From Verrucomicrobiota bacterium JB024 (GTDB lineage: Bacteria > Verrucomicrobiota > Verrucomicrobiia > Opitutales > Cerasicoccaceae), in NCBI GenBank assembly GCA_030673825.1, contig JAUTCS010000001.1, positions 1 through 54,978 of the forward strand: 54,978 nucleotides of DNA. Reading direction: 5' to 3'. The notes beneath the pieces were generated by a model. The model worked only from the letters and a program-made list of their open reading frames with translations. It was not told where the DNA came from and searched no databases. Positions 1 through 54,978 of the stretch are shown here, in pieces (position 1 is the stretch's first letter; each line of letters starts with the position of its first letter). The position numbers were made by a program, and so were the translations under genes.

Positions 1-300
1 CCCCAAACCCTGCGGCAGCCGAGGGCTGCACCCTCGGTCCGTCGTACGTGCGGCGCACAAACGCCGGACCCACCATGACGTCTCTTCTGACACACGGCCA
101 GCCCAGCTAAATACGATATGCGGGTGGAGTCGAAAAGGTGGCGACCCAGTTTTGATGCTCCCTCAGCGTTTGTTGAAAAGAGCATAGCTCTTTTCAACAA
201 ACGCTGACGCGATGCGTAGCATCGAAAGTGCAGGCTGTGCCTGCCGCGGGTCCGGGCTGCGTAAGCCCGCGCGGGGTTTGGGGGTGCGGAGCCCCCAACC
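1..300. repeat. array of short perfect hairpins, no gene
   Basis: No credible coding region. The stretch is built from short inverted repeats with tiny loops. They are: CCGAGGG/CCCTCGG at 19-37; a 21-bp perfect stem at 163-183/187-207 with an ATA loop; CGATGC/GCATCG at 210-224 with loop GTA; GCAGGC/GCCTGC at 230-244 with loop TGT; GGGCT/AGCCC near 254-268; and a GGGGG/CCCCC stem near 280-298. The stems share no common sequence, only the design of stem, 3-6 nt loop and stem. It lies downstream of the GspF-like gene on the minus strand, so it could end that transcript, but no T-tract follows any stem. It may belong to a dispersed palindromic repeat family. Confidence 0.7.
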
Positions 301-313
301 TCTCCCGGTTGAG

Positions 314-1282
314 TTACTTCATGACCTCGTTGATCTGGTTGAAGTAGCCGGCGTAGAAGGTGATGATCTGGGCGGCGACCATGACGGCGACGGCGAGGAA
401 GATAAGCATGGGGTAGAGGATCATGGCGACGCCGAGGCCGACGTTGGCCTTGTCCTGGTAGCGGCGGCCGAGCATGGCGAGGCTGGCGTCGAGCTGGCCG
501 CTGCGTTCGCCGCTGGTGTAGAGGGCGACGAAGTCCTCCGGGAAGCACCCGAGCGCGGCGAGGTGGCGGCTGGGCGGTTCGCCCCGGTTGACGGCCTCGC
601 GGATGGTTTGTCCGGCTTTGCGCAGGCGGGCGTTGCCGGTGATGGCGGTGGCCCCGGCCCAGCTCTCGCCGATGGGCAGTCCTGCTTCGAGGAAGCTTTT
701 CAGCCCGAAGGCCAGGTCGGCCATGCGCTGGCCGCGCCCGTAGCCGCGCAGGCCGGGCAGCAGGTTCATGACGAAGGGCACGACCGGGCTGTTGGTCTTG
801 GCCAGCCAGGCGACGAAGAGGATGACGGCCCAGAGCGGTCCCAGGGGCAGGAGCAGGTTTTTCAGGAAAACGGCGGTGTCGAAGTGAAACCCTGTTTGCG
901 AATCGACCAGTGCGAGGATGGCGTGGCAGAGGATGCCCAGGTGCAGCACGCCCAGCGGGTAGAGGCAGGCCAGCAGGCACTTCATCTGTGTCCCGGCGAT
1001 GCGTTTGTGGCGCTCGGCGAGGTTGAGCAGGGTCTGGGGGAGCTGCCCGGTGAGGGAGGCGGCCTTGAGAAAGAGCCGGTCCGCGTGCGGCAGCCAGTCC
1101 GGGGCCTGGTCGAGCATATCGGCCACACTGTGGCCGGTGTCGAGGACTGCGGCCATGGCCAGCCGGTCGCGGGCCGGAGGGCCGGAGGCGGCCTCCAGGG
1201 CGGCGCTCAGGCCCATCCCTGCTTCGAGGATCTGGCCCAGTTGCAGGTACCACGCGCTCAACTGTTTATGTGAAAGATTCAT
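314..1282 (-). CDS. GspF/PilC-family inner-membrane protein
   Basis: A 322-residue protein with the two repeated T2SF domains typical of GspF/PilC, the polytopic inner-membrane platform of type II secretion and type IV pilus machines. The first domain covers about residues 5-125 (LSAWYLQLGQILEAGMGLSAAL is the usual start of the repeat) and the second about 185-310 (MADLAFGLKSFLEAGLPI). Hydrophobic segments lie near 100-125, 138-160 and 288-312, fitting the family's three-helix layout. At 322 residues it is shorter than the usual 400 or so, lacking an N-terminal extension. No other secretion or pilus gene is adjacent, so which machine it serves cannot be told here. The giant prepilin-like protein at 34196-37783 shows that such substrates exist in this genome. 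It is divergent from tig. Confidence 0.82.
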   Translation of the reverse strand: MNLSHKQLSAWYLQLGQILEAGMGLSAALEAASGPPARDRLAMAAVLDTGHSVADMLDQAPDWLPHADRLFLKAASLTGQLPQTLLNLAERHKRIAGTQMKCLLACLYPLGVLHLGILCHAILALVDSQTGFHFDTAVFLKNLLLPLGPLWAVILFVAWLAKTNSPVVPFVMNLLPGLRGYGRGQRMADLAFGLKSFLEAGLPIGESWAGATAITGNARLRKAGQTIREAVNRGEPPSRHLAALGCFPEDFVALYTSGERSGQLDASLAMLGRRYQDKANVGLGVAMILYPMLIFLAVAVMVAAQIITFYAGYFNQINEVMK

Positions 1283-1385
1283 GGCCGGGGTGAAAATGGT
1301 TCGCCGGGGACGTTACTCAGGCCTTGACCCGGAGGCATTCCTGGGCAATATCCGGCATCTTTTGCTCAACGATCCTGCAATTCCC

Positions 1386-2723
1386 GTGAATATACAAGTC
1401 GAAGATATCAACGACACCCGTAAGCTCGTGACGGTCACTGTCACCCGTGACGAAATCGTCGAAAAGGAAGCCAGCCTCCTGGGCGACTTCGCCAAGCAGG
1501 CGCGCCTGCCCGGGTTCCGCCCCGGCAAGGCCCCCAAGGACATGGTCAAGAAGCGCTATGCCAAGGAAATCCAGCAGGAAGTCCGCCAGAAGATCGTCAG
1601 CGAGGCCTATAAGAAGGCCATCGACGACTCCGGCCTGAACGTGATCAGCCTCGTCGAGCTGGCCGACCCGGAATTTCCCGAAGCAGGCGACACCGTCCTG
1701 AAGTTCACCCTGGACATCAAGCCCGAGTTTGAAGTGCCCGAGTACAAGGGCCTGGAAATTTCCGTGCCCAAGACCGAGGTGACCGACCACGAGCTCGAGC
1801 ACGCCCGCGACCACATCCTCGGCCAGCGCGCCGAGTTCAATGTCGTGGACCAGCCCGCCAAGAAGGGCGACTACGTGAAAGTTTCCTACGAAGGCAAGAT
1901 CGGCGACGAACTCGTGGCCGACCTCGTGCCCGAGCAGCCCATCTTCGGCACTCAGAAGAACACCTGGGAAGAAGCCGGTGCCGAGCACGGCCCGGGCGTG
2001 AAGGCTGTCGTCGAAGGCATCATCGGCATGAAGGCCGGGGACGTGAAGGACGAGGACGAGACCTTCCCCGAGGACTACGAGCTTGAGCCCATGCGCGGCA
2101 AGACCGTCACCTACCACATCGAGGTGCACGAGGTCCGCGAGCGCATCCTGCCCGAGATCAACGAAGAATTTCTGAAGACCTTCCAGGTCGAAACCGAGGA
2201 AGAGTTTAACAACCGCATCCGCGACGACATCAAGTCGCAGAAGGAGCAGTCCAACGAGCAGAGCAAGCGCGAACAGGCCGCTGGCAAGCTCGCCGAAAAG
2301 GTTGAATTCCCGCTGCCCGAGAGTCTCGTGGAGGAAGAAACCCAGAGCCTGCTGGCCGACTTCATGCGCCGCGGCATGGCCCAGGGTGCGACCCAGGAGC
2401 AGTTCGAGGAGCGCAAGGAAGAGCTTTACGCCGGTGCCCGTGACGCCGCCCAGAAGCGTGTCAAGGCCCAGATGATCCTGACCGAAGTCGCCAAAAAGGA
2501 AGACCTCAAGGTCGAGAACGAGGACCTCAACCGCGCCATTTACATGGAGGCGATGTCCCAGCGCAAGAAGCCGGACGAGCTCGTCAAGGAGCTTCAGAAG
2601 GACCGCCAGCGCGTGATCGAGATGCAGCGGAACATCCTTATTAACAAGGCGCTTGATTTCCTGGTCAAGGAGGCTACCGTAACCGAAACGGAACCCGAAG
2701 AAGCTCATTCGCATTCGCACTGA
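1386..2723 (+). CDS. tig: trigger factor, ribosome-bound chaperone/prolyl isomerase
   Basis: Trigger factor binds the ribosomal exit tunnel and shields nascent chains. The N-terminal ribosome-binding domain carries the family signature GFRPGKAPKDMVKKRY at about residues 40-55. The FKBP-like PPIase domain follows (KKGDYVKVSYEGKI, from about 160), and the C-terminal helical arms fill the rest. The tail ends in a His-rich EEAHSHSH. I chose the GTG at 1386 because it begins the typical N-terminus VNIQVEDINDTRK and gives 445 residues, normal for the family; the open frame continues upstream into antisense of the GspF-like gene. An ATG at 1281 is the alternative but adds 35 atypical residues. It is followed by clpP 30 bp downstream and then clpX, the widely conserved tig-clpP-clpX order. 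Confidence 0.95.
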   Translation: MNIQVEDINDTRKLVTVTVTRDEIVEKEASLLGDFAKQARLPGFRPGKAPKDMVKKRYAKEIQQEVRQKIVSEAYKKAIDDSGLNVISLVELADPEFPEAGDTVLKFTLDIKPEFEVPEYKGLEISVPKTEVTDHELEHARDHILGQRAEFNVVDQPAKKGDYVKVSYEGKIGDELVADLVPEQPIFGTQKNTWEEAGAEHGPGVKAVVEGIIGMKAGDVKDEDETFPEDYELEPMRGKTVTYHIEVHEVRERILPEINEEFLKTFQVETEEEFNNRIRDDIKSQKEQSNEQSKREQAAGKLAEKVEFPLPESLVEEETQSLLADFMRRGMAQGATQEQFEERKEELYAGARDAAQKRVKAQMILTEVAKKEDLKVENEDLNRAIYMEAMSQRKKPDELVKELQKDRQRVIEMQRNILINKALDFLVKEATVTETEPEEAHSHSH

Positions 2724-2753
2724 GCCGCTTAGGGCCCAGCATCGAATACCACA

Positions 2754-3347
2754 GTGAGCTACATTATTCCTTTCATCACCGAACGCGACGGTCGCTCCGA
2801 GCGCCGCGATGACATTTACAGCCGCCTGCTGCGGGACCGCATCGTCTTCATCGGCACGCCGATTTACGACGAGGTGGCCAACGCCGTGGTCGCCCAGTTG
2901 CTGTTTTTGCAGATGGATGATCCGAAGAAGGACATCCACATCTACATCAACTCGCCCGGCGGCAGTGTCACGGCCGGGATGGCCATCTATGACACGATGA
3001 ACTTCCTGCACTGCGACGTGGTCACGTACTGCGTCGGCATGGCCGCCAGCATGGCGACCGTGCTGCTGGCCGCAGGAACGAAGGGCAAGCGCTACGCCCT
3101 GCCCAACAGCCGTGTCATGATTCACCAGCCCACGGGCGGTGCCACCGGCCAGACCTCGGACATCTCCATCGCCGCGAAGGAAATCCTGCGCTGGCGCCAG
3201 ACGATCAACACCGTCCTGGCCAAGCACTCCGGCCAGACCGAGGAGAAGATCAACGCCGACTCCGACCGCGACTACTACATGACTGCGCAGGAAGCCTCCG
3301 CATACGGTCTGGTGGACAAGGTGATCGAAAACAAGCCCGCTCAGTAA
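2754..3347 (+). CDS. clpP: ATP-dependent Clp protease proteolytic subunit
   Basis: ClpP is the tetradecameric serine peptidase chamber that degrades proteins fed to it by ClpX or ClpA. The 197-residue protein is of normal length. The catalytic triad is visible as S99 in [10 protein letters not shown]124 in MIHQPTGG and D173 in the DRDYYM segment, together with the [11 protein letters not shown] signature at about 65-75. The start is GTG at 2754, which begins the canonical SYIIPFITE; no strong Shine-Dalgarno is seen. It lies between tig and clpX and is probably co-transcribed with tig. Confidence 0.97.
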
Positions 3348-3435
3348 CGCGTCGAACCGCGATTATTGCGGTTGCACAAGCGCGTACTTTTCTTAAACCT
3401 CGGAATTTCGTCCGTTCCGGCGGACTCGCATCGCC

Positions 3436-4743
<1,308 letters not shown>

Positions 4744-4773
4744 GTGAATTTTGATTAAGGATAGCTTCTACTG

Positions 4774-4800
4774 CCGCAAACTTAAACTTATGGTTTGCGG
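4774..4800 (+). terminator. possible weak terminator after clpX
   Basis: CCGCAAAC at 4774-4781 is complementary to GTTTGCGG at 4793-4800, with an 11-nt AT-rich loop. There is no T-tract behind it, so intrinsic termination is doubtful. A further TAAGGAT/ATCCTTA pair flanks the hairpin and could extend the structure. Confidence 0.35.
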
Positions 4801-4829
4801 TCCTAGGGTTAATCCTTATACGTGGGCGC

Positions 4830-5738
4830 ATGTTTATGCGCTACGTTACACTTGCTTTTGCCGCCTGGCTGCTGGGGGTGCTGCCGGCGTCCGCGCTTGT
4901 TAATAGCGGTAATCCCGGGGGCAACCGCAGTGCTCCCACCGGTGTGAATGGTGAGCCGGCGGATCCCGGTTTCGCGTATGTCGGGCAGCTCGGAGCCGCC
5001 ACGGGCGTTTATCTGGGCAATGGCTGGGTCCTGACTGCCCGGAATCTGCCGCCGAAGGACCTGACGGTCAACGGGACCACGTATCCCTGGGACGGCGTCA
5101 GCGATTACAAATTTCCCGATGCCGCCCTGCGCCTGTATCGTCTGGCGCGGTGGCCGGATATGCCCGCCCTGTCCATTTCCTCCAGCACTCCCGGCAAGGG
5201 GCAGCTCGTTGTCATGGTTGGAGCAGGCCGTCAGGCCGAAAGCCAGCTGACCTATTGGAATGTGAACCGTGCGGCGGGTGACGAGTGGGCTTGGGCCGAG
5301 GTTCCCAGCCGCGAGCTGGGCAACACCGCCGGTATCGTCTGCACCGGGGACTGCGGCCCGAGCTGGGGCACGAACCGCATTTCCGGTTTTTACCCGCACC
5401 CGAAGCTGGGGGCGCTCCTGGTGACTGACTTTTCGGACGGGCCGCCCCTGGGCACGGATTTCGAGGCGCAGGCGGTCAACTACGACACCGGTGGGGCCAT
5501 TTTCGCCAAGACCGACGACGTCTGGGAACTGGCCGGGATCATCCTCACGGTGACCGAGCTTTACCCTGGTCAGCCCGAAGTCGTGCGCCCCGAAGGCAAA
5601 TCCCTGCGCATCGGTTCGGCGGTTTACGGTAATCTGACCCTTTCGGTCAACCTCGCCCCCTACCGGCACCGGATCATGGAGATCACCGGCCTGAATGCCG
5701 CTTCGGCTCCCCGGGTTGCGCAAGATACGGCCCGGTAG
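4830..5738 (+). CDS. secreted trypsin-fold protein, catalytic residues lost
   Basis: A 302-residue exported protein with an N-terminal signal peptide (hydrophobic core ending ...LPASA at about residue 22). It is a close tandem paralogue of the next gene: both share APTG, GEPxDPG, GVYLGNGWVLTAR, YxWDG and a C-terminal EAQAV block. The peptidase residues are gone here. The histidine of TARH is asparagine (TARNLP, about residue 72) and the serine of DSGGP is threonine (DTGGA, about residue 220); only the aspartate in FPDAALRLY seems kept. It also lacks the PEP-CTERM anchor of its neighbour and ends in a polar tail. The start is ATG 4830, with ATG 4836 as an alternative. It is probably a non-enzymatic binding or decoy protein; activity is not expected. 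Confidence 0.8.
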   Translation: MFMRYVTLAFAAWLLGVLPASALVNSGNPGGNRSAPTGVNGEPADPGFAYVGQLGAATGVYLGNGWVLTARNLPPKDLTVNGTTYPWDGVSDYKFPDAALRLYRLARWPDMPALSISSSTPGKGQLVVMVGAGRQAESQLTYWNVNRAAGDEWAWAEVPSRELGNTAGIVCTGDCGPSWGTNRISGFYPHPKLGALLVTDFSDGPPLGTDFEAQAVNYDTGGAIFAKTDDVWELAGIILTVTELYPGQPEVVRPEGKSLRIGSAVYGNLTLSVNLAPYRHRIMEITGLNAASAPRVAQDTAR

Positions 5739-5809
5739 TCCGGAAAAATGCAGACTTGAGAAAACAGGGCTTTCAGTCATTTTAGGCGGCAGACGCTTCT
5801 ACCCCCATT

Positions 5810-6751
5810 ATGTCTTTTCGAGTTCTTTTGTCTGCCTTGATGGCAGTGGTGCTGCCTGCCCTCGTCTCGCAGGCAATCGTAAATATATACGCCCCCACGG
5901 GTAATACCTCCGCCCCGACCGGTACAGGCGGCGAGCCCTCTGACCCGGGCTGGAACAGCGCGGGCGTGGTCAGTAACGGGACCGGAAACTCCTCCGGCGT
6001 ATATTTGGGCAACGGTTGGGTGCTGACCGCCCGCCATGTCGGTGCGGGGACTTTCATTGACTCCAGTGGGACGAGCTATGCCTGGGATGGGGCGACCGCC
6101 CACGATATCACCGGGACGGACTTGACGCTGTTCAAGCTGGCCGAGACTCCGGAATTGCCCGCGGCGACGCTGGCGACTTCCGCCCCGACCACCGGCTCGC
6201 AGGTCGTCATGATCGGTAACGGTCGCAGCCCGACCTCGGACACGTCCACCCTTTACTATGTGGACACCGATACGGATCCCTATACTTGGAGTACGACACC
6301 TTTCGCGGGCTGGGATTCAACCGCCAGGGGCTACCTGACCAACAGCACGCTGGATATGCGTTGGGGGACCAACACCATTGAGGCTTACGGCTTTGGGACC
6401 GGCACGCTGAGCGGTATCGGCTATTACTTTTACACGGATTTTGACCTGACTGGCGGTACCACCTACGAGGCGCAGGCCGTGGCCCGGGATTCGGGCGGAC
6501 CAGTCTTTTACTACGACGGAAGCCAATGGGTGCTGGCCGGGCTGATGGTGACGGTGGGAACCTTTTCCGGCCAGCCCAGTTTCTCGGCTTTTGGAGGAAA
6601 CGTCACCTATGCCGTCGATCTGTCCAAATACGCAGACCAGATCAACGGACTGATTCCCGAACCTGCGCGATACGCGATGTTGGCCGGCCTGATCGCCGTC
6701 CTCGTGATTCCCCGGCTGCGGCGCAGACTTCGCTCCCCTGTCAACGCCTGA
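5810..6751 (+). CDS. trypsin-like serine peptidase with PEP-CTERM anchor
   Basis: A 313-residue exported protein of the trypsin fold. It has a signal peptide to about residue 22, then a peptidase domain with an apparently complete triad: H76 in LTARHVG, D104 in GTDLTLFKL and S229 in RDSGGPVF. The C-terminus is a PEP-CTERM sorting signal: IPEP at about 282-285, a hydrophobic helix and an Arg-rich end (RLRRRLR). By family knowledge, exosortase cuts near PEP and the protein is processed at the cell envelope, often with exopolysaccharide. It lies 71 bp after its catalytically dead paralogue, so the two are probably co-expressed. The substrate cannot be read from the sequence. Confidence 0.85.
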   Translation: MSFRVLLSALMAVVLPALVSQAIVNIYAPTGNTSAPTGTGGEPSDPGWNSAGVVSNGTGNSSGVYLGNGWVLTARHVGAGTFIDSSGTSYAWDGATAHDITGTDLTLFKLAETPELPAATLATSAPTTGSQVVMIGNGRSPTSDTSTLYYVDTDTDPYTWSTTPFAGWDSTARGYLTNSTLDMRWGTNTIEAYGFGTGTLSGIGYYFYTDFDLTGGTTYEAQAVARDSGGPVFYYDGSQWVLAGLMVTVGTFSGQPSFSAFGGNVTYAVDLSKYADQINGLIPEPARYAMLAGLIAVLVIPRLRRRLRSPVNA

Positions 6752-6797
6752 GCGGATTCCGCCAGGTAAAGCCGCTTCACTGACCCAGTGGAGGTAC

Positions 6798-6846
6798 AAA
6801 AAAGCCTTGGGACCGGCGGCAGAAGGCCGCGCGCATCCCAAGGCTT
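6798..6846 (-). terminator. Rho-independent terminator of the M42 peptidase gene
   Basis: An 11-bp perfect stem, AAGCCTTGGGA at 6802-6812 with TCCCAAGGCTT at 6836-6846. On the minus strand it is followed by TTTTTT (complement of 6798-6803). It lies 24 bp beyond the stop of the minus-strand peptidase gene and also separates it from the convergent PEP-CTERM gene. Confidence 0.88.
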
Positions 6847-6869
6847 GGAAATATCTCTGAGGCTATGGC

Positions 6870-7943
6870 TTACCAGATGCCGCGCTCGCCCTTTTTCAGG
6901 CTGAGGGCAAAGGCGGTGATCAGCTTGACCGTGTTCTCCACGTCGGCCAGGTCCACGACCTCGCTGGGTGTGTGCATGTAGCGCAACGGGATCGAAACCA
7001 CGGCGGCGGCGACCCCCTCGCGGGCCATCTGGATGGCGCGGGCGTCGGTGCCGGTCGGGCGCGGCTCGCACTCGACCTGGTAGGGGATCTTTTCCTTTTC
7101 CGCGCAGGCCACGAGGCGTTCGAAGACGAAGGGGTTGATGTTCGGCCCGCGACCGATGATCGGTCCGCCGCCGAGCTTCTGCAGGCCGTACTGCTTCGGG
7201 TCGCAGTCGGGGTGGTCGGTGGCGTGGCCGACATCCACGGCGATACCGATGTCGGGCTTGACCGCGTAGCTGGCGGTGATGGCGCCACGGGTGCCGATCT
7301 CTTCCTGGGTGGTGGCCACGCTGACGACCTTGGCGGTGAGTTTCTTCTTCGTTTCGGCGAGGCGGCGCAGGGTTTCGCTGACCACGTAGCAGCCGCTCTT
7401 GTTGTCAAAGGCGCGGGAAGCGCCGACCGTGCCGTGGATCAGTTCGAAGTTGTGCTGGTAAACGACCGGATCGCCGATGGATACACGTTCCAGGGCCTCT
7501 TCCTGGCTCTTCGCGCCGATGTCGATCCACATGTCGTGGATTTCGGGGACCTTTTTGCGGTCCTCGGGGCTCATGAGGTGGATCGCGCGCTTGCCGGTGA
7601 CGCCGGTGACGTCGCCCTTCTTGTTGAGCACAACCACGCGGCGACCGGGGATCATGATTTTGTCGTGGCCGCCGAGCACGTCAAAGTACACAAAGCCGTT
7701 CTTGTCGATATAGCGGATGATGAGGCCCAGCTCGTCCATGTGCCCGGCCAGCATGAGGGTCGGGTTGCCCTTCGGGTTGAGGGTGGCCAGACGGTTGCCC
7801 ATGGCGTCCTTCTCGTAGGTGTCGGCGGCGGGCTTGAGGAATTTGTCCAGCACGGCCTGGGCTTCGTTTTCGGCGCCGGTGGGAGAGCGGGCGTCGAGCA
7901 GCGCTTGGAGAAAAGATGGGACGGTGGTTTGTTTTTTGGCCAT
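6870..7943 (-). CDS. M42 family metallo-aminopeptidase
   Basis: A 357-residue cytoplasmic protein of the M42 (glutamyl aminopeptidase/endoglucanase M) family, tetrahedral-complex aminopeptidases that trim peptides. The co-catalytic metal ligands are visible in order: His of AGHMDELG, Asp of FDNKSG, Glu pair of TQEEIGTRG, Asp of VDVGHATD and His of YMHTPSEV. The start was set at the ATG at 7943 (MAKKQTTVPSF). A longer reading from 7979 adds 12 residues with no family match. It stands alone between convergent and divergent neighbours, with its own terminator. Confidence 0.92.
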   Translation of the reverse strand: MAKKQTTVPSFLQALLDARSPTGAENEAQAVLDKFLKPAADTYEKDAMGNRLATLNPKGNPTLMLAGHMDELGLIIRYIDKNGFVYFDVLGGHDKIMIPGRRVVVLNKKGDVTGVTGKRAIHLMSPEDRKKVPEIHDMWIDIGAKSQEEALERVSIGDPVVYQHNFELIHGTVGASRAFDNKSGCYVVSETLRRLAETKKKLTAKVVSVATTQEEIGTRGAITASYAVKPDIGIAVDVGHATDHPDCDPKQYGLQKLGGGPIIGRGPNINPFVFERLVACAEKEKIPYQVECEPRPTGTDARAIQMAREGVAAAVVSIPLRYMHTPSEVVDLADVENTVKLITAFALSLKKGERGIW

Positions 7944-8046
7944 AGGGGAGTAAAATGTCCAAAAACACGGCATTCGCAAAATGTTTTTTTGATGGGCAAG
8001 CGGCGCGCCTGCCTTATACCTCTTAATCCCTTACCCCGGAACCATT

Positions 8047-8781
8047 ATGAGGATTTATCCCGCAATCGACATCAAGCACGGCTCCTGCGTCCGCCTGACC
8101 CAGGGCCTCGAAGACCAGGAAACCGAGTATTTTCACGATCCGCTGGAGCCGGCGCGCATTTTTAAGGCAGCCGGGGCGGAGTGGGTCCACGTGGTGGACC
8201 TCGACGGAGCCTTTAACGGCAAACCCGCGAATTTCTCCATCGTCGAGCAGATCGCCGCGCTCGGGCTCAAGGTCGAGTTCGGCGGGGGCATCCGCGAGCT
8301 GGTAGACGCCGAGGCGCTGCTGGAGGCCGGAGTCAGCCGCATCGTCGTGGGCACCCGCGCGTGCAAGGACCACGCCTTCGTCGAGGAACTGCTTAAGCGC
8401 TGGCCCGAGCAGCTCGCCATCGGCATCGACGCCCGCGAGGGCAAGGTCGCCGTGCGCGGCTGGGTCGAGGTGACCGACATGCCCGCCATCAGCTTTGCCC
8501 AAAAGCTGGCCGAGGCCGGCGTGCAGCGGATCATCTACACCGACATCAGCACGGACGGCATGATGGTCGGCCCGAACTTCGAGGGGCAGGAGGAAATGCT
8601 CAACGCCGTGCCGATCCAGGTCATCGCCTCGGGCGGAGTCAGCGACCTGCACGATCTCACCGTGTACACGGAGATGGCCGCCCGCTGCCCGAACCTCGAT
8701 GGCGTCATCGTCGGCAAGGCCCTCTACGAAAAAAAGTTTACCGTGAAGGAGGCGCTCGACGTCGCCGCCGCCACGGTCTGA
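8047..8781 (+). CDS. hisA: phosphoribosylformimino-AICAR ribotide isomerase
   Basis: HisA catalyses the Amadori rearrangement of ProFAR to PRFAR, the fourth step of histidine synthesis. It is a 244-residue beta/alpha barrel of normal length. The two catalytic aspartates are D8 (YPAIDIKHG) and D128 (IGIDAR). Two phosphate-binding halves are seen as EFGGGIR and IASGGVSD. No other his gene is nearby, so the pathway is scattered in this genome. A strong terminator follows the stop. Confidence 0.96.
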   Translation: MRIYPAIDIKHGSCVRLTQGLEDQETEYFHDPLEPARIFKAAGAEWVHVVDLDGAFNGKPANFSIVEQIAALGLKVEFGGGIRELVDAEALLEAGVSRIVVGTRACKDHAFVEELLKRWPEQLAIGIDAREGKVAVRGWVEVTDMPAISFAQKLAEAGVQRIIYTDISTDGMMVGPNFEGQEEMLNAVPIQVIASGGVSDLHDLTVYTEMAARCPNLDGVIVGKALYEKKFTVKEALDVAAATV

Positions 8782-8806
8782 GCCATTTATCGCTTTTAGA
8801 AACAAG

Positions 8807-8840
8807 AAGAGACGGGGAGCCTTCCCCGTCTCTTTTGTTG
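8807..8840 (+). terminator. Rho-independent terminator of hisA
   Basis: A 12-bp perfect stem, AAGAGACGGGGA at 8807-8818 with TCCCCGTCTCTT at 8823-8834, a 4-nt loop, then a T-rich run. It sits 26 bp after the hisA stop. Confidence 0.92.
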
Positions 8841-8913
8841 TAAACACCTGTAAGTTTTCCGTCTGGCCTGGATCAAAGACGACTGAGTCGCGGCCCCGAC
8901 GATGTGATTCCAA

Positions 8914-8950
8914 CAAAAAAGAGCCATGACCCGGAAGGCTCATGGCTCTT
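8914..8950 (-). terminator. Rho-independent terminator of the H1-tailed dehydrogenase gene
   Basis: An 11-bp perfect stem, AAGAGCCATGA at 8919-8929 with TCATGGCTCTT at 8940-8950. On the minus strand it runs into a T-tract (complement of 8915-8920). It lies 73 bp beyond the stop of the minus-strand gene. Confidence 0.9.
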
Positions 8951-9023
8951 GTACGAAAAGGTAGACGTGTGAGAGCGTGCGTCGGTGAACAAACGACGCG
9001 ATCAGCGTAACCGCTTCGCGCGC

Positions 9024-10211
9024 TTATTTACTCTTAGCCTTACGCGCGGTCTTCTTCGCCACGCGCTTGACTGTTTTGCGGGCGTCTTTCTTTACGGCAC
9101 GCTTCACCGCAGCTTTCTTGGCGACACGTTTGACGACGGTTTTCTTCGCCATTTTCGTGGCGGCCTTGCGGGCAACTTTCTTCGCCGCTTTACGGGCGAC
9201 CTTTTTTGCGGCTGCCTTTTTCGTAGCCGTCTTCTTGGTCGCAACTTTACGCGCCGACTTTTTGGCGGTGCGCTTGCGGGCGGTTTTCTTTTTCGCGCCG
9301 TGGCGACCGGGGAAGGTCAGCTCGGCGATGCCGGACTTGTCCAGCTCTCCCAGCCCCTCGGCGGTCATGCGCTCGTATTGTTCCTTGGAAGCGGTGGCTA
9401 CCGGGAGCGTGAGCTTGCTCTTGCGGGCGAGTTTGAGAGCGATGCCCGAGTCCTTGGCGGCGTGTGCGGCGGAGAAGAAACAGGCATGGTCGCGCTTGAT
9501 CATGTCCTCGGCGTCGGTCTCGAGTACGCGGCTGTTGGCCCCGGTTTGCGAGAAAACCTGACGGAGCATCTCCAGGTCGAGCCCGAGTGCCTTGCCTAGT
9601 CCGAGCCCTTCGGCCAGCCCGGCGGTGTTGATGTTCATGACCATGTTGACGAGCGCCTTGACCTCGGCGGCCTTGCCCGCCTTGCCCACGTAGATAAGGT
9701 CCTTGCTCAAGTCCGCCAGCAGCGGTTGCACCTGGATGAAGACCTTCTCGTCCCCGCCGATCATGAGGTAGAGCGTGCCTTCGCGCGCCTGGGTGATGGA
9801 CGAGGCCATGCAGCCCTCCAGCGTGCGCGCGCGGCGGCGGCGGGCGAGCTTCTCAATCTCGCGGTGAAGGTCCGGCGAGACCGTCGCGCAGTTGATGAAG
9901 ATCGTACCGGTGGCCTTCTCCAGCAGGTTGTCGCGCTTGGCGGTGAAGATCTTCTTCATCGCGGCGTCGTTGGTGACGACGGTGATGACGACATCGGCGG
10001 CGGCGGTGACTTCGCTCAGCTTGGCCGGGGCGGCGCAGCCGAGTTCGCCGGCGAGGGCTTCTGCGGCGGGGCGGTTGACGTCGTACACGGCGCTGACGGC
10101 ATAGCCGCAGTCCACCAGGCGTCGCGCCATGTTGGCGCCCATGCGACCCACGCCGACGAGGCCGACGGTGGGTTTCGTATTACGGGATTTTTTCTTTGGC
10201 ATAATCAGCAA
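9024..10211 (-). CDS. beta-hydroxyacid dehydrogenase fused to histone H1-like tail
   Basis: A 395-residue protein in two parts. Residues 15-300 are a 3-hydroxyisobutyrate/6-phosphogluconate dehydrogenase-type enzyme: NAD(P) motif GLVGVGRMGANMA at 17-29 and catalytic lysine K185 in AAEVKALVNM. The substrate-binding loop is atypical (EGCMASS at 132-138 instead of the usual DAPVSGG), so the substrate is uncertain. Residues 305-395 are almost only K, A, R, T and V in KKxARK-like repeats, like histone H1 or the chlamydial HctB family, and would bind DNA or RNA. The start is TTG at 10211, seven bases after a good GAGGAGG; the ATG at 10202 lies 16 bases from it and is the alternative. A terminator follows. 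Confidence 0.88.
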   Translation of the reverse strand: MLIMPKKKSRNTKPTVGLVGVGRMGANMARRLVDCGYAVSAVYDVNRPAAEALAGELGCAAPAKLSEVTAAADVVITVVTNDAAMKKIFTAKRDNLLEKATGTIFINCATVSPDLHREIEKLARRRRARTLEGCMASSITQAREGTLYLMIGGDEKVFIQVQPLLADLSKDLIYVGKAGKAAEVKALVNMVMNINTAGLAEGLGLGKALGLDLEMLRQVFSQTGANSRVLETDAEDMIKRDHACFFSAAHAAKDSGIALKLARKSKLTLPVATASKEQYERMTAEGLGELDKSGIAELTFPGRHGAKKKTARKRTAKKSARKVATKKTATKKAAAKKVARKAAKKVARKAATKMAKKTVVKRVAKKAAVKRAVKKDARKTVKRVAKKTARKAKSK

Positions 10212-10286
10212 TAACGAGCCTCCTCTGCCTCCGCAACTGCGGCGACGCAGAAATATGTGGGGCCCGTCTTTGGGAAAAGTGCGGCC

Positions 10287-11126
10287 TCAGCGTTTGGCGG
10301 GGGCGAGGAAGGGGTTGTGAACGCGCTCCTCGGTCACCGTCGTCATCGGGCCGTGGCCGGGGCACAGGATCGTCTCCGGCGGCAGGGTGAGAATTTTTTC
10401 GCGGTTGTTGCGCAGGGCGTGTTGCCACGCATTGGCCGCACCGCCCATGGAACCGGCGAAGAGCGAGTCGCCGACGATGGCCACGGTGCGCTCCAGTCCT
10501 TGCACGACATAGGTCATACCGCCGGGTGAGTGGCCGGAGGTGTTCAGCGCGAGGATGCCGAGCGAGGCCAGGGTGAAGCTCGCGCCCTCCTCGATGGCCT
10601 TCGCACCATCGGTGGGCTCATGACAGGAAATGTACGTGGCCGGGTTGCCGGTTTCCTTTTGCAGGCGTTCGAGGTCGGCGATGTGATCGCCGTGGGCGTG
10701 GGTGAGCAGGATCAGCTGGAGCGTGAGACCGTGCTCCTTGAGAGCCTTCAGGATAGGAGTGGCGTCGGCCCCGGTGTCAAAGACCACGGCATCGCGGCTC
10801 TTCGGGTCGTACACGAGGTAGGCGTTGACGGTCATCTCCTCGTAGCCGGGCACGGGGTAGGGCGTGTTAAAGGCCAGTAGCCCGTTGAGCCGGACCTCCT
10901 CGGGCTGATAGCGGCCAAGGGCGAGATCGACCAGCGCATTGGCGTTCAGGTGCAGGGCGGGGGCGACAGCGCGCAAGGCGGCCTCGTCGGTGCCGCCGTT
11001 TTTGAGGGCATCAAGACTCTCCTTGCTCAAGCCGGTTTTTTCACTTAGCTGTTCGTCCGAGAGGCCGAGTCCGCTTTGTGCCTTGCCAATGACGTCTTCG
11101 GCTTTGTCTTCGAGATGTAAGCCCAT
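10287..11126 (-). CDS. XRE-like HTH fused to metallo-beta-lactamase-fold hydrolase
   Basis: A 279-residue protein from the ATG at 11126 (MGLHLEDKAED). Residues 10-70 look like an XRE/Cro-type helix-turn-helix (LSDEQLSEKTGLSKESLDALKNG). The rest is a metallo-beta-lactamase fold of the glyoxalase II type. It has the metal motif HAHGDH at 143-148, GHSPGG, the GDSLF aspartate and a terminal CPGHG histidine. Such hydrolases act on thioesters or similar small substrates. It may be an enzyme whose HTH-like part is a helical dimerisation domain, or a regulator that senses a metabolite. A longer reading to 11216 would overlap the divergent lipoprotein gene, whose start lies 29 bp away. Confidence 0.82.
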   Translation of the reverse strand: MGLHLEDKAEDVIGKAQSGLGLSDEQLSEKTGLSKESLDALKNGGTDEAALRAVAPALHLNANALVDLALGRYQPEEVRLNGLLAFNTPYPVPGYEEMTVNAYLVYDPKSRDAVVFDTGADATPILKALKEHGLTLQLILLTHAHGDHIADLERLQKETGNPATYISCHEPTDGAKAIEEGASFTLASLGILALNTSGHSPGGMTYVVQGLERTVAIVGDSLFAGSMGGAANAWQHALRNNREKILTLPPETILCPGHGPMTTVTEERVHNPFLAPAKR

Positions 11127-11154
11127 GCCGCTATCCTGCAAATTTTCACAATCT

Positions 11155-12066
11155 ATGACAAGAGTATTCCCGATTCTCGCGGGCCTGATCGCGCTGTTGC
11201 TGGCGGGCTGCGCCACCTCCGATGTGCCTTACACCCGGATCGCGGTTCCATCGACGGCGCCCCGCCAGATCGAGCCGGTGGCGCACTTTCATTCTCACCT
11301 GATCAACGAGGGATCGGGGATCGTCAAGAGCACCCGCTATGAGGGTGTGTATTGGACGCACAATGACAGTGGCGACCGGCCTCGCATCTTTCCCGTGACG
11401 CTGCAAGGTGAGACTGTGGCCATGGGCGATGGCATGGGCATCCCGGTCGAGTATGCACAGAGCCGCGACTGGGAGGACATCGCCTCGGACCACAAGGGCA
11501 ATCTCCTCATCGGTGACTTTGGTAACAACGCCAACCGCCGCCAGGACCTGTGCGTGTACGTCGTGCCCGAGCCCGACCCGAGCGACGCCAGCCAGGTCAT
11601 CGCCAAGCGCACCATCCCCTTCCACTTCCCCGAGCAGAAGGAGTTTCCGCCCGCGGCGGCGAACTTTGACGTGGAGGCGCTCTTCGTTGCCAAGGATACC
11701 TGGTACGTGCTGACCAAGCACCGCGCCGACGCCGATACCTGCCTGTACCGCTTTGACACCTATCGCGAGGACCGCTCGAACGCGCTCACGCTCGTCTCCA
11801 GCTTTGGCGCGCGGGGGATGGTTACCGCAGCCGACGCGCTGGCGGACGGCAGCCGGGTGGCCGTGCTCGTCTATGACAACGTCTGGGTCTTCGAGCCGCC
11901 ACAGGGGGATGTAAGCCGCCTGACCGAAGGCAAAATCTACTGGCGTCCCTACCGGCTCGGCCAGTGTGAGGGTATCTGTTTTATCGACGCGGACACCTTG
12001 CTGGTGACCAACGAGGCCGCCGACCTCTTTGTCATCCCGATCACGGACCTGATCCAGGTACAGTAA
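11155..12066 (+). CDS. lipoprotein, probable beta-propeller
   Basis: A 303-residue protein with a type II signal peptide: Arg near the start, a hydrophobic stretch and lipobox LLAGC with the modified Cys at about residue 19. It is predicted to be membrane-anchored outside the cytoplasm. The body has repeated strand patterns (WTHNDSGDRPRIF, DWEDIASDHKGNLLIGDFGNN, ADALADGSRVAVLVYDNVWVF) like six- to seven-bladed propellers, but I cannot name a family with certainty. The start ATG 11155 was chosen because it begins the signal peptide; the open frame extends upstream without meaning. It is divergent from the HTH-hydrolase gene and may share its promoter region. No function is assigned. Confidence 0.72.
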   Translation: MTRVFPILAGLIALLLAGCATSDVPYTRIAVPSTAPRQIEPVAHFHSHLINEGSGIVKSTRYEGVYWTHNDSGDRPRIFPVTLQGETVAMGDGMGIPVEYAQSRDWEDIASDHKGNLLIGDFGNNANRRQDLCVYVVPEPDPSDASQVIAKRTIPFHFPEQKEFPPAAANFDVEALFVAKDTWYVLTKHRADADTCLYRFDTYREDRSNALTLVSSFGARGMVTAADALADGSRVAVLVYDNVWVFEPPQGDVSRLTEGKIYWRPYRLGQCEGICFIDADTLLVTNEAADLFVIPITDLIQVQ

Positions 12067-12141
12067 GGGAAGGCTTTTATCTGGGATTTGCGGTCTTGCC
12101 ATCGCTGGCGTTTTGACCTCTGCTACCCGTTTCTTGCCCTC

Positions 12142-12228
<87 letters not shown>

Positions 12229-12287
12229 ATATGGCGCGCATGCGACATTGAGCTAGCAGCAGGGCTGAACGTGTGGCCCCTTGGGGC

Positions 12288-13592
12288 TTAGTCTTCGGCG
12301 AGGGCTTCGAGGGCTTCCTCCTTGATCCCGTAGGACTCTTTCAGGAAGAATGCGGCCACGATCCCGAGCAGCGCGATGACGGGCATGCTCAGCAGCGCGA
12401 CGCGGAAGTCGTCCACCGTGTAGACCGGATGGATGGCGCCACCGGTGCGCAGGTCGAGAATCCATCCGACGAGGGGCTGGAAGATACCGCCGATGAGCAT
12501 AACCACGAGGTTGCAGAAGGAGATCGCGGTAGCCGAGGCCCAGTCCGGGTTGTGCTCCAGGCTGCTGACGAAGCAGACGATCTGCGCGCTGGAGACCAGT
12601 CCGAGCATGAGCAAGAGCGCGCTGCATTCCCACAGGCTCATGTGGCTGACGGTCAGCATGACCGCGCTGATGGCCGCCGTGGCGATGAGGGAGACGAGCA
12701 GGACGGGTTTGCGCCGACCCAGGCGGTCGGAGATCACACCCATGACCGGGCCGCCCACCAACCAGCCGACGTAGAGAAAGGAAATCGCGCTGGCCGCGGT
12801 GCGGTCATTGGCCCCGGTGAGGGTTTCCACGTATTCGTCGCCCCAGAGCGCGCCGAAGACGCTGAGGTTGAAAAACAGAGCCGCGCCGATCACACCGATG
12901 ATCCAGCTTTGTGGATTCTTGACCACGGCCTTGAGCCCGCGCCAGACGGTGCAGGCTTCCTCGTCCTCCGGGACGACCCAGGGCGGGGGCTTCGGGATGA
13001 CGATCCACATGATCACAGCGATGACGATTCCGCCGACACCGCAAAAAGTCCAGGTCTGGTGCCAGCCGACGGCGTTGTACAGCTCGACCAGCGGGCGCTG
13101 AGCGAAGATGGCGCCGGTCATTCCGAGGGCGGTCGTCAGGCCGGAGAGCATGGCCACGCGGTTACCCGGGAACCAGACCGTCGCCAAGTGCATACAACCG
13201 ACGAAGGCGAAGGCCGAGCCGAAGCCCATGAGTGCGCGGCCCAGGCCGAAGCCCCAGATGTCCGGCAGGAGAATCGTTAACAGGCAGCCCAGAAAGCACA
13301 GCAGCGCGGCGGGCACCAGCACGCGCCGCACCCCGAGTTTGTCCAACAGCAGCCCGACCGCGATCTGCATCGGGGCGTAGATGTAGTAGTAAATCCCGGT
13401 TGCGAACCCGAAGACCCCGGCGCTCACGCCATAGACCTCCTGCAGATCCTTTTCCATGACGGAGGGCCCGACGCGGACGAAAAACTCGTACAGGTAAAAG
13501 AGCGCGGCGCTGCTCCAGATGAGCCAGGAACGCCAGTTCCCGGGCGGGCCTTCGCCGGCGGCGTAAGTTTTTCGAGTGACAGGGCCAGACAT
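12288..13592 (-). CDS. MFS transporter
   Basis: A 434-residue major facilitator with about 12 hydrophobic segments in two halves split by a charged central loop near 205-225 (PKPPPWVVPEDEEACTVWRG). The loop-2/3 motif GLLLDKLGVRR and its repeat in the second half (GVISDRLGRRKPV) are clear MFS signatures. It is the last gene of a minus-strand run after two sulfatases (146 bp after the nearer one). That suggests uptake of a sugar or a sulfated sugar, but the substrate cannot be read from the sequence. The start is ATG 13592. Confidence 0.9.
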   Translation of the reverse strand: MSGPVTRKTYAAGEGPPGNWRSWLIWSSAALFYLYEFFVRVGPSVMEKDLQEVYGVSAGVFGFATGIYYYIYAPMQIAVGLLLDKLGVRRVLVPAALLCFLGCLLTILLPDIWGFGLGRALMGFGSAFAFVGCMHLATVWFPGNRVAMLSGLTTALGMTGAIFAQRPLVELYNAVGWHQTWTFCGVGGIVIAVIMWIVIPKPPPWVVPEDEEACTVWRGLKAVVKNPQSWIIGVIGAALFFNLSVFGALWGDEYVETLTGANDRTAASAISFLYVGWLVGGPVMGVISDRLGRRKPVLLVSLIATAAISAVMLTVSHMSLWECSALLLMLGLVSSAQIVCFVSSLEHNPDWASATAISFCNLVVMLIGGIFQPLVGWILDLRTGGAIHPVYTVDDFRVALLSMPVIALLGIVAAFFLKESYGIKEEALEALAED

Positions 13593-13738
13593 GCTAAAGC
13601 GGGTTCGAAGGGAGCTTGCGGGAAATGCTCTCCCGATGCCAGCAGATATCCCGCCGATTTTAAGACGATTTTGCGCGGCCTTGATAAAATCTGATCCCGA
13701 GGGGCGCTGTGGGCCTGGCGCTTTTGCAGGCGAGGCCC

Positions 13739-15196
13739 TTAGAAGGGCAGGGCGTCGGCCTGCTTCAGGAGCGGGTCGTCATGCCCGCGCATGACAGCGA
13801 GAAGCCGGTCAGCCATTTCGCTGAGCGCCTGTTTGACCTCTTCGCGATAGGGCGGGGAGAGGGCACCCGCGCCGAGCAGGTTGGCGGTTTCGCCGGGGTC
13901 TTTCTCTAGGTCGTAAAAGGCCGAACTCCACGGCGAGCGAAAATCCGCGATGAGCTTCCAGCGCTCGCCGCGCAAGGCGCGCAGACGGGCCCTGGCGTAA
14001 ATGCACATATCGTACTCGGAGTAAACGGCATCGCGCCACGGCGTGCTTTTTCCGAAAAGCAGTGGGGCGAAGCTGCGGCCTCGTCCGGTGCCGGAGGCGG
14101 GAGTCGGGCAGCCCGTCAGCTCCAACAGCGTGGGGAACCAGTCCACGTCGGAGACAAGCTGCGGCAGGCGCAGGCCGGGGGCGATGCGTCCGGGCCAGCG
14201 CACGAGGGCGGGTACGCGCAGAGAGGGCTCGGAGAGATTCGGCTGCCAGCGGTTGCCGGTCTCGTTGTCGCTGGCGCGGGTGGCCCAGATACCGTTGCCT
14301 TTATGCCAGAGGCCGTTGTGCCCCATCATATAGCCATGGTCGGCGCTGAAGATGAAGAGCGTGTCGTCGTCGAGTCCGTTTCGGTCCAGTGCCTCGAAGA
14401 CCCGCCCGACCATGCGGTCAACGCCCGCCACCGCGGACATGTATAGACGCATGCGCTCGTGCAGCGCCTCGGTGTCCACGTCCGGCACGTCCGTCTCGGG
14501 CAGTGTCAGGGTGGTGTCCGCGAACAGCTCTTTTTCGCTCGCCGGGATCGGTTCCCAGGGCGAGTGCGGCTGGCGCAGATGCAGCGAGATCAGAAAGGGT
14601 TTTTGTTGGTCGGAGTCGCCTCCTTGCCCGGAGCTGTTGCTTTCTCTTCCGTGCGCGTCGAGAAAGGCTACGGCTTGGTCGGTCAGGATGTCGTCGCAGT
14701 AGCCGGAAAAGGTGCGCACTTCGCCGTCTTCCTCGAACTCCGGGTCGAGCGGGTTGACGCCGCCGCCGGTCAGTCCGAAAAAGCTCTCGTATCCGTTGCG
14801 GCAGGGATGGAAGCGCCGCTGCGGATCTTGTGTCCAGTCGCCGATGTGCCACTTGCCGACGAGGGCGTTGGTGTAGCCGTGCTCGGCGAGGACGGAGGGC
14901 CAGGTCGGGATGCTGCCGTCCAGCCCTATGTCCGCCCACTCGGGCGTGTAGGCGGGGTGTTTCGGGTTGGGGATGAAGTCGGGCACGCGCGTCTCGGTGC
15001 TATATCGTCCAGTCATCATGGCCGCGCGGGCCGGGCTGCACACCGGGGTCGAGCAGAAGCAGTTCTCCAGCAGCGCGCCTTCGCGGGCGAGGCGGTCGAG
15101 GTTGGGTGTGTGGGCCTCGGCGTTGCCATAGGCGCCGATGGTCCAGGCGGCCTGGTCGTCCACGTAGATAAAAACGATGTTGGGCTTGCTGCTCAT
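13739..15196 (-). CDS. formylglycine sulfatase, no signal peptide
   Basis: A 485-residue type I sulfatase (alkaline phosphatase superfamily), hydrolysing sulfate esters. C53 in CSPAR is the cysteine converted to formylglycine. Metal ligands are seen in IVFIYVDDQ near the start and SADHGYMMGHNG near the middle; GKWHIGD is the substrate-side motif. The start was taken as ATG 15196 (MSSKPNIVFIYVDD). ATG 15235 would add 13 residues that do not form a signal peptide. The protein is therefore predicted to be cytoplasmic. It follows another sulfatase by 71 bp and precedes an MFS transporter. Which sugar sulfate it cleaves is not visible. Confidence 0.9.
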   Translation of the reverse strand: MSSKPNIVFIYVDDQAAWTIGAYGNAEAHTPNLDRLAREGALLENCFCSTPVCSPARAAMMTGRYSTETRVPDFIPNPKHPAYTPEWADIGLDGSIPTWPSVLAEHGYTNALVGKWHIGDWTQDPQRRFHPCRNGYESFFGLTGGGVNPLDPEFEEDGEVRTFSGYCDDILTDQAVAFLDAHGRESNSSGQGGDSDQQKPFLISLHLRQPHSPWEPIPASEKELFADTTLTLPETDVPDVDTEALHERMRLYMSAVAGVDRMVGRVFEALDRNGLDDDTLFIFSADHGYMMGHNGLWHKGNGIWATRASDNETGNRWQPNLSEPSLRVPALVRWPGRIAPGLRLPQLVSDVDWFPTLLELTGCPTPASGTGRGRSFAPLLFGKSTPWRDAVYSEYDMCIYARARLRALRGERWKLIADFRSPWSSAFYDLEKDPGETANLLGAGALSPPYREEVKQALSEMADRLLAVMRGHDDPLLKQADALPF

Positions 15197-15267
15197 GGTG
15201 GCGGGGGGGAGCGTGGTCAAAATAGTGGCGCTCATGTCGCAGGTGCGGAGCGCGGAGGAAACGGAGT

Positions 15268-16659
15268 TCAGCTCGCGGCGGCCATGGAGGCGTCGTGGGC
15301 CGCGAGCAGTTTTTCGAGGCGTGCGCGCTCGGCGGCGCAGGCGGGGTCGGCCCAGCGGTTGTTCACCTCGTCGGGATCATTGCGCAGGTCGTAAAGCTCG
15401 CCGTATTCACGATTTGGATACGCGACGAGCTTCCACTCGCGGGTGCGGATCATGGCGACCTTTTCGATGTCGGGAAGCATGTTGCAGCCACCGTGCTCGG
15501 CGAAGACATACTCGCGCGCGCGGGCTTCGCCCTGGAGGACGGAAAGGGCGGAGCGGGCAGAGCCGGGCTTGTCGAGTGTGAGCCCGGCGAGCTCGAAGAT
15601 CATCGGCACGAGGTCCATCTGTGCGGTCAGCGCCTGCGAACGTTCTCCGGCGGGCAGGCGGCCCGGGGCCCAGGCGATGGCGGGGATGCGGGTGATGCAG
15701 TCGTACATGGTCCACTTCTGGATCTGGCCGTGGTCGCCGAGGGCGTCGCCGTGGTCGGAGGTGAAGACGACGACGGCGTTGTCGAGGATGCCCTTGGCCC
15801 GCAGGTGATCGAGGATCTGCCCGACCTGCTCGTCGATCAGGGCGACATTGGCGGCGTAGTATTTGCGCAGGCGCAGGAGTTGTTCACGGCTGGGATGGTC
15901 GCTCCACATGATCCCGTCGTGGTTGCCGTGGATCATGATGTCGCGGTACGTGCTCAGCGGCGGGATGTCCTTACCCGCGTCGTAGTCGGGCGGCAGGGGC
16001 AGCGAAGACTCGTCGATGAGATCGAGGTACTCGGGCGGAGGATCATAAGGCGTGTGCGGACCGGGGAAGCCGATCTGGAGAAAGACGGGCTTGTCGTCGA
16101 GGTCGTCGATGAGCCACTTGGCCATGTCGGGCACGAAGTGGTCCCAGTGCAGGTCCTTCTCCAGCGGCCAGGCGATGGCGCCGAGCGCGGTCGTGTACTC
16201 GGGGTGTTCCTTGTACGTGAGGCGGGTGGGCGGGTGGATGCCGCGCTGTTTGAGGTGCTTGTCCCAGTCGTCGTAAAAGCGCGGCGTGGAGAAACGGTCC
16301 TTGTTCTCGACGATGAAACGCTGGTCGAAGCCGCAGGGCGCGTCAAAAGGCTGGGTGTGCATCTTGCCCACATTGAACGTGCGGTAACCGGCGGCCTGGA
16401 GCTGGCTGACCCAGGAGGTGGCCCAGCGGTCGCCGTTTTTCATCGGGCCGATGCTTGAGGGCCAGTCGGTGTTGAAGAAGCTGGCGCGCGAGGGCACGCA
16501 CGAGGGGGCGGCGCAGTAGCATTGCTCGAAGAGCACACCCTCGCGGGCGAGGCGGTCGAGGTTCGGGGTGTGGCCCCAGCCGCCGGTGGCGCAGGCGAGC
16601 GCGTCCCAGCGCTGCTGGTCGGTCATGATGAGGATGATGTTGGGCGGCTGCTCGGGCAT
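15268..16659 (-). CDS. formylglycine sulfatase, no signal peptide
   Basis: A 463-residue sulfatase. C54 in CVPSR is the formylglycine site; IILIMTDQQRWD and VVFTSDHGDALGDHG supply the metal ligands. The protein starts directly with the first core strand (MPEQPPNIILIM), so it has no export signal. It is the first of three minus-strand genes (two sulfatases, then the MFS transporter) that lie behind the AraC regulator, 165 bp away. Its sequence differs clearly from the next sulfatase, so the two probably act on different sulfate positions or sugars rather than being recent duplicates. Confidence 0.9.
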   Translation of the reverse strand: MPEQPPNIILIMTDQQRWDALACATGGWGHTPNLDRLAREGVLFEQCYCAAPSCVPSRASFFNTDWPSSIGPMKNGDRWATSWVSQLQAAGYRTFNVGKMHTQPFDAPCGFDQRFIVENKDRFSTPRFYDDWDKHLKQRGIHPPTRLTYKEHPEYTTALGAIAWPLEKDLHWDHFVPDMAKWLIDDLDDKPVFLQIGFPGPHTPYDPPPEYLDLIDESSLPLPPDYDAGKDIPPLSTYRDIMIHGNHDGIMWSDHPSREQLLRLRKYYAANVALIDEQVGQILDHLRAKGILDNAVVVFTSDHGDALGDHGQIQKWTMYDCITRIPAIAWAPGRLPAGERSQALTAQMDLVPMIFELAGLTLDKPGSARSALSVLQGEARAREYVFAEHGGCNMLPDIEKVAMIRTREWKLVAYPNREYGELYDLRNDPDEVNNRWADPACAAERARLEKLLAAHDASMAAAS

Positions 16660-16824
16660 GGGAAAAGGGAGGGTTGCTGGGATGAATGTCAGGGGTGGGT
16701 GGTCGGCGGGCGTTTGTGTGAGCGGTTGCGCTGATTTTAAGTATCCGCTGGGATGCCGTTAGCGAAAAGCTTAAGGAACTGTCAGAGTCGGTAAATGATG
16801 CGCACGATCCGGTAAGGGAAAACG

Positions 16825-17697
16825 TCAGCCCGTTTCGGTCTGGCGGTGGCGGCGGCGGAACTCGCTCGGGCTGAGAGTGGCGTGGAGCCGGAAGCAGCGG
16901 TTGAAGTTCGAGAGGCTGCCGTAGCCGCAGGCGAAGGCGATCTCGGAGACGCTCAGGGGGCTCTCGATCAGCAGGCGGCTGGCGCGGGCGATGCGCACCT
17001 CGTTGACGAAGTGCGTGAAGGGCTTGCCCGCCATTTTCCGAAAATAGCGGCTGAAGGCCGACAGCGACATACCCGCCGCGGCGGCGGCGCGGGGCAGGTT
17101 GATCTCGCCGTCGAGGTGCGCCAGCACGTAGTCGTACACGCGGCTCATGCGTCGGCTGGCCTGCTTGTCGAGCTGGGGCAGGAAGCCCTCCGAGCCGAGG
17201 ACTTCGCTCTCGGTCGCCGGGTCCGCCAGCGTGGCCAGCAGTTGCAGCAACTCCAGCAGGCGTGGCAGGCCGCGTAGTTCCTGGAGCGCGCGCAGGCGCT
17301 CGCTGGCGCGGGTGAGGGCTTCGCCGTGGATACGCAGTCCGCGGCTGGCGCGAGCGAGCAGGTCGAGGATGGGGCGGGTCTCCTCCAGCGTTTCCAGGGC
17401 GGCGGCCAGCGGCTCGCGCCGGAACTGCACCACGCGTGCGTGCGCGTGCTCGTCGGTGGCGCTGGCTGGCGGGCTGTAGAAGCAGTGGGGCAGGTCTGCG
17501 CCGATGACGTAGAGCTCGCCGGGGCCGAAGGGCGTGATGCGGTCACCGATAAAAAGCTCCCCGGTGCTGCCCTCGATCAGCGTGATCTCGTACTCCGGGT
17601 GGTAGTGCCAGGGGGTGGTGAAACGCGGCTGGCGGAACTCCCGGACGACGAAGGACCGGTTGACCGCCTCGGGGATGCTTTCCAGTTGGGCCTGCAT
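16825..17697 (-). CDS. AraC family transcriptional regulator
   Basis: A 290-residue regulator. The N-terminal half is a cupin-like sugar sensor (HYHPEYEITLI... GELFIGD... GELYVIGADLPHCFYS). The last 100 residues are the AraC double HTH (INLPRAAAAAGMSLSAFSRYFRKMAGKPF and VSEIAFACGYGSLSNFNRCFR). It is divergent from the isomerase-kinase-aldolase operon, with a 274-bp control region holding a pair of perfect direct repeats. It probably controls that operon and perhaps the sulfatase-MFS genes on its other side, in response to a sugar. Confidence 0.93.
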   Translation of the reverse strand: MQAQLESIPEAVNRSFVVREFRQPRFTTPWHYHPEYEITLIEGSTGELFIGDRITPFGPGELYVIGADLPHCFYSPPASATDEHAHARVVQFRREPLAAALETLEETRPILDLLARASRGLRIHGEALTRASERLRALQELRGLPRLLELLQLLATLADPATESEVLGSEGFLPQLDKQASRRMSRVYDYVLAHLDGEINLPRAAAAAGMSLSAFSRYFRKMAGKPFTHFVNEVRIARASRLLIESPLSVSEIAFACGYGSLSNFNRCFRLHATLSPSEFRRRHRQTETG

Positions 17698-17764
17698 GGG
17701 AGTATGCCGTAAGTTTTAATGAATTGCCCTGAAAAAGCGAACAAAACCGTAATTTGGGCAAAAT

Positions 17765-17814
17765 AGTGTCAGTCTGGGGCAAGCGGCAGGTAGCGGAAAA
17801 GTGTCAGTCTGGGG
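17765..17814. promoter_or_regulatory. direct-repeat operator, probably for the AraC regulator
   Basis: AGTGTCAGTCTGGGG occurs at 17765-17779 and again, identical, at 17800-17814, 35 bp from start to start. They lie in the control region between the AraC gene and the isomerase operon. AraC family proteins usually bind directly repeated half-sites, so this pair is the best candidate operator. No clear -10/-35 set could be placed nearby. Confidence 0.65.
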
Positions 17815-17971
17815 TATGCTAATACCATCCTCCTGATAAAACAGGACTGCCCCGTATCTGCCCCGATTCCCCGTTTGCCGGGTGACGCATGGACGCGTTG
17901 CCGATGGGGTGGGGCGAGTCCGGGGCGGTCGGCGAGGCCCACTTAACCCTCAAGCCCGTTTATATACCATC

Positions 17972-19477
17972 ATGAAGAACATGTCTGATTTCCCCAAGTT
18001 GGGTGTCGCCAGCGAGATTATCCAGGAACTGGTCACGCCCCGGCGCGCCGCCCCCGTCACGAAGATCGGCATGGTCGGCGTCGGCCTGAAAATGCACTTC
18101 GTGTGGGCGGAGGCTTCGCGGCTGTACCGCGAGGCTTGCGCGAAGGTCCGTGGCCTGCTCGATCCCGAGCACTTCGAGCTGCTCGCGCCGGACGAGGCCT
18201 TCGAGTCGCCGGACGCGCTGCTGGCCGCCCTCGACCAGCTCAAGGCGCAGGGCGTGAGCGCGGTCATTCTTTTCCACGGCTCGTACACGGCGGGCGAGAT
18301 CGGCTCGGAGATGGGGCGTTGGCTGCGCGACCACAACCTGCCCGTGCACAGCTGGGCGTATCCGGAGGTTAAGGGCGGCCGCCTGACCGCGAACAGCCTG
18401 TGCTGCCAGAATTTTGTCCTCAACGCCTTCAAGCGCCTCGGCGTGCGCTACTCGTGGATGTTCCGCGACCCCGAAGCGCCCGAGGTGGCCGGGGAGATCG
18501 GCGTCTTTGCCCGCAGTGTGCGCGCCCTTTCTCGGCTGCGCCATGGGCGGGGGCTCGTCGTCGGCACCGGGCGCGTGCCGGGCTTTTACGATGCCGAGTG
18601 CGACGAGCTGGCGGTGATGGACCGCTTCGGGTTCCGCTTCGACCGGCTGGGGCTCGAGTACGCCTTTGACCGGGCGAAGAAGTTCTCCGACGCGCAGGTG
18701 GCCAAGGTCCGCACCGCCGTGACGGAGTCGAAGCTGTGCGCCTTTAACAACGTCCCCGCCGACCAGGCCGACCTCACGCTCCGCCTCGCGCTGGGCACGC
18801 TGGAGCTGGCTGCCGAGGGCGGGCACATCGCCTGTTCGCTCAAGTGCTGGCCCGAACTTTTCGACCTCTACAAGTGCTCCGCCGACGGCGCGCTCTCCCT
18901 GCTCAATGACCAGGGCCTGCCCGCCGCTGACGAGAGCGACATGAACGGCCTGCTGTCCATGTGCGCCACGCACCTGCTCCACGACGGGGCCACGCTGCCT
19001 ACGCTGATGGACATCTCGCTGCTCGACCCGGCGCGCAACGTTCTGGGTTTCTGGCACTGCGGCGGCTCGGCCACGCGTCTGCTGCGCGAGGGCACCAAGT
19101 ACGAGGCCCGGCGGCACTCGATCCTGGAAAACGCCGACGAGGAAACCGCCTGGGGGCTGCTCATCGAGCAGTTGCTCGAACTGGGCCCGGTCACCGTGAC
19201 CCGTTACCAGTCGCCCGACAGCGCACGCGCGCTGGTCTTTGAGGGCAACGTGGTGGACTCGCCCATGGCCTTCCGCGGTACCTACGCCGATGTCGAGCCG
19301 TGCGCTCCATACACCGCCGAGCAGATCATGGGCACGATTCTCGACCGCGGCCTCGACCACCACTGGATCATGGCGCGGGGGCATTTTGCTCAGGACTTGA
19401 AGCGTTTGAACCATTGGCTCGGTGTCGAAACGCTCGCCATCTCCAATCCCGGCGGCTCCTGCGGGGCCAGCCTGTAA
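17972..19477 (+). CDS. L-fucose isomerase-like sugar isomerase
   Basis: A 501-residue protein resembling the L-fucose/L-arabinose isomerase superfamily, which converts an aldose to a ketose using a divalent metal. Visible features are an N-terminal Rossmann-like part (IGMVGVGLKMHFVWAE), a central AVILFHGSYTAGEIG and a C-terminal domain with GFWHCGGS and HHWIMARGHF, histidine-rich motifs usual near the end of this superfamily. The start is ATG 17972; the frame extends upstream without a family match. It is the first gene of an operon with a PfkB kinase 18 bp later and a class II aldolase, matching the order isomerase, kinase, aldolase of fucose- and rhamnose-type pathways. The exact sugar is inference. 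Confidence 0.82.
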   Translation: MKNMSDFPKLGVASEIIQELVTPRRAAPVTKIGMVGVGLKMHFVWAEASRLYREACAKVRGLLDPEHFELLAPDEAFESPDALLAALDQLKAQGVSAVILFHGSYTAGEIGSEMGRWLRDHNLPVHSWAYPEVKGGRLTANSLCCQNFVLNAFKRLGVRYSWMFRDPEAPEVAGEIGVFARSVRALSRLRHGRGLVVGTGRVPGFYDAECDELAVMDRFGFRFDRLGLEYAFDRAKKFSDAQVAKVRTAVTESKLCAFNNVPADQADLTLRLALGTLELAAEGGHIACSLKCWPELFDLYKCSADGALSLLNDQGLPAADESDMNGLLSMCATHLLHDGATLPTLMDISLLDPARNVLGFWHCGGSATRLLREGTKYEARRHSILENADEETAWGLLIEQLLELGPVTVTRYQSPDSARALVFEGNVVDSPMAFRGTYADVEPCAPYTAEQIMGTILDRGLDHHWIMARGHFAQDLKRLNHWLGVETLAISNPGGSCGASL

Positions 19478-19495
19478 CCGTAACGGAGGTTTTCC

Positions 19496-20497
19496 ATGAC
19501 AACACGCAACGCATACGACGTGATCGGGGTGGGCTTCGTGACCGTGGACTGCCTCTGGCTCACGCCGGAGAAGCTCGTTCGCGGCGAAAAGCACGAAGTC
19601 TCCGACATGGTCCTGCAAGGCGGCGCTCCCGCCGGGAGCACGAGCGCCCAACTGGGCCGCCTCGGCTACCGGACGGGCTTCCTCGCCTGCCTTGGGGACG
19701 ACACCCTCTCCGGCATCGCCCGGCAGGAGTTCCGCGCTAACGGCGTGGACGATGGGCTCTTCCAGGTGCACGCCGACGCCTCGCCCGCGCTGGCGCTGTG
19801 CGAGGTGGATCTCCGCACCGCCGAGCGCACCGTCTATTACAACCTCTCGCGCTACCGCCATCTCCAGACCGAGGACATCCCGATGGAGACACTGCGGGCG
19901 GCCCGCGTGCTCATCATGGACAGCTTCGAGATCGACGCGGTGGAGACGATCCTCAATGGCGTCCAAGGCTCGCCCGTGCGCACGGTGCTCGACCTTGAGC
20001 ACGGCTCGAACGAACAGCTCAAGCGCTGCATCGCGCTGGGCACGGACGTGATCCTGCCGTGGGTTTCGGTCCGGGCGCTGACCGGCAAGGAGGACCCCGA
20101 GTCCGCCCTGCGCGAGATTGCTTCGTGGACGCGGGCGCAGGTCGTCGCGACGGATGGGATGCGCGGGAGCTGGGCGATTTCTCCGGAGGGCGAGCTGCTG
20201 CATCAGCTTCCCTTTGACGCCCCGGCGGTGGACAGCACCGGCTGCGGCGACGCCTACCACGGCGGCTACGCCGTCGGCCTGCTGGAGGGCTGGCCGTTGG
20301 CTGTGCGCATGGAGTACGGCTCGTGGGTCGCCGCCCAGGTCGTGCAAAAGCTCGGCGGCCGCACCGGCCTGCCGACCGCGCAGAACCTCGGCCAGCACGA
20401 CTTCTCCGCGCTGAGTGCGCCGACCCGCGCCGCCGTGGAGAAACTCGCCCGCGAGGGCGCCACGACAACCGCTTCACTTCCTCTCTCCGAGCGATGA
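19496..20497 (+). CDS. PfkB family carbohydrate kinase
   Basis: A 333-residue ribokinase/PfkB sugar kinase. It opens with a glycine-rich strand (YDVIGVGFVTVDCLW) and has the GGAPAGSTSAQLGRLG substrate lid. The C-terminal PfkB signature is DSTGCGDAYHGGYA, whose Asp is the catalytic base; the usual GAGD is GCGD here. It has a good Shine-Dalgarno (GGAGG about 7 bases before ATG). It sits between isomerase and aldolase, and its stop overlaps the aldolase start by 4 bp (ATGA), so the two are translationally coupled. It presumably phosphorylates the ketose made by the isomerase. Confidence 0.93.
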   Translation: MTTRNAYDVIGVGFVTVDCLWLTPEKLVRGEKHEVSDMVLQGGAPAGSTSAQLGRLGYRTGFLACLGDDTLSGIARQEFRANGVDDGLFQVHADASPALALCEVDLRTAERTVYYNLSRYRHLQTEDIPMETLRAARVLIMDSFEIDAVETILNGVQGSPVRTVLDLEHGSNEQLKRCIALGTDVILPWVSVRALTGKEDPESALREIASWTRAQVVATDGMRGSWAISPEGELLHQLPFDAPAVDSTGCGDAYHGGYAVGLLEGWPLAVRMEYGSWVAAQVVQKLGGRTGLPTAQNLGQHDFSALSAPTRAAVEKLAREGATTTASLPLSER

Positions 20498-21474
20498 AAA
20501 TCCTTTCCCACCGCGACGATGTCCTCGCCCGCCTGCAAGGCGCTCAGCGGGCGCAACAACCGCTCTTTTGCCCCAACGCCGAATCCCCGGACGAGATTCA
20601 GGGCCTGCTGGCCGGGGCCGAACGCTTCGCCTGCGAGCGCGGACTGGAGCGGGTTACGCTCGGCATGGGCATTACCGCCTCCTACCCGGAGCATGCGCAA
20701 CTGATGCGGCTTTACCAGCCCGCCCCGGGCGAGTTCGGCGAGGCGGTTTCGCTGGTCGAGACGGCGCACCTGTGGCTGGACGGGATCGAGCTGTACGCCC
20801 GGCCCGGACGCTTCCCGCATGTGGAGGTGATCCCGTTTCTCGACCACGGCTGGGCTCCCGATCCGCGCGACCGGGCGGTCATGGATGACGCGGCGTTTCA
20901 GGAGCGGATGGGGATTATCATGTTCGACGCCAGCGCCTATGAACTGGAGGAGAACGTCCGCCTCACCCGCGCTTACGCGGAGCGCGTCGGCGGGCGGGTC
21001 GTGGTCGAAGCCTGCCCGGACAAAATCCTTTCCCACGCCCAGCTCGAAAAAGCCGGGCCCGGTGCCGCACAAGTGCTGACGGACCCGGCGGTGGCGGCGG
21101 ACTTCGTGCGCCGCACCGGGGTGGACCTGATCGTGCCCAGCCTCGGGACGGAGCACCGCGGCGAGCCCGGCGCGAACATCTACTATCGGCGCGAGCTGGC
21201 CCGCGAACTGACCGCGCAGGTTGGCCCGATCCTGGCCCTTCACGGCACGAGCAGCCTCGGCGGCAAGCTTTCCACCGTGGGCGAGGACGGCATCTGCAAG
21301 GTCAACTTCTACACCGCCATGGCCACCGGCGCGAGCAAGCGCCTCTACGCCGACTGGCAGTCCCGCGAGGCGCTGACCATCGGCGTGGCTTCCGGCGCGT
21401 ATGTCTATGCGACCCGCCGCGACGCCTGCGCCGAGACTTGCCACCAGATGCTGACGATTCTCGCGGGAGCTTGA
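20494..21474 (+). CDS. class II fructose-bisphosphate aldolase family protein
   Basis: A 326-residue zinc aldolase of the FbaA/GatY type, cleaving a ketose phosphate to dihydroxyacetone phosphate and an aldehyde. Zinc-binding and active-site motifs are HVEVIPFLDHGW, SLGTEHRGEPG and ALHGTSSLGG (canonical LHGGSG). The start ATG 20494 overlaps the kinase stop, which settles it over a longer upstream reading. It ends the isomerase-kinase-aldolase operon, and a sulfatase follows 56 bp later on the same strand. The substrate is not readable from the sequence; the context suggests the phosphorylated ketose from the two genes before. Confidence 0.9.
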   Translation: MKILSHRDDVLARLQGAQRAQQPLFCPNAESPDEIQGLLAGAERFACERGLERVTLGMGITASYPEHAQLMRLYQPAPGEFGEAVSLVETAHLWLDGIELYARPGRFPHVEVIPFLDHGWAPDPRDRAVMDDAAFQERMGIIMFDASAYELEENVRLTRAYAERVGGRVVVEACPDKILSHAQLEKAGPGAAQVLTDPAVAADFVRRTGVDLIVPSLGTEHRGEPGANIYYRRELARELTAQVGPILALHGTSSLGGKLSTVGEDGICKVNFYTAMATGASKRLYADWQSREALTIGVASGAYVYATRRDACAETCHQMLTILAGA

Positions 21475-21530
21475 TTTGTGTGCTGGGGCATTGCCAAGGC
21501 CATGCCTGGCGTTCATAACCAAAGACTGCT

Positions 21531-22949
21531 ATGCCCAAGCCGCCGAATATCCTTGTCCTGTTGACCGATGACCACGCCCAGTGGGCGCTTAGCGTGTACG
21601 GCGATCCGCTCGTGCGCAATCCGCACATCGAGCAGCTCGCCGCCGAGGGCGTGACTTGCGACGAGGCCTACACGCCTTGCCCGGTGTGTTCCCCGGCGCG
21701 GGCGAGTTTCTTCACCGGCGGGCAGGCCAGCCAGCATGGTATTCACGACTGGCTGGCGGAGCACCTCGGCGCACCGCAAAACCTCGACGGCCAGATGACG
21801 CTGGCTCAGCGGCTGCAAAAGGCCGGTTACCGTACCGGGCTCGTGGGCAAATGGCACTGCGGCAAGGGCAATATCCCGCAGCCCGGTTTCGACTATTACT
21901 TTTCCTACACGTCCGGACAATACCCGCACCGGGGGACGCTGCGTTTCACTGAGATGGGCGAACCGCGCGAGTACGAGGGCTACAACTCCGACCCGATTGT
22001 GGACAAGGCATGCGAGTTTCTCGCCGTCGAGGACGAGCGACCCTGGTTCCTGTTCGTGGGCCTGGTGAACACACACAGCCCGTTCTGCGACCACCCCGAG
22101 CACCTTGTGCAGCCCTACCGCGACGCGCTGGCGAAGCTGCCGGTCGAGCGCCCCGCCATCCCCGCCGACTACGATTGGGCGCGCTTCGCGCTGCCGAAGG
22201 AGGACGACAAGGCTCGCGAGTGGCTGGCCCAGTACTACGGCGCGGTCACGGCGATTGACGAGGCGTTTGGAAAAATCCGCGCCGCCGCCCCCGACCAGCC
22301 GACGCTGACAATCTACACCGCCGATCACGGTCACATGAACGGCCAGCACGGCCTCTACACCAAGGGCAACGCGACGGGGCCGCAGAACTTTCTGGAAGAG
22401 TCGGTGCGCATCCCGTTGGTCATGTCGCTTCCGGGAACGCTCCCGGCGGGCGTCCGGGATACGGGCTTCATCGACCACTGCGACCTGCACCTGACCCTGC
22501 TGGAGGTGGCCGGGGCCGAGGTTCCGGCACCGGAGCGCGAGGCGTTGCCGGGCGTTTCTCAGTGGGAGCGCCTGCGTGGCAAGGATGTGCCGGAAAAAAC
22601 GTATCAGTTTTTTGAATACGGAAACGCCCGTGCGGTGAAGGACTGCCAGTACAAGCTGATCGAGCGTTACGCCCCCTACGAGGGGCCGCTTCAGGTGGAG
22701 CTGTACGACCTGGTGGGCGACCCGGACGAGACGTGCAATCTGGCCGGGGACGGGGAATTCGCACCCGTGCGCGAGGCGCTGCTCGATGAGCTGCACTGGT
22801 ACTTTAATCGCTACGAGAAGCCGGAGTTTTCGGCCAAGCGCATTCTCGATCAGCCCCCGCATAACCCGTGGGAGCCGTGGCGTCTGGAGCGTCCGGCGGG
22901 CGTGCCGTCCGGCGGTGTTCATTTCACCGACCTGGGGAAAAAGAATTAA
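21531..22949 (+). CDS. formylglycine sulfatase, no signal peptide
   Basis: A 472-residue sulfatase. C53 in CSPAR is the formylglycine site. ILVLLTDDH and YTADHGHMNGQHG carry the metal ligands, and GKWHCGKG is present. The start is ATG 21531 (MPKPPNILVL), beginning at the first core strand, so no export signal. It probably belongs to the isomerase-kinase-aldolase transcript, 56 bp behind it. This ties sulfate removal directly to sugar breakdown in the cytoplasm. Confidence 0.92.
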   Translation: MPKPPNILVLLTDDHAQWALSVYGDPLVRNPHIEQLAAEGVTCDEAYTPCPVCSPARASFFTGGQASQHGIHDWLAEHLGAPQNLDGQMTLAQRLQKAGYRTGLVGKWHCGKGNIPQPGFDYYFSYTSGQYPHRGTLRFTEMGEPREYEGYNSDPIVDKACEFLAVEDERPWFLFVGLVNTHSPFCDHPEHLVQPYRDALAKLPVERPAIPADYDWARFALPKEDDKAREWLAQYYGAVTAIDEAFGKIRAAAPDQPTLTIYTADHGHMNGQHGLYTKGNATGPQNFLEESVRIPLVMSLPGTLPAGVRDTGFIDHCDLHLTLLEVAGAEVPAPEREALPGVSQWERLRGKDVPEKTYQFFEYGNARAVKDCQYKLIERYAPYEGPLQVELYDLVGDPDETCNLAGDGEFAPVREALLDELHWYFNRYEKPEFSAKRILDQPPHNPWEPWRLERPAGVPSGGVHFTDLGKKN

Positions 22950-23010
22950 GCTTGGAAATCTTGATCCTCCTCTTGGTGGCAAGCGCTGTGAAACCCGCTG
23001 AGGCCGCTCC

Positions 23011-24330
23011 TTACCGAGCGAACAGCTCGCTGCGGAGCTTCCTGTAGTAGGGACTCTCGACGGGGCGGTCGGCCAGCTCGTCGTTCGTCTCGCGCATCCA
23101 TTGGACGAGGCGGTTGCGCAGGTCGGCCTCGACTGCGGCGAGTTCGGCCCGCCCGGCGAGGTTGTCAAATTCGTCCGGGTCCGCCTCCAGATCGTAGAGC
23201 TCGAAGATCGGGCGCAGGGAAGTGTACTTGCGCGCGTTGGCGCAGTAGATGGGGGAGCGCAGGATGTCCGAACCGGCGTCGTAGCAGGTGTTGACCTCGA
23301 AGTTGACGATGTACTTGTAGCGCTCGGTGCGGATGCAGCGGATGGGGTCGTAGCTGCGGTGGTAGGTCTTTTCCGCGAATATTTCCGTGCGTGGGCCGGG
23401 GGTGCCCTCGCGCAGGCAGGGGGCGAAGGACTTGCCCGCAAGCCCCTCGGGCGTGGGCAGGCCCATCAGCTCGCAAAGGGTGGGGAAGGCATCGACATTG
23501 CTGAAAAGGTTCTCGCGCACGGCTCCGGCGGGGATGCCGGGTCCCTTCACGATGAGTGGTACCTCGATGCCGGGGTCGTAGAGGCTGCACTTGGCCCGGG
23601 GCATGGCCAGGCCGTGGTCGGAGGTGAAGAGGATAAACGTGTTGTCGGCCTCCCCACTGGCTTCGAGTGCCTTGAGAATGCGTGCCACGGCCGCATCGAC
23701 CTCGCGGATGGCCCCGTGCAGCGCCCGGAACTCGCTCTGCGCGGCCGCGATGCCCTCGGGTGTATCCTGCGGGATGTAGGGCGGGATCGAGGTGACCTCT
23801 TCGTCCACCGGTGTGGCGCCTCCGTAGTTAAAGGGGCGGTGCGGCTCGAAGATGCCGACACTGAGGAAAAACGGGCGCTCCCGGTGTTCCCGGCGCCGGG
23901 CCAGGTAGTCCTCGCACACGCCGGCCAGCTCGTCCACCGGGCGGAAGCACAGGCCCTCGTCGCGGGTGCAGATGCGCCCGTAGCCGAGCTTATCCACGCT
24001 GTCATCCTCATGGTAGCCGCCCACGAGCAGCGTTTCGTAGCCCTGGTCGCCGAGATAGCGCGCGAGGTGAGTTCCCTTGCCGGTCATGGACCAGGCAAAG
24101 GTGGCGTGCGTCAGCCCGAAGACCCCGGTTTGGTGCGGGTAGTAGCCGGTCCAGAGAGCGGCGCGGCTGGGGCTGCAACCGGGCGAGGTGCAGAAACTGT
24201 AGCGAAAGAGCGCGCCCTCGGCGGCAAGACCATCGATCGCCGCACTGGGGGAGTCATTCCTCCCGTAGCAACCGAGGTGCTGGCCCAGGTCGTGACAGTG
24301 CAGGATGATCAGGTTGGGCGGGGGCTTCAT
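23011..24330 (-). CDS. formylglycine sulfatase, LacI-site controlled
   Basis: A 439-residue sulfatase. C52 in CSPSR is the formylglycine site; LIILHCHDLGQHLGCYG and FTSDHGLAMPRAK carry metal ligands. The first metal motif reads HCHDLG instead of the usual DD, an unusual variant also found in heparan N-sulfatase-like members. It has no signal peptide. Its start (ATG 24330) is 20 bp from a near-perfect palindromic operator that overlaps the likely -10 box, and it is divergent from the lacI-type gene. Derepression by a sugar ligand is the expected control. Confidence 0.92.
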   Translation of the reverse strand: MKPPPNLIILHCHDLGQHLGCYGRNDSPSAAIDGLAAEGALFRYSFCTSPGCSPSRAALWTGYYPHQTGVFGLTHATFAWSMTGKGTHLARYLGDQGYETLLVGGYHEDDSVDKLGYGRICTRDEGLCFRPVDELAGVCEDYLARRREHRERPFFLSVGIFEPHRPFNYGGATPVDEEVTSIPPYIPQDTPEGIAAAQSEFRALHGAIREVDAAVARILKALEASGEADNTFILFTSDHGLAMPRAKCSLYDPGIEVPLIVKGPGIPAGAVRENLFSNVDAFPTLCELMGLPTPEGLAGKSFAPCLREGTPGPRTEIFAEKTYHRSYDPIRCIRTERYKYIVNFEVNTCYDAGSDILRSPIYCANARKYTSLRPIFELYDLEADPDEFDNLAGRAELAAVEADLRNRLVQWMRETNDELADRPVESPYYRKLRSELFAR

Positions 24331-24349
24331 GAAATGATGACGCCCATTT

Positions 24350-24370
24350 TTGGCATCGATGTCAATAATA
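24350..24370 (-). promoter_or_regulatory. LacI-type operator O1 with -10 box of the sulfatase gene
   Basis: TTGGCATCGATGTCAA at 24350-24365 is a palindrome with one mismatched pair and a central CG, as LacI family operators have. On the minus strand TATTAT (complement of 24365-24370) directly precedes it, so the operator covers the likely start of transcription. The -35 box is poor. Confidence 0.75.
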
Positions 24371-24451
24371 AGGCGAAAGTTTGTCTTTTCCGGATAGCTG
24401 TGTGGGGAAGGGACCGCGGGGAAACGGGACTATGGTTTTTTCGCTTTCTCC

Positions 24452-24497
24452 TTGCGTGTGAGCAACTAAAGGACTTATAAAAAGACATCAATGCCGT
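24452..24497 (+). promoter_or_regulatory. promoter of the lacI-type gene with operator O2
   Basis: TTGCGT at 24452-24457 and TATAAA at 24476-24481 are separated by 18 bp. GACATCAATGCC at 24484-24495 follows the -10 box at once and matches the core of the other operators with one centre change (CG to CA). This geometry fits mild autorepression. Confidence 0.6.
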
Positions 24498-24535
24498 TAG
24501 GGCCCTGTCAGTAGCCATCCTTAATTTAGTGTCAC

Positions 24536-25549
24536 ATGAGTACCATTTACCAGGTGGCGGAGGTCGCCAATGTTTCCCCGAAAACCGCCGCCCGTATCCT
24601 CTCGGGAGCCTCCAAGCGCTCGAAGCATAAGGACCGGGTATTCGCGGCGGCGGCCAAGCTCGGTTACGTTCGCAACCAACAGGCGGCGAACCTGCGCAGC
24701 GGCTCCTCGCAGGTCATCGGTATCGTGGTGCCGGGCATCAACAATCCGACTTACGGCCAGATCATTCAGGCCATGCACGACGCCTGCCTGAAAGAGGGCT
24801 TTTCGATTTTGCTCTCGTGCAGTTTTGGCAATCCGGACGACGAGTTGCGGGCGCTTCAAACGCTCCAGACTTATCGGGCAGATGGCGTCATGCTAAACTC
24901 TTCCGAACTTTCGGCCTCTCCGCAGGCGTTGGAACTGTGCCAGCGCATGCTCGACGCGGGTAAGCCCGTCATCTTCAGTGGGGTGAGCGAGCCGGGTATC
25001 CCGGCCGATATGATCGGCCTGCACAACGAGGCGGCCGTGGCCAAGGCCGTGCGCTACCTCATCGCGAAGGGGCACCGAAGGATCGGCTTCGTCGGGGGCC
25101 GTCGCGAGACCGAGGCCATGAAGCAGCGCCATGCCGGCTACGTCAAGGCGCTGGCCGAGGCGGGGCTGGAGGTGCCCGGGGATTTCTCGCTCTTCAGTGA
25201 CGGTTCGCTGCCCTCGGTCAGCAAGCAGGTCACGCGCGTTATGCTCCAGTATCCGCCCGCCGAGCGGCCCACGGCCTTTGTCTCCGGGAACGACCTGCTG
25301 GCCATCGCCGCGATGCGGGCCATTCATCAACTTTCCCTGAAAATCCCTGAGCAGGTGGCGATCGTCGGTTTTGACGATATCGACCTGGCGGAGATACTGA
25401 CCCCCGCGCTGACCACCCTGCGCCAGCCGCAGGAGCAGATGGCCCTCGACTGCACCAAGCTCATGATCGAGCGCATCCGCTCGAAGGACGTCAGCTCGCC
25501 GCAAAAGCTCATGTACGAGCCTGAGCTGGTGATTCGGGATTCGGCCTGA
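24536..25549 (+). CDS. LacI family transcriptional regulator
   Basis: A 337-residue repressor. The HTH is at residues 2-25 (TIYQVAEVANVSPKTAARILSG), the hinge is QQAANLRSG with the lever leucine, and a periplasmic-binding-protein-like sensor follows (IGIVVPGINNPTYGQII... VAIVGFDDIDLAEILTPALTTLRQP). The recognition helix has TAAR where TVSR is usual. Palindromes resembling TTGACATCGATGTCAA lie before its own gene, the divergent sulfatase, the ADP-ribosylglycohydrolase-family gene and the glycosidase operon 8 kb away, so it is the likely regulator of this block. The ligand is unknown. Confidence 0.93.
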   Translation: MSTIYQVAEVANVSPKTAARILSGASKRSKHKDRVFAAAAKLGYVRNQQAANLRSGSSQVIGIVVPGINNPTYGQIIQAMHDACLKEGFSILLSCSFGNPDDELRALQTLQTYRADGVMLNSSELSASPQALELCQRMLDAGKPVIFSGVSEPGIPADMIGLHNEAAVAKAVRYLIAKGHRRIGFVGGRRETEAMKQRHAGYVKALAEAGLEVPGDFSLFSDGSLPSVSKQVTRVMLQYPPAERPTAFVSGNDLLAIAAMRAIHQLSLKIPEQVAIVGFDDIDLAEILTPALTTLRQPQEQMALDCTKLMIERIRSKDVSSPQKLMYEPELVIRDSA

Positions 25550-25880
25550 GCGGCTGCTTTCAGCTCACGATTTTTTAATCCGGTCAGCTTGCCTGTCGGC
25601 GAGCATGCGGAAGCTTCGCGAAGGTGAGGTGATCGGCTTGTCCGAACCACTGATACCGGTGACTCTGAGCGTTGCTCCCTGGGAGGACGGGTAGCCTTCA
25701 TGGGGCGACGGAGGTGGGGGAGATTCTCGTACTTGAATGAATATGCATCCCGGGGACAATTTTTTCCGGTGATTTAAACTGTTTCCATAGAACCGCATCG
25801 GATTCAAGGGGCATGAAATAGGGTTTGGGATCGATGTCTTTTGTGTTGACATCGATGCCTGAATTTGAACTTTCAAGGAC
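25550..25880. other. 331-bp intergenic region with control sites
   Basis: No gene seen. The last 60 bp hold two LacI-type operators (listed separately). The first 270 bp show no structure I can name; a terminator for the lacI-type gene was looked for and no convincing one was found. Confidence 0.6.
25825..25861 (+). promoter_or_regulatory. paired LacI-type operators O3 and O5
   Basis: O3 at 25846-25861 reads TTGACATCGATGCCTG. A weaker copy, O5 at 25825-25840, reads TTGGGATCGATGTCTT. They are 21 bp apart start to start, two helical turns, so two dimers would sit on the same DNA face. They lie 20-56 bp before the ATG of the ADP-ribosylglycohydrolase gene. A -10 box could not be placed with confidence. 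Confidence 0.68.
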
Positions 25881-27386
25881 ATGGATAGCGAAATCCTACG
25901 CAAAAAAATCCTGGCCGGATGGCTAGGGAAAGCTATCGGTGGCACTTTAGGTGGCCCTTTCGAGGGGGTCATGGACGTTCTGTCGCTCGACTTTTATGAT
26001 CCGGTACCGGCCGAGGCTATGCCCAATGATGACCTGGACCTGCAACTGGTCTGGATCCATCATCTGCGCACGCAGCGCTGCCGCGAAGTTACGCCTGAGA
26101 CCCTGGCGCAGGCCTGGATCAAGCACGTGCAGTTCCCCTTTGACGAGTACGGGGTGGGCATCCGCAACTATCGCCGCGGTATGCCGGCGGCCGACTGTGG
26201 CTGGTACGACAACTACTTCGGAGAATGCATGGGCGCGGCCATTCGCAGCGAACTGTGGGCGGCTCTGGCTCCCGGGGACCCCGAGCGGGCGGCGGGCTTT
26301 GCCTGGGCTGATGCGGTGTTTGACCACTCCGGTGACGGTGTTTGGGCGGAAGTCTTCCTGGCGGCGCTTCAGTCGCTGGCCTTTGTGGAGTCCGACCCGG
26401 ATGTGCTGCTTGATCGCAGCCTGAAGTTCCTGCCAGCTGAGAGTCGGGTGCGCCGTGCTGTGCAAATGGCCCGCGAAGGATGTCAGGCAGGCAAGGAATG
26501 GCTCGTCATTCGTAACGAGATTCTGGCCGCTGTCGGGATGACAAATTTCACCGATGTCGCTTGTAACCTGGGCTTTACCGTTTTGGGCTGGCTCGCGGGT
26601 AAGGGTGACTTCGGCAAGTCGCTCTGCATTGCCACCAATTGCGGCTACGACACTGACTGTACGGCAGCGACCCTCGGGGCGTTGCTGGGGATCATCGATC
26701 CGGATTCGATTCCGCAGAAGTGGATCGACCCGATCGGCGACAAGGTCGTCGTGTCGGACCCGATCGTGGGCATCGTACAGCCGCGCACGCTGGACGAACT
26801 GACGGAATGGACGATCGAGCTGGCAGACCAGCTCAAGGATGCCCGCCCCGTGGTCGGCCCGGTTCGCCCCTGTACGCCCGTGGAGGCTGAGCAGGCCGTC
26901 CGCAGCTATACGGTTGCGGTGGACCCGGTTCTCAATGGCGCTTTTACCGCGGAGGCCGCTCCGACTCTGGCCGATCACAGCGAGGAACGGTACGGCACGT
27001 GGCTGCGCCCCGGTGAGACCAACCCCGAGGGCTGTGTGTTGCGGATCAACTTCCCGGCGGCTCCCGCCAAGACCCTCAAGCTCCTGGCCTACTATCGCTT
27101 CGGCGTGCGGGCCTGGATCAACGGCAAGGAAGTCCTGCACACTGAGCCTAACGCGAAGCATTTCGACGGATTCGAGGCTCCCACGTTCCACCGGGGTGGT
27201 CCCTCGGCCCGGAATGTGCCTCTGAGCACGAACGGCGAGAACGAACTTGTCCTCGCCCTCGGCCCGGTTCTGCCGGGCGCGCACAGCGAAGAGACGGACC
27301 TTGTTTTCGGCTTTGGTTATCCGGAGTCGGACATGTGGGTACCGGAGTTCTTCCCGCTGCATCAGCCGGTCGTCGAGAAGGTCTAG
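25881..27386 (+). CDS. ADP-ribosylglycohydrolase-family protein with extra C-terminal domain
   Basis: A 501-residue protein. Residues 1-300 are the DraG/ARH all-helical fold, with metal-site motifs GWLGKAIGGTLGGP at 13-26, PNDDLDLQ at about 48-55 and CGYDTDCTAATLGALLG at about 254-270. Family members remove ADP-ribose from proteins, but many bacterial relatives in sugar operons have no proven target. Residues about 340-500 are a separate domain resembling a beta-sandwich (FGVRAWINGKEVLHTEP). The setting is a LacI-controlled carbohydrate block, so it may act on a glycosidic bond of a sugar rather than on a protein. AAGGA precedes the ATG. No signal peptide. Confidence 0.87.
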   Translation: MDSEILRKKILAGWLGKAIGGTLGGPFEGVMDVLSLDFYDPVPAEAMPNDDLDLQLVWIHHLRTQRCREVTPETLAQAWIKHVQFPFDEYGVGIRNYRRGMPAADCGWYDNYFGECMGAAIRSELWAALAPGDPERAAGFAWADAVFDHSGDGVWAEVFLAALQSLAFVESDPDVLLDRSLKFLPAESRVRRAVQMAREGCQAGKEWLVIRNEILAAVGMTNFTDVACNLGFTVLGWLAGKGDFGKSLCIATNCGYDTDCTAATLGALLGIIDPDSIPQKWIDPIGDKVVVSDPIVGIVQPRTLDELTEWTIELADQLKDARPVVGPVRPCTPVEAEQAVRSYTVAVDPVLNGAFTAEAAPTLADHSEERYGTWLRPGETNPEGCVLRINFPAAPAKTLKLLAYYRFGVRAWINGKEVLHTEPNAKHFDGFEAPTFHRGGPSARNVPLSTNGENELVLALGPVLPGAHSEETDLVFGFGYPESDMWVPEFFPLHQPVVEKV

Positions 27387-27447
27387 GGGCGTTCCCGTCG
27401 GGAGGCGGAGCGTGGGCAGAGAAGAAACACCACGGCGTGGCCGAGGT

Positions 27448-27465
27448 GCCGATGGTGACATCGGC
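27448..27465 (+). promoter_or_regulatory. small inverted repeat with a LacI-like half-site
   Basis: GCCGATG at 27448-27454 and CATCGGC at 27459-27465 form a perfect 7-bp inverted repeat with a 4-nt spacer, about 30 bp before the next start. TGACATCG inside it (27456-27463) equals half of the nearby operator. It could be an operator half-site or an RNA hairpin. Confidence 0.35.
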
Positions 27466-27494
27466 TTGTTCCGGTGTCGCCTGAATCGTAGCGA

Positions 27495-28961
27495 ATGCCT
27501 GAACCTATGCGCTTGTTAACGCCCCAGTCTTCCCTCCGCTCACTGCTTCGGCTCGCACTTGCCACTGGTGCGGGGCTCGTTGCAGGCGCGATGTACGCGT
27601 CGCCGCCGGTCTCCGGTGCGGGCGCGGAGGCTGTTGCGGAAAGCACGAAGGTGCCGCCATATTGGGCAAACGAAGGCAAGGCCCTCGTGCTGGCAAAGGG
27701 GACGGCCCCGGTGCCGGTCGGACTTTACGCGATGGTGCGAATGCGGCACTGCCTGCCGGGGGAGACCGGCGAGCCGCCTGAAATCGACGCCATCGCGGTG
27801 CAGCCGTTTGTGCAGGCGTTGGCGCTGGGGGTGACCTGGATTGATCTCCAGCCAGAGCCGGGCGAAGTGAGCTTTGTTGCCGTCGAGCGGGCACTGGAGG
27901 CGGTGGCGGCGGCCTCGCGCCAGGCTGGCCGCGACCGACCGATGCCGGTTCTGCTAAAAATCTACCCGAGCTTTCTGCCTGGATGGATGGCCAGTGATGA
28001 GACTGACGACGAGGGGGCCCAGCCGCGCATCGTCACGAACAAGATCGGGATGCGCGTCCTGCACTTGCCGCCGGAGATCGACGCCACCGGCCATGAGCAT
28101 CCGGCGCGTGAATTCCCGCTGAGCACCGACCCGGTTTATCGCGAAAATCTCGACCGGCTTCGGCGTGTGCTGGCCGAGGGGCTGGACCGGGTGGACCCGC
28201 ACGCGGTGCTCGTGTCCGCGATTCACGTGATCGGTCCGGCCATGGACTCGAACCAAATGCGTACGCCGGCCAACGACCTCTTTCCCAACCGTGGACCCGA
28301 CCCCTGGGGGGCGGGCTGGAGCAAGCAGGCTCACCTGGAGGCCTGGCGTGAGGTTTGTGCGCGGATGGCTGATTATCCGGCGTTTGCTCGGCGAGCCTGG
28401 GTGTTTAATTTTACGAACCTGCCGCCGCGGGGCGACGAAGGCTTGTCCCTCACGGTCGCTGAACAGGAGTCCGTTTTCGAGACTGTGCGGGCGGTGCACC
28501 CGGCAGGACCAGCCGCGGTCATCGGCAAGACCGAGAGCCTGTGCGTGGATTTCAACCGCCGGACGAACCGACCCGAGCTCGAACCGCACAGCGGCAGTGC
28601 CTGGCGCACGCAAATGGCTACCCGCGCCGATCACATACCATACGGGTTTCTGGCGCGCCTGCCGCTGGCGCACGCGTGGGAAAACTGGGCAGGCTTTTCG
28701 CCGGGGCGCGACGCGCGCGCGCCTTCGCTTTACCCTTTCGACGAGCTGGTGGAAAATTCCCTATATCTCGATCCGGACCATCCGCAGACAAGCCGCCCGC
28801 AGGGCACGCTCTGGGTGGAAATCTGGCCGCAGGAGGCCGCCCGTCCCGAGCGCGTCCCGCGCTTCGATGATAGTCCGCAGTCTCTGCGTGAAAGCCTCAT
28901 CGCGTGGGATGAAGCCATTCGCGTCGAGCTGCGTGTGCTCGTGCCTCCGGCGCAGAAGTGA
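27495..28961 (+). CDS. secreted TIM-barrel-like protein, glycosidase relative
   Basis: A 488-residue protein with a likely signal peptide (hydrophobic LLRLALATGAGLVAGAMYA). It resembles the N-terminal barrel of the large glycosidase encoded convergently at 29117-31981. Shared landmarks in order are a VxWxDLQPEPGEV/FWNELEPEQGEY strand, KIYPSFL/TIYPSQL, FPLSTDPVYRENL/YPLDPAFREAW, an NQMRTP/THMRTP block and VEIWPQE/VHIWPQD. The presumed acid/base Glu of the large protein (DLEGP) is replaced here (HVIGP, about residue 245), while a Glu near the second site remains (GKTESL, about 345). It may be a binding protein or have a changed mechanism. No named family can be assigned. It is probably transcribed with the gene before it. 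Confidence 0.7.
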   Translation: MPEPMRLLTPQSSLRSLLRLALATGAGLVAGAMYASPPVSGAGAEAVAESTKVPPYWANEGKALVLAKGTAPVPVGLYAMVRMRHCLPGETGEPPEIDAIAVQPFVQALALGVTWIDLQPEPGEVSFVAVERALEAVAAASRQAGRDRPMPVLLKIYPSFLPGWMASDETDDEGAQPRIVTNKIGMRVLHLPPEIDATGHEHPAREFPLSTDPVYRENLDRLRRVLAEGLDRVDPHAVLVSAIHVIGPAMDSNQMRTPANDLFPNRGPDPWGAGWSKQAHLEAWREVCARMADYPAFARRAWVFNFTNLPPRGDEGLSLTVAEQESVFETVRAVHPAGPAAVIGKTESLCVDFNRRTNRPELEPHSGSAWRTQMATRADHIPYGFLARLPLAHAWENWAGFSPGRDARAPSLYPFDELVENSLYLDPDHPQTSRPQGTLWVEIWPQEAARPERVPRFDDSPQSLRESLIAWDEAIRVELRVLVPPAQK

Positions 28962-29116
28962 CGTTCCTTTCAGAACGCTTGCTCAAGAGGCCGCCCGCGT
29001 AGCTGCGCGAAGGGACACGAAGAAGTATCCTTTCATCCCCGTCGGGATATTGGCAGTGTGTATCCGTTTTTGGATACGAGACGGCCGCGGTAGCGGGGCG
29101 TGGCCGGCGACGTGTG

Positions 29117-31981
29117 TTACTGCTTCGTCGTAAGCGGGCGCAGGCGGTAGAGGATGGCGGTCTTGGCGGGGACGAGGGCCTGGGTGAAGGCCTGGCCGCT
29201 GGGCTCGACATCTTCTGCGGAGAGCTGAACGGGCTGGGCGCGGGCGGTGTTGTAGGCGTCCATGGCGGGTGCGGTTACGGTCTGCACGGCGGTCAGCTCG
29301 TAGGGTTGATCCAGCTCGACCTTGACCAGCCGGGACTGGTCGGGATTTCGGTTGTTGAAAAACAGCCTCAGGCTACCCTCGGCGTTGAGGACGGCGGTTG
29401 CGGTCAGGGTCAGTTCGGGGTCGTCAATACCGGTTTGCTCGCCGCTGAGCTGGCAGGTGACAGCGGTGCCGTTGTAGGCGTCGTGCAGGAGCTGGAAGGT
29501 GGGCTTGACGCCGGTGGCGTAGTACTCGCCGGTCTCCGCGTCCACAGCGTACACTTTCCATGGGCCACCCAGCAGGTTGTGATAAGCGGCGGCGGTGACC
29601 TCGGGACGGGTCACCATGAGGTTAAGAAACTCGGCTGTGGCCAGGCAACCGCTGAGGCCGTGGGTGAGGTGGTCGTTGGCGAAGCGGTTTTTCGCGGGGT
29701 CCTTGGGAGCAGGGGGCCAGCGGGCGTGCTCGGAAATGTAGACCTTAATGCGGGGGCTGCCGATGATCTTGACGATATCGTCGCGGATCGTGTCGAGGTA
29801 GGGGGCGAGCGCGGCGGGCTTCATCCCGTGGTAGTAGGGGTGGATGGTGATGTAGTCGATTTCGTCGCCGAGCTCCTTCAGCACCGTGCGGTGGAACTGC
29901 GCCCAACCGCCGGGCGTGGCGTTGTGGCGCGGGGACCAGGGCGCGGTGGCGGACTGGGCGGCAAACTTGGCGTCCGGGTTAACGGCGCGGATGGCGGCGA
30001 TGACCTTGCGGCAATGCTCGACGTACTGCTCGGCGCTCCAGGGCTCCTTGATCCAGTCCATTTCGTTGCCCAGTTCCCAGATGGCGACCTTGAGCGGTTC
30101 TTTTAAGCCGTACTCGATCCGCTGGCGGCCCCACTCGTTGTCGGCCCCGGCGGTGAAGAGCTGGACGAGTTCGGCGTTCTCCTCGGGGCTTTCTTCGAGC
30201 AGATTGATCGACCAGGTGAAGGCGATATCGGGGTTGACCCGGAGCATGGCGTCTGCCCACTCCAGTGGCCCGAAGACCTGCATCAGCGGCTTGCGGCCGG
30301 GCAGCAGTTCGTACGGGGTGCGCTGAGCGGGGTCGCCGAGCATGCGCTTCCAGTGGTAGTGCTGGGAGGCGCTGCCGGACATGCGCGCGAGCGGGATGGG
30401 CAGCCCCTCCATGACCTTGAGAAAGCCGGGGGAAATCTCGTGGGTCTCGGGGTCGATCACGGTGGCCTCGCCCCAAAGCCAGTTCTGGTTAAAGCCCAGC
30501 AGGTAGGGCGGCACCGCTCGGACGGGCTGGCGCGTGTCGATCTTTGCCTGAACGGGACCGGCGGCGGAGCCGCCCTCACCGCTGCCCAGATCGACCCCGG
30601 CGTACTCGTCGCCCGCGACGTAGGTTTTCAGCGGGACGGTGGCCACGCCGAACTTGCCCGCAAACTCACGGTAGAGCGGTTCGTAGCCGGATCGGAAGTC
30701 CTGCGGCCAGATGTGTACCCAGGTGCCGCCGTCGGTCAGTGCGGCCTGGAGGGCGCGGTCCATGGGGCCGTTGGCGCCGGTGTCGAGGCCCTCGGGCGAC
30801 CAGCTGAACTTCCACATCTCGTAGCCCACACCCGCGCGCTGCGAGACCTCGCGCATGTATTCACGGTAGGCGTACCAGGGGTTGCCAGGGCCGGGATCGA
30901 CGTACCAGTCCTGGCCGTTGACGGCCTCGTTGCGGAGCATGAGGCGGTTGCCGTACTCGGCGTAAAGCGGCTCATAGATGGACGCGAGGAACGCCGCCCC
31001 CAGGTGCGGGTCGAGCCCGCAGTTGAGGCTGACGGGGGTGTCCGGCCACAGGTCCATGAAGAGCATGCCGTCCTCGATCCAGGCCTCGCGCCAGGCGTCC
31101 TTGGTGAAGCCAAGCGATTCCCAACGCTCCAGGCCCGCCTCGGTCGAGGGGGTGCGCATGTGCGTGCTGAAGCCCGAGGGCCCCTCCAGATCGATGGAGC
31201 TGATGCGCGGGTCGCCCGCATAGCGGTCGGCAAAGGTCATGAGGAAGTCCTGCCAGGCCTCGCGGAAGGCCGGGTCGAGCGGATAGAGGCGCTTGCGCGG
31301 GGTCAGGGGCGTGCCGTCGAGCTTGACCTGGCCGGGCTTGGGTTCTTCCAGCAGAATGGTCATTTGCTCCTCCTGCCAGGGGGCGAAGGTGCCCAGCTGC
31401 GAAGGATAGATCGTGAGCTTGACCTGCTTGTGGTACTTGTCGGCCAGCTCCATGACGGTTTCGAGGGTGTCAAAGTTATACTCGCCCTGTTCCGGCTCCA
31501 GCTCGTTCCAGAACAGGAAGAGATCGAGGCCGGTGACGTAGGGGGACTCCAGCACGCGGTCGAGGAAACCATCCTCGGCGGCCTCGACGCGGTCCGGACG
31601 CACGCCGAAGCGGAAGTAAAGGCCAGGGCGGGCGGCCTTGTGCCCGAACGTGTTGACTGGAAGTATGAGGTAGGAAGACTCGCTGAGCGGGGCGGCGGTG
31701 TCGGTGTAGCTGGTGGCGTCGGGGCCGACCTCGGCGATCGGCTGAAAGTCTCGCAGGATCTCGTAATGGTCGAGGTTGGTGTTGCGCGGATCGGGCTGCC
31801 AGCCCAGTTTGACGGTGGTCCCGTCGGCACGGGAAGCTTTAAGGCTGAGAATGGGAAAGGGATAGACCGGCTCCTGCACCGTATCGGCGGCAGGCTGGGC
31901 TGGATGGGCGGGGGCGGGCGTTTCGCCGAAAAGGGACGCGGCCAGTGCGAGGGGGAGGCAGAACAACGGGAGGATTTTCAC
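29117..31981 (-). CDS. secreted glycosidase with two catalytic domains
   Basis: A 954-residue exported protein (signal peptide ending about residue 18; GTG start). After a fibronectin III-like module (about 45-110) comes a beta-galactosidase-like barrel (about 120-440) with candidate Glu residues near 265 (DLEGPSG) and 350 (LRNEAVNG). The second half (about 490-950) resembles the GH51 alpha-L-arabinofuranosidase type: acid/base Glu in WELGNEMDW near 637, nucleophile Glu in YISEHARW near 749, then a C-terminal beta-domain. Two glycosidase units in one chain suggest joint attack on a branched glycan. It is in an operon with the GH36-like gene upstream, behind a LacI-type operator. Family numbers are my judgement from motifs. 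Confidence 0.8.
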   Translation of the reverse strand: MKILPLFCLPLALAASLFGETPAPAHPAQPAADTVQEPVYPFPILSLKASRADGTTVKLGWQPDPRNTNLDHYEILRDFQPIAEVGPDATSYTDTAAPLSESSYLILPVNTFGHKAARPGLYFRFGVRPDRVEAAEDGFLDRVLESPYVTGLDLFLFWNELEPEQGEYNFDTLETVMELADKYHKQVKLTIYPSQLGTFAPWQEEQMTILLEEPKPGQVKLDGTPLTPRKRLYPLDPAFREAWQDFLMTFADRYAGDPRISSIDLEGPSGFSTHMRTPSTEAGLERWESLGFTKDAWREAWIEDGMLFMDLWPDTPVSLNCGLDPHLGAAFLASIYEPLYAEYGNRLMLRNEAVNGQDWYVDPGPGNPWYAYREYMREVSQRAGVGYEMWKFSWSPEGLDTGANGPMDRALQAALTDGGTWVHIWPQDFRSGYEPLYREFAGKFGVATVPLKTYVAGDEYAGVDLGSGEGGSAAGPVQAKIDTRQPVRAVPPYLLGFNQNWLWGEATVIDPETHEISPGFLKVMEGLPIPLARMSGSASQHYHWKRMLGDPAQRTPYELLPGRKPLMQVFGPLEWADAMLRVNPDIAFTWSINLLEESPEENAELVQLFTAGADNEWGRQRIEYGLKEPLKVAIWELGNEMDWIKEPWSAEQYVEHCRKVIAAIRAVNPDAKFAAQSATAPWSPRHNATPGGWAQFHRTVLKELGDEIDYITIHPYYHGMKPAALAPYLDTIRDDIVKIIGSPRIKVYISEHARWPPAPKDPAKNRFANDHLTHGLSGCLATAEFLNLMVTRPEVTAAAYHNLLGGPWKVYAVDAETGEYYATGVKPTFQLLHDAYNGTAVTCQLSGEQTGIDDPELTLTATAVLNAEGSLRLFFNNRNPDQSRLVKVELDQPYELTAVQTVTAPAMDAYNTARAQPVQLSAEDVEPSGQAFTQALVPAKTAILYRLRPLTTKQ

Positions 31982-32032
31982 AGGAACGGAAGGGTGGAGG
32001 ATTACGGATGACGGAGGGCGTTGGGTGGCGGA

Positions 32033-33265
32033 TCAGTCCGTGGCGCAGAAGCACTGGTTGGCGTGCAGGAGCTCGCCGACGGCCTCGGTGGCCACTTCGC
32101 TGACGCGCTGGGGCATCATGCCGACGACGGGATAGCCGCCCTCCAGCTGCCGCATCTGCATGCCGGTGTGTTCAAGAAAGTCGTCCTCGGGGATGCTGGC
32201 GATGTTGCCGCCGATGTGGTCGAGATTGAGCAAGTGGTGGGGCGAGGAGTCACGGCAGACGCTGTAGTGGGAATTCACTACATTACGCCAACCGGGGAAC
32301 TTCGGGCTGATGAGCACGTCGTTGATGCGCACCACGTGGAAGTAGCGCGAGCAGAACGGGTCGGGCACGTGGCACTCCAACTCCAACTGATCGGAGACGG
32401 TGGCGGCGGCCTCGGCGAAGATCCGGCACAGCTCCATCATGTCGCGCTTGCGCCCGTAGAAGATGTCGAGCTTGAGCTTACGGAAGCCCCAGTCGTGCAC
32501 GCGGGCCAGCAGCTCGCGGGCATGGGTTTCGGTGGCGGCGCTGACGGAGAGATAGTGAAAGTGGTTCCAACTGCACTCGCCGCCCATGGCGACGCGCTGA
32601 CCGAGCAGTTCGGGCTGGGCCTTGGCCCGGTCGCACTCGTGGTGGATAAGCGGGGACAGCCACAGTCCGGGGATGTGTCCGGCGGCGCTGATGCGCTCCG
32701 CCAGCGCGCTCATCGATCCCATCTTGGGCTTGGCTCGCCAGTCACCGAAACCGCCGGAGCCCAGACGGGGGCACCAGCCTTCGTCCACGGTGTAGCGGCC
32801 GGTGGGCCAACCCGCCTCGGTGATCATTGCTAGGCGTTCGTCGATCAGCTCCAGCGAAAGCTGTTCGGAGGCGGCATCGCCGCCCTTGTCGCCACCCGCC
32901 CAGATCTGGTCGCCCCAGGTGCAGTACTCGGGCATGCGCTCGTAAGGGGCGACGGGCGCGGTGCAGCCGGTGCGGGCGTAGTAGGCCAGCCAGACGTCTT
33001 CATCGACCGGCCCCTCGTGCACAAAGAGCGCGTCCGCGTCGGCCTCGACTTCCAGACGTCCCGGCTCCCAGCGAAACGTGGCCGGGGCGGTGGTCGTAAG
33101 CCCGACGAAGCCCCCCTCCCACCAGACCACCGGCGCGCCGGAGGTGCTGGAGGTAGCGACGTCCCACGGATCCCCCGCGAAGGGTTCAGTGCGGACGTAG
33201 GCGTCGGCGTTCCAGAGGTTAAACCAGGGGGTGACGACCCGGTCGGGGGTGGTGAAAACGGTCAT
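32033..33265 (-). CDS. GH36/GH31-like glycoside hydrolase, cytoplasmic
   Basis: A 410-residue barrel enzyme of the clan that holds GH27, GH31 and GH36 (alpha-galactosidases and alpha-glucosidases). The core reads GRYTVDEGWCP, GDWRAKPKMGS, GHIPGLWLSPLIHHE and KLKLDIFYG. In this clan the Asp of the KxD motif is the nucleophile; the acid/base is less clear, perhaps the Asp in VVRINDVL. I set the start at ATG 33265 (MTVFTTPDR). The longer reading from 33322 adds 19 residues without a signal peptide. It is the first gene of the operon, 51 bp before the large secreted glycosidase, and would trim imported oligosaccharides. Confidence 0.78.
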   Translation of the reverse strand: MTVFTTPDRVVTPWFNLWNADAYVRTEPFAGDPWDVATSSTSGAPVVWWEGGFVGLTTTAPATFRWEPGRLEVEADADALFVHEGPVDEDVWLAYYARTGCTAPVAPYERMPEYCTWGDQIWAGGDKGGDAASEQLSLELIDERLAMITEAGWPTGRYTVDEGWCPRLGSGGFGDWRAKPKMGSMSALAERISAAGHIPGLWLSPLIHHECDRAKAQPELLGQRVAMGGECSWNHFHYLSVSAATETHARELLARVHDWGFRKLKLDIFYGRKRDMMELCRIFAEAAATVSDQLELECHVPDPFCSRYFHVVRINDVLISPKFPGWRNVVNSHYSVCRDSSPHHLLNLDHIGGNIASIPEDDFLEHTGMQMRQLEGGYPVVGMMPQRVSEVATEAVGELLHANQCFCATD

Positions 33266-33379
33266 GGTCAACGGCAGGCTAAAGGGGCTGGGGCTCGTGT
33301 TTGTCCGGTTGGCGGACGACAACCCGGCGGCACAGGCGTATTTCTTAGTGGTAGCGGCTCTCGTTCGTCAATGTTAAAA

Positions 33380-33395
33380 CGAACATCGATGTCAC
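33380..33395 (-). promoter_or_regulatory. LacI-type operator O4 of the glycosidase operon
   Basis: CGAACATCGATGTCAC has the same ACATCGATGT core as the operators at 24350 and 25846. It lies 115 bp before the GH36-like start. On the minus strand a TATACA lies about 20 bp before it, so the site may again cover the transcription start. Confidence 0.68.
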
Positions 33396-33478
33396 TTTGC
33401 ACGAAGATGACTGTATAACCGTGAAAGTAGGCGAAATATCCGGACTGTGGCGGCTTTGGTGCCTTTGCTGAGCAGGCG

Positions 33479-34174
33479 CTAGGAGCCGGGCGTATAAACG
33501 ACGTCCCAGGCGACTTTCTCGCCGGAGGAGGCGTTGGCCCCGGTGGCGGCGCTGGGCTGGCGCAGGACGAGCAGGCCCGAGCGATCGGTGCGCAGGGTAA
33601 GATTGCTCATGGCCAGAGGTAGCCAAGTGTCGCCGTTTTTTCCGGCCACCCGCAGGGTGTAGCGTGCGACCTTGCTACCGTCGCTGGCGGGGAGGTTCAG
33701 ACTCTGGGCGGTCTTAGCCGCGAGCTGGAGGGTGGCCTTATCCACGCCGACGCCGAGCTCGACGGGGGTGAGATTCACTAGTGTCAGCGTCTGTGCGCCT
33801 TTGGAAGACGGCAGCGGCATGGCGAGGGTTGTATAGGCGGAAGGGGCACCGGCCAGCAGGACGAGCGCTTGCGGGGCATCCGCGGGCAGCTCGACGTAGG
33901 CCATCGGCGTAGTCTGGAGCCGTCCGGCTGAGTCGAAGACCGGGGGCGTGGCGAAGAGAGCGAAGTGGGCGTTCGCGTAGGCAAAGGGAGCGGTGAACTG
34001 GCCGCGGGCGAGCTTGAGCGGGTGAGACTCCTTGCCGTCGTAGTAGTAGGCCTCGGCAGGGACCTCGCCCTGGCACAGGACGCGGACGCTACGCGGGGCG
34101 GCGGAGGCGCCGAGTGTCGTGAACAGGAGCACGGCCAGCAGAGCCAGCCCTCGGGAGAAGCGGAAGTGGTTCAT
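33479..34174 (-). CDS. secreted protein of unknown function, partner of the giant prepilin-like gene
   Basis: A 231-residue exported protein: signal peptide with Arg and a leucine-rich core ending GASA at about residue 25. The body is rich in beta-strand-like segments (SVRVLCQGEVPAEAYYYDGKE, QALVLLAGAPSAY, TLTLVNLTPVELGVGVDKATL). No catalytic motif is visible and I do not recognise a named family. It starts 21 bp after the stop of the 1195-residue prepilin-like gene on the same strand, so both are surely one operon and probably work together outside the cytoplasm. Confidence 0.72.
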   Translation of the reverse strand: MNHFRFSRGLALLAVLLFTTLGASAAPRSVRVLCQGEVPAEAYYYDGKESHPLKLARGQFTAPFAYANAHFALFATPPVFDSAGRLQTTPMAYVELPADAPQALVLLAGAPSAYTTLAMPLPSSKGAQTLTLVNLTPVELGVGVDKATLQLAAKTAQSLNLPASDGSKVARYTLRVAGKNGDTWLPLAMSNLTLRTDRSGLLVLRQPSAATGANASSGEKVAWDVVYTPGS

Positions 34175-34195
34175 GGATGGTTGGCAGGCGGCGGG

Positions 34196-37100
34196 TTAGA
34201 CTTCGTCCTCGGGGATCCAGCGGAAGGCGATGATCTTGAACTGGCGTCCGAAGGTGTCGGGATCGTCCGGCTCATAGTAATCCGGATCGGTGGCGTCATC
34301 AGAGGCGCGCACGACTGGATCGGGAACGCGCTGGACGATGGCTTCGCACCAGGCCTTGCCGATGAGGGCGTCCGGGTTGAGCGGATCGACGGCGTCGCCG
34401 TAGGAGCGGATGAGGAAGGTGTCAGAGCGGGCGGCGAGGAAGGGTCCGAGCGCCTGGAGCACATCGCCCTGGGTGATCCAGCCGGTGGTGGCGTCGTAGT
34501 GGTAGCCGTTGGAGCCTTCCTGCAGGAAGGGGTCGGGAAGGGCGTCGGTGTATTGGTTGTTGGCGACGCTGGGGTTGTCAAGGACCGCGTCGTTGACGAT
34601 CGAGGCGTCGATGGCGGCCTGGAGGGCGCCGCGCTGGCCCGTGCCGGCGGGGGTGTCCGTGACGTTGCGGTTGACGAACTCCGAGAGCGAGAAGAACGGC
34701 CCGCGTGTCTTGACCTGCTGGACCATCTGCTCGGCCAGGCTGGTCAGCTCGGCATCGTCGAGGGTGCGGTAGCCGGTCCAGATGTTGGCCTCGGTACTGG
34801 CCACGTCCTCGTCGCCGGTGGGGAAGGCGAGGTGGGAGAAGTACCGGTTAAGCACGGTGCCGCCGGGAGCCCCGGTGGCGGGGTCGAGCGCCAGGTTGCC
34901 CATGCTGCCCAGGAAGGCTTTCCACGCGGCGACATCGACCGAGTTGACGTTGAAGGCCCCCTCGACCATGAGGTTTGCCGCCGCGAAGTCGAAGAAGTCG
35001 TTCAACTGATCGCCGGGGATGTCCTCGATGTACTGCGGGCGGCGCATCCGGGAGTTGACCGCGTAGTAGTCGGGACCGTCGGAGGTGTTCGCGGGATCGT
35101 CGTTGAGGATGACGGGGTTCTCGACGGTGGAGAGGAAGAACGGGTCCCAGAGGGCGTCGTTAAGCAGGTAAGTGGAGTCGATGGCCGCCGGGTAGCGGTC
35201 GTCTGCGTCGTAATTGGCGTCATCGCTGCGTTCCAAGTCCTCAAGGTTGGCGATGAAGACGTCCGGGTAGGAGTTGCCGATCTTGAAGGTCGGCCCGAGG
35301 CTGTTCTCCATCAGGCGGGCGTGCTGAAAGAACCCAAGCGAGGGGATGGGGATGTCGCGCGGGGGCAGCTCGGCGATGACCGGGTTACTCAAGGCGTTGA
35401 GGCTCTCGTTGCGTCCGAAGAAGCCGAGGCTGCCGTTATAGTCCCAGGAAGTGTAATCGTAGCGCACTGCTCCGCCCCAGCCAGGGATGATGTACGGGGC
35501 CTGGTTAAGATTGGAAACGTCGAGGTTCAGTCCACTGGGGCCAGCCTCGCGTGCCAGCGCGTTGTTGTGGGTGAGCATGACCGGCGTTTCGTCCAGGTTG
35601 AAGTTTTCGTTCTCCACCGGGTAGAGGGAGCCATTGACGCTGAAGGTGGTCGCTCCACCTACAGTGGGGACGCTGAGCGCGTCGATGGTGAGGGTGGAAA
35701 TGCCGCCACCGGTATTGTCCAACTCGACACGGGTGACGGGGCGCTCGCGCAGGCGGCTGTAGTAGCGGTCGAGGCCGACGACTTGGTTCGTGGTGGTGTC
35801 GAACAGGTCACGGCTTTCGCTGACGGTATTGACCGGCTCCAGCAGGGCCATGCTGGCGATAGTGCCTTGTGCGCTATCGCCAAACGTGTCCCAGTTGCGC
35901 CAGACGAAGTGGGGGATATGGGTGGTGGTCGTACCCGTGGATACATCGGTCGTGGTGTAGGTGACAGCGTCAACCTGGGGTTTGACGTCGCCATAGGGGA
36001 GCCGGACGATGCCCAGGCCGGTGGCCGTGGCCAGCTCGACCAGTTCGTTTTCCCCATTGTAGTCGGCGTCGCCGCTGAGGGTGTAAATCATGACCTGACC
36101 TGGCTGGAGCGTGATGTCGTTCACTTGGAAGACGAACCCGCTCACGCTGACTTCGTCCGGGTCGTCGGTCAGGTAGTGAGTGATGGCCGAGTGCTGGAAG
36201 ACGCCATCCATGTTGGTCGAGCCCACTCCATAGTCGGCGGAGTTACCGTGAGTGAGGACGGCAAAGCCGGCGTTGGCGCCGGTGTCCGTGTTGTTGGCCA
36301 GTTGCCCGCCCGCGTTGATGGTGTTGTCCTCACGCACGACGAGGGGGAAGAGCTTGGCGGCGGCGTCGCGGACCATGAGCTCGACCTCGTAATTGTGGGC
36401 CGAGAGGGGGACGTTGTAGGGGTTCCACAGCGCGACACGCACGGCGACACCGACATTGAAAGTGGCGGCGGTGATAGTCTGGGGGGAGCTTGGGCCGGTG
36501 CTGGGGGTGGTGGTGACCGCGAATTCCGGCATCAGGTTAAGCTCAGCGCGGATGAGGATGGGCCCGACCGGGTAGCCCTCAGGCATCGTGGCGGAGCGGA
36601 TGCGCGGGGCAATGCTGTCGGTGCCGCGGTCGCTGAGCTGGTAAAAGGCGCGCAGCTGCTCCCAGGTCGGCGAGGCCTGGGTGAAGGCGTTGAACGGATC
36701 GGGGAAGTCGGCGATCCCCTCGTCGTCCGGGGTCGTGTTGACGCCGTACTGGGTGTAGTCATACACGGTGTTCCGGTCAAAGGTCGGCATCGTGCCGGGG
36801 CGGGCGGCATTAGACGAAAGGTAGGCGGTGAGGTCCTTTTTCAGGCCGCCGTCACGGACGTTGGCGAGCACGCCGGCGCTGGCGAAGCTGACGGAGTGGA
36901 AGGCGTTTTTGGTCTGGGTTTCGGCGTACGGCGCTCCCCCGGTGTTGTACGTAAGCAGTCCGAGCTGGCGCTGGCTGGCGGCCTTTTCGAAGGTCTCGTC
37001 AGAGTTGGCGATCATGTTGAGGTCGAGGGCGTTCTCGACGCCGACACGCTGGGCCACGAGCAAGCTGACTTTACCCTGCTGGATAGCGGGGTCCAGCGGC

Positions 37101-37783
37101 GAGGCGACGGATTGCTCCGCGTGTGGATCGACGGCATCGAAGCGCGCCTTGACGCCCTCGTCGCCCACCCAGTAGGCGTAGTGGCCGACGGTGGTAGAGG
37201 CCTCGTCGCGGATCGCGACCTTGGGGGCGAAAACGCCCTGGGTGTCAAGGTCTTCGACCGAGCCTTCACCGACTAACTGAATAGCAGTGTCGGCATCGTT
37301 GCGGTCAAAATTCAGCGCGTTGGCGTTGTCGCTGTCGGAGACGAGCCAGCCGAGAAATTTATTGCCGCCCTGCGGGTCGCGCTGCCCGGAGTTGCGGTAG
37401 GTGGCCAGCGCAGCGGAGTTGCGGACGGAGGTGTTGGCGGGGTAGGTGGAGTTCCACACCCCGGTCCAGTAGGGCTCGTTTACCCCGGAGATGCCCGCGT
37501 CGGCGGGTGTGCTGTCCTCTAGTCCGGCGGTGGCGGTGACCCGCTGGTCCGGTCCGGCCAGGAGCTGGAGCTGTCCGATGGCGGTCTTGAGACCGAGGAC
37601 GGCGTTTTGCCGGGCCGCGATCTGGGCATTTTGCGTAGTGCCCATTTTGGTCTCGATCCGCAGGAACTGGGACAGTGAGACCAGCAGCAGGACGATGAAG
37701 GCCATCAGAGAGATGGCGATGATGAGGGCAAATCCGTGCGCACGGGCACGGAGCGTTGCCTGGGGGGATAGGCAATGGCGCAT
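34196..37783 (-). CDS. giant prepilin-like protein, Verru_Chthon cassette A type
   Basis: A 1195-residue protein. The N-terminus is a type IV prepilin/PilX-like signal: short basic leader, then GFALIIAISLMAFIVLLLVSLSQFLRIETKM at residues 17-47, with a G-F cleavage site. A long, mostly beta and Asn/Asp-rich extracytoplasmic region follows (N-x-Y, P-D-D and DPxN patterns), with a C-terminal block FFSLSEFVNRNV...GKAWCEAIVQRVPDP. This plan matches the large protein A of the Verru_Chthon cassette, known only from Verrucomicrobiota. Proteins B to D of that cassette are not next to it. Its role is unknown; a surface or pilus-linked structural protein is likely. The partner gene at 33479 follows by 21 bp. 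Confidence 0.75.
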   Translation of the reverse strand: MRHCLSPQATLRARAHGFALIIAISLMAFIVLLLVSLSQFLRIETKMGTTQNAQIAARQNAVLGLKTAIGQLQLLAGPDQRVTATAGLEDSTPADAGISGVNEPYWTGVWNSTYPANTSVRNSAALATYRNSGQRDPQGGNKFLGWLVSDSDNANALNFDRNDADTAIQLVGEGSVEDLDTQGVFAPKVAIRDEASTTVGHYAYWVGDEGVKARFDAVDPHAEQSVASPLDPAIQQGKVSLLVAQRVGVENALDLNMIANSDETFEKAASQRQLGLLTYNTGGAPYAETQTKNAFHSVSFASAGVLANVRDGGLKKDLTAYLSSNAARPGTMPTFDRNTVYDYTQYGVNTTPDDEGIADFPDPFNAFTQASPTWEQLRAFYQLSDRGTDSIAPRIRSATMPEGYPVGPILIRAELNLMPEFAVTTTPSTGPSSPQTITAATFNVGVAVRVALWNPYNVPLSAHNYEVELMVRDAAAKLFPLVVREDNTINAGGQLANNTDTGANAGFAVLTHGNSADYGVGSTNMDGVFQHSAITHYLTDDPDEVSVSGFVFQVNDITLQPGQVMIYTLSGDADYNGENELVELATATGLGIVRLPYGDVKPQVDAVTYTTTDVSTGTTTTHIPHFVWRNWDTFGDSAQGTIASMALLEPVNTVSESRDLFDTTTNQVVGLDRYYSRLRERPVTRVELDNTGGGISTLTIDALSVPTVGGATTFSVNGSLYPVENENFNLDETPVMLTHNNALAREAGPSGLNLDVSNLNQAPYIIPGWGGAVRYDYTSWDYNGSLGFFGRNESLNALSNPVIAELPPRDIPIPSLGFFQHARLMENSLGPTFKIGNSYPDVFIANLEDLERSDDANYDADDRYPAAIDSTYLLNDALWDPFFLSTVENPVILNDDPANTSDGPDYYAVNSRMRRPQYIEDIPGDQLNDFFDFAAANLMVEGAFNVNSVDVAAWKAFLGSMGNLALDPATGAPGGTVLNRYFSHLAFPTGDEDVASTEANIWTGYRTLDDAELTSLAEQMVQQVKTRGPFFSLSEFVNRNVTDTPAGTGQRGALQAAIDASIVNDAVLDNPSVANNQYTDALPDPFLQEGSNGYHYDATTGWITQGDVLQALGPFLAARSDTFLIRSYGDAVDPLNPDALIGKAWCEAIVQRVPDPVVRASDDATDPDYYEPDDPDTFGRQFKIIAFRWIPEDEV

Positions 37784-38118
37784 AAACGAGTCGTTGGGAT
37801 GAGCCGCCCGGAGCGAGCCGAGGCTCCCTGGGGGCGAACGAGTTGAGGATGGATACTGAGCCCAGTAAACGGGTTCAACTTCTAGTAAGTTGACATTAAT
37901 ACCGGTATCACTTGGGCGGCCCGATTATTGGCATAGGTCGGCCAATCTCTAGCTAAAAAGCGGAGAAAACGTGATTTTTTAGGAGAAATAGTATTAATAA
38001 CGTTTGCGCTAGATTGATATCCGGGGGCATCCCCTCAGGCCCGCATCTACGGACAAAAAAAGCCCCGACGCCGGGCTGACCGGTCGTCGGGGCGGGAAAA
38101 AGGCGATAGCGGGCCCGC
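37784..38118. other. 335-bp intergenic region
   Basis: No gene seen. It holds the promoter region of the giant prepilin-like gene and the terminator of the CysJ gene. ATTAATAACGTTT at 37993-38005 equals a motif found directly before two PEP-CTERM-type genes at 50103 and 51056; here it lies 210 bp before the start. Confidence 0.6.
38054..38093 (-). terminator. Rho-independent terminator of the CysJ gene
   Basis: Perfect 9-bp stem GCCCCGACG at 38062-38070 with CGTCGGGGC at 38085-38093. On the minus strand a run of T (complement of 38054-38061) follows. It is 26 bp beyond the stop. Confidence 0.9.
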
Positions 38119-39948
38119 TTAGTACACGTCGCGCTGGTAACGCTTTTGCTTGCGCAGGTCCTCGAACCAGGCGTTGGCGGCGTCCTCGGACTTGCCGCCG
38201 GCGGTCTGGGCGATCTTGATCAGGGCGTTGTGGACGTCGTTGGCCATGCGGCTGGCGTCGCCGCAGACGTAGAAGTGCGCGCCCTCTTCGAGCCAGCGGT
38301 AGATTTCCTTACCGTTTTCCAGCAGGCGGTCCTGCACGTAGATCTTCTCGGGCTGGTCGCGGGAGAAGGCTACGTCGAGGCGGTTGAGGACGCCCTTTTT
38401 CAGGTAGTCCTGCCATTCGAGCTGGTAGAGGAAGTCGTAGTTGTAGCGCTGGTCGCCGAAGAAGAGCCAGTTGGCGCCCTTGGTGCCGTTGACGGCGCGC
38501 TCCTCGATAAAGGCGCGGAAGGGGGCGATGCCGGTGCCGGGGCCGACCATGATGATCGGGGTGTCCGCGTCGGCGGGCAGGCGGAAGTTCTTGTTCGTGT
38601 GCGTGTAGACCGGGACGGTGCCGCCGGCGGAGAGGTCGTCGGCGATAAAGGTCGAGGCAACGCCCTTGCGCTGGCGGCCATAGGCCTCATAGCGGACGGC
38701 GGCGATGGTCAGGTGAACCTCGTCCGGGTGCGCCCGGAAGGAAGACGCGATCGAGTACAGGCGTGGGGGCATCTTGCGCAGGATGGAGACGAACTCCGCC
38801 CCGCTCAGGCCCTTGATCGGGAAGTCCTCGAGCATGTCGATGATCTGGCGGCCCCAGAGGTACTTGTGCAGTTCCTCGCCGTTGTCGGGGTCGAGCAGCT
38901 GGGCGATCTTGTCCGAGCCGGCCTTCTCGTTGTACTTCTTTAAAATGTTCTTGCTCAGGCCGGTGACGTCGTAGTGGCGGGTCAGGGCCTCGCGCAGGGT
39001 GACTTCGCTGCCGGCGTTGCCGCTGACGCGCTCGCGCGGGTCGAAGCAGCAGGTGTCCATGATCGTGTCCACCACGTCCTGCGAGTTGGCCGGAATGAGA
39101 GCGAGGGCATCGCCGGGCTCGTAGGACATGCCGGAGCCTTCGAGCGAAAGCTCGAGATGCCAGGTTTCCTTGATCGAGCCGGTGCCGTTGAGCAGGATGC
39201 GCTCCTTGAGCAGGGCGGGGAAGGGGTTCTTCTTGCCGTAAACCTGGCCGTTGGTCGAGGGGACCGGGGCCGAGCCGTTGGAGGAGGAAGAGGAGCCGTT
39301 GACGACGACGGCGCGGGCCGGTTCGGGCTGGGCCACCTTGGCGAGGGATTGGAGGGCGCCGCCGATCCACTTCTGGTAGGGCTCCTCGAAGTCCACGTCG
39401 CAGTCGGTGCGCGGGTGATAGCGCTTGGCACCGAGCTCTTCGAGGCGCTGGTCGAGGTCGCGCCCGATCTTGCAGAAATGCTCGTAAGAGGTGTCACCGA
39501 GGGCGAGTACGGAGAAACGTGTCTGCTCCAGCCGCGGGCACTTGCTGTCCATGACGGCCTTGTAAAACGTGCTGGCGCTGTCGGGCGGATCGCCTTCGCC
39601 CCAGGTGCTGACGATGATGGCGAGGTTTGTGATCTGGGACAGGGCCTCGGGCGTGAAGCCCGACATGTCCTTGACCGTGGGCATGAATCCCTGGGCCTCG
39701 GCCAGCTCCTTGGCACGCCCGGCGAGCTCCTCGCAGTTGCCGGACTCGGTGCCGAACAGGATCGTGAGCGGGATACCCTTGCTCGGGTGAGCGGTGTGGG
39801 CGGCGGGGGCGGTCCGGGGAGCGTTGCCCCCGATGCCTGCGAGAAAGCCGCTCAACCAGGCGTTTTGTTCGGCGGTCAGGACGCTGATGGCGCCTTCGAT
39901 GGCCTGCCGTTGTTCACTGCTGAAGGGGGCTTGGTCAGGAAGCTGCAT
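38119..39948 (-). CDS. cysJ: sulfite reductase (NADPH) flavoprotein, CysJ type
   Basis: A 609-residue diflavin reductase passing electrons from NADPH through FAD and FMN. The flavodoxin domain (about 60-210) has [25 protein letters not shown] and [14 protein letters not shown] Ser/Asn/Pro linker follows. The FAD domain has PRLYSIASS and the NADPH domain [16 protein letters not shown]. It ends in the canonical KRYQRDVY of CysJ. The start is ATG 39948; GTG 39963 would add five residues. Its haem partner CysI is not in this window, so it may be encoded elsewhere. Another electron acceptor is possible, but the C-terminus favours sulfite reductase. It lies 55 bp after tRNA-Met on the same strand. 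Confidence 0.88.
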
Positions 39949-40002
39949 GAGGGGATTTGTCACTCGGGAGGGACGTCCGGCTCGCGGAGTCCCACTGGAA
40001 AT

Positions 40003-40077
<75 letters not shown>

Positions 40078-40489
40078 AAAAGTTTATGAATCAGTAACTT
40101 GCGCTTTGCGACTGCGGGTTGTGACGGCGTTTTTCCCGGTGGAGGGCTGCCGTTTCGCGAGCGCCGCGAAAGTCGAAAGAAAATCTGTTTAAGAACACAA
40201 GAAGCGGGGAATGCTAAGGCTGGCGGGGCCGGAGTCAAGGCGCGAAATGCAAGGAATTTTCACGGTTTTGTGGAGCCGTTGAGCGCGCCTGCGGCGTCCG
40301 CTGAGGCGGACGATTCATAGATTTTTAAATGTGTAGAGATTTGTAATGGGGAAGACGGCCAAGGCGCTGACGCGGACTTAATCGACGAAGCATGACGAAT
40401 CTTTGAATCTCTACGAATCTACAAATTTACAAATCCACGAATTGATAAAAATTGCGCCCGCACGGACGGACGCGCATAAATATCGCCTT
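40078..40489. other. 412-bp intergenic region before hemB
   Basis: No gene seen. It holds a small hairpin, CGTCCGCT/CGGACG near 40288-40307. Near 40390-40440 there is a short degenerate repeat of (T)ACGAATCTNCAAATT units, of the AT-rich kind often dispersed in related genomes. No promoter could be placed. Confidence 0.5.
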
Positions 40490-41494
40490 ATGCGCAGACT
40501 CAATCTCCCGCGCCGTCCCCGCCGCTTGCGGCGTACGGTGGCCATTCGCAACATGGTAGCCGAGACCGCCGTGACCCCGGCGGACCTGATCCAGCCCTTT
40601 TTCGTCATCGACGGCGAAGGCGCGCCGCAGGATATCGCCTCGCTGCCGGGCCAGCAGCGGTTGTCCATCCGCGATCTGGTAGCCGCGTGCGAGGAGCTTT
40701 ACCGGCTTGGAGTGCCGGGGGTGGCGCTGTTTCCCAGCCTTGAGTCCGCGCTCAAGGACCCGACCGGGACCGAGGCGCTTAACCCGCAGACTCTCGTCCT
40801 GCGCGCTATCCGTGCGGTGAAAAAAGCCGTGCCCGAGCTGTCCATCATCACGGACATCGCTCTGGACCCTTACACGAGCCACGGCCACGACGGCATCTTT
40901 AACCCCGCGGGCACCGACATCGACAATGACGGCACGGTGGAGATTTTGCGAAAAATGTCCGTCCTGTGCGCCGAGGCGGGAGTGGACTTCGTCGCGCCCA
41001 GCGACATGATGGACGGGCGCGTGGAGGCCATCCGCGAATCCCTCGACGACGCCGGGCTGACCGAGACAGCCATCATGGCGTACTCGGCCAAGTTCGCCTC
41101 GGCCTACTACGGGCCGTTCCGCGACGCGGTGGGCAGCGCCTCCGCCGCCGGAACCACCCTGCTGGGCAAGCACACTTACCAGCTCAACCCCGCCAACCGC
41201 CGCGAGGCTCTGCTCGAAACCGAGCTCGACGAGCTGGAGGGGGCGGACGTGCTTATGGTCAAGCCCGCCGGGCCGTACCTGGACATCATCCGCGAAGTCC
41301 GTGCCAACACCCACCTTCCGCTGGCCGCCTACCAGGTTTCCGGCGAGTACGCGCAGCTCCACGCTGCCGCCCGCCTCGGCTGGCTCGACCTGGAACGCTG
41401 CCGCGACGAGTCCCTCCTCGCCATCAAGCGCGCCGGGGCCGACATGATCCTGACCTACTTTGCCAAGGACGTGGCACTCCAGGCGAAGGGCTGA
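40490..41494 (+). CDS. hemB: delta-aminolevulinic acid dehydratase (porphobilinogen synthase)
   Basis: HemB joins two 5-aminolevulinate molecules to porphobilinogen in haem synthesis. It has 334 residues, normal length. The Schiff-base lysines are K201 (YSAKFASAYYGPFRDA) and K258 (VLMVKPAGPYLD). The metal-site segment reads TDIALDPYTSHGHDGIF, with Asp in place of the three zinc cysteines, so this is the magnesium-dependent class seen in Pseudomonas. The start is ATG 40490 (MRRLNLPRRPRRLRRT), the usual beginning; a longer reading from 40403 adds nothing conserved. Confidence 0.96.
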   Translation: MRRLNLPRRPRRLRRTVAIRNMVAETAVTPADLIQPFFVIDGEGAPQDIASLPGQQRLSIRDLVAACEELYRLGVPGVALFPSLESALKDPTGTEALNPQTLVLRAIRAVKKAVPELSIITDIALDPYTSHGHDGIFNPAGTDIDNDGTVEILRKMSVLCAEAGVDFVAPSDMMDGRVEAIRESLDDAGLTETAIMAYSAKFASAYYGPFRDAVGSASAAGTTLLGKHTYQLNPANRREALLETELDELEGADVLMVKPAGPYLDIIREVRANTHLPLAAYQVSGEYAQLHAAARLGWLDLERCRDESLLAIKRAGADMILTYFAKDVALQAKG

Positions 41495-41546
41495 GGCTTC
41501 TCTCTGTGCGCTCCGGAGCATCAACGGATGCGAAGGAGGCCAACCC

Positions 41547-42761
41547 TCAGCCCTGCGGCTCTTCTTGTTGTCCTCCCTCCTCGGGCGGGAGGGTCTCGTA
41601 CTCGGTGATCAGGCGGGCGCGGGCGGGTTCGATGAAGTCGCGGATGTCCTCGCCGGTTATGGTCTCAAAGGCGGCGTAGAACTGGGGCATCGTGCCCTCA
41701 CCCACGGGGAGCTGACTGAGCGCAATCGTGAAGACTTCCTTCCCGTGCTGGTCGATGATGTCCTCGATGACGGCGCAGGACAGGGCGAAGGCTGCGTTGG
41801 GCTCCGTTGTGCTGAATCGGATATTTTCCGTCGCCTGAAGGTCGAGGTCGTAAAGGTCCGAGCCGTACGTGCGCAGATCGTTCAGTATGAGTTTTTTCAT
41901 CCATCGGGTATCTTTTGGGCCAAAGAGCACGGTGAAGGTTTTAGACGCTACGGAGTGGGCGAGGCCCACTCTTATCCAGGCGGGTGTTTCCTGGTCCTCC
42001 TCAAAATGCGCATGCCAAGCATCCAGATTGATCAGCATCGCCACGATGTAGAGGAGGGCGAGTCGGTGGTCACTGTCTTGATTGAACTGGGTATGCTGGA
42101 AAAGATGAAAAATCTCTTCTGTCCGCTTCCTGGCCTCGTCCATTTGCTCAGGCAGAGTTGGCTGCTTTTCCAGGTTAATCACGACGGGCATGTCAAAGAA
42201 CAGCGATTCGACCTCCGGTTCGTCAGAATCTTTCGTGTGTTTGACGCCAAAACCAAAGGAACACTCCGGACGCCCCTCCTCATTGAGGTAAAAGCCGTCA
42301 ACCGGGCCGTGCTGTTTAAGCACCTCAATGAGCGTGTTTCTTTCCCAGATATTGGCCCGGGTGATGTTAAAGTCTCGCGCGACATCGCCGAAGCTCCGGT
42401 CGGCGAAGGCTTCGTAGGCCGAGGTCATCTTCGGCGTCGGCGCGTCCAGGGCGTAAGCGTCACAGGTGAGGCTGAGAAGTGTGCGCTTTCTCTGGTTGAT
42501 GAAGTTCATGATTTCCCGGGCGCTTGCGCGGAACTCCTCTACGTACGCCTCCTTGCTACCGCTGAGCCACCCGCCGTAGGCGTCGGCGAACGCCTCGTAC
42601 CCGGCGGGATAGACGACTTCGAGGTCACCGAAAAACTTCGTCCGGCGCTCCGGGGCGCTCGGGGAGGTCGGGGTGTCGGCGGGAGGGGACGTTTCCGGGG
42701 AAGGCGGGGTATCGGGGGCGGCCAGCGCCAGGACCCCGCACAGCAGGATGGGCGTGAACAT
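41547..42761 (-). CDS. exported protein of unknown function
   Basis: A 404-residue protein with a short N-terminal signal (MFTPILLCGVLALAAP), then a Pro/Ser/Thr-rich linker (about 16-38) and a mostly helical body. Segments seen are FFGDLEVVYPAGYEAFADAYGGW and NLDAWHAHFEEDQETPAWIRVGLAHSVASKTFTVLFG. The latter resembles the gluzincin-like peptidase fold of TPR-less peptidase MA relatives, but the HExxH motif is absent, so activity is doubtful. It ends in a Gln/Glu-rich tail. Convergent to hemB. No family assigned. Confidence 0.7.
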   Translation of the reverse strand: MFTPILLCGVLALAAPDTPPSPETSPPADTPTSPSAPERRTKFFGDLEVVYPAGYEAFADAYGGWLSGSKEAYVEEFRASAREIMNFINQRKRTLLSLTCDAYALDAPTPKMTSAYEAFADRSFGDVARDFNITRANIWERNTLIEVLKQHGPVDGFYLNEEGRPECSFGFGVKHTKDSDEPEVESLFFDMPVVINLEKQPTLPEQMDEARKRTEEIFHLFQHTQFNQDSDHRLALLYIVAMLINLDAWHAHFEEDQETPAWIRVGLAHSVASKTFTVLFGPKDTRWMKKLILNDLRTYGSDLYDLDLQATENIRFSTTEPNAAFALSCAVIEDIIDQHGKEVFTIALSQLPVGEGTMPQFYAAFETITGEDIRDFIEPARARLITEYETLPPEEGGQQEEPQG

Positions 42762-42850
42762 GTCACGATGATCGGCACAGGCTCGGAAGTGGGCAAGCCG
42801 AATGTCCCGCGCGCCCAGTGAGTACGCTCCTTCGCCGGTTAATCGCCTGC

Positions 42851-44194
42851 CTACGTCGTAAAGAACGGGATCAGCGGCGGCTGGGTATGGGCGGGGTGGG
42901 TGACGGAAATGTCGTTGCGCAGGCCGTCCATGCTCAGCTCCTGCAGGCGCGGGAGAAAGCGGGCGATGACGGCTCGGCCCTGCTCGGTCGCGGCGATATT
43001 GGTCTGCTCGCGGGGGTCGTCCTTGAGGTCGTAAACTTCGTCGGCAAACCGGCTCTCACCGGCCTTGCGGTGAATCCACTTCGCCTCGCAGTCGCGGAAA
43101 ATCTGCCCGTCCGAGTACGAGCAGTAAGTGAAGTCGCGGTGGGGGTGCCCGGCAGGGGCTTCGCCCCGGCACCGGTCCCAGAAGGAGCGCCCGGAAGTGC
43201 CCATCGCGGGCAGCCCGAGGGCGTCGCAGACGGTGGGGATCAGGTCGATGTGCTCGATCAGGTCGTCGCGCTCGAGCCCGGCGGGCACCGTGCCGGGCGC
43301 GTGCATCAGGAGCGGGACGCGCAGCGAGGGCTCGTAGCCGTAGCACTTACTGTAGAGGTGGCGGTGGCCGAGCTGCTCGCCGTGGTCGCTGGTGGCGACC
43401 AGGAGGGTGTTCTCCAGCAGTCCCAGGCGCGTCATGGCGTCGAGGATCTGAGCCATACACCGGTCGATGAGCGAGATCATGGCGTAGTAACCCCGGGCGA
43501 TGCGCTGGTGTTGCTCCGGGCTGACCTAGCTCATGGCATGGATATGGGGCCGCTCCAGCAGGTCCTCGTCGGGCATCTGCTGCGGGGGAAGGGGAAACTC
43601 CACCCCCTCGTACAGGTCCCAAAACTCGCGGGGCGGGCTCAGTGCCGGATGGGGCGCGAGGAAGCCGACATGCAACGCGAAGCGCTGGTCCGAACGGGCC
43701 ATTTCCTCTAGAAACGCGATGGCTGTCTGCGTGATGCGGGCCTCGTAAAAGTCTTCAAACGCGGCGGAGCTGGGCTCGATGCGGGCGTCCGGGTCCCAGT
43801 GGCACTGCATGACGCGGTCATGGCAGTTCTGCGGGTAGCTCTGGCCCGAGGGCACACGGATGACGTGGTCGAAGCCGCGGTCGATGTGGTGCGTGCGGCC
43901 GACGGCCACGGTCTGGAAGCCCTCACGGGAGAAATGCTCGGGCCAGGTGGGCAGCGAGGGCGGCAGCACGCTCGCGTTGTCCCAGAGCCCATGAACCTCC
44001 GCGTAGCGCCCGGACAGCAGACAGGCCCGCGAGGGGACGCAGGGCTGCGAGGTGCAGCAGCAGTGGCTGAAAAACGCCCCCGCTCCGGCGAGTCGCTCCA
44101 TCCCCGGCGTGACAAGCTCCGGCCGGTAGCGGCTCCAGCCGTCGTAGCGGTGCTGGTCGGAGAGGACGTAAACGAGGTTTTTCAGGGGCGCCAT
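42851..44194 (-). pseudogene. sulfatase interrupted by an in-frame TAG stop
   Basis: A sulfatase of 446 codons split by a single in-frame amber codon (43526-43528, codon 223), with no frameshift. Before it come MAPLKNLVYVLSDQHRYDG, C52 in CVPSR (formylglycine site) and FALHVGFLAPHPALSPP, ending PHIHAMS. After it the same frame goes on with VSPEQHQRIARGYYAMISLIDR, VATSDHGEQLGHR and the normal C-terminus. Both halves are needed for the fold, since the second metal motif SDHG lies after the stop. So the gene is a young pseudogene, has a read error, or needs suppression. It follows a second sulfatase on the minus strand by 29 bp. Start ATG 44194; no signal peptide. Confidence 0.85.
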
Positions 44195-44223
44195 GGGCGT
44201 GGAGGAAAGTAACGCCTGCCCGT

Positions 44224-45735
44224 TTAGTGAATGATCTGGCGGGCGGGGAAGGCGGTGGGGGTCTGCTCGTCCAGGATCTGATCGAGCTCCTTGACCGTGT
44301 CGGCGTAGTCGCGGTTGTGGGCGAGGTTGACGGTTTCCGCCGGGTCGGTGGTGTGGTCGTAGAGTTCGACGCCGATGCGTATCTGGTCCCGGAGGTGTTC
44401 CCAGACGGTGTAGCGGTAGCGGTCGGTGCGCACCGTGTAGCCCCAGATGTTCGGGCCGCGCGGGTATTGGCTGAAGGCGTACGCCTTCACCGTCTCGGCG
44501 GGATCGTCCATGACGGGCTGGAGGGAGACGCCGGCGAGGTTGCCGGGGATGTCCAGCCCGGCCAACGCGCAGAGTGTCGGGTACACATCGACAAACTCGC
44601 ACAGCCCTTCGGCGACCTGGCCCTGAGTCCCATCGGGAGTGCGGATGATGAGCGGGGCGCGTACGGCCTCCTCGAAGTTCGTGTGCTTGCCCCAGATGGT
44701 CTTGTCGCCGAGATGGAAGCCGTGGTCACCCCAGAGGATGACGATAGTGTTGTCCCACTGGCCGTTCTTTTTCAGGGCGTCAATGAGCAGGCCGACCTGC
44801 GCGTCGATGAAGCTGGTGCAGGCGTAGTAGCCGCGCAGGAGGTTGATCTGGAGCTCCAGCGGGAGAGGGCCGTCCTTGGGAATCTCGGCGTAGGTGCGCA
44901 GCTCGTTGGACTTGGTCAGGGCGATGCGGGGGATGCCCGCGGGCGCGTCGGTAAAGTCGGAGAGGTCCATATCCTCGGGCGGGTACATGTCCCAGTATTT
45001 GCTCGGGGCGACGAAGGGCAGGTGCGGCTTGAGGTAGCCCACGGCGAGGAAGAACGGCTCGTCCTTGTTTTTGGCCAGCTCGCCCAAGGTACGGACGGCG
45101 GCCACGGTGAGCGCGCCGTCGCCGTGCTCCTCGTCAGGGATGTCCTGGCTCTCGTAGGCCAGTCCCCATTGGTAGCCCGCGTAAGGGCCGGTTTTCGGCT
45201 TGGCCTTAACCGCCTCGTTGACCTCGATCCCGTGCGGGGTGACGTAAGAGCCGGAGCGCGGTCGGTCGGTTTTCACGCGGTCGCCCACGAGGCTGATCGG
45301 GACGGACCACGACTGCGGGTCGTCCACCCCCCAGTGGTAGATTTTACCGATGCCCTGCGTGCGGTAGCCGTTTTGCTTAAAGTACTCGGGCAGGGTGACG
45401 GTGTCCGGGGCGGCCTTGCGGAAGTGCGTGTGCAGGTCGTAAACCTGGATCGTGTCGGGGCGCTGGCCCGTCAGCAGCGAGCTGCGCGAGGGCGAGCAGA
45501 TCGCCTGCTGGCAATAGGCCCGGTCGAAAAGCGTGCCGGTCTGCGCGAGGGCGTCGATGTTCGGGGTGATGGCCTGGGCGTCACCGTAGCAGCCGAGGTT
45601 GACCCGCAGGTCGTCCACCGCGATGAACAGGATGTTCGGGCGCTGGGTGGTGTCGGCGGAGACCGTTGCCGGGGTGAGCGAAAGGGCGAGGGCGGCTCCG
45701 AACAGGGCCGCAGGCAAGCGGGGGCGTAAGTTCAT
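44224..45735 (-). CDS. secreted iduronate-2-sulfatase-like sulfatase
   Basis: A 503-residue sulfatase with a signal peptide (LPAALFGAALALSLTPATVSA, cut near residue 27), the only exported sulfatase of the six here. C80 in CSPSR is the formylglycine site. ILFIAVDDLRVNLGCYGD and LWGDHGFHLGDKTIWGKHTNFEEAVRAPL are typical of the iduronate-2-sulfatase type, as is YLKPHLPFVAP. It works outside the cytoplasm. It is the first gene of a pair with the interrupted sulfatase 29 bp later. A repeat pair in its leader may bind a regulator. Confidence 0.92.
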   Translation of the reverse strand: MNLRPRLPAALFGAALALSLTPATVSADTTQRPNILFIAVDDLRVNLGCYGDAQAITPNIDALAQTGTLFDRAYCQQAICSPSRSSLLTGQRPDTIQVYDLHTHFRKAAPDTVTLPEYFKQNGYRTQGIGKIYHWGVDDPQSWSVPISLVGDRVKTDRPRSGSYVTPHGIEVNEAVKAKPKTGPYAGYQWGLAYESQDIPDEEHGDGALTVAAVRTLGELAKNKDEPFFLAVGYLKPHLPFVAPSKYWDMYPPEDMDLSDFTDAPAGIPRIALTKSNELRTYAEIPKDGPLPLELQINLLRGYYACTSFIDAQVGLLIDALKKNGQWDNTIVILWGDHGFHLGDKTIWGKHTNFEEAVRAPLIIRTPDGTQGQVAEGLCEFVDVYPTLCALAGLDIPGNLAGVSLQPVMDDPAETVKAYAFSQYPRGPNIWGYTVRTDRYRYTVWEHLRDQIRIGVELYDHTTDPAETVNLAHNRDYADTVKELDQILDEQTPTAFPARQIIH

Positions 45736-45753
45736 GATGGGGGTGAAATACTC

Positions 45754-45842
45754 GCTTAGAAACAGTTTCTTTTATGATTGTCAAAACAAAACTAAAATCC
45801 CCCGGTGAATGCATATAAAAATAATAAATTAGGCTTAGAAAC
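45754..45842 (-). promoter_or_regulatory. direct repeats and a small palindrome before the secreted sulfatase gene
   Basis: GCTTAGAAAC occurs at 45754-45763 and 45833-45842, 79 bp apart. The first copy overlaps the palindrome AGAAACAGTTTCT (45758-45770). The region between is AT-rich. Operator function is inference. Confidence 0.45.
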
Positions 45843-45883
45843 TGTTGCATTGTGGATTTAATATCTCGATAGCTCGGCGCACG

Positions 45884-45911
45884 AAAAAGCCCGTCCGGGT
45901 GGGACGGGCTT
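45884..45911 (-). terminator. Rho-independent terminator of the acidic-tail gene
   Basis: Perfect 10-bp stem AAGCCCGTCC at 45887-45896 with GGACGGGCTT at 45902-45911. On the minus strand the stem ends in a short T-tract (complement of 45884-45888). It lies about 40 bp beyond the stop. Confidence 0.88.
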
Positions 45912-45950
45912 GCTGAAAGGTTATTGAGGATGCGTGTGAGGCCGGGCCAG

Positions 45951-46724
45951 TTAGCGGCGGCGCTTGGAGCGGGGCTCGTCGTCCTCTTCCTCCTCTTCGT
46001 CGAAGTCGTCTTCGTCGTCGAGGTCGCCGTCTTCGCCTTCCTCGTCTTCGTCGCTTTCTTCGTCATCGTCGTCCTCGTCCCACTTCATGGTCTCGTCTTC
46101 TTCGATCTTTTCATCGTCGTCGACGTCCGGGAAGTCCTCTTCGATGTCGTCCTCGGGGCTCTTTTCCTCTTCCTCTTCGAGTTCGGCCTCGTAGCCGGCG
46201 GGGACGTATTCGAGGATGGCGTTGAGCTCGGTAAAGACGTGGATGGCGCGGCCTTCCATGAAGTCGGCGTTCTGCTCCTCGCGGATTTCCTCCTCCAGCT
46301 CCTCGACGGTCAGCTTCTGCTCGAAGTCGATGGTGTCGTTGAGCAGCTTGACGCGCAGGCGCGTGATGTGGTCGAGGCAGTCGGCGTACGGGCCCTTTTC
46401 CTCGTCGATGATGTCGGCCAGGGCGAAGAGCATGTCTTCGCTCTCCAGGAGAGAGTCGTTCACACGGACCAGGCGCAGGCGGTTGTCGTCGAGCTTCTTG
46501 TCGATCTTGAACTTGTAGAAGGCGGACTCGAACAGCTCAGGCTGAAAGTCGTAGTCGCGCAGCGGTTCGATCTGATCGATGATGTGTCCGACCTGGCGGG
46601 GGTCGATGATGCTCAGCCCGTCGACGTCCCAGTGGACGTCGTCGCTGATCTCCTCCACCCACCAGTTGAGGTCTTCACCGAGGCGGACGATGCACCATTC
46701 TAATACCGAAGATGTTTTTGCCAT
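45951..46724 (-). CDS. protein of unknown function with long acidic tail
   Basis: A 257-residue soluble protein. The first 180 residues are ordinary alpha/beta sequence (VLEWCIVRLGEDLNWWVEEI, helices with charged repeats). The last 80 or so are almost only D and E, with a sudden basic end SKRRR. Such tails occur on nucleic-acid or histone-like partners and chaperones, but no family is recognised here. The start is ATG 46724 (MAKTSSVLEWC); 46775 would add 17 residues without support. It stands alone, divergent from pyrD. Function unknown. Confidence 0.72.
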   Translation of the reverse strand: MAKTSSVLEWCIVRLGEDLNWWVEEISDDVHWDVDGLSIIDPRQVGHIIDQIEPLRDYDFQPELFESAFYKFKIDKKLDDNRLRLVRVNDSLLESEDMLFALADIIDEEKGPYADCLDHITRLRVKLLNDTIDFEQKLTVEELEEEIREEQNADFMEGRAIHVFTELNAILEYVPAGYEAELEEEEEKSPEDDIEEDFPDVDDDEKIEEDETMKWDEDDDDEESDEDEEGEDGDLDDEDDFDEEEEEDDEPRSKRRR

Positions 46725-46865
46725 ATGTGCGATTAGGGAAACGTTCGAAAATAAAGGTTTGTCAAGGCCGGGCAAAAGGTGTGTGGATTTTGCCCCTCGA
46801 ATTTAAAAATTCACCTGCTTTGAAAGTTTTTTAAGCGCTATTCCAAGGGAAAAATGTAATTTTTT

Positions 46866-46893
46866 TGCCATACGCCCAATCAGGGGCGTGGCA
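46866..46893 (+). other. hairpin in the pyrD leader
   Basis: TGCC at 46866-46869 and ACGCCC at 46872-46877 pair with GGGCGT (46884-46889) and GGCA (46890-46893), leaving a 2-nt bulge and a 6-nt loop. It ends 19 bp before the pyrD start and follows a T-run. It could affect translation or be the end of a leader RNA; no T-tract follows it. Confidence 0.45.
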
Positions 46894-46912
46894 GCCTGAA
46901 ATTTAGACATCT

Positions 46913-47977
46913 ATGGGAGACCTGTATGAACACGTCGTCCGCCCCGTCCTTTTCAAGACCGATGCGGAAAGCGCCCACGAACGCTCGATAGGCTGGCTTA
47001 AGCTGCTGATGCGGGCTCGCCCCCTGGCCAACATGATGGCGGCCTACAACCGGCCGTGCAAAAACCGGCCGGTGAAGTGCTTCGGTGTGACCTTCCCCAA
47101 TCCGGTCGGTCTGGCCGCCGGGTACGACAAGAATGCCGTGGTCTGGCCCGTCATGCCCGCCCTGGGTTTCGGGTTCGTCGAGATCGGCACGGTGACCTGG
47201 CACGAGCAGCCCGGCAACCAGCGCCCGCGCATTTTCCGCCTGCCCAAGGACGAGGCCGTCATCAACCGCATGGGCTTCAACAACGACGGCGCCAAGGCCG
47301 TGGCCGAGCGTCTGGCCCGTTCGGGCGAGTTCAAGCGCCGCAAGATTCCCTTGGGTATCAACATCGGCAAGAGCAAGATCACCAGCCTGGAGCAGGCCCC
47401 CGAGGACTACCTCAACTCCTACCACGCGCTGGCCGACTTCGCCGACTACTTTACCATCAACGTCAGCAGCCCGAACACGCCGCAGTTGCGTGAACTCCAG
47501 GCCAAGGCCCGGCTGCGCGAGCTGCTCTCAACCCTCCTGCAGGCCGACGCCGAGCGCTCCCGCAAGCTTGGCGTCCCGCGTCTGCCCTTCCTCGTGAAGA
47601 TCGCTCCCGACCTGACCTACCGCCAGACGGACGACGTGCTGGAAACCGTGCAGGACCTCGGGATGGCCGGGATTGTCGCCACCAACACCATGGTGGCCCG
47701 CCCCGAGGGCATCGACGACCGTGGCGAGACCGGTGGCCTCAGTGGTCGCCCCATCCACACCCGCTCTGTCCAGATGGTGAACTACATTTCCCGCGCCACC
47801 GGGGGCAAGCTGCCCATCATCGGCGTGGGCGGCATCATGGACGCCAAGAGCGCCGGTGCGATGTTCGACGCCGGGGCCAGCCTCGTGCAGCTCTACACCG
47901 GCATGATCTACCGGGGGCCGTTCTTCGCCCGCGACGTGGTCAAGGCCCTCCAGTGGCGTAGCGCCGAATGGGTCTAA
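46913..47977 (+). CDS. pyrD: dihydroorotate dehydrogenase (quinone), class 2
   Basis: PyrD oxidises dihydroorotate to orotate, the fourth step of pyrimidine synthesis, passing electrons through FMN to quinone. It has 354 residues. The N-terminal helices (LYEHVVRPVLFKTDAESAHERSIGWLKLL) that bind membrane quinone mark class 2. The FMN barrel shows NPVGLAAGYDKNA, FVEIGTVT and RIFRLPKDEAVINRMGFNN. The catalytic serine is in NVSSPNTPQLRELQ; GGIMDAKSAGAM and LYTGMIYRGP close the phosphate site. Confidence 0.96.
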   Translation: MGDLYEHVVRPVLFKTDAESAHERSIGWLKLLMRARPLANMMAAYNRPCKNRPVKCFGVTFPNPVGLAAGYDKNAVVWPVMPALGFGFVEIGTVTWHEQPGNQRPRIFRLPKDEAVINRMGFNNDGAKAVAERLARSGEFKRRKIPLGINIGKSKITSLEQAPEDYLNSYHALADFADYFTINVSSPNTPQLRELQAKARLRELLSTLLQADAERSRKLGVPRLPFLVKIAPDLTYRQTDDVLETVQDLGMAGIVATNTMVARPEGIDDRGETGGLSGRPIHTRSVQMVNYISRATGGKLPIIGVGGIMDAKSAGAMFDAGASLVQLYTGMIYRGPFFARDVVKALQWRSAEWV

Positions 47978-48045
47978 GACCCTTAGAGCCGCCGCTTGCC
48001 GAGTGGGCGACGGGAGTAATGGGTAGATATTAAGAAGTGTTGTGT

Positions 48046-48104
48046 CCACAGTTGCACACAGATTATTTGAGCCCCATCTGTGTAATCTGCGGATAAAAAC
48101 AAAA
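48046..48104. repeat. dispersed repeat, CCACAGATTACACAG type
   Basis: Holds AATCTGTGTGCA- and ATCTGTGTAATCTG-like pieces in both directions. Its reverse complement, ATCCGCAGATTACACAG, matches the repeat near 53637-53700 in the intergenic region after the RG-rich gene. It is an intergenic repeat between the pyrD stop and the exchanger gene. Confidence 0.55.
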
Positions 48105-48135
48105 GTCTCATTTCTAATCCGAAACGGTGTAGCCC

Positions 48136-49089
48136 CTACGACGGATTAGGCCAAAGCATCCACAGGTACAGGCCGTAAACGGCCAGCAGGACCAGGCCCT
48201 CCAGACGGATCAGGCGCCTGCCGGTGTAAAGCAGTGGCAGAAGCAGCACCGTAAAGACAATGACCATGAGGGTGTCGAGCGGCTGGATGCCGGTCGCGTG
48301 GATCGGGGCGACCAGGCCGCTGACGCCGAGAATCCCCAGGATATTAAAGATGTTGGAGCCGACCACGTTGCCGATGGCGATGTCCGGCTGCTTGCGCAGG
48401 GCGGCGATCACCGAGGTTGATAGTTCGGGCATGCTGGTGCCGGCGGCGATAATGGTCAGGCCAATGACCGCCTCGCTGACCCCGAGGTGACGAGCGATGG
48501 ATACGGCATTGCGAACCAGCAGGTCGGAGCCGGCTATCAGCAGCCCCAGCCCGGCCAGTATCAGGGCGAGATCGACCCCCCAGTGATGCCGCGGGATATT
48601 GGCCGTATCCAGCAGCAGATCGTTGTCCGCCGGTCGGGGCTCTTGGCGGGCTTTCCACAGGTTCAGCAGGATATACGCGACAAGCGCCGCCACGAGCAGA
48701 GCGCTTTCGAAGCGGGAGACGGTTCCGCCTTGCAAGATCAGGGGCAGCAGCAGGGCCGCGCCCAGTGCGATGGGGGCGTCAAACTTGATGACTTGCAGGT
48801 GAACCCGGATGGGACAGATCAGGGCGGTGAGCCCGAGGATGATCCCGATGTTGAAGGAATTCGAGCCCAGCACATTCCCCAGCGCGATGTCGCCTTGGCC
48901 TTTTAGCGAGGCCTGGAGGCTCACCACCAGTTCTGGAGCGCTGGTGCCAAAGGCGACGACCGTCAACCCGATGACCAGCGGGCTGACGCCAACGCGGGCG
49001 GCGAGCGCCGAACTCCCCCTCACGAGCCCTTCGGCCCCGACAAAAAGCAGCATGAGCGAGACGCAAAGCAAGAGGACCGGGATGACCAT
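48136..49089 (-). CDS. calcium/sodium antiporter, CaCA family
   Basis: A 317-residue membrane protein of the YrbG-like Ca2+:cation antiporter family. Both alpha-repeats that form the ion site are seen: VVAFGTSAPELVVSLQASLKGQGDIALGNVLGSN at about 45-78 and IAAGTSMPELSTSVIAALRKQPDIAIGNVVGSN at about 210-242. About 10 membrane helices are expected, with a cytoplasmic loop near 145-165. It stands alone. Confidence 0.94.
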   Translation of the reverse strand: MVIPVLLLCVSLMLLFVGAEGLVRGSSALAARVGVSPLVIGLTVVAFGTSAPELVVSLQASLKGQGDIALGNVLGSNSFNIGIILGLTALICPIRVHLQVIKFDAPIALGAALLLPLILQGGTVSRFESALLVAALVAYILLNLWKARQEPRPADNDLLLDTANIPRHHWGVDLALILAGLGLLIAGSDLLVRNAVSIARHLGVSEAVIGLTIIAAGTSMPELSTSVIAALRKQPDIAIGNVVGSNIFNILGILGVSGLVAPIHATGIQPLDTLMVIVFTVLLLPLLYTGRRLIRLEGLVLLAVYGLYLWMLWPNPS

Positions 49090-49389
49090 GGCGAAAAATC
49101 AGCGCCTTTTCAGCCTTTGACAAGCGGCTTTTTTCGTCGGCAGAGTCATCGCCCTGGCTAAAGAACTTCGGGTCTCAATACGCCCGCTGTATTGGAATAA
49201 AGATGAATTGGGCTGGCGGCGGCGCAGTGCCGAGTGGGTCTAAACCCGTCGAGTCGCCCTTGAATCCGTTTCTTTTAGCAAAAATCCCTCCACCGGTAAC
49301 GGCGGAGGGTTTTTTTGAAGCAAGCCGGGCAGGATGCCCGGGGTCCTTCGTATGGCTGAAAGTGCAGGGGTGCCTGACCCTTGCGGTGA
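49090..49389. other. 300-bp intergenic region with a pyrD-end copy
   Basis: No full gene seen. 49223-49258 resembles the pyrD 3' end and its downstream bases (47957-47993): in one frame both encode RSAEWV and stop, and GGGTCTAA, ACCC and GAG(T/C)CGCC follow in both. A hairpin with T-tract lies at 49281-49316. Confidence 0.5.
49281..49316. terminator. bidirectional terminator-like hairpin
   Basis: CCCTCC at 49286-49291 pairs with GGAGGG at 49304-49309, extended by inner CCG/CGG with one mismatch. A T-run of seven follows on the plus strand and a shorter one on the minus strand. It would end the minus-strand gene at 49390 and block readthrough from the other side. Confidence 0.7.
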
Positions 49390-50097
49390 TCAGTCCTTGC
49401 TCAGCTTGAACTTGGCCTGAATGGCCGGGTCGGTGGTCCCGCTGGCGCTGCGACCGAAGTGGACGCGGTTGTTCGGCCGGAATTTCGACCCGTCAGCGTT
49501 CGCGAAGGTCACCCGGTAGTAAACCGTGCTCACGGGCGTGTCGAAGGTGATGGGCTTGTAGGTGGCCTTGTAGGGGGCGACGAACGCGCCGTTCTCGCTC
49601 GTGATTGTCCGCAGGTTGGTCCAGTGTTCGCCGTCCGTGCTCCACTCGACGGTTACTGTCGTGGTGGGCGCACCGGTCTCTTGCCCAACGTAGAGGCCGC
49701 GGTCCATGAACTGGACGGAGTCCACCTTGTAGCCTGCCCGGGCGAAGTCGAATTTGTAGGTGAAGTAGGCGCCCGAGGGAGACGCCGAGGGGACGATCCC
49801 GTAGTTGACCTTGCCGTCCTTGGGCGTGCCGACCGGGCGGGCTTCGACCCCGGCGTATTGTTGGGTGTAGGTGCGGCTGTCCACCTCCGTGCCGAAGGTG
49901 CTGTCGTCAGCCATTTCGCTGGGCAAGAGCTCGTAGGTGTACGTGTTGTTGTGGATCTGGTCCGGCGTGATGACCAGCCCGGCCTGGGAGGGGCTGGCTG
50001 CTGCGAGCAGAGTCAGCCCGGTGGCAGCGGTCAGCAGGCGGGCCAGCGGCTGGCGGTTGTTTACGGGGCTGGAGGTGTGGGTGGTTGAATGATTCAT
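49390..50097 (-). CDS. exported discoidin-like protein, lacks PEP-CTERM
   Basis: A 235-residue exported protein, signal peptide ending SQA at about residue 39. It is a paralogue of the next gene. Both share LVIxxxxIxxNTYTY, GIVPSxSxSGAYFTYxFDF, GYxVDSVQFxDRG, VEWSTDxxxWTxLRxITSxxGAFVAP and a YYRVTF block ending in FGR. This alternation of strands resembles a discoidin/F5-8C-like beta-sandwich, common for sugar binding; the family name is my judgement. Unlike its neighbour it has no PEP-CTERM tail (it ends AIQAKFKLSKD), so it is probably released. Confidence 0.75.
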   Translation of the reverse strand: MNHSTTHTSSPVNNRQPLARLLTAATGLTLLAAASPSQAGLVITPDQIHNNTYTYELLPSEMADDSTFGTEVDSRTYTQQYAGVEARPVGTPKDGKVNYGIVPSASPSGAYFTYKFDFARAGYKVDSVQFMDRGLYVGQETGAPTTTVTVEWSTDGEHWTNLRTITSENGAFVAPYKATYKPITFDTPVSTVYYRVTFANADGSKFRPNNRVHFGRSASGTTDPAIQAKFKLSKD

Positions 50098-50102
50098 TTT
50101 TT

Positions 50103-50117
50103 AAACGTTATTAATTT
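50103..50117 (-). promoter_or_regulatory. AAACGTTATTAATTT motif before the exported gene
   Basis: AAACGTTATTAATTT lies 6 bp before the ATG and is also at 51056-51070 before the paralogue. An inverted copy of its first 13 bases lies at 37993-38005. The central AACGTT is palindromic, as LacI-type sites often are. Confidence 0.55.
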
Positions 50118-50181
50118 GACTGTGCAGAATGCCCTCTCGCTTGTCAACGGCTTTCCGGATGCGGACCCGGTCGCTATGGGC

Positions 50182-50211
50182 AAAAAAAAGCCTCCCCATG
50201 CTGGGGAGGCT
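50182..50211 (-). terminator. Rho-independent terminator of the PEP-CTERM gene
   Basis: 10-bp stem AGCCTCCCCA at 50189-50198 with TGGGGAGGCT at 50202-50211. A T-tract (complement of 50182-50189) follows on the minus strand, 42 bp beyond the stop. Confidence 0.9.
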
Positions 50212-50252
50212 GGAAAAACGCGGATGCGCTGACGTGGCATTCGCTCAGTTGC

Positions 50253-51038
50253 TTAGCGGCGCTTGCGCAGAAGCAGGGCCAGGAGGGCGACCCCACCGCC
50301 GAAGAGGGTGCAGGTGGAGGGCTCGGGCACTTGGGTCAACGCAAAGGAGGCACTGAAGCCCGGAGTTGTCATGCCGTCGCTGGTACGGCCGAATTCCGTC
50401 CGGTTGCTTGCGTCGAAGTTGGAGCCGTCCTCCGTCGTGTAGGTCACGCGGTAGTAGACTTGGCTGACAGGTTCGGTGAAGATCACGGGCGAGTAGCTGG
50501 AGTCGCTCGGGGCGACAAAGGCGCCGTCCACGCTCGTGATGTCTCGCAGGGTGGTCCAGTTCGTGTTGTCCGTGCTCCAGGCGATGGAGATGGTGATATC
50601 CACCGTCGTGCTGGCCGCGCCGATATAGGCACCCCGGTCCGTGAACTGGACCGAGTCGACGGTGTAGCCGGCTCCAGTGAAGTCGTAGAGGTAGGTGAAG
50701 TATGCACCCGAAACGGACTTCGAGGGCACGATGGCGTAGGAGGTGATGCCGGTGGTGCCGTTTGTACCGACATTGCGGCAGATAACACCGTTTTGGTCAG
50801 GCAGGCTGACGAGGGTGCGCTCGTACACATCGTTGCCGAAGACGGTGTCAGTCGTCATTTCATCGGCTGTTAGCGCGTAGGTGTAGGTGTTGTCGACAAT
50901 GTCGCCGGTGTTGATGACCAGGGCCGCAGAGGCGCTGCTTGCGCCGGCCAGCAGACTCAGTCCGACGACGACGGTGGGCAGGTGCCCACGGAGGGAGCTT
51001 GGGATTTTCATGGTTTGGGGGGTGGAGTATTTTTTCAT
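50253..51038 (-). CDS. PEP-CTERM discoidin-like exported protein
   Basis: A 261-residue exported protein (signal ending SASA near residue 38 from this start). It has the same sandwich domain as its neighbour at 49390 and then a PEP-CTERM tail: VPEPSTCTLFGGGVALLALLLRKRR, with the PEP motif, hydrophobic segment and basic end. By family knowledge an exosortase handles such proteins at the envelope. I chose ATG 51038; ATG 51011 is the alternative. The motif AAACGTTATTAATTT lies 17 bp before it. No enzyme motif is seen. Confidence 0.85.
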   Translation of the reverse strand: MKKYSTPQTMKIPSSLRGHLPTVVVGLSLLAGASSASAALVINTGDIVDNTYTYALTADEMTTDTVFGNDVYERTLVSLPDQNGVICRNVGTNGTTGITSYAIVPSKSVSGAYFTYLYDFTGAGYTVDSVQFTDRGAYIGAASTTVDITISIAWSTDNTNWTTLRDITSVDGAFVAPSDSSYSPVIFTEPVSQVYYRVTYTTEDGSNFDASNRTEFGRTSDGMTTPGFSASFALTQVPEPSTCTLFGGGVALLALLLRKRR

Positions 51039-51055
51039 AGGAGACAGTATAATGA

Positions 51056-51070
51056 AAACGTTATTAATTT
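51056..51070 (-). promoter_or_regulatory. AAACGTTATTAATTT motif before the PEP-CTERM gene
   Basis: The same 15 bases as at 50103-50117, 17 bp before the start here. Part of the recurring motif discussed in the findings. Confidence 0.55.
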
Positions 51071-51191
51071 TGAATATGATCCCATCCAAGTTTGAAGTCA
51101 AATGATTTACCGGGCCTCCCTTGCAAAAAGCGATTGAGAGGAAAGCGTGCTTCCGTGCGGCTCTGGGGGGCGTTTGCCCGGTATGCTGACA

Positions 51192-51218
51192 CAAAAAAGC
51201 CCGCGACTGCGGGCTTTT
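51192..51218 (-). terminator. terminator of tRNA-Leu(GAG)
   Basis: 10-bp perfect stem AAAAGCCCGC at 51195-51204 with GCGGGCTTTT at 51209-51218 and a 4-nt loop; T-tracts on both sides, so it may work in both directions. It directly follows the tRNA. Confidence 0.85.
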
Positions 51219-51224
51219 AAAAAA

Positions 51225-51309
51225 TGGTGCTCAGGATGGGACTCGAACCCATACACCTTGCGGCACCGCCCCCTCAAGACGGCGTGTCTACCAATTCCAC
51301 CACCTGAGC
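51225..51309 (-). tRNA. tRNA-Leu(GAG)
   Basis: 85 nt with a long variable arm. Acceptor GCTCAGG/CCTGAGC, anticodon stem CCGTC/GGCGG (one G-U pair), loop TTGAGGG giving anticodon GAG (codon CUC), T loop GTTCGAG, CCA end encoded. It shares its acceptor stem with tRNA-Leu(UAG) at 12142. Confidence 0.95.
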
Positions 51310-51601
51310 AAAGATTCGTGGAAAACGAAGGGGAAACAGAAAACGGGTCGCGCGCCTCCGCGCAACAAAAATCTCACAGCATTTGCGCATTTCGTATCGA
51401 GACCGGCTCCCGACTGGTACGAAAAACGCTCTCAAGGGCTGTTATTTGCCTAATAATGCGACACTCATCTTCCCTAGAAACCTTATTGCCATTGGGCGGA
51501 TTTTCCTCCTAGGCTGCGGACTTGGCTTGGAAAACCCATTTTTTCGCCTGAAACGGTAACGCTACGAATCTTCTCCCTTTTACACTCTCTGCTGCGGTAA
51601 T

Positions 51602-53470
51602 ATGGCTGGAACATCACAATCCGGTAAGGATGCGGACACCCCCCCCGCTATCGACTTGAGCGAACTTCAGTCCCTGAGCTTCGGGCCTGACTGGACGAGC
51701 GGGAAGTCCATCACCACCCATACGCGTGAACCGCGTGAGCGTGGCAAACGCGACAACCGTGAGCGCTCCTCCGGCCCCCGTACCGGTGGCTCGCGGGAAG
51801 GCGGCCCCGGCCGCCGCGATCGCCGTCCGGCCCGCGGCCCCCGCGAAGGTGGCCCCGAGGGCGAACCGCGCGGAGACCGTCGCCGTCATGATCGTCGCGA
51901 CCGTGATCGCCGCGAGGAAGCGCCCGTCCAGCAGGAGTACCAGCCCGTCGTGGACGTGCTCTTTTACCCCGAGGACATTCCTTTCAAGGCCCTGTGCCAC
52001 GCCATCAAGACCTCGTGCCGCACGTACGAGCTCTTTGAGTTGGCCCGCCTCATCCTGAGCAAGCCCGAGCGCTTCGTCATCGTGATGAAGCCCCTCGCCG
52101 GTCTGCCCGGCGGGATGGAGCGTTTTGTCATCTCTGTGCCCGACGGTCTGCCCTTCGAGTCCGAAGAGGCGGCGATGGCCCACGTCATGGAGAAGCACGG
52201 CGAGCGTTTCTTCACCGTCGAAGAGGTCGAGATCGATCCGCCGAAGGGCTCCTTCCTCATGGTCAACCGCTGCGGCGTGACCGGCGAGCTCCTCGGCCCG
52301 CCCAACTACCACCGCTATCAGGCGCTGGTGGCTGAACATCATGCCCGCTGCGTCCCGAACATGCCTTTCGAGCGCTTCCAGCAAAAGATCGAGGCGGTCA
52401 AGGAGCAGGACGTCATCGACGCCTGGCTCAAGAAGATGTCCCGCGTGGTCCGCTACAAGGTCGTCTCCCCCCGTGAGGGCGAGGCCGAGTACCTCGACGG
52501 CGTCGAGGCGGCCAAACACTTCCTGCTGGCCAAGCGCCGCAGCGAGGTGATCCGCGAGTCCGAGCAGGTGCGCCTCTCCGGCAAAAGCGTCGAGCAGTTG
52601 CCCGACGGGCCCATCGCCCGCTCTATCGCCGCCGTGCGCGACCGCCAGCTGCGCTTCCCGCTCGACACGGCTAACAACCTGCGCGGTCGCCTGCGCCGGA
52701 TGAATTTCACCATCTACAAGCGCGGCGCCAAGGGCGTCTCCTACGTGTGCGCGGTCAAGCGGTCCTTCCGCGACAGCAACACGCACTTCTCCGAGTCCTT
52801 GCAAGAGCTGATCGACTTTATCGAGAACCACCAGAACATCAACGTTTCCGCCCTGCCGGAGGCGTTCCTGGGGATCACGCTCGAAAAGAGCGCCGAGCAG
52901 CCGCTGCCGCCGGAAAAGGCCCCTGCGATCGAAAAGGTGCCCGAAGAAGAGGCCGCCAAGATCGTCGAGGCCCACGAGAAAAACCGTCTCGCCGAACAGG
53001 AGGAGGAAGCCGCCGCCGAGGAAACCCCGGCCCCGGCTCCCGCCCCGGCCCCGGTGAAGGCCGAGCTCACCGCCGAGGAGAAGCAGGTCCACCAGCTTTT
53101 CGCCGACCTGCGCTGGCTCGTGATGGAGGGCTACGTGACCGAGTTTGGCGACGGTAAGCTGTTCGCCAACCCGATGATGAGCGCTCCGGCTGCCAAGGCC
53201 GAATCCGCTGGGGACAAGTCCGGGGACGAAGAAGCCGTCACCGAGGAGGAATCCGAGTCCGCCGAGGCCGAAGCGGTTGCCGTCGAGGAACCCTCGACTC
53301 CGGTGGAAACGCCGACGGCCCCCGCTGCCGAGGAAGCCACTCCGGCGACCGAAGCGCCCGTTGAGCCCGAAAAGAAGCCCGCTCCCGAAGCAGCTGCTCC
53401 CGCTCTTGAGCCGGAAGCGTCCGTTGCCGAGGAAGCGCCTGCGGAAAAGGCGGAAGAGCCCAAGGCCTGA
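51602..53470 (+). CDS. RG-rich and acidic protein of unknown function
   Basis: A 622-residue protein in three parts. Residues about 40-105 are rich in R, G, E and D in RGG- and RRD-like runs (GPREGGPEGEPRGDRRRHDRRDR), as in RNA-binding tails. Residues about 110-430 are a folded core (VVDVLFYPEDIPFKALCHAIKTSCRTYELFELARLIL... KGSFLMVNRCGVTGELLGPPNYHRY... GPIARSIAAVRDRQLRFP... RRMNFTIYKRGAKG), which I do not recognise. Residues 430-622 are A, P, E and K-rich and disordered. It may be a translation- or RNA-associated protein of Verrucomicrobiota; that is inference. Divergent from tRNA-Leu and followed by a strong terminator. Confidence 0.8.
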   Translation: MAGTSQSGKDADTPPAIDLSELQSLSFGPDWTSGKSITTHTREPRERGKRDNRERSSGPRTGGSREGGPGRRDRRPARGPREGGPEGEPRGDRRRHDRRDRDRREEAPVQQEYQPVVDVLFYPEDIPFKALCHAIKTSCRTYELFELARLILSKPERFVIVMKPLAGLPGGMERFVISVPDGLPFESEEAAMAHVMEKHGERFFTVEEVEIDPPKGSFLMVNRCGVTGELLGPPNYHRYQALVAEHHARCVPNMPFERFQQKIEAVKEQDVIDAWLKKMSRVVRYKVVSPREGEAEYLDGVEAAKHFLLAKRRSEVIRESEQVRLSGKSVEQLPDGPIARSIAAVRDRQLRFPLDTANNLRGRLRRMNFTIYKRGAKGVSYVCAVKRSFRDSNTHFSESLQELIDFIENHQNINVSALPEAFLGITLEKSAEQPLPPEKAPAIEKVPEEEAAKIVEAHEKNRLAEQEEEAAAEETPAPAPAPAPVKAELTAEEKQVHQLFADLRWLVMEGYVTEFGDGKLFANPMMSAPAAKAESAGDKSGDEEAVTEEESESAEAEAVAVEEPSTPVETPTAPAAEEATPATEAPVEPEKKPAPEAAAPALEPEASVAEEAPAEKAEEPKA

Positions 53471-53502
53471 GCGTCCGTTTCCCGATAATCTCTTTACCTG
53501 CT

Positions 53503-53534
53503 ATGCCCGCCGTCATCGGCGGGCATTTTTTTTT
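53503..53534 (+). terminator. Rho-independent terminator of the RG-rich gene
   Basis: 10-bp perfect stem ATGCCCGCCG at 53503-53512 with CGGCGGGCAT at 53517-53526, loop TCAT, then nine T. It lies 32 bp after the stop. Confidence 0.95.
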
Positions 53535-53546
53535 GAAGAGGGATTG

Positions 53547-53750
53547 CCCGCGAAGCCACGCGAAGAAACGCGAAGGAAACCTGCTCTTTTTCGTGCCGCC
53601 CAATCGAAGCCGGGAGACGCCGAGGCCTCTGTTTTTTTATCCACAGATTACACAGCTGAACACAGATAATTTCAGCTAGAGCTTTGCCCATCTGTGGACA
53701 TCTCTATTCCTGCAACAGTATCTTTTACCTTCGCGTATCTTCGCGGGAAA
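53547..53750. repeat. composite intergenic repeat with terminal inverted copies
   Basis: CCCGCGAAGCCACGCGAAG near 53549-53568 and, inverted, CTTCGCGTATCTTCGCGGG near 53731-53750 flank an inner palindrome. The inner part has TCCACAGAT at 53640-53648 with ATCTGTGGA at 53690-53698, and AGCTGAA at 53654-53660 with TTCAGCT at 53671-53677. A related CCCGCG...GCGCGAAG stretch lies near 28990-29025 and a related CACAG piece near 48046-48104. It looks like a small non-coding repeat unit; no gene is inside. Confidence 0.6.
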
Positions 53751-53780
53751 ATATCGGATAGGTCTATTGCGATCGGAGAT

Positions 53781-54236
53781 TCACGCGTCGCCAGACTCCA
53801 GGCGAATGTGCCGGATAGTGTCGCTCTCGAAGGTGAACCGCAGCCGCCAGGCGCGGCTGAGCCAGGCCGGGTCAAAGCGCTCGGGCCACTCGACGGCGAG
53901 CAGCCAGGGCGACTCCAGCAGGTCCTCCAGCATGAGCCCGTCGGTTTCGCCCGCCTGCTCCAGCCGATAGGCGTCGAGGTGGATGAGCTGCCGCTGGCCG
54001 CGGTAGAGATTGTAAATGTTGTAGGTGGGGCTGGTCACGGGACGGGTGATGCCCAGCCCGGCGGCCAGCCCGCCGATAAAGGTGGTTTTGCCCGTGCCCA
54101 GATCGCCATGCAGGGCGAGCACGGTGTCTGCGGGCAGGAGCGGCGCGAGTGCCTTCCCGAGGGCGCGGGTTTCCTCCGGGCCGGTGGTTTGCACGCCGGC
54201 GCGCAGCTGCTCGATGACTGACGCCGGTTCGCTCAT
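53781..54236 (-). CDS. tsaE: tRNA threonylcarbamoyladenosine ATPase TsaE
   Basis: TsaE is the ATPase that helps TsaD and TsaB make the t6A modification of ANN-decoding tRNAs. It has 151 residues, normal size. Walker A is [21 protein letters not shown] is the substrate-side motif and HLDAYRL the Walker B-like region, followed by VEWPER. The start is ATG 54236, which overlaps the thiL stop as ATGA and settles it over the longer reading from 54245. It is probably co-translated with thiL. Confidence 0.95.
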
Positions 54237-54978
54237 CGTCCGCACAGGTGCTGGTAGCCGCCGTTGGGGAAGAGCACCTTGTCGGTGGCGTCGTCCACGA
54301 GGTGCCCGGTCGTGTCGGGGGGAAAGGCGTCAGCCACGGTGCCAATCAGGGTCAGGGGCAGGTCAAAGTCCTTGGCCCAGGCCTCCTGCAGAGCCGAGAG
54401 ATCGCTTTTCCCGTCGAGCATGACGGCCAGCTCGTAGTCTTCGCCATCACAGCAGGCGTGTTCGAGCGGGGAGCGTCCGTCTTGCTGCGAGGCGGCGTGG
54501 GCATCGGCGTCGAGAGGGATGACTTCCGTGTCCAGCCGTGCGCAGGCGGTATCCGGCAGCATGGCGGGGATGTCCTTGGCCAGCCCGTCAGTCAGGTCCA
54601 TCATAGCCTTGACCTCGGAACGGGCGGCCAGCCACTGGCCTTCGAGCAGACGCGGAGAAAAGGCGGCGTGCTTGCCCCTCAGGCTGCCCCCGAGAGCCCC
54701 GGTGACGGCGATGCGGTCGCCTTTGACGGCGCCGGTGCGGGTGACCGGGCGGGCGGCCTCGCCGTAAAGGGTCAGGGTGGCGGCGAAGACGCGTCCGTCC
54801 GTCGCGCTGATATCGCCGCCGACGATCCGGGTCTTGTAGGTCAGCGCGCTGACCTTGAGCCCGGCGAAAAATCGTTCGAGCCAGGTGAGGGAGACGTTGG
54901 GCGAGAGCAGGAGCGAGACGACGGCTGAGTGCGGCCGTCCGCCCATGGGGTCGGTGCGTCGTTTTGCGGGGTGATATC
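54233..54978 (-). CDS. thiL: thiamine-monophosphate kinase, 5' end outside window
   Basis: ThiL phosphorylates thiamine phosphate to thiamine diphosphate, the last step of cofactor synthesis. The frame is open to the window edge, so the N-terminal part, including most of the ATP/metal site, is missing here. Visible are a family-like segment at the edge ([10 protein letters not shown]), then [39 protein letters not shown], the conserved [14 protein letters not shown] and the end [12 protein letters not shown]. The visible frame holds about 247 residues of a usual 320 or so. Its stop overlaps the tsaE start by 4 bp. Confidence 0.92.

Follow-up and report, generated by a model that had tools for sequence, protein, structure and literature searches.

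A histone H1-like, lysine/alanine-rich tail on a beta-hydroxyacid dehydrogenase of Verrucomicrobiota bacterium JB024: a candidate polycation tether

Why should a metabolic dehydrogenase end in 90 residues that resemble the tail of a histone H1? Such a tail is unusual on a metabolic enzyme: earlier work, cited in a section of the survey PMC6821194, finds metabolic proteins to be depleted of low-complexity regions, and in the titles and abstract openings of the papers listed by our literature searches we found no description of a dehydrogenase fused to an H1-like tail. The window analysed here (the whole stretch of 54,978 nucleotides from Verrucomicrobiota bacterium JB024) encodes such a protein. 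Our preferred explanation, held tentatively and with somewhat short of even confidence, is that an NAD(H)-type dehydrogenase is tethered by its polycationic tail to a polyanion; most likely nucleoid DNA, possibly RNA or polyphosphate. If the tail does bind DNA or another polyanion, the tailed, tail-less and N-tailed relatives described below would amount to a natural experiment on charge-based enzyme placement.

The reading frame (9024-10211, minus strand) is open, giving 395 amino acids from a TTG at 10211 (an alternative start) or 392 from an ATG at 10202. This ATG is common to both of the other C-tailed members of the genus, with the TTG missing in one of them (G002), and residues are numbered here from the ATG, the Pfam coordinates having been shifted by 3. 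The features are:

9024..10202, minus strand: coding sequence of the tailed beta-hydroxyacid dehydrogenase, 392 aa from the ATG; stop codon at 9024-9026
9684..10169, minus strand: Rossmann domain NAD_binding_2 (PF03446), residues 12-173, Pfam 5.8e-28
9318..9677, minus strand: C-terminal helical domain NAD_binding_11 (PF14833), residues 176-295, Pfam 3.5e-21
9795..9818, minus strand: substrate loop E129-G-C-M-A-S-S-I136, located by alignment with L-serine 3-dehydrogenase
9657..9659, minus strand: catalytic-type Lys182, aligned with the lysine of 3w6u; Asn186 lies four residues further on
9027..9296, minus strand: Lys/Ala/Arg tail of 90 residues (residues 303-392), net charge +42

Beginning with the ‘core’ of the protein, we see that both domains score far above their Pfam cut-offs (98.4 bits against 21 for NAD_binding_2; 76.1 against 30 for NAD_binding_11), and that Lys182 and Asn186 supply the catalytic lysine and following asparagine expected of a beta-hydroxyacid dehydrogenase; the lysine having already been picked out as retained in a sequence-only reading of this locus. 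The best match of solved structure is the L-serine 3-dehydrogenase of Pyrobaculum (phmmer 1.2e-36; Foldseek 4.8e-24), followed, in sequence and fold searches, by HIBADH and tartronate semialdehyde reductase. With these enzymes (Pyrobaculum L-serine 3-dehydrogenase, tartronate semialdehyde reductase and 3-hydroxyisobutyrate dehydrogenase) the JB024 protein shares both Pfam domains, the Rossmann motif and the Lys/Asn pair, but it is only ~30% identical to them, has E-x-x-M-A-S-S where their loop reads D-x-P-x-(S/T)-G-G, and carries the tail. In the AlphaFold model the N-terminal domain is confidently predicted (blocks of 88-98), the C-terminal domain less so (60-90); most of the top Foldseek matches superpose poorly over their whole length (rmsd near 14), probably as a result of domain orientation, with YihU (6sm7) fitting at 2.7. 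Among the 20 NCBIfam families listed, no equivalog cut-off is reached (146.7 of 340.75 bits for the best, then 136.9 of 291.6 and 130.8 of 350). By its domains and lysine the core thus classes as a beta-hydroxyacid dehydrogenase, yet as none of the named equivalogs (TSR, HIBADH, threonate dehydrogenase and others).

An aspartate at the end of the second Rossmann strand favours NAD(H) rather than NADPH. In our protein Asp41, which follows the Rossmann strand, is invariant across all 102 family members compared, and points to a core that prefers NAD(H) over NADPH. To judge from these conserved residues the dehydrogenase is probably catalytically active; the core would then work as a beta-hydroxyacid dehydrogenase / semialdehyde reductase of NAD(H) type, with a substrate pocket peculiar to its family, and, by analogy with N-PAC, may do so as a tetramer. 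It is itself basic (net charge +8), the pI of the whole protein being 10.4.

The substrate loop calls for closer comment. The sequence EGCMASSI occupies the place that D-x-P-x-(S/T)-G-G has in L-serine 3-dehydrogenase and related enzymes, with Ala-Ser-Ser standing where (S/T)-G-G would be expected; a departure that the sequence-only reading had taken as abnormal. Within the family it is nothing of the kind. In a set of 102 members picked without use of the KALVNMV motif, every protein has both the lysine of that motif and the loop E-x-x-MASSI, and the loop recurs in 157 of 162 members of a wider set, one selected by KALVNMVM and hence no test of lysine conservation; the five sample members that lack an exact KALVNMVM all keep KALVN and MASSI, and none is long-tailed. 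Judged by this conservation, E-x-x-MASSI is the normal state of a separate subfamily, whose substrate it probably sets. The notion that the loop marks a dead enzyme was rejected because the loop is family-wide. The core is itself fairly widespread: a core-only query finds it in 75 of the 387 genomes of a phylum sample (the listed matches all having E ≤2.4e-105), those listed with a match all belonging to the same class or nearer, and a close orthologue (E 3.4e-96 or better) is present in 26 of 54 related genomes, JB024 itself included.

The same fold is joined to a chromatin-related part in eukaryotic GLYR1 (N-PAC/NP60), raising the prospect of a bacterial scaffold of that kind; a catalytically idle fold that senses dinucleotides and works on chromatin or transcription. 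In its favour are the shared fold (human N-PAC, 2uyy), here also attached to a basic part reminiscent of nucleic-acid binders, and a weak HTH_19 match, under the Pfam cut-off, at the N-terminus of the hydrolase encoded alongside. Saying this, GLYR1 carries a PWWP domain and AT-hook at its N-terminus and a methionine in place of the catalytic lysine, as set out in parts of PMC13144531, whereas the JB024 protein keeps its lysine, has a plain polycation tail and shows no Pfam match to PWWP up to E 0.1. Human N-PAC appears only at row 21 of the sequence matches (phmmer 1.8e-19) and rank 19 of those from Foldseek, the nearer solved relatives being metabolic enzymes, and the long tail is missing from most relatives. 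We therefore reject a particular relationship to GLYR1/NP60, which the earlier reading had raised, on the kept lysine, the lack of a PWWP match and the low sequence and fold ranks, and consider a GLYR1-like scaffold very improbable.

The tail begins after the residues F-P-G-R-H-G and is made up of 33 Lys, 24 Ala, 10 Arg, 10 Val, 9 Thr, 2 Ser, 1 Met and 1 Asp; it thus contains a single acidic residue and no proline. Taken with the two Pfam domains, its net charge of +42 bears out the fusion of a dehydrogenase fold with a 90-residue H1-like tail as first described from sequence. The KKxARK form is nearly private to this gene: six of the eight matches in the JB024 genome lie inside the dehydrogenase tail, with a reversed control pattern giving none. 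Likeness to histone H1 is one of composition only, the protein having no match up to E 0.1 to HC1/HC2 or another histone H1-like Pfam family. AF2 tends to model K/A-rich ends as helix. The single helix that AlphaFold predicts for residues 309-391 is accordingly weak evidence of structure, few rows of the alignment having a tail at all.

How might such a sequence have arisen? Tandem Repeats Finder reports no repeat array in the tail DNA, and peptides that recur within the tail are written in unlike codons: AAKKVARK occurs twice with seven of its eight codons different, and across the repeated 5-mers of the gene's tail the codons differ in 43 of 55 cases, as against a shuffled mean of 34.2. Among 11 tail segments from the family, repeated 5-mers differ in codon about as often as they do after synonymous-codon shuffling (three of the 11 having no repeated 5-mer); L060 shows the opposite, its repeat codons being more alike (7 of 15 differ against a mean of 10.8, a value as low being reached in 36 of 500 shuffles). 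Because repeated peptides use unlike codons and there is no tandem repeat in the DNA, the composition of the tail looks to have long been upheld at the level of protein; recent slippage of a DNA repeat was rejected as its origin on the same two grounds, whilst the repeated peptides may go back to an ancient duplication.

A search for the same fusion in other Verrucomicrobiota, the check that the sequence-only reading had proposed, recovers similar tails. Measured from PGRxG, the C-terminal tail runs to 90 residues here, 40 in congener G001 and 105 in congener G002, the latter two being encoded in one open frame with a core of 81-82% identity. The fourth congener (G003) instead has ~90 residues of like composition before its Rossmann motif; its C-terminal end leaves the contig after FPGRSPKK, so that only the N-terminal end is readable. 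By comparison, the orthologues in all six genomes of the sister genus (G004-G009) are tail-less, ending 5-7 residues from the TF residues, so the enzyme would seem to work without a tail, which counts against the tether; further out, but in the same order, G214 carries a basic tail on each end (41 residues after TF at the C-terminal end; about 90 at the N-terminal). The position of the tail therefore appears to be free and its charge kept: at the C-terminal end in three congeners, at the N-terminal end in the fourth and at both in G214. Such a swap within one genus fits better with a tether than with a structural part of the enzyme.

These comparisons also dispose of an artefact. Tail ends do vary between relatives, as a frameshift, misassembly or mis-called end might suggest, but the independent genomes G001 and G002 encode their C-tails in frame with the core, and tails in all of G001, G002 and G003 refute an explanation to which we assign a negligible probability. 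The sequence-only reading had coupled such an error with the existence of tail-less relatives: the first does not apply, because congeners carry tails too, and the second holds outside the genus, as the six sister-genus genomes demonstrate.

Across the wider family the C-terminal end ranges in length from 2 to 110 residues. C-tails of at least 12 residues are found in 25 of 157 members, and in 22 of these the part beyond the GR has a net charge of at least +4; over all 157, the ends beyond GR are net positive in 111, neutral in 31 and negative in 15. When a tail is defined by at least 8 Lys/Arg, 22 of 161 members possess one at the C-terminal end (32 of 193 loci having been removed as duplicates, and L007 and L029, of 163 unique members, set aside as cut by a contig end). 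The family tree (FastTree with local support; gains not separable from losses) requires 10 changes to account for this distribution, at least 7 of them on starred, well-supported branches, with other cut-offs giving 9 and 7. On this tree, similar tails come and go among the dehydrogenase relatives; they also cluster by kinship, because shuffled labels need more changes, 21 on average, than the 10 observed. An apparent correlation of N- and C-terminal tails, striking in a plain table (Fisher p 2e-7), finds no support on the tree (4 independent pairs, p 0.5).

The degree to which a long tail marks out the family depends on how its members are sampled. At least 8 Lys/Arg in the last 20 residues are seen in 17 of 97 family members as against 5 of 725 other ORFs at the same loci, a partly biased set, since the tailed protein served as query for the named genomes and basic ends contained two of the six seeds. 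In the core-only phylum sample (5 of 76 loci set aside: L131 because its contig ends within the gene, the remaining four because the motif filter did not catch them), the same measure picks out 4 of the 71 C-ends scored, as compared with 3 among 480 neighbouring ORFs (Fisher p 0.007); three of those four tailed members belong to JB024's own genus, however, and p rises to 0.12 when that genus is given a single count. A long tail is thus rare overall and strong in JB024's genus, with no more than a suggestion that it typifies the family. It counts against a tether that the unbiased excess is weaker than the first count and non-significant once the genus is collapsed.

Bacterial precedents for tails of this type come from several quarters. 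Passages of PMC9239181 describe DNA binding by the H1-like tails, or tail-derived peptides, of AlgP and PhaF from Pseudomonas; these are bacterial proteins with an H1-like Lys/Ala-rich C-terminal tail, as here, but theirs are KPAA repeats on granule-associated or helical, non-enzyme cores, whereas the JB024 tail is proline-free. In actinobacterial topoisomerase I (TopA), H1-like lysine repeats keep the enzyme on DNA, according to part of PMC7398561; unlike the dehydrogenase, a metabolic enzyme without a DNA substrate, TopA has DNA as its substrate. Chlamydial Hc1 and Hc2 are similar in composition but are stand-alone DNA binders, the size of Hc2 varying by Lys-rich pentamers (an excerpt of PMC2848022). 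By analogy with AlgP, PhaF and TopA, binding of the JB024 tail to the nucleoid or to RNA, as had been suggested from the sequence, is plausible. As a separate observation, the trypanosome mitoribosome assembly factor mt-SAF21 (PDB 6sga chain FM) has the same fold as the dehydrogenase (2.5e-14), again in a nucleic-acid setting.

Under the reading we prefer, the tail would act as a non-specific polycation tether, holding the enzyme on a polyanion to some presumed benefit. The chief rival to this is a functionless, tolerated low-complexity tail: these genomes may readily form Lys/Ala-coding ends, with selection merely keeping them soluble and harmless. The presence of the tail does differ strongly among close relatives; congeners have tails of 40, 90 or 105 residues; a single count for the genus leaves no significant excess over neighbouring ORFs; and many unrelated proteins, in the genus and in the family, bear K/A tails as well. 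Indeed, a DNA pattern for KKxAKK outnumbers its reversed control by 12 to 3 in the JB024 genome and 25 to 3 in G001, with an excess also in the six sister-genus genomes, so the dehydrogenase gene may simply share a genome-wide habit; a point against the tether. Not every such match is a tail, the motif being internal in phosphofructokinase-like proteins and one match containing a stop codon. Against a functionless tail, the unlike codons and lack of tandem repeats indicate a composition that has outlived synonymous saturation, only one residue in 90 is acidic, and each of the three C-tails that can be read in the genus is strongly basic, with the fourth species charged at its other end. On this balance we regard a functionless tail as unlikely, though of appreciable weight.

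Rather unlikely, too, is a reading in which the tail ties the enzyme not to DNA but to a different polyanion: polyphosphate granules, acidic membrane or ribosomes/RNA. Its model is AlgP, which sits with its KPAA tail on polyP granules, the tail being needed for granule spacing (as given in sections of PMC9239181), and the storage-carbon enzymes glycogen phosphorylase and PPDK are among the carriers of K/A tails; but no granule gene lies beside the dehydrogenase gene in the window, and the tails of AlgP and PhaF are proline-rich KPAA where that of JB024 is without proline. Those same carriers invite an extension of the tether that we consider doubtful: the tailed core-carbon enzymes (dehydrogenase, glycogen phosphorylase, PPDK and, in one species, a MenD-like enzyme) might be gathered on the nucleoid or some other polyanion, each by its own H1-like tail at either end, as a charge-based ‘address tag’ quickly gained and lost.

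Two features flank the gene:

10287..11126, minus strand: metallo-beta-lactamase-fold hydrolase, 279 aa; directly upstream partner gene
8807..8834, minus strand: terminator-like hairpin downstream of the gene; a consensus match only

The partner hydrolase is of the glyoxalase II kind (Lactamase_B 6.2e-18; GSH_gloB 2e-21, below its cut-off). It is paired with the dehydrogenase at 28 of 97 loci, directly adjacent and upstream in 26 and one ORF apart in two, and in 4 of 4 genomes of JB024's genus; it was not found beside the dehydrogenase at the loci of G004, G005 and G214. That the two form an aldehyde-handling pair is a fair guess. As for the hairpin, 8 terminator-like sites are found in the region, with 3.7 expected.

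Other proteins with Lys/Ala-rich ends recur in these genomes. Glycogen phosphorylase has a Lys/Ala-rich N-terminal tail in the genus and in sister-genus G006 (L252 120-2600 on contig C92 of G000; L276; L282), and PPDK (pyruvate phosphate dikinase) a basic one (L254 3-2063, also on G000 C92; L286 in G002); in another lineage, a Roseibacillus MAG (L065) encodes a basic-N-tailed PPDK-like protein two ORFs from its dehydrogenase. A MenD-like thiamine-diphosphate enzyme of G003 is an open frame ending in a Lys/Ala tail (L267 3-2018). Further carriers of the K/A motif comprise a topoisomerase, a SET-domain protein, a LacI regulator and an FtsQ-type protein, and in G006 those with K/A tails include a DksA-type protein, RimK and a short-chain dehydrogenase besides glycogen phosphorylase. 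In G004, G009 and G041 a Rho-type termination factor has a Lys/Ala tail at its N-terminus (L119, L122, L124; Pfam on the G041 copy only), and all four genomes of the genus contain a ribbon-helix-helix protein whose histone-like Lys/Ala tail is ~90 or more residues long (L250 1890-2516, L260, L123, L287). Lastly, a small protein with a Lys/Ala N-terminal tail and a conserved domain of ~80 residues (WGNNLYIRGEGGGLSW...) is found at L253 1648-2046 (G000 C92), L275, L285, L118 and L126; the domain of the L253 copy has no Pfam family, the tail of L275 matches HC2 below cut-off, and in G000, G001 and G002 the gene lies ~10 kb from the tailed PPDK.
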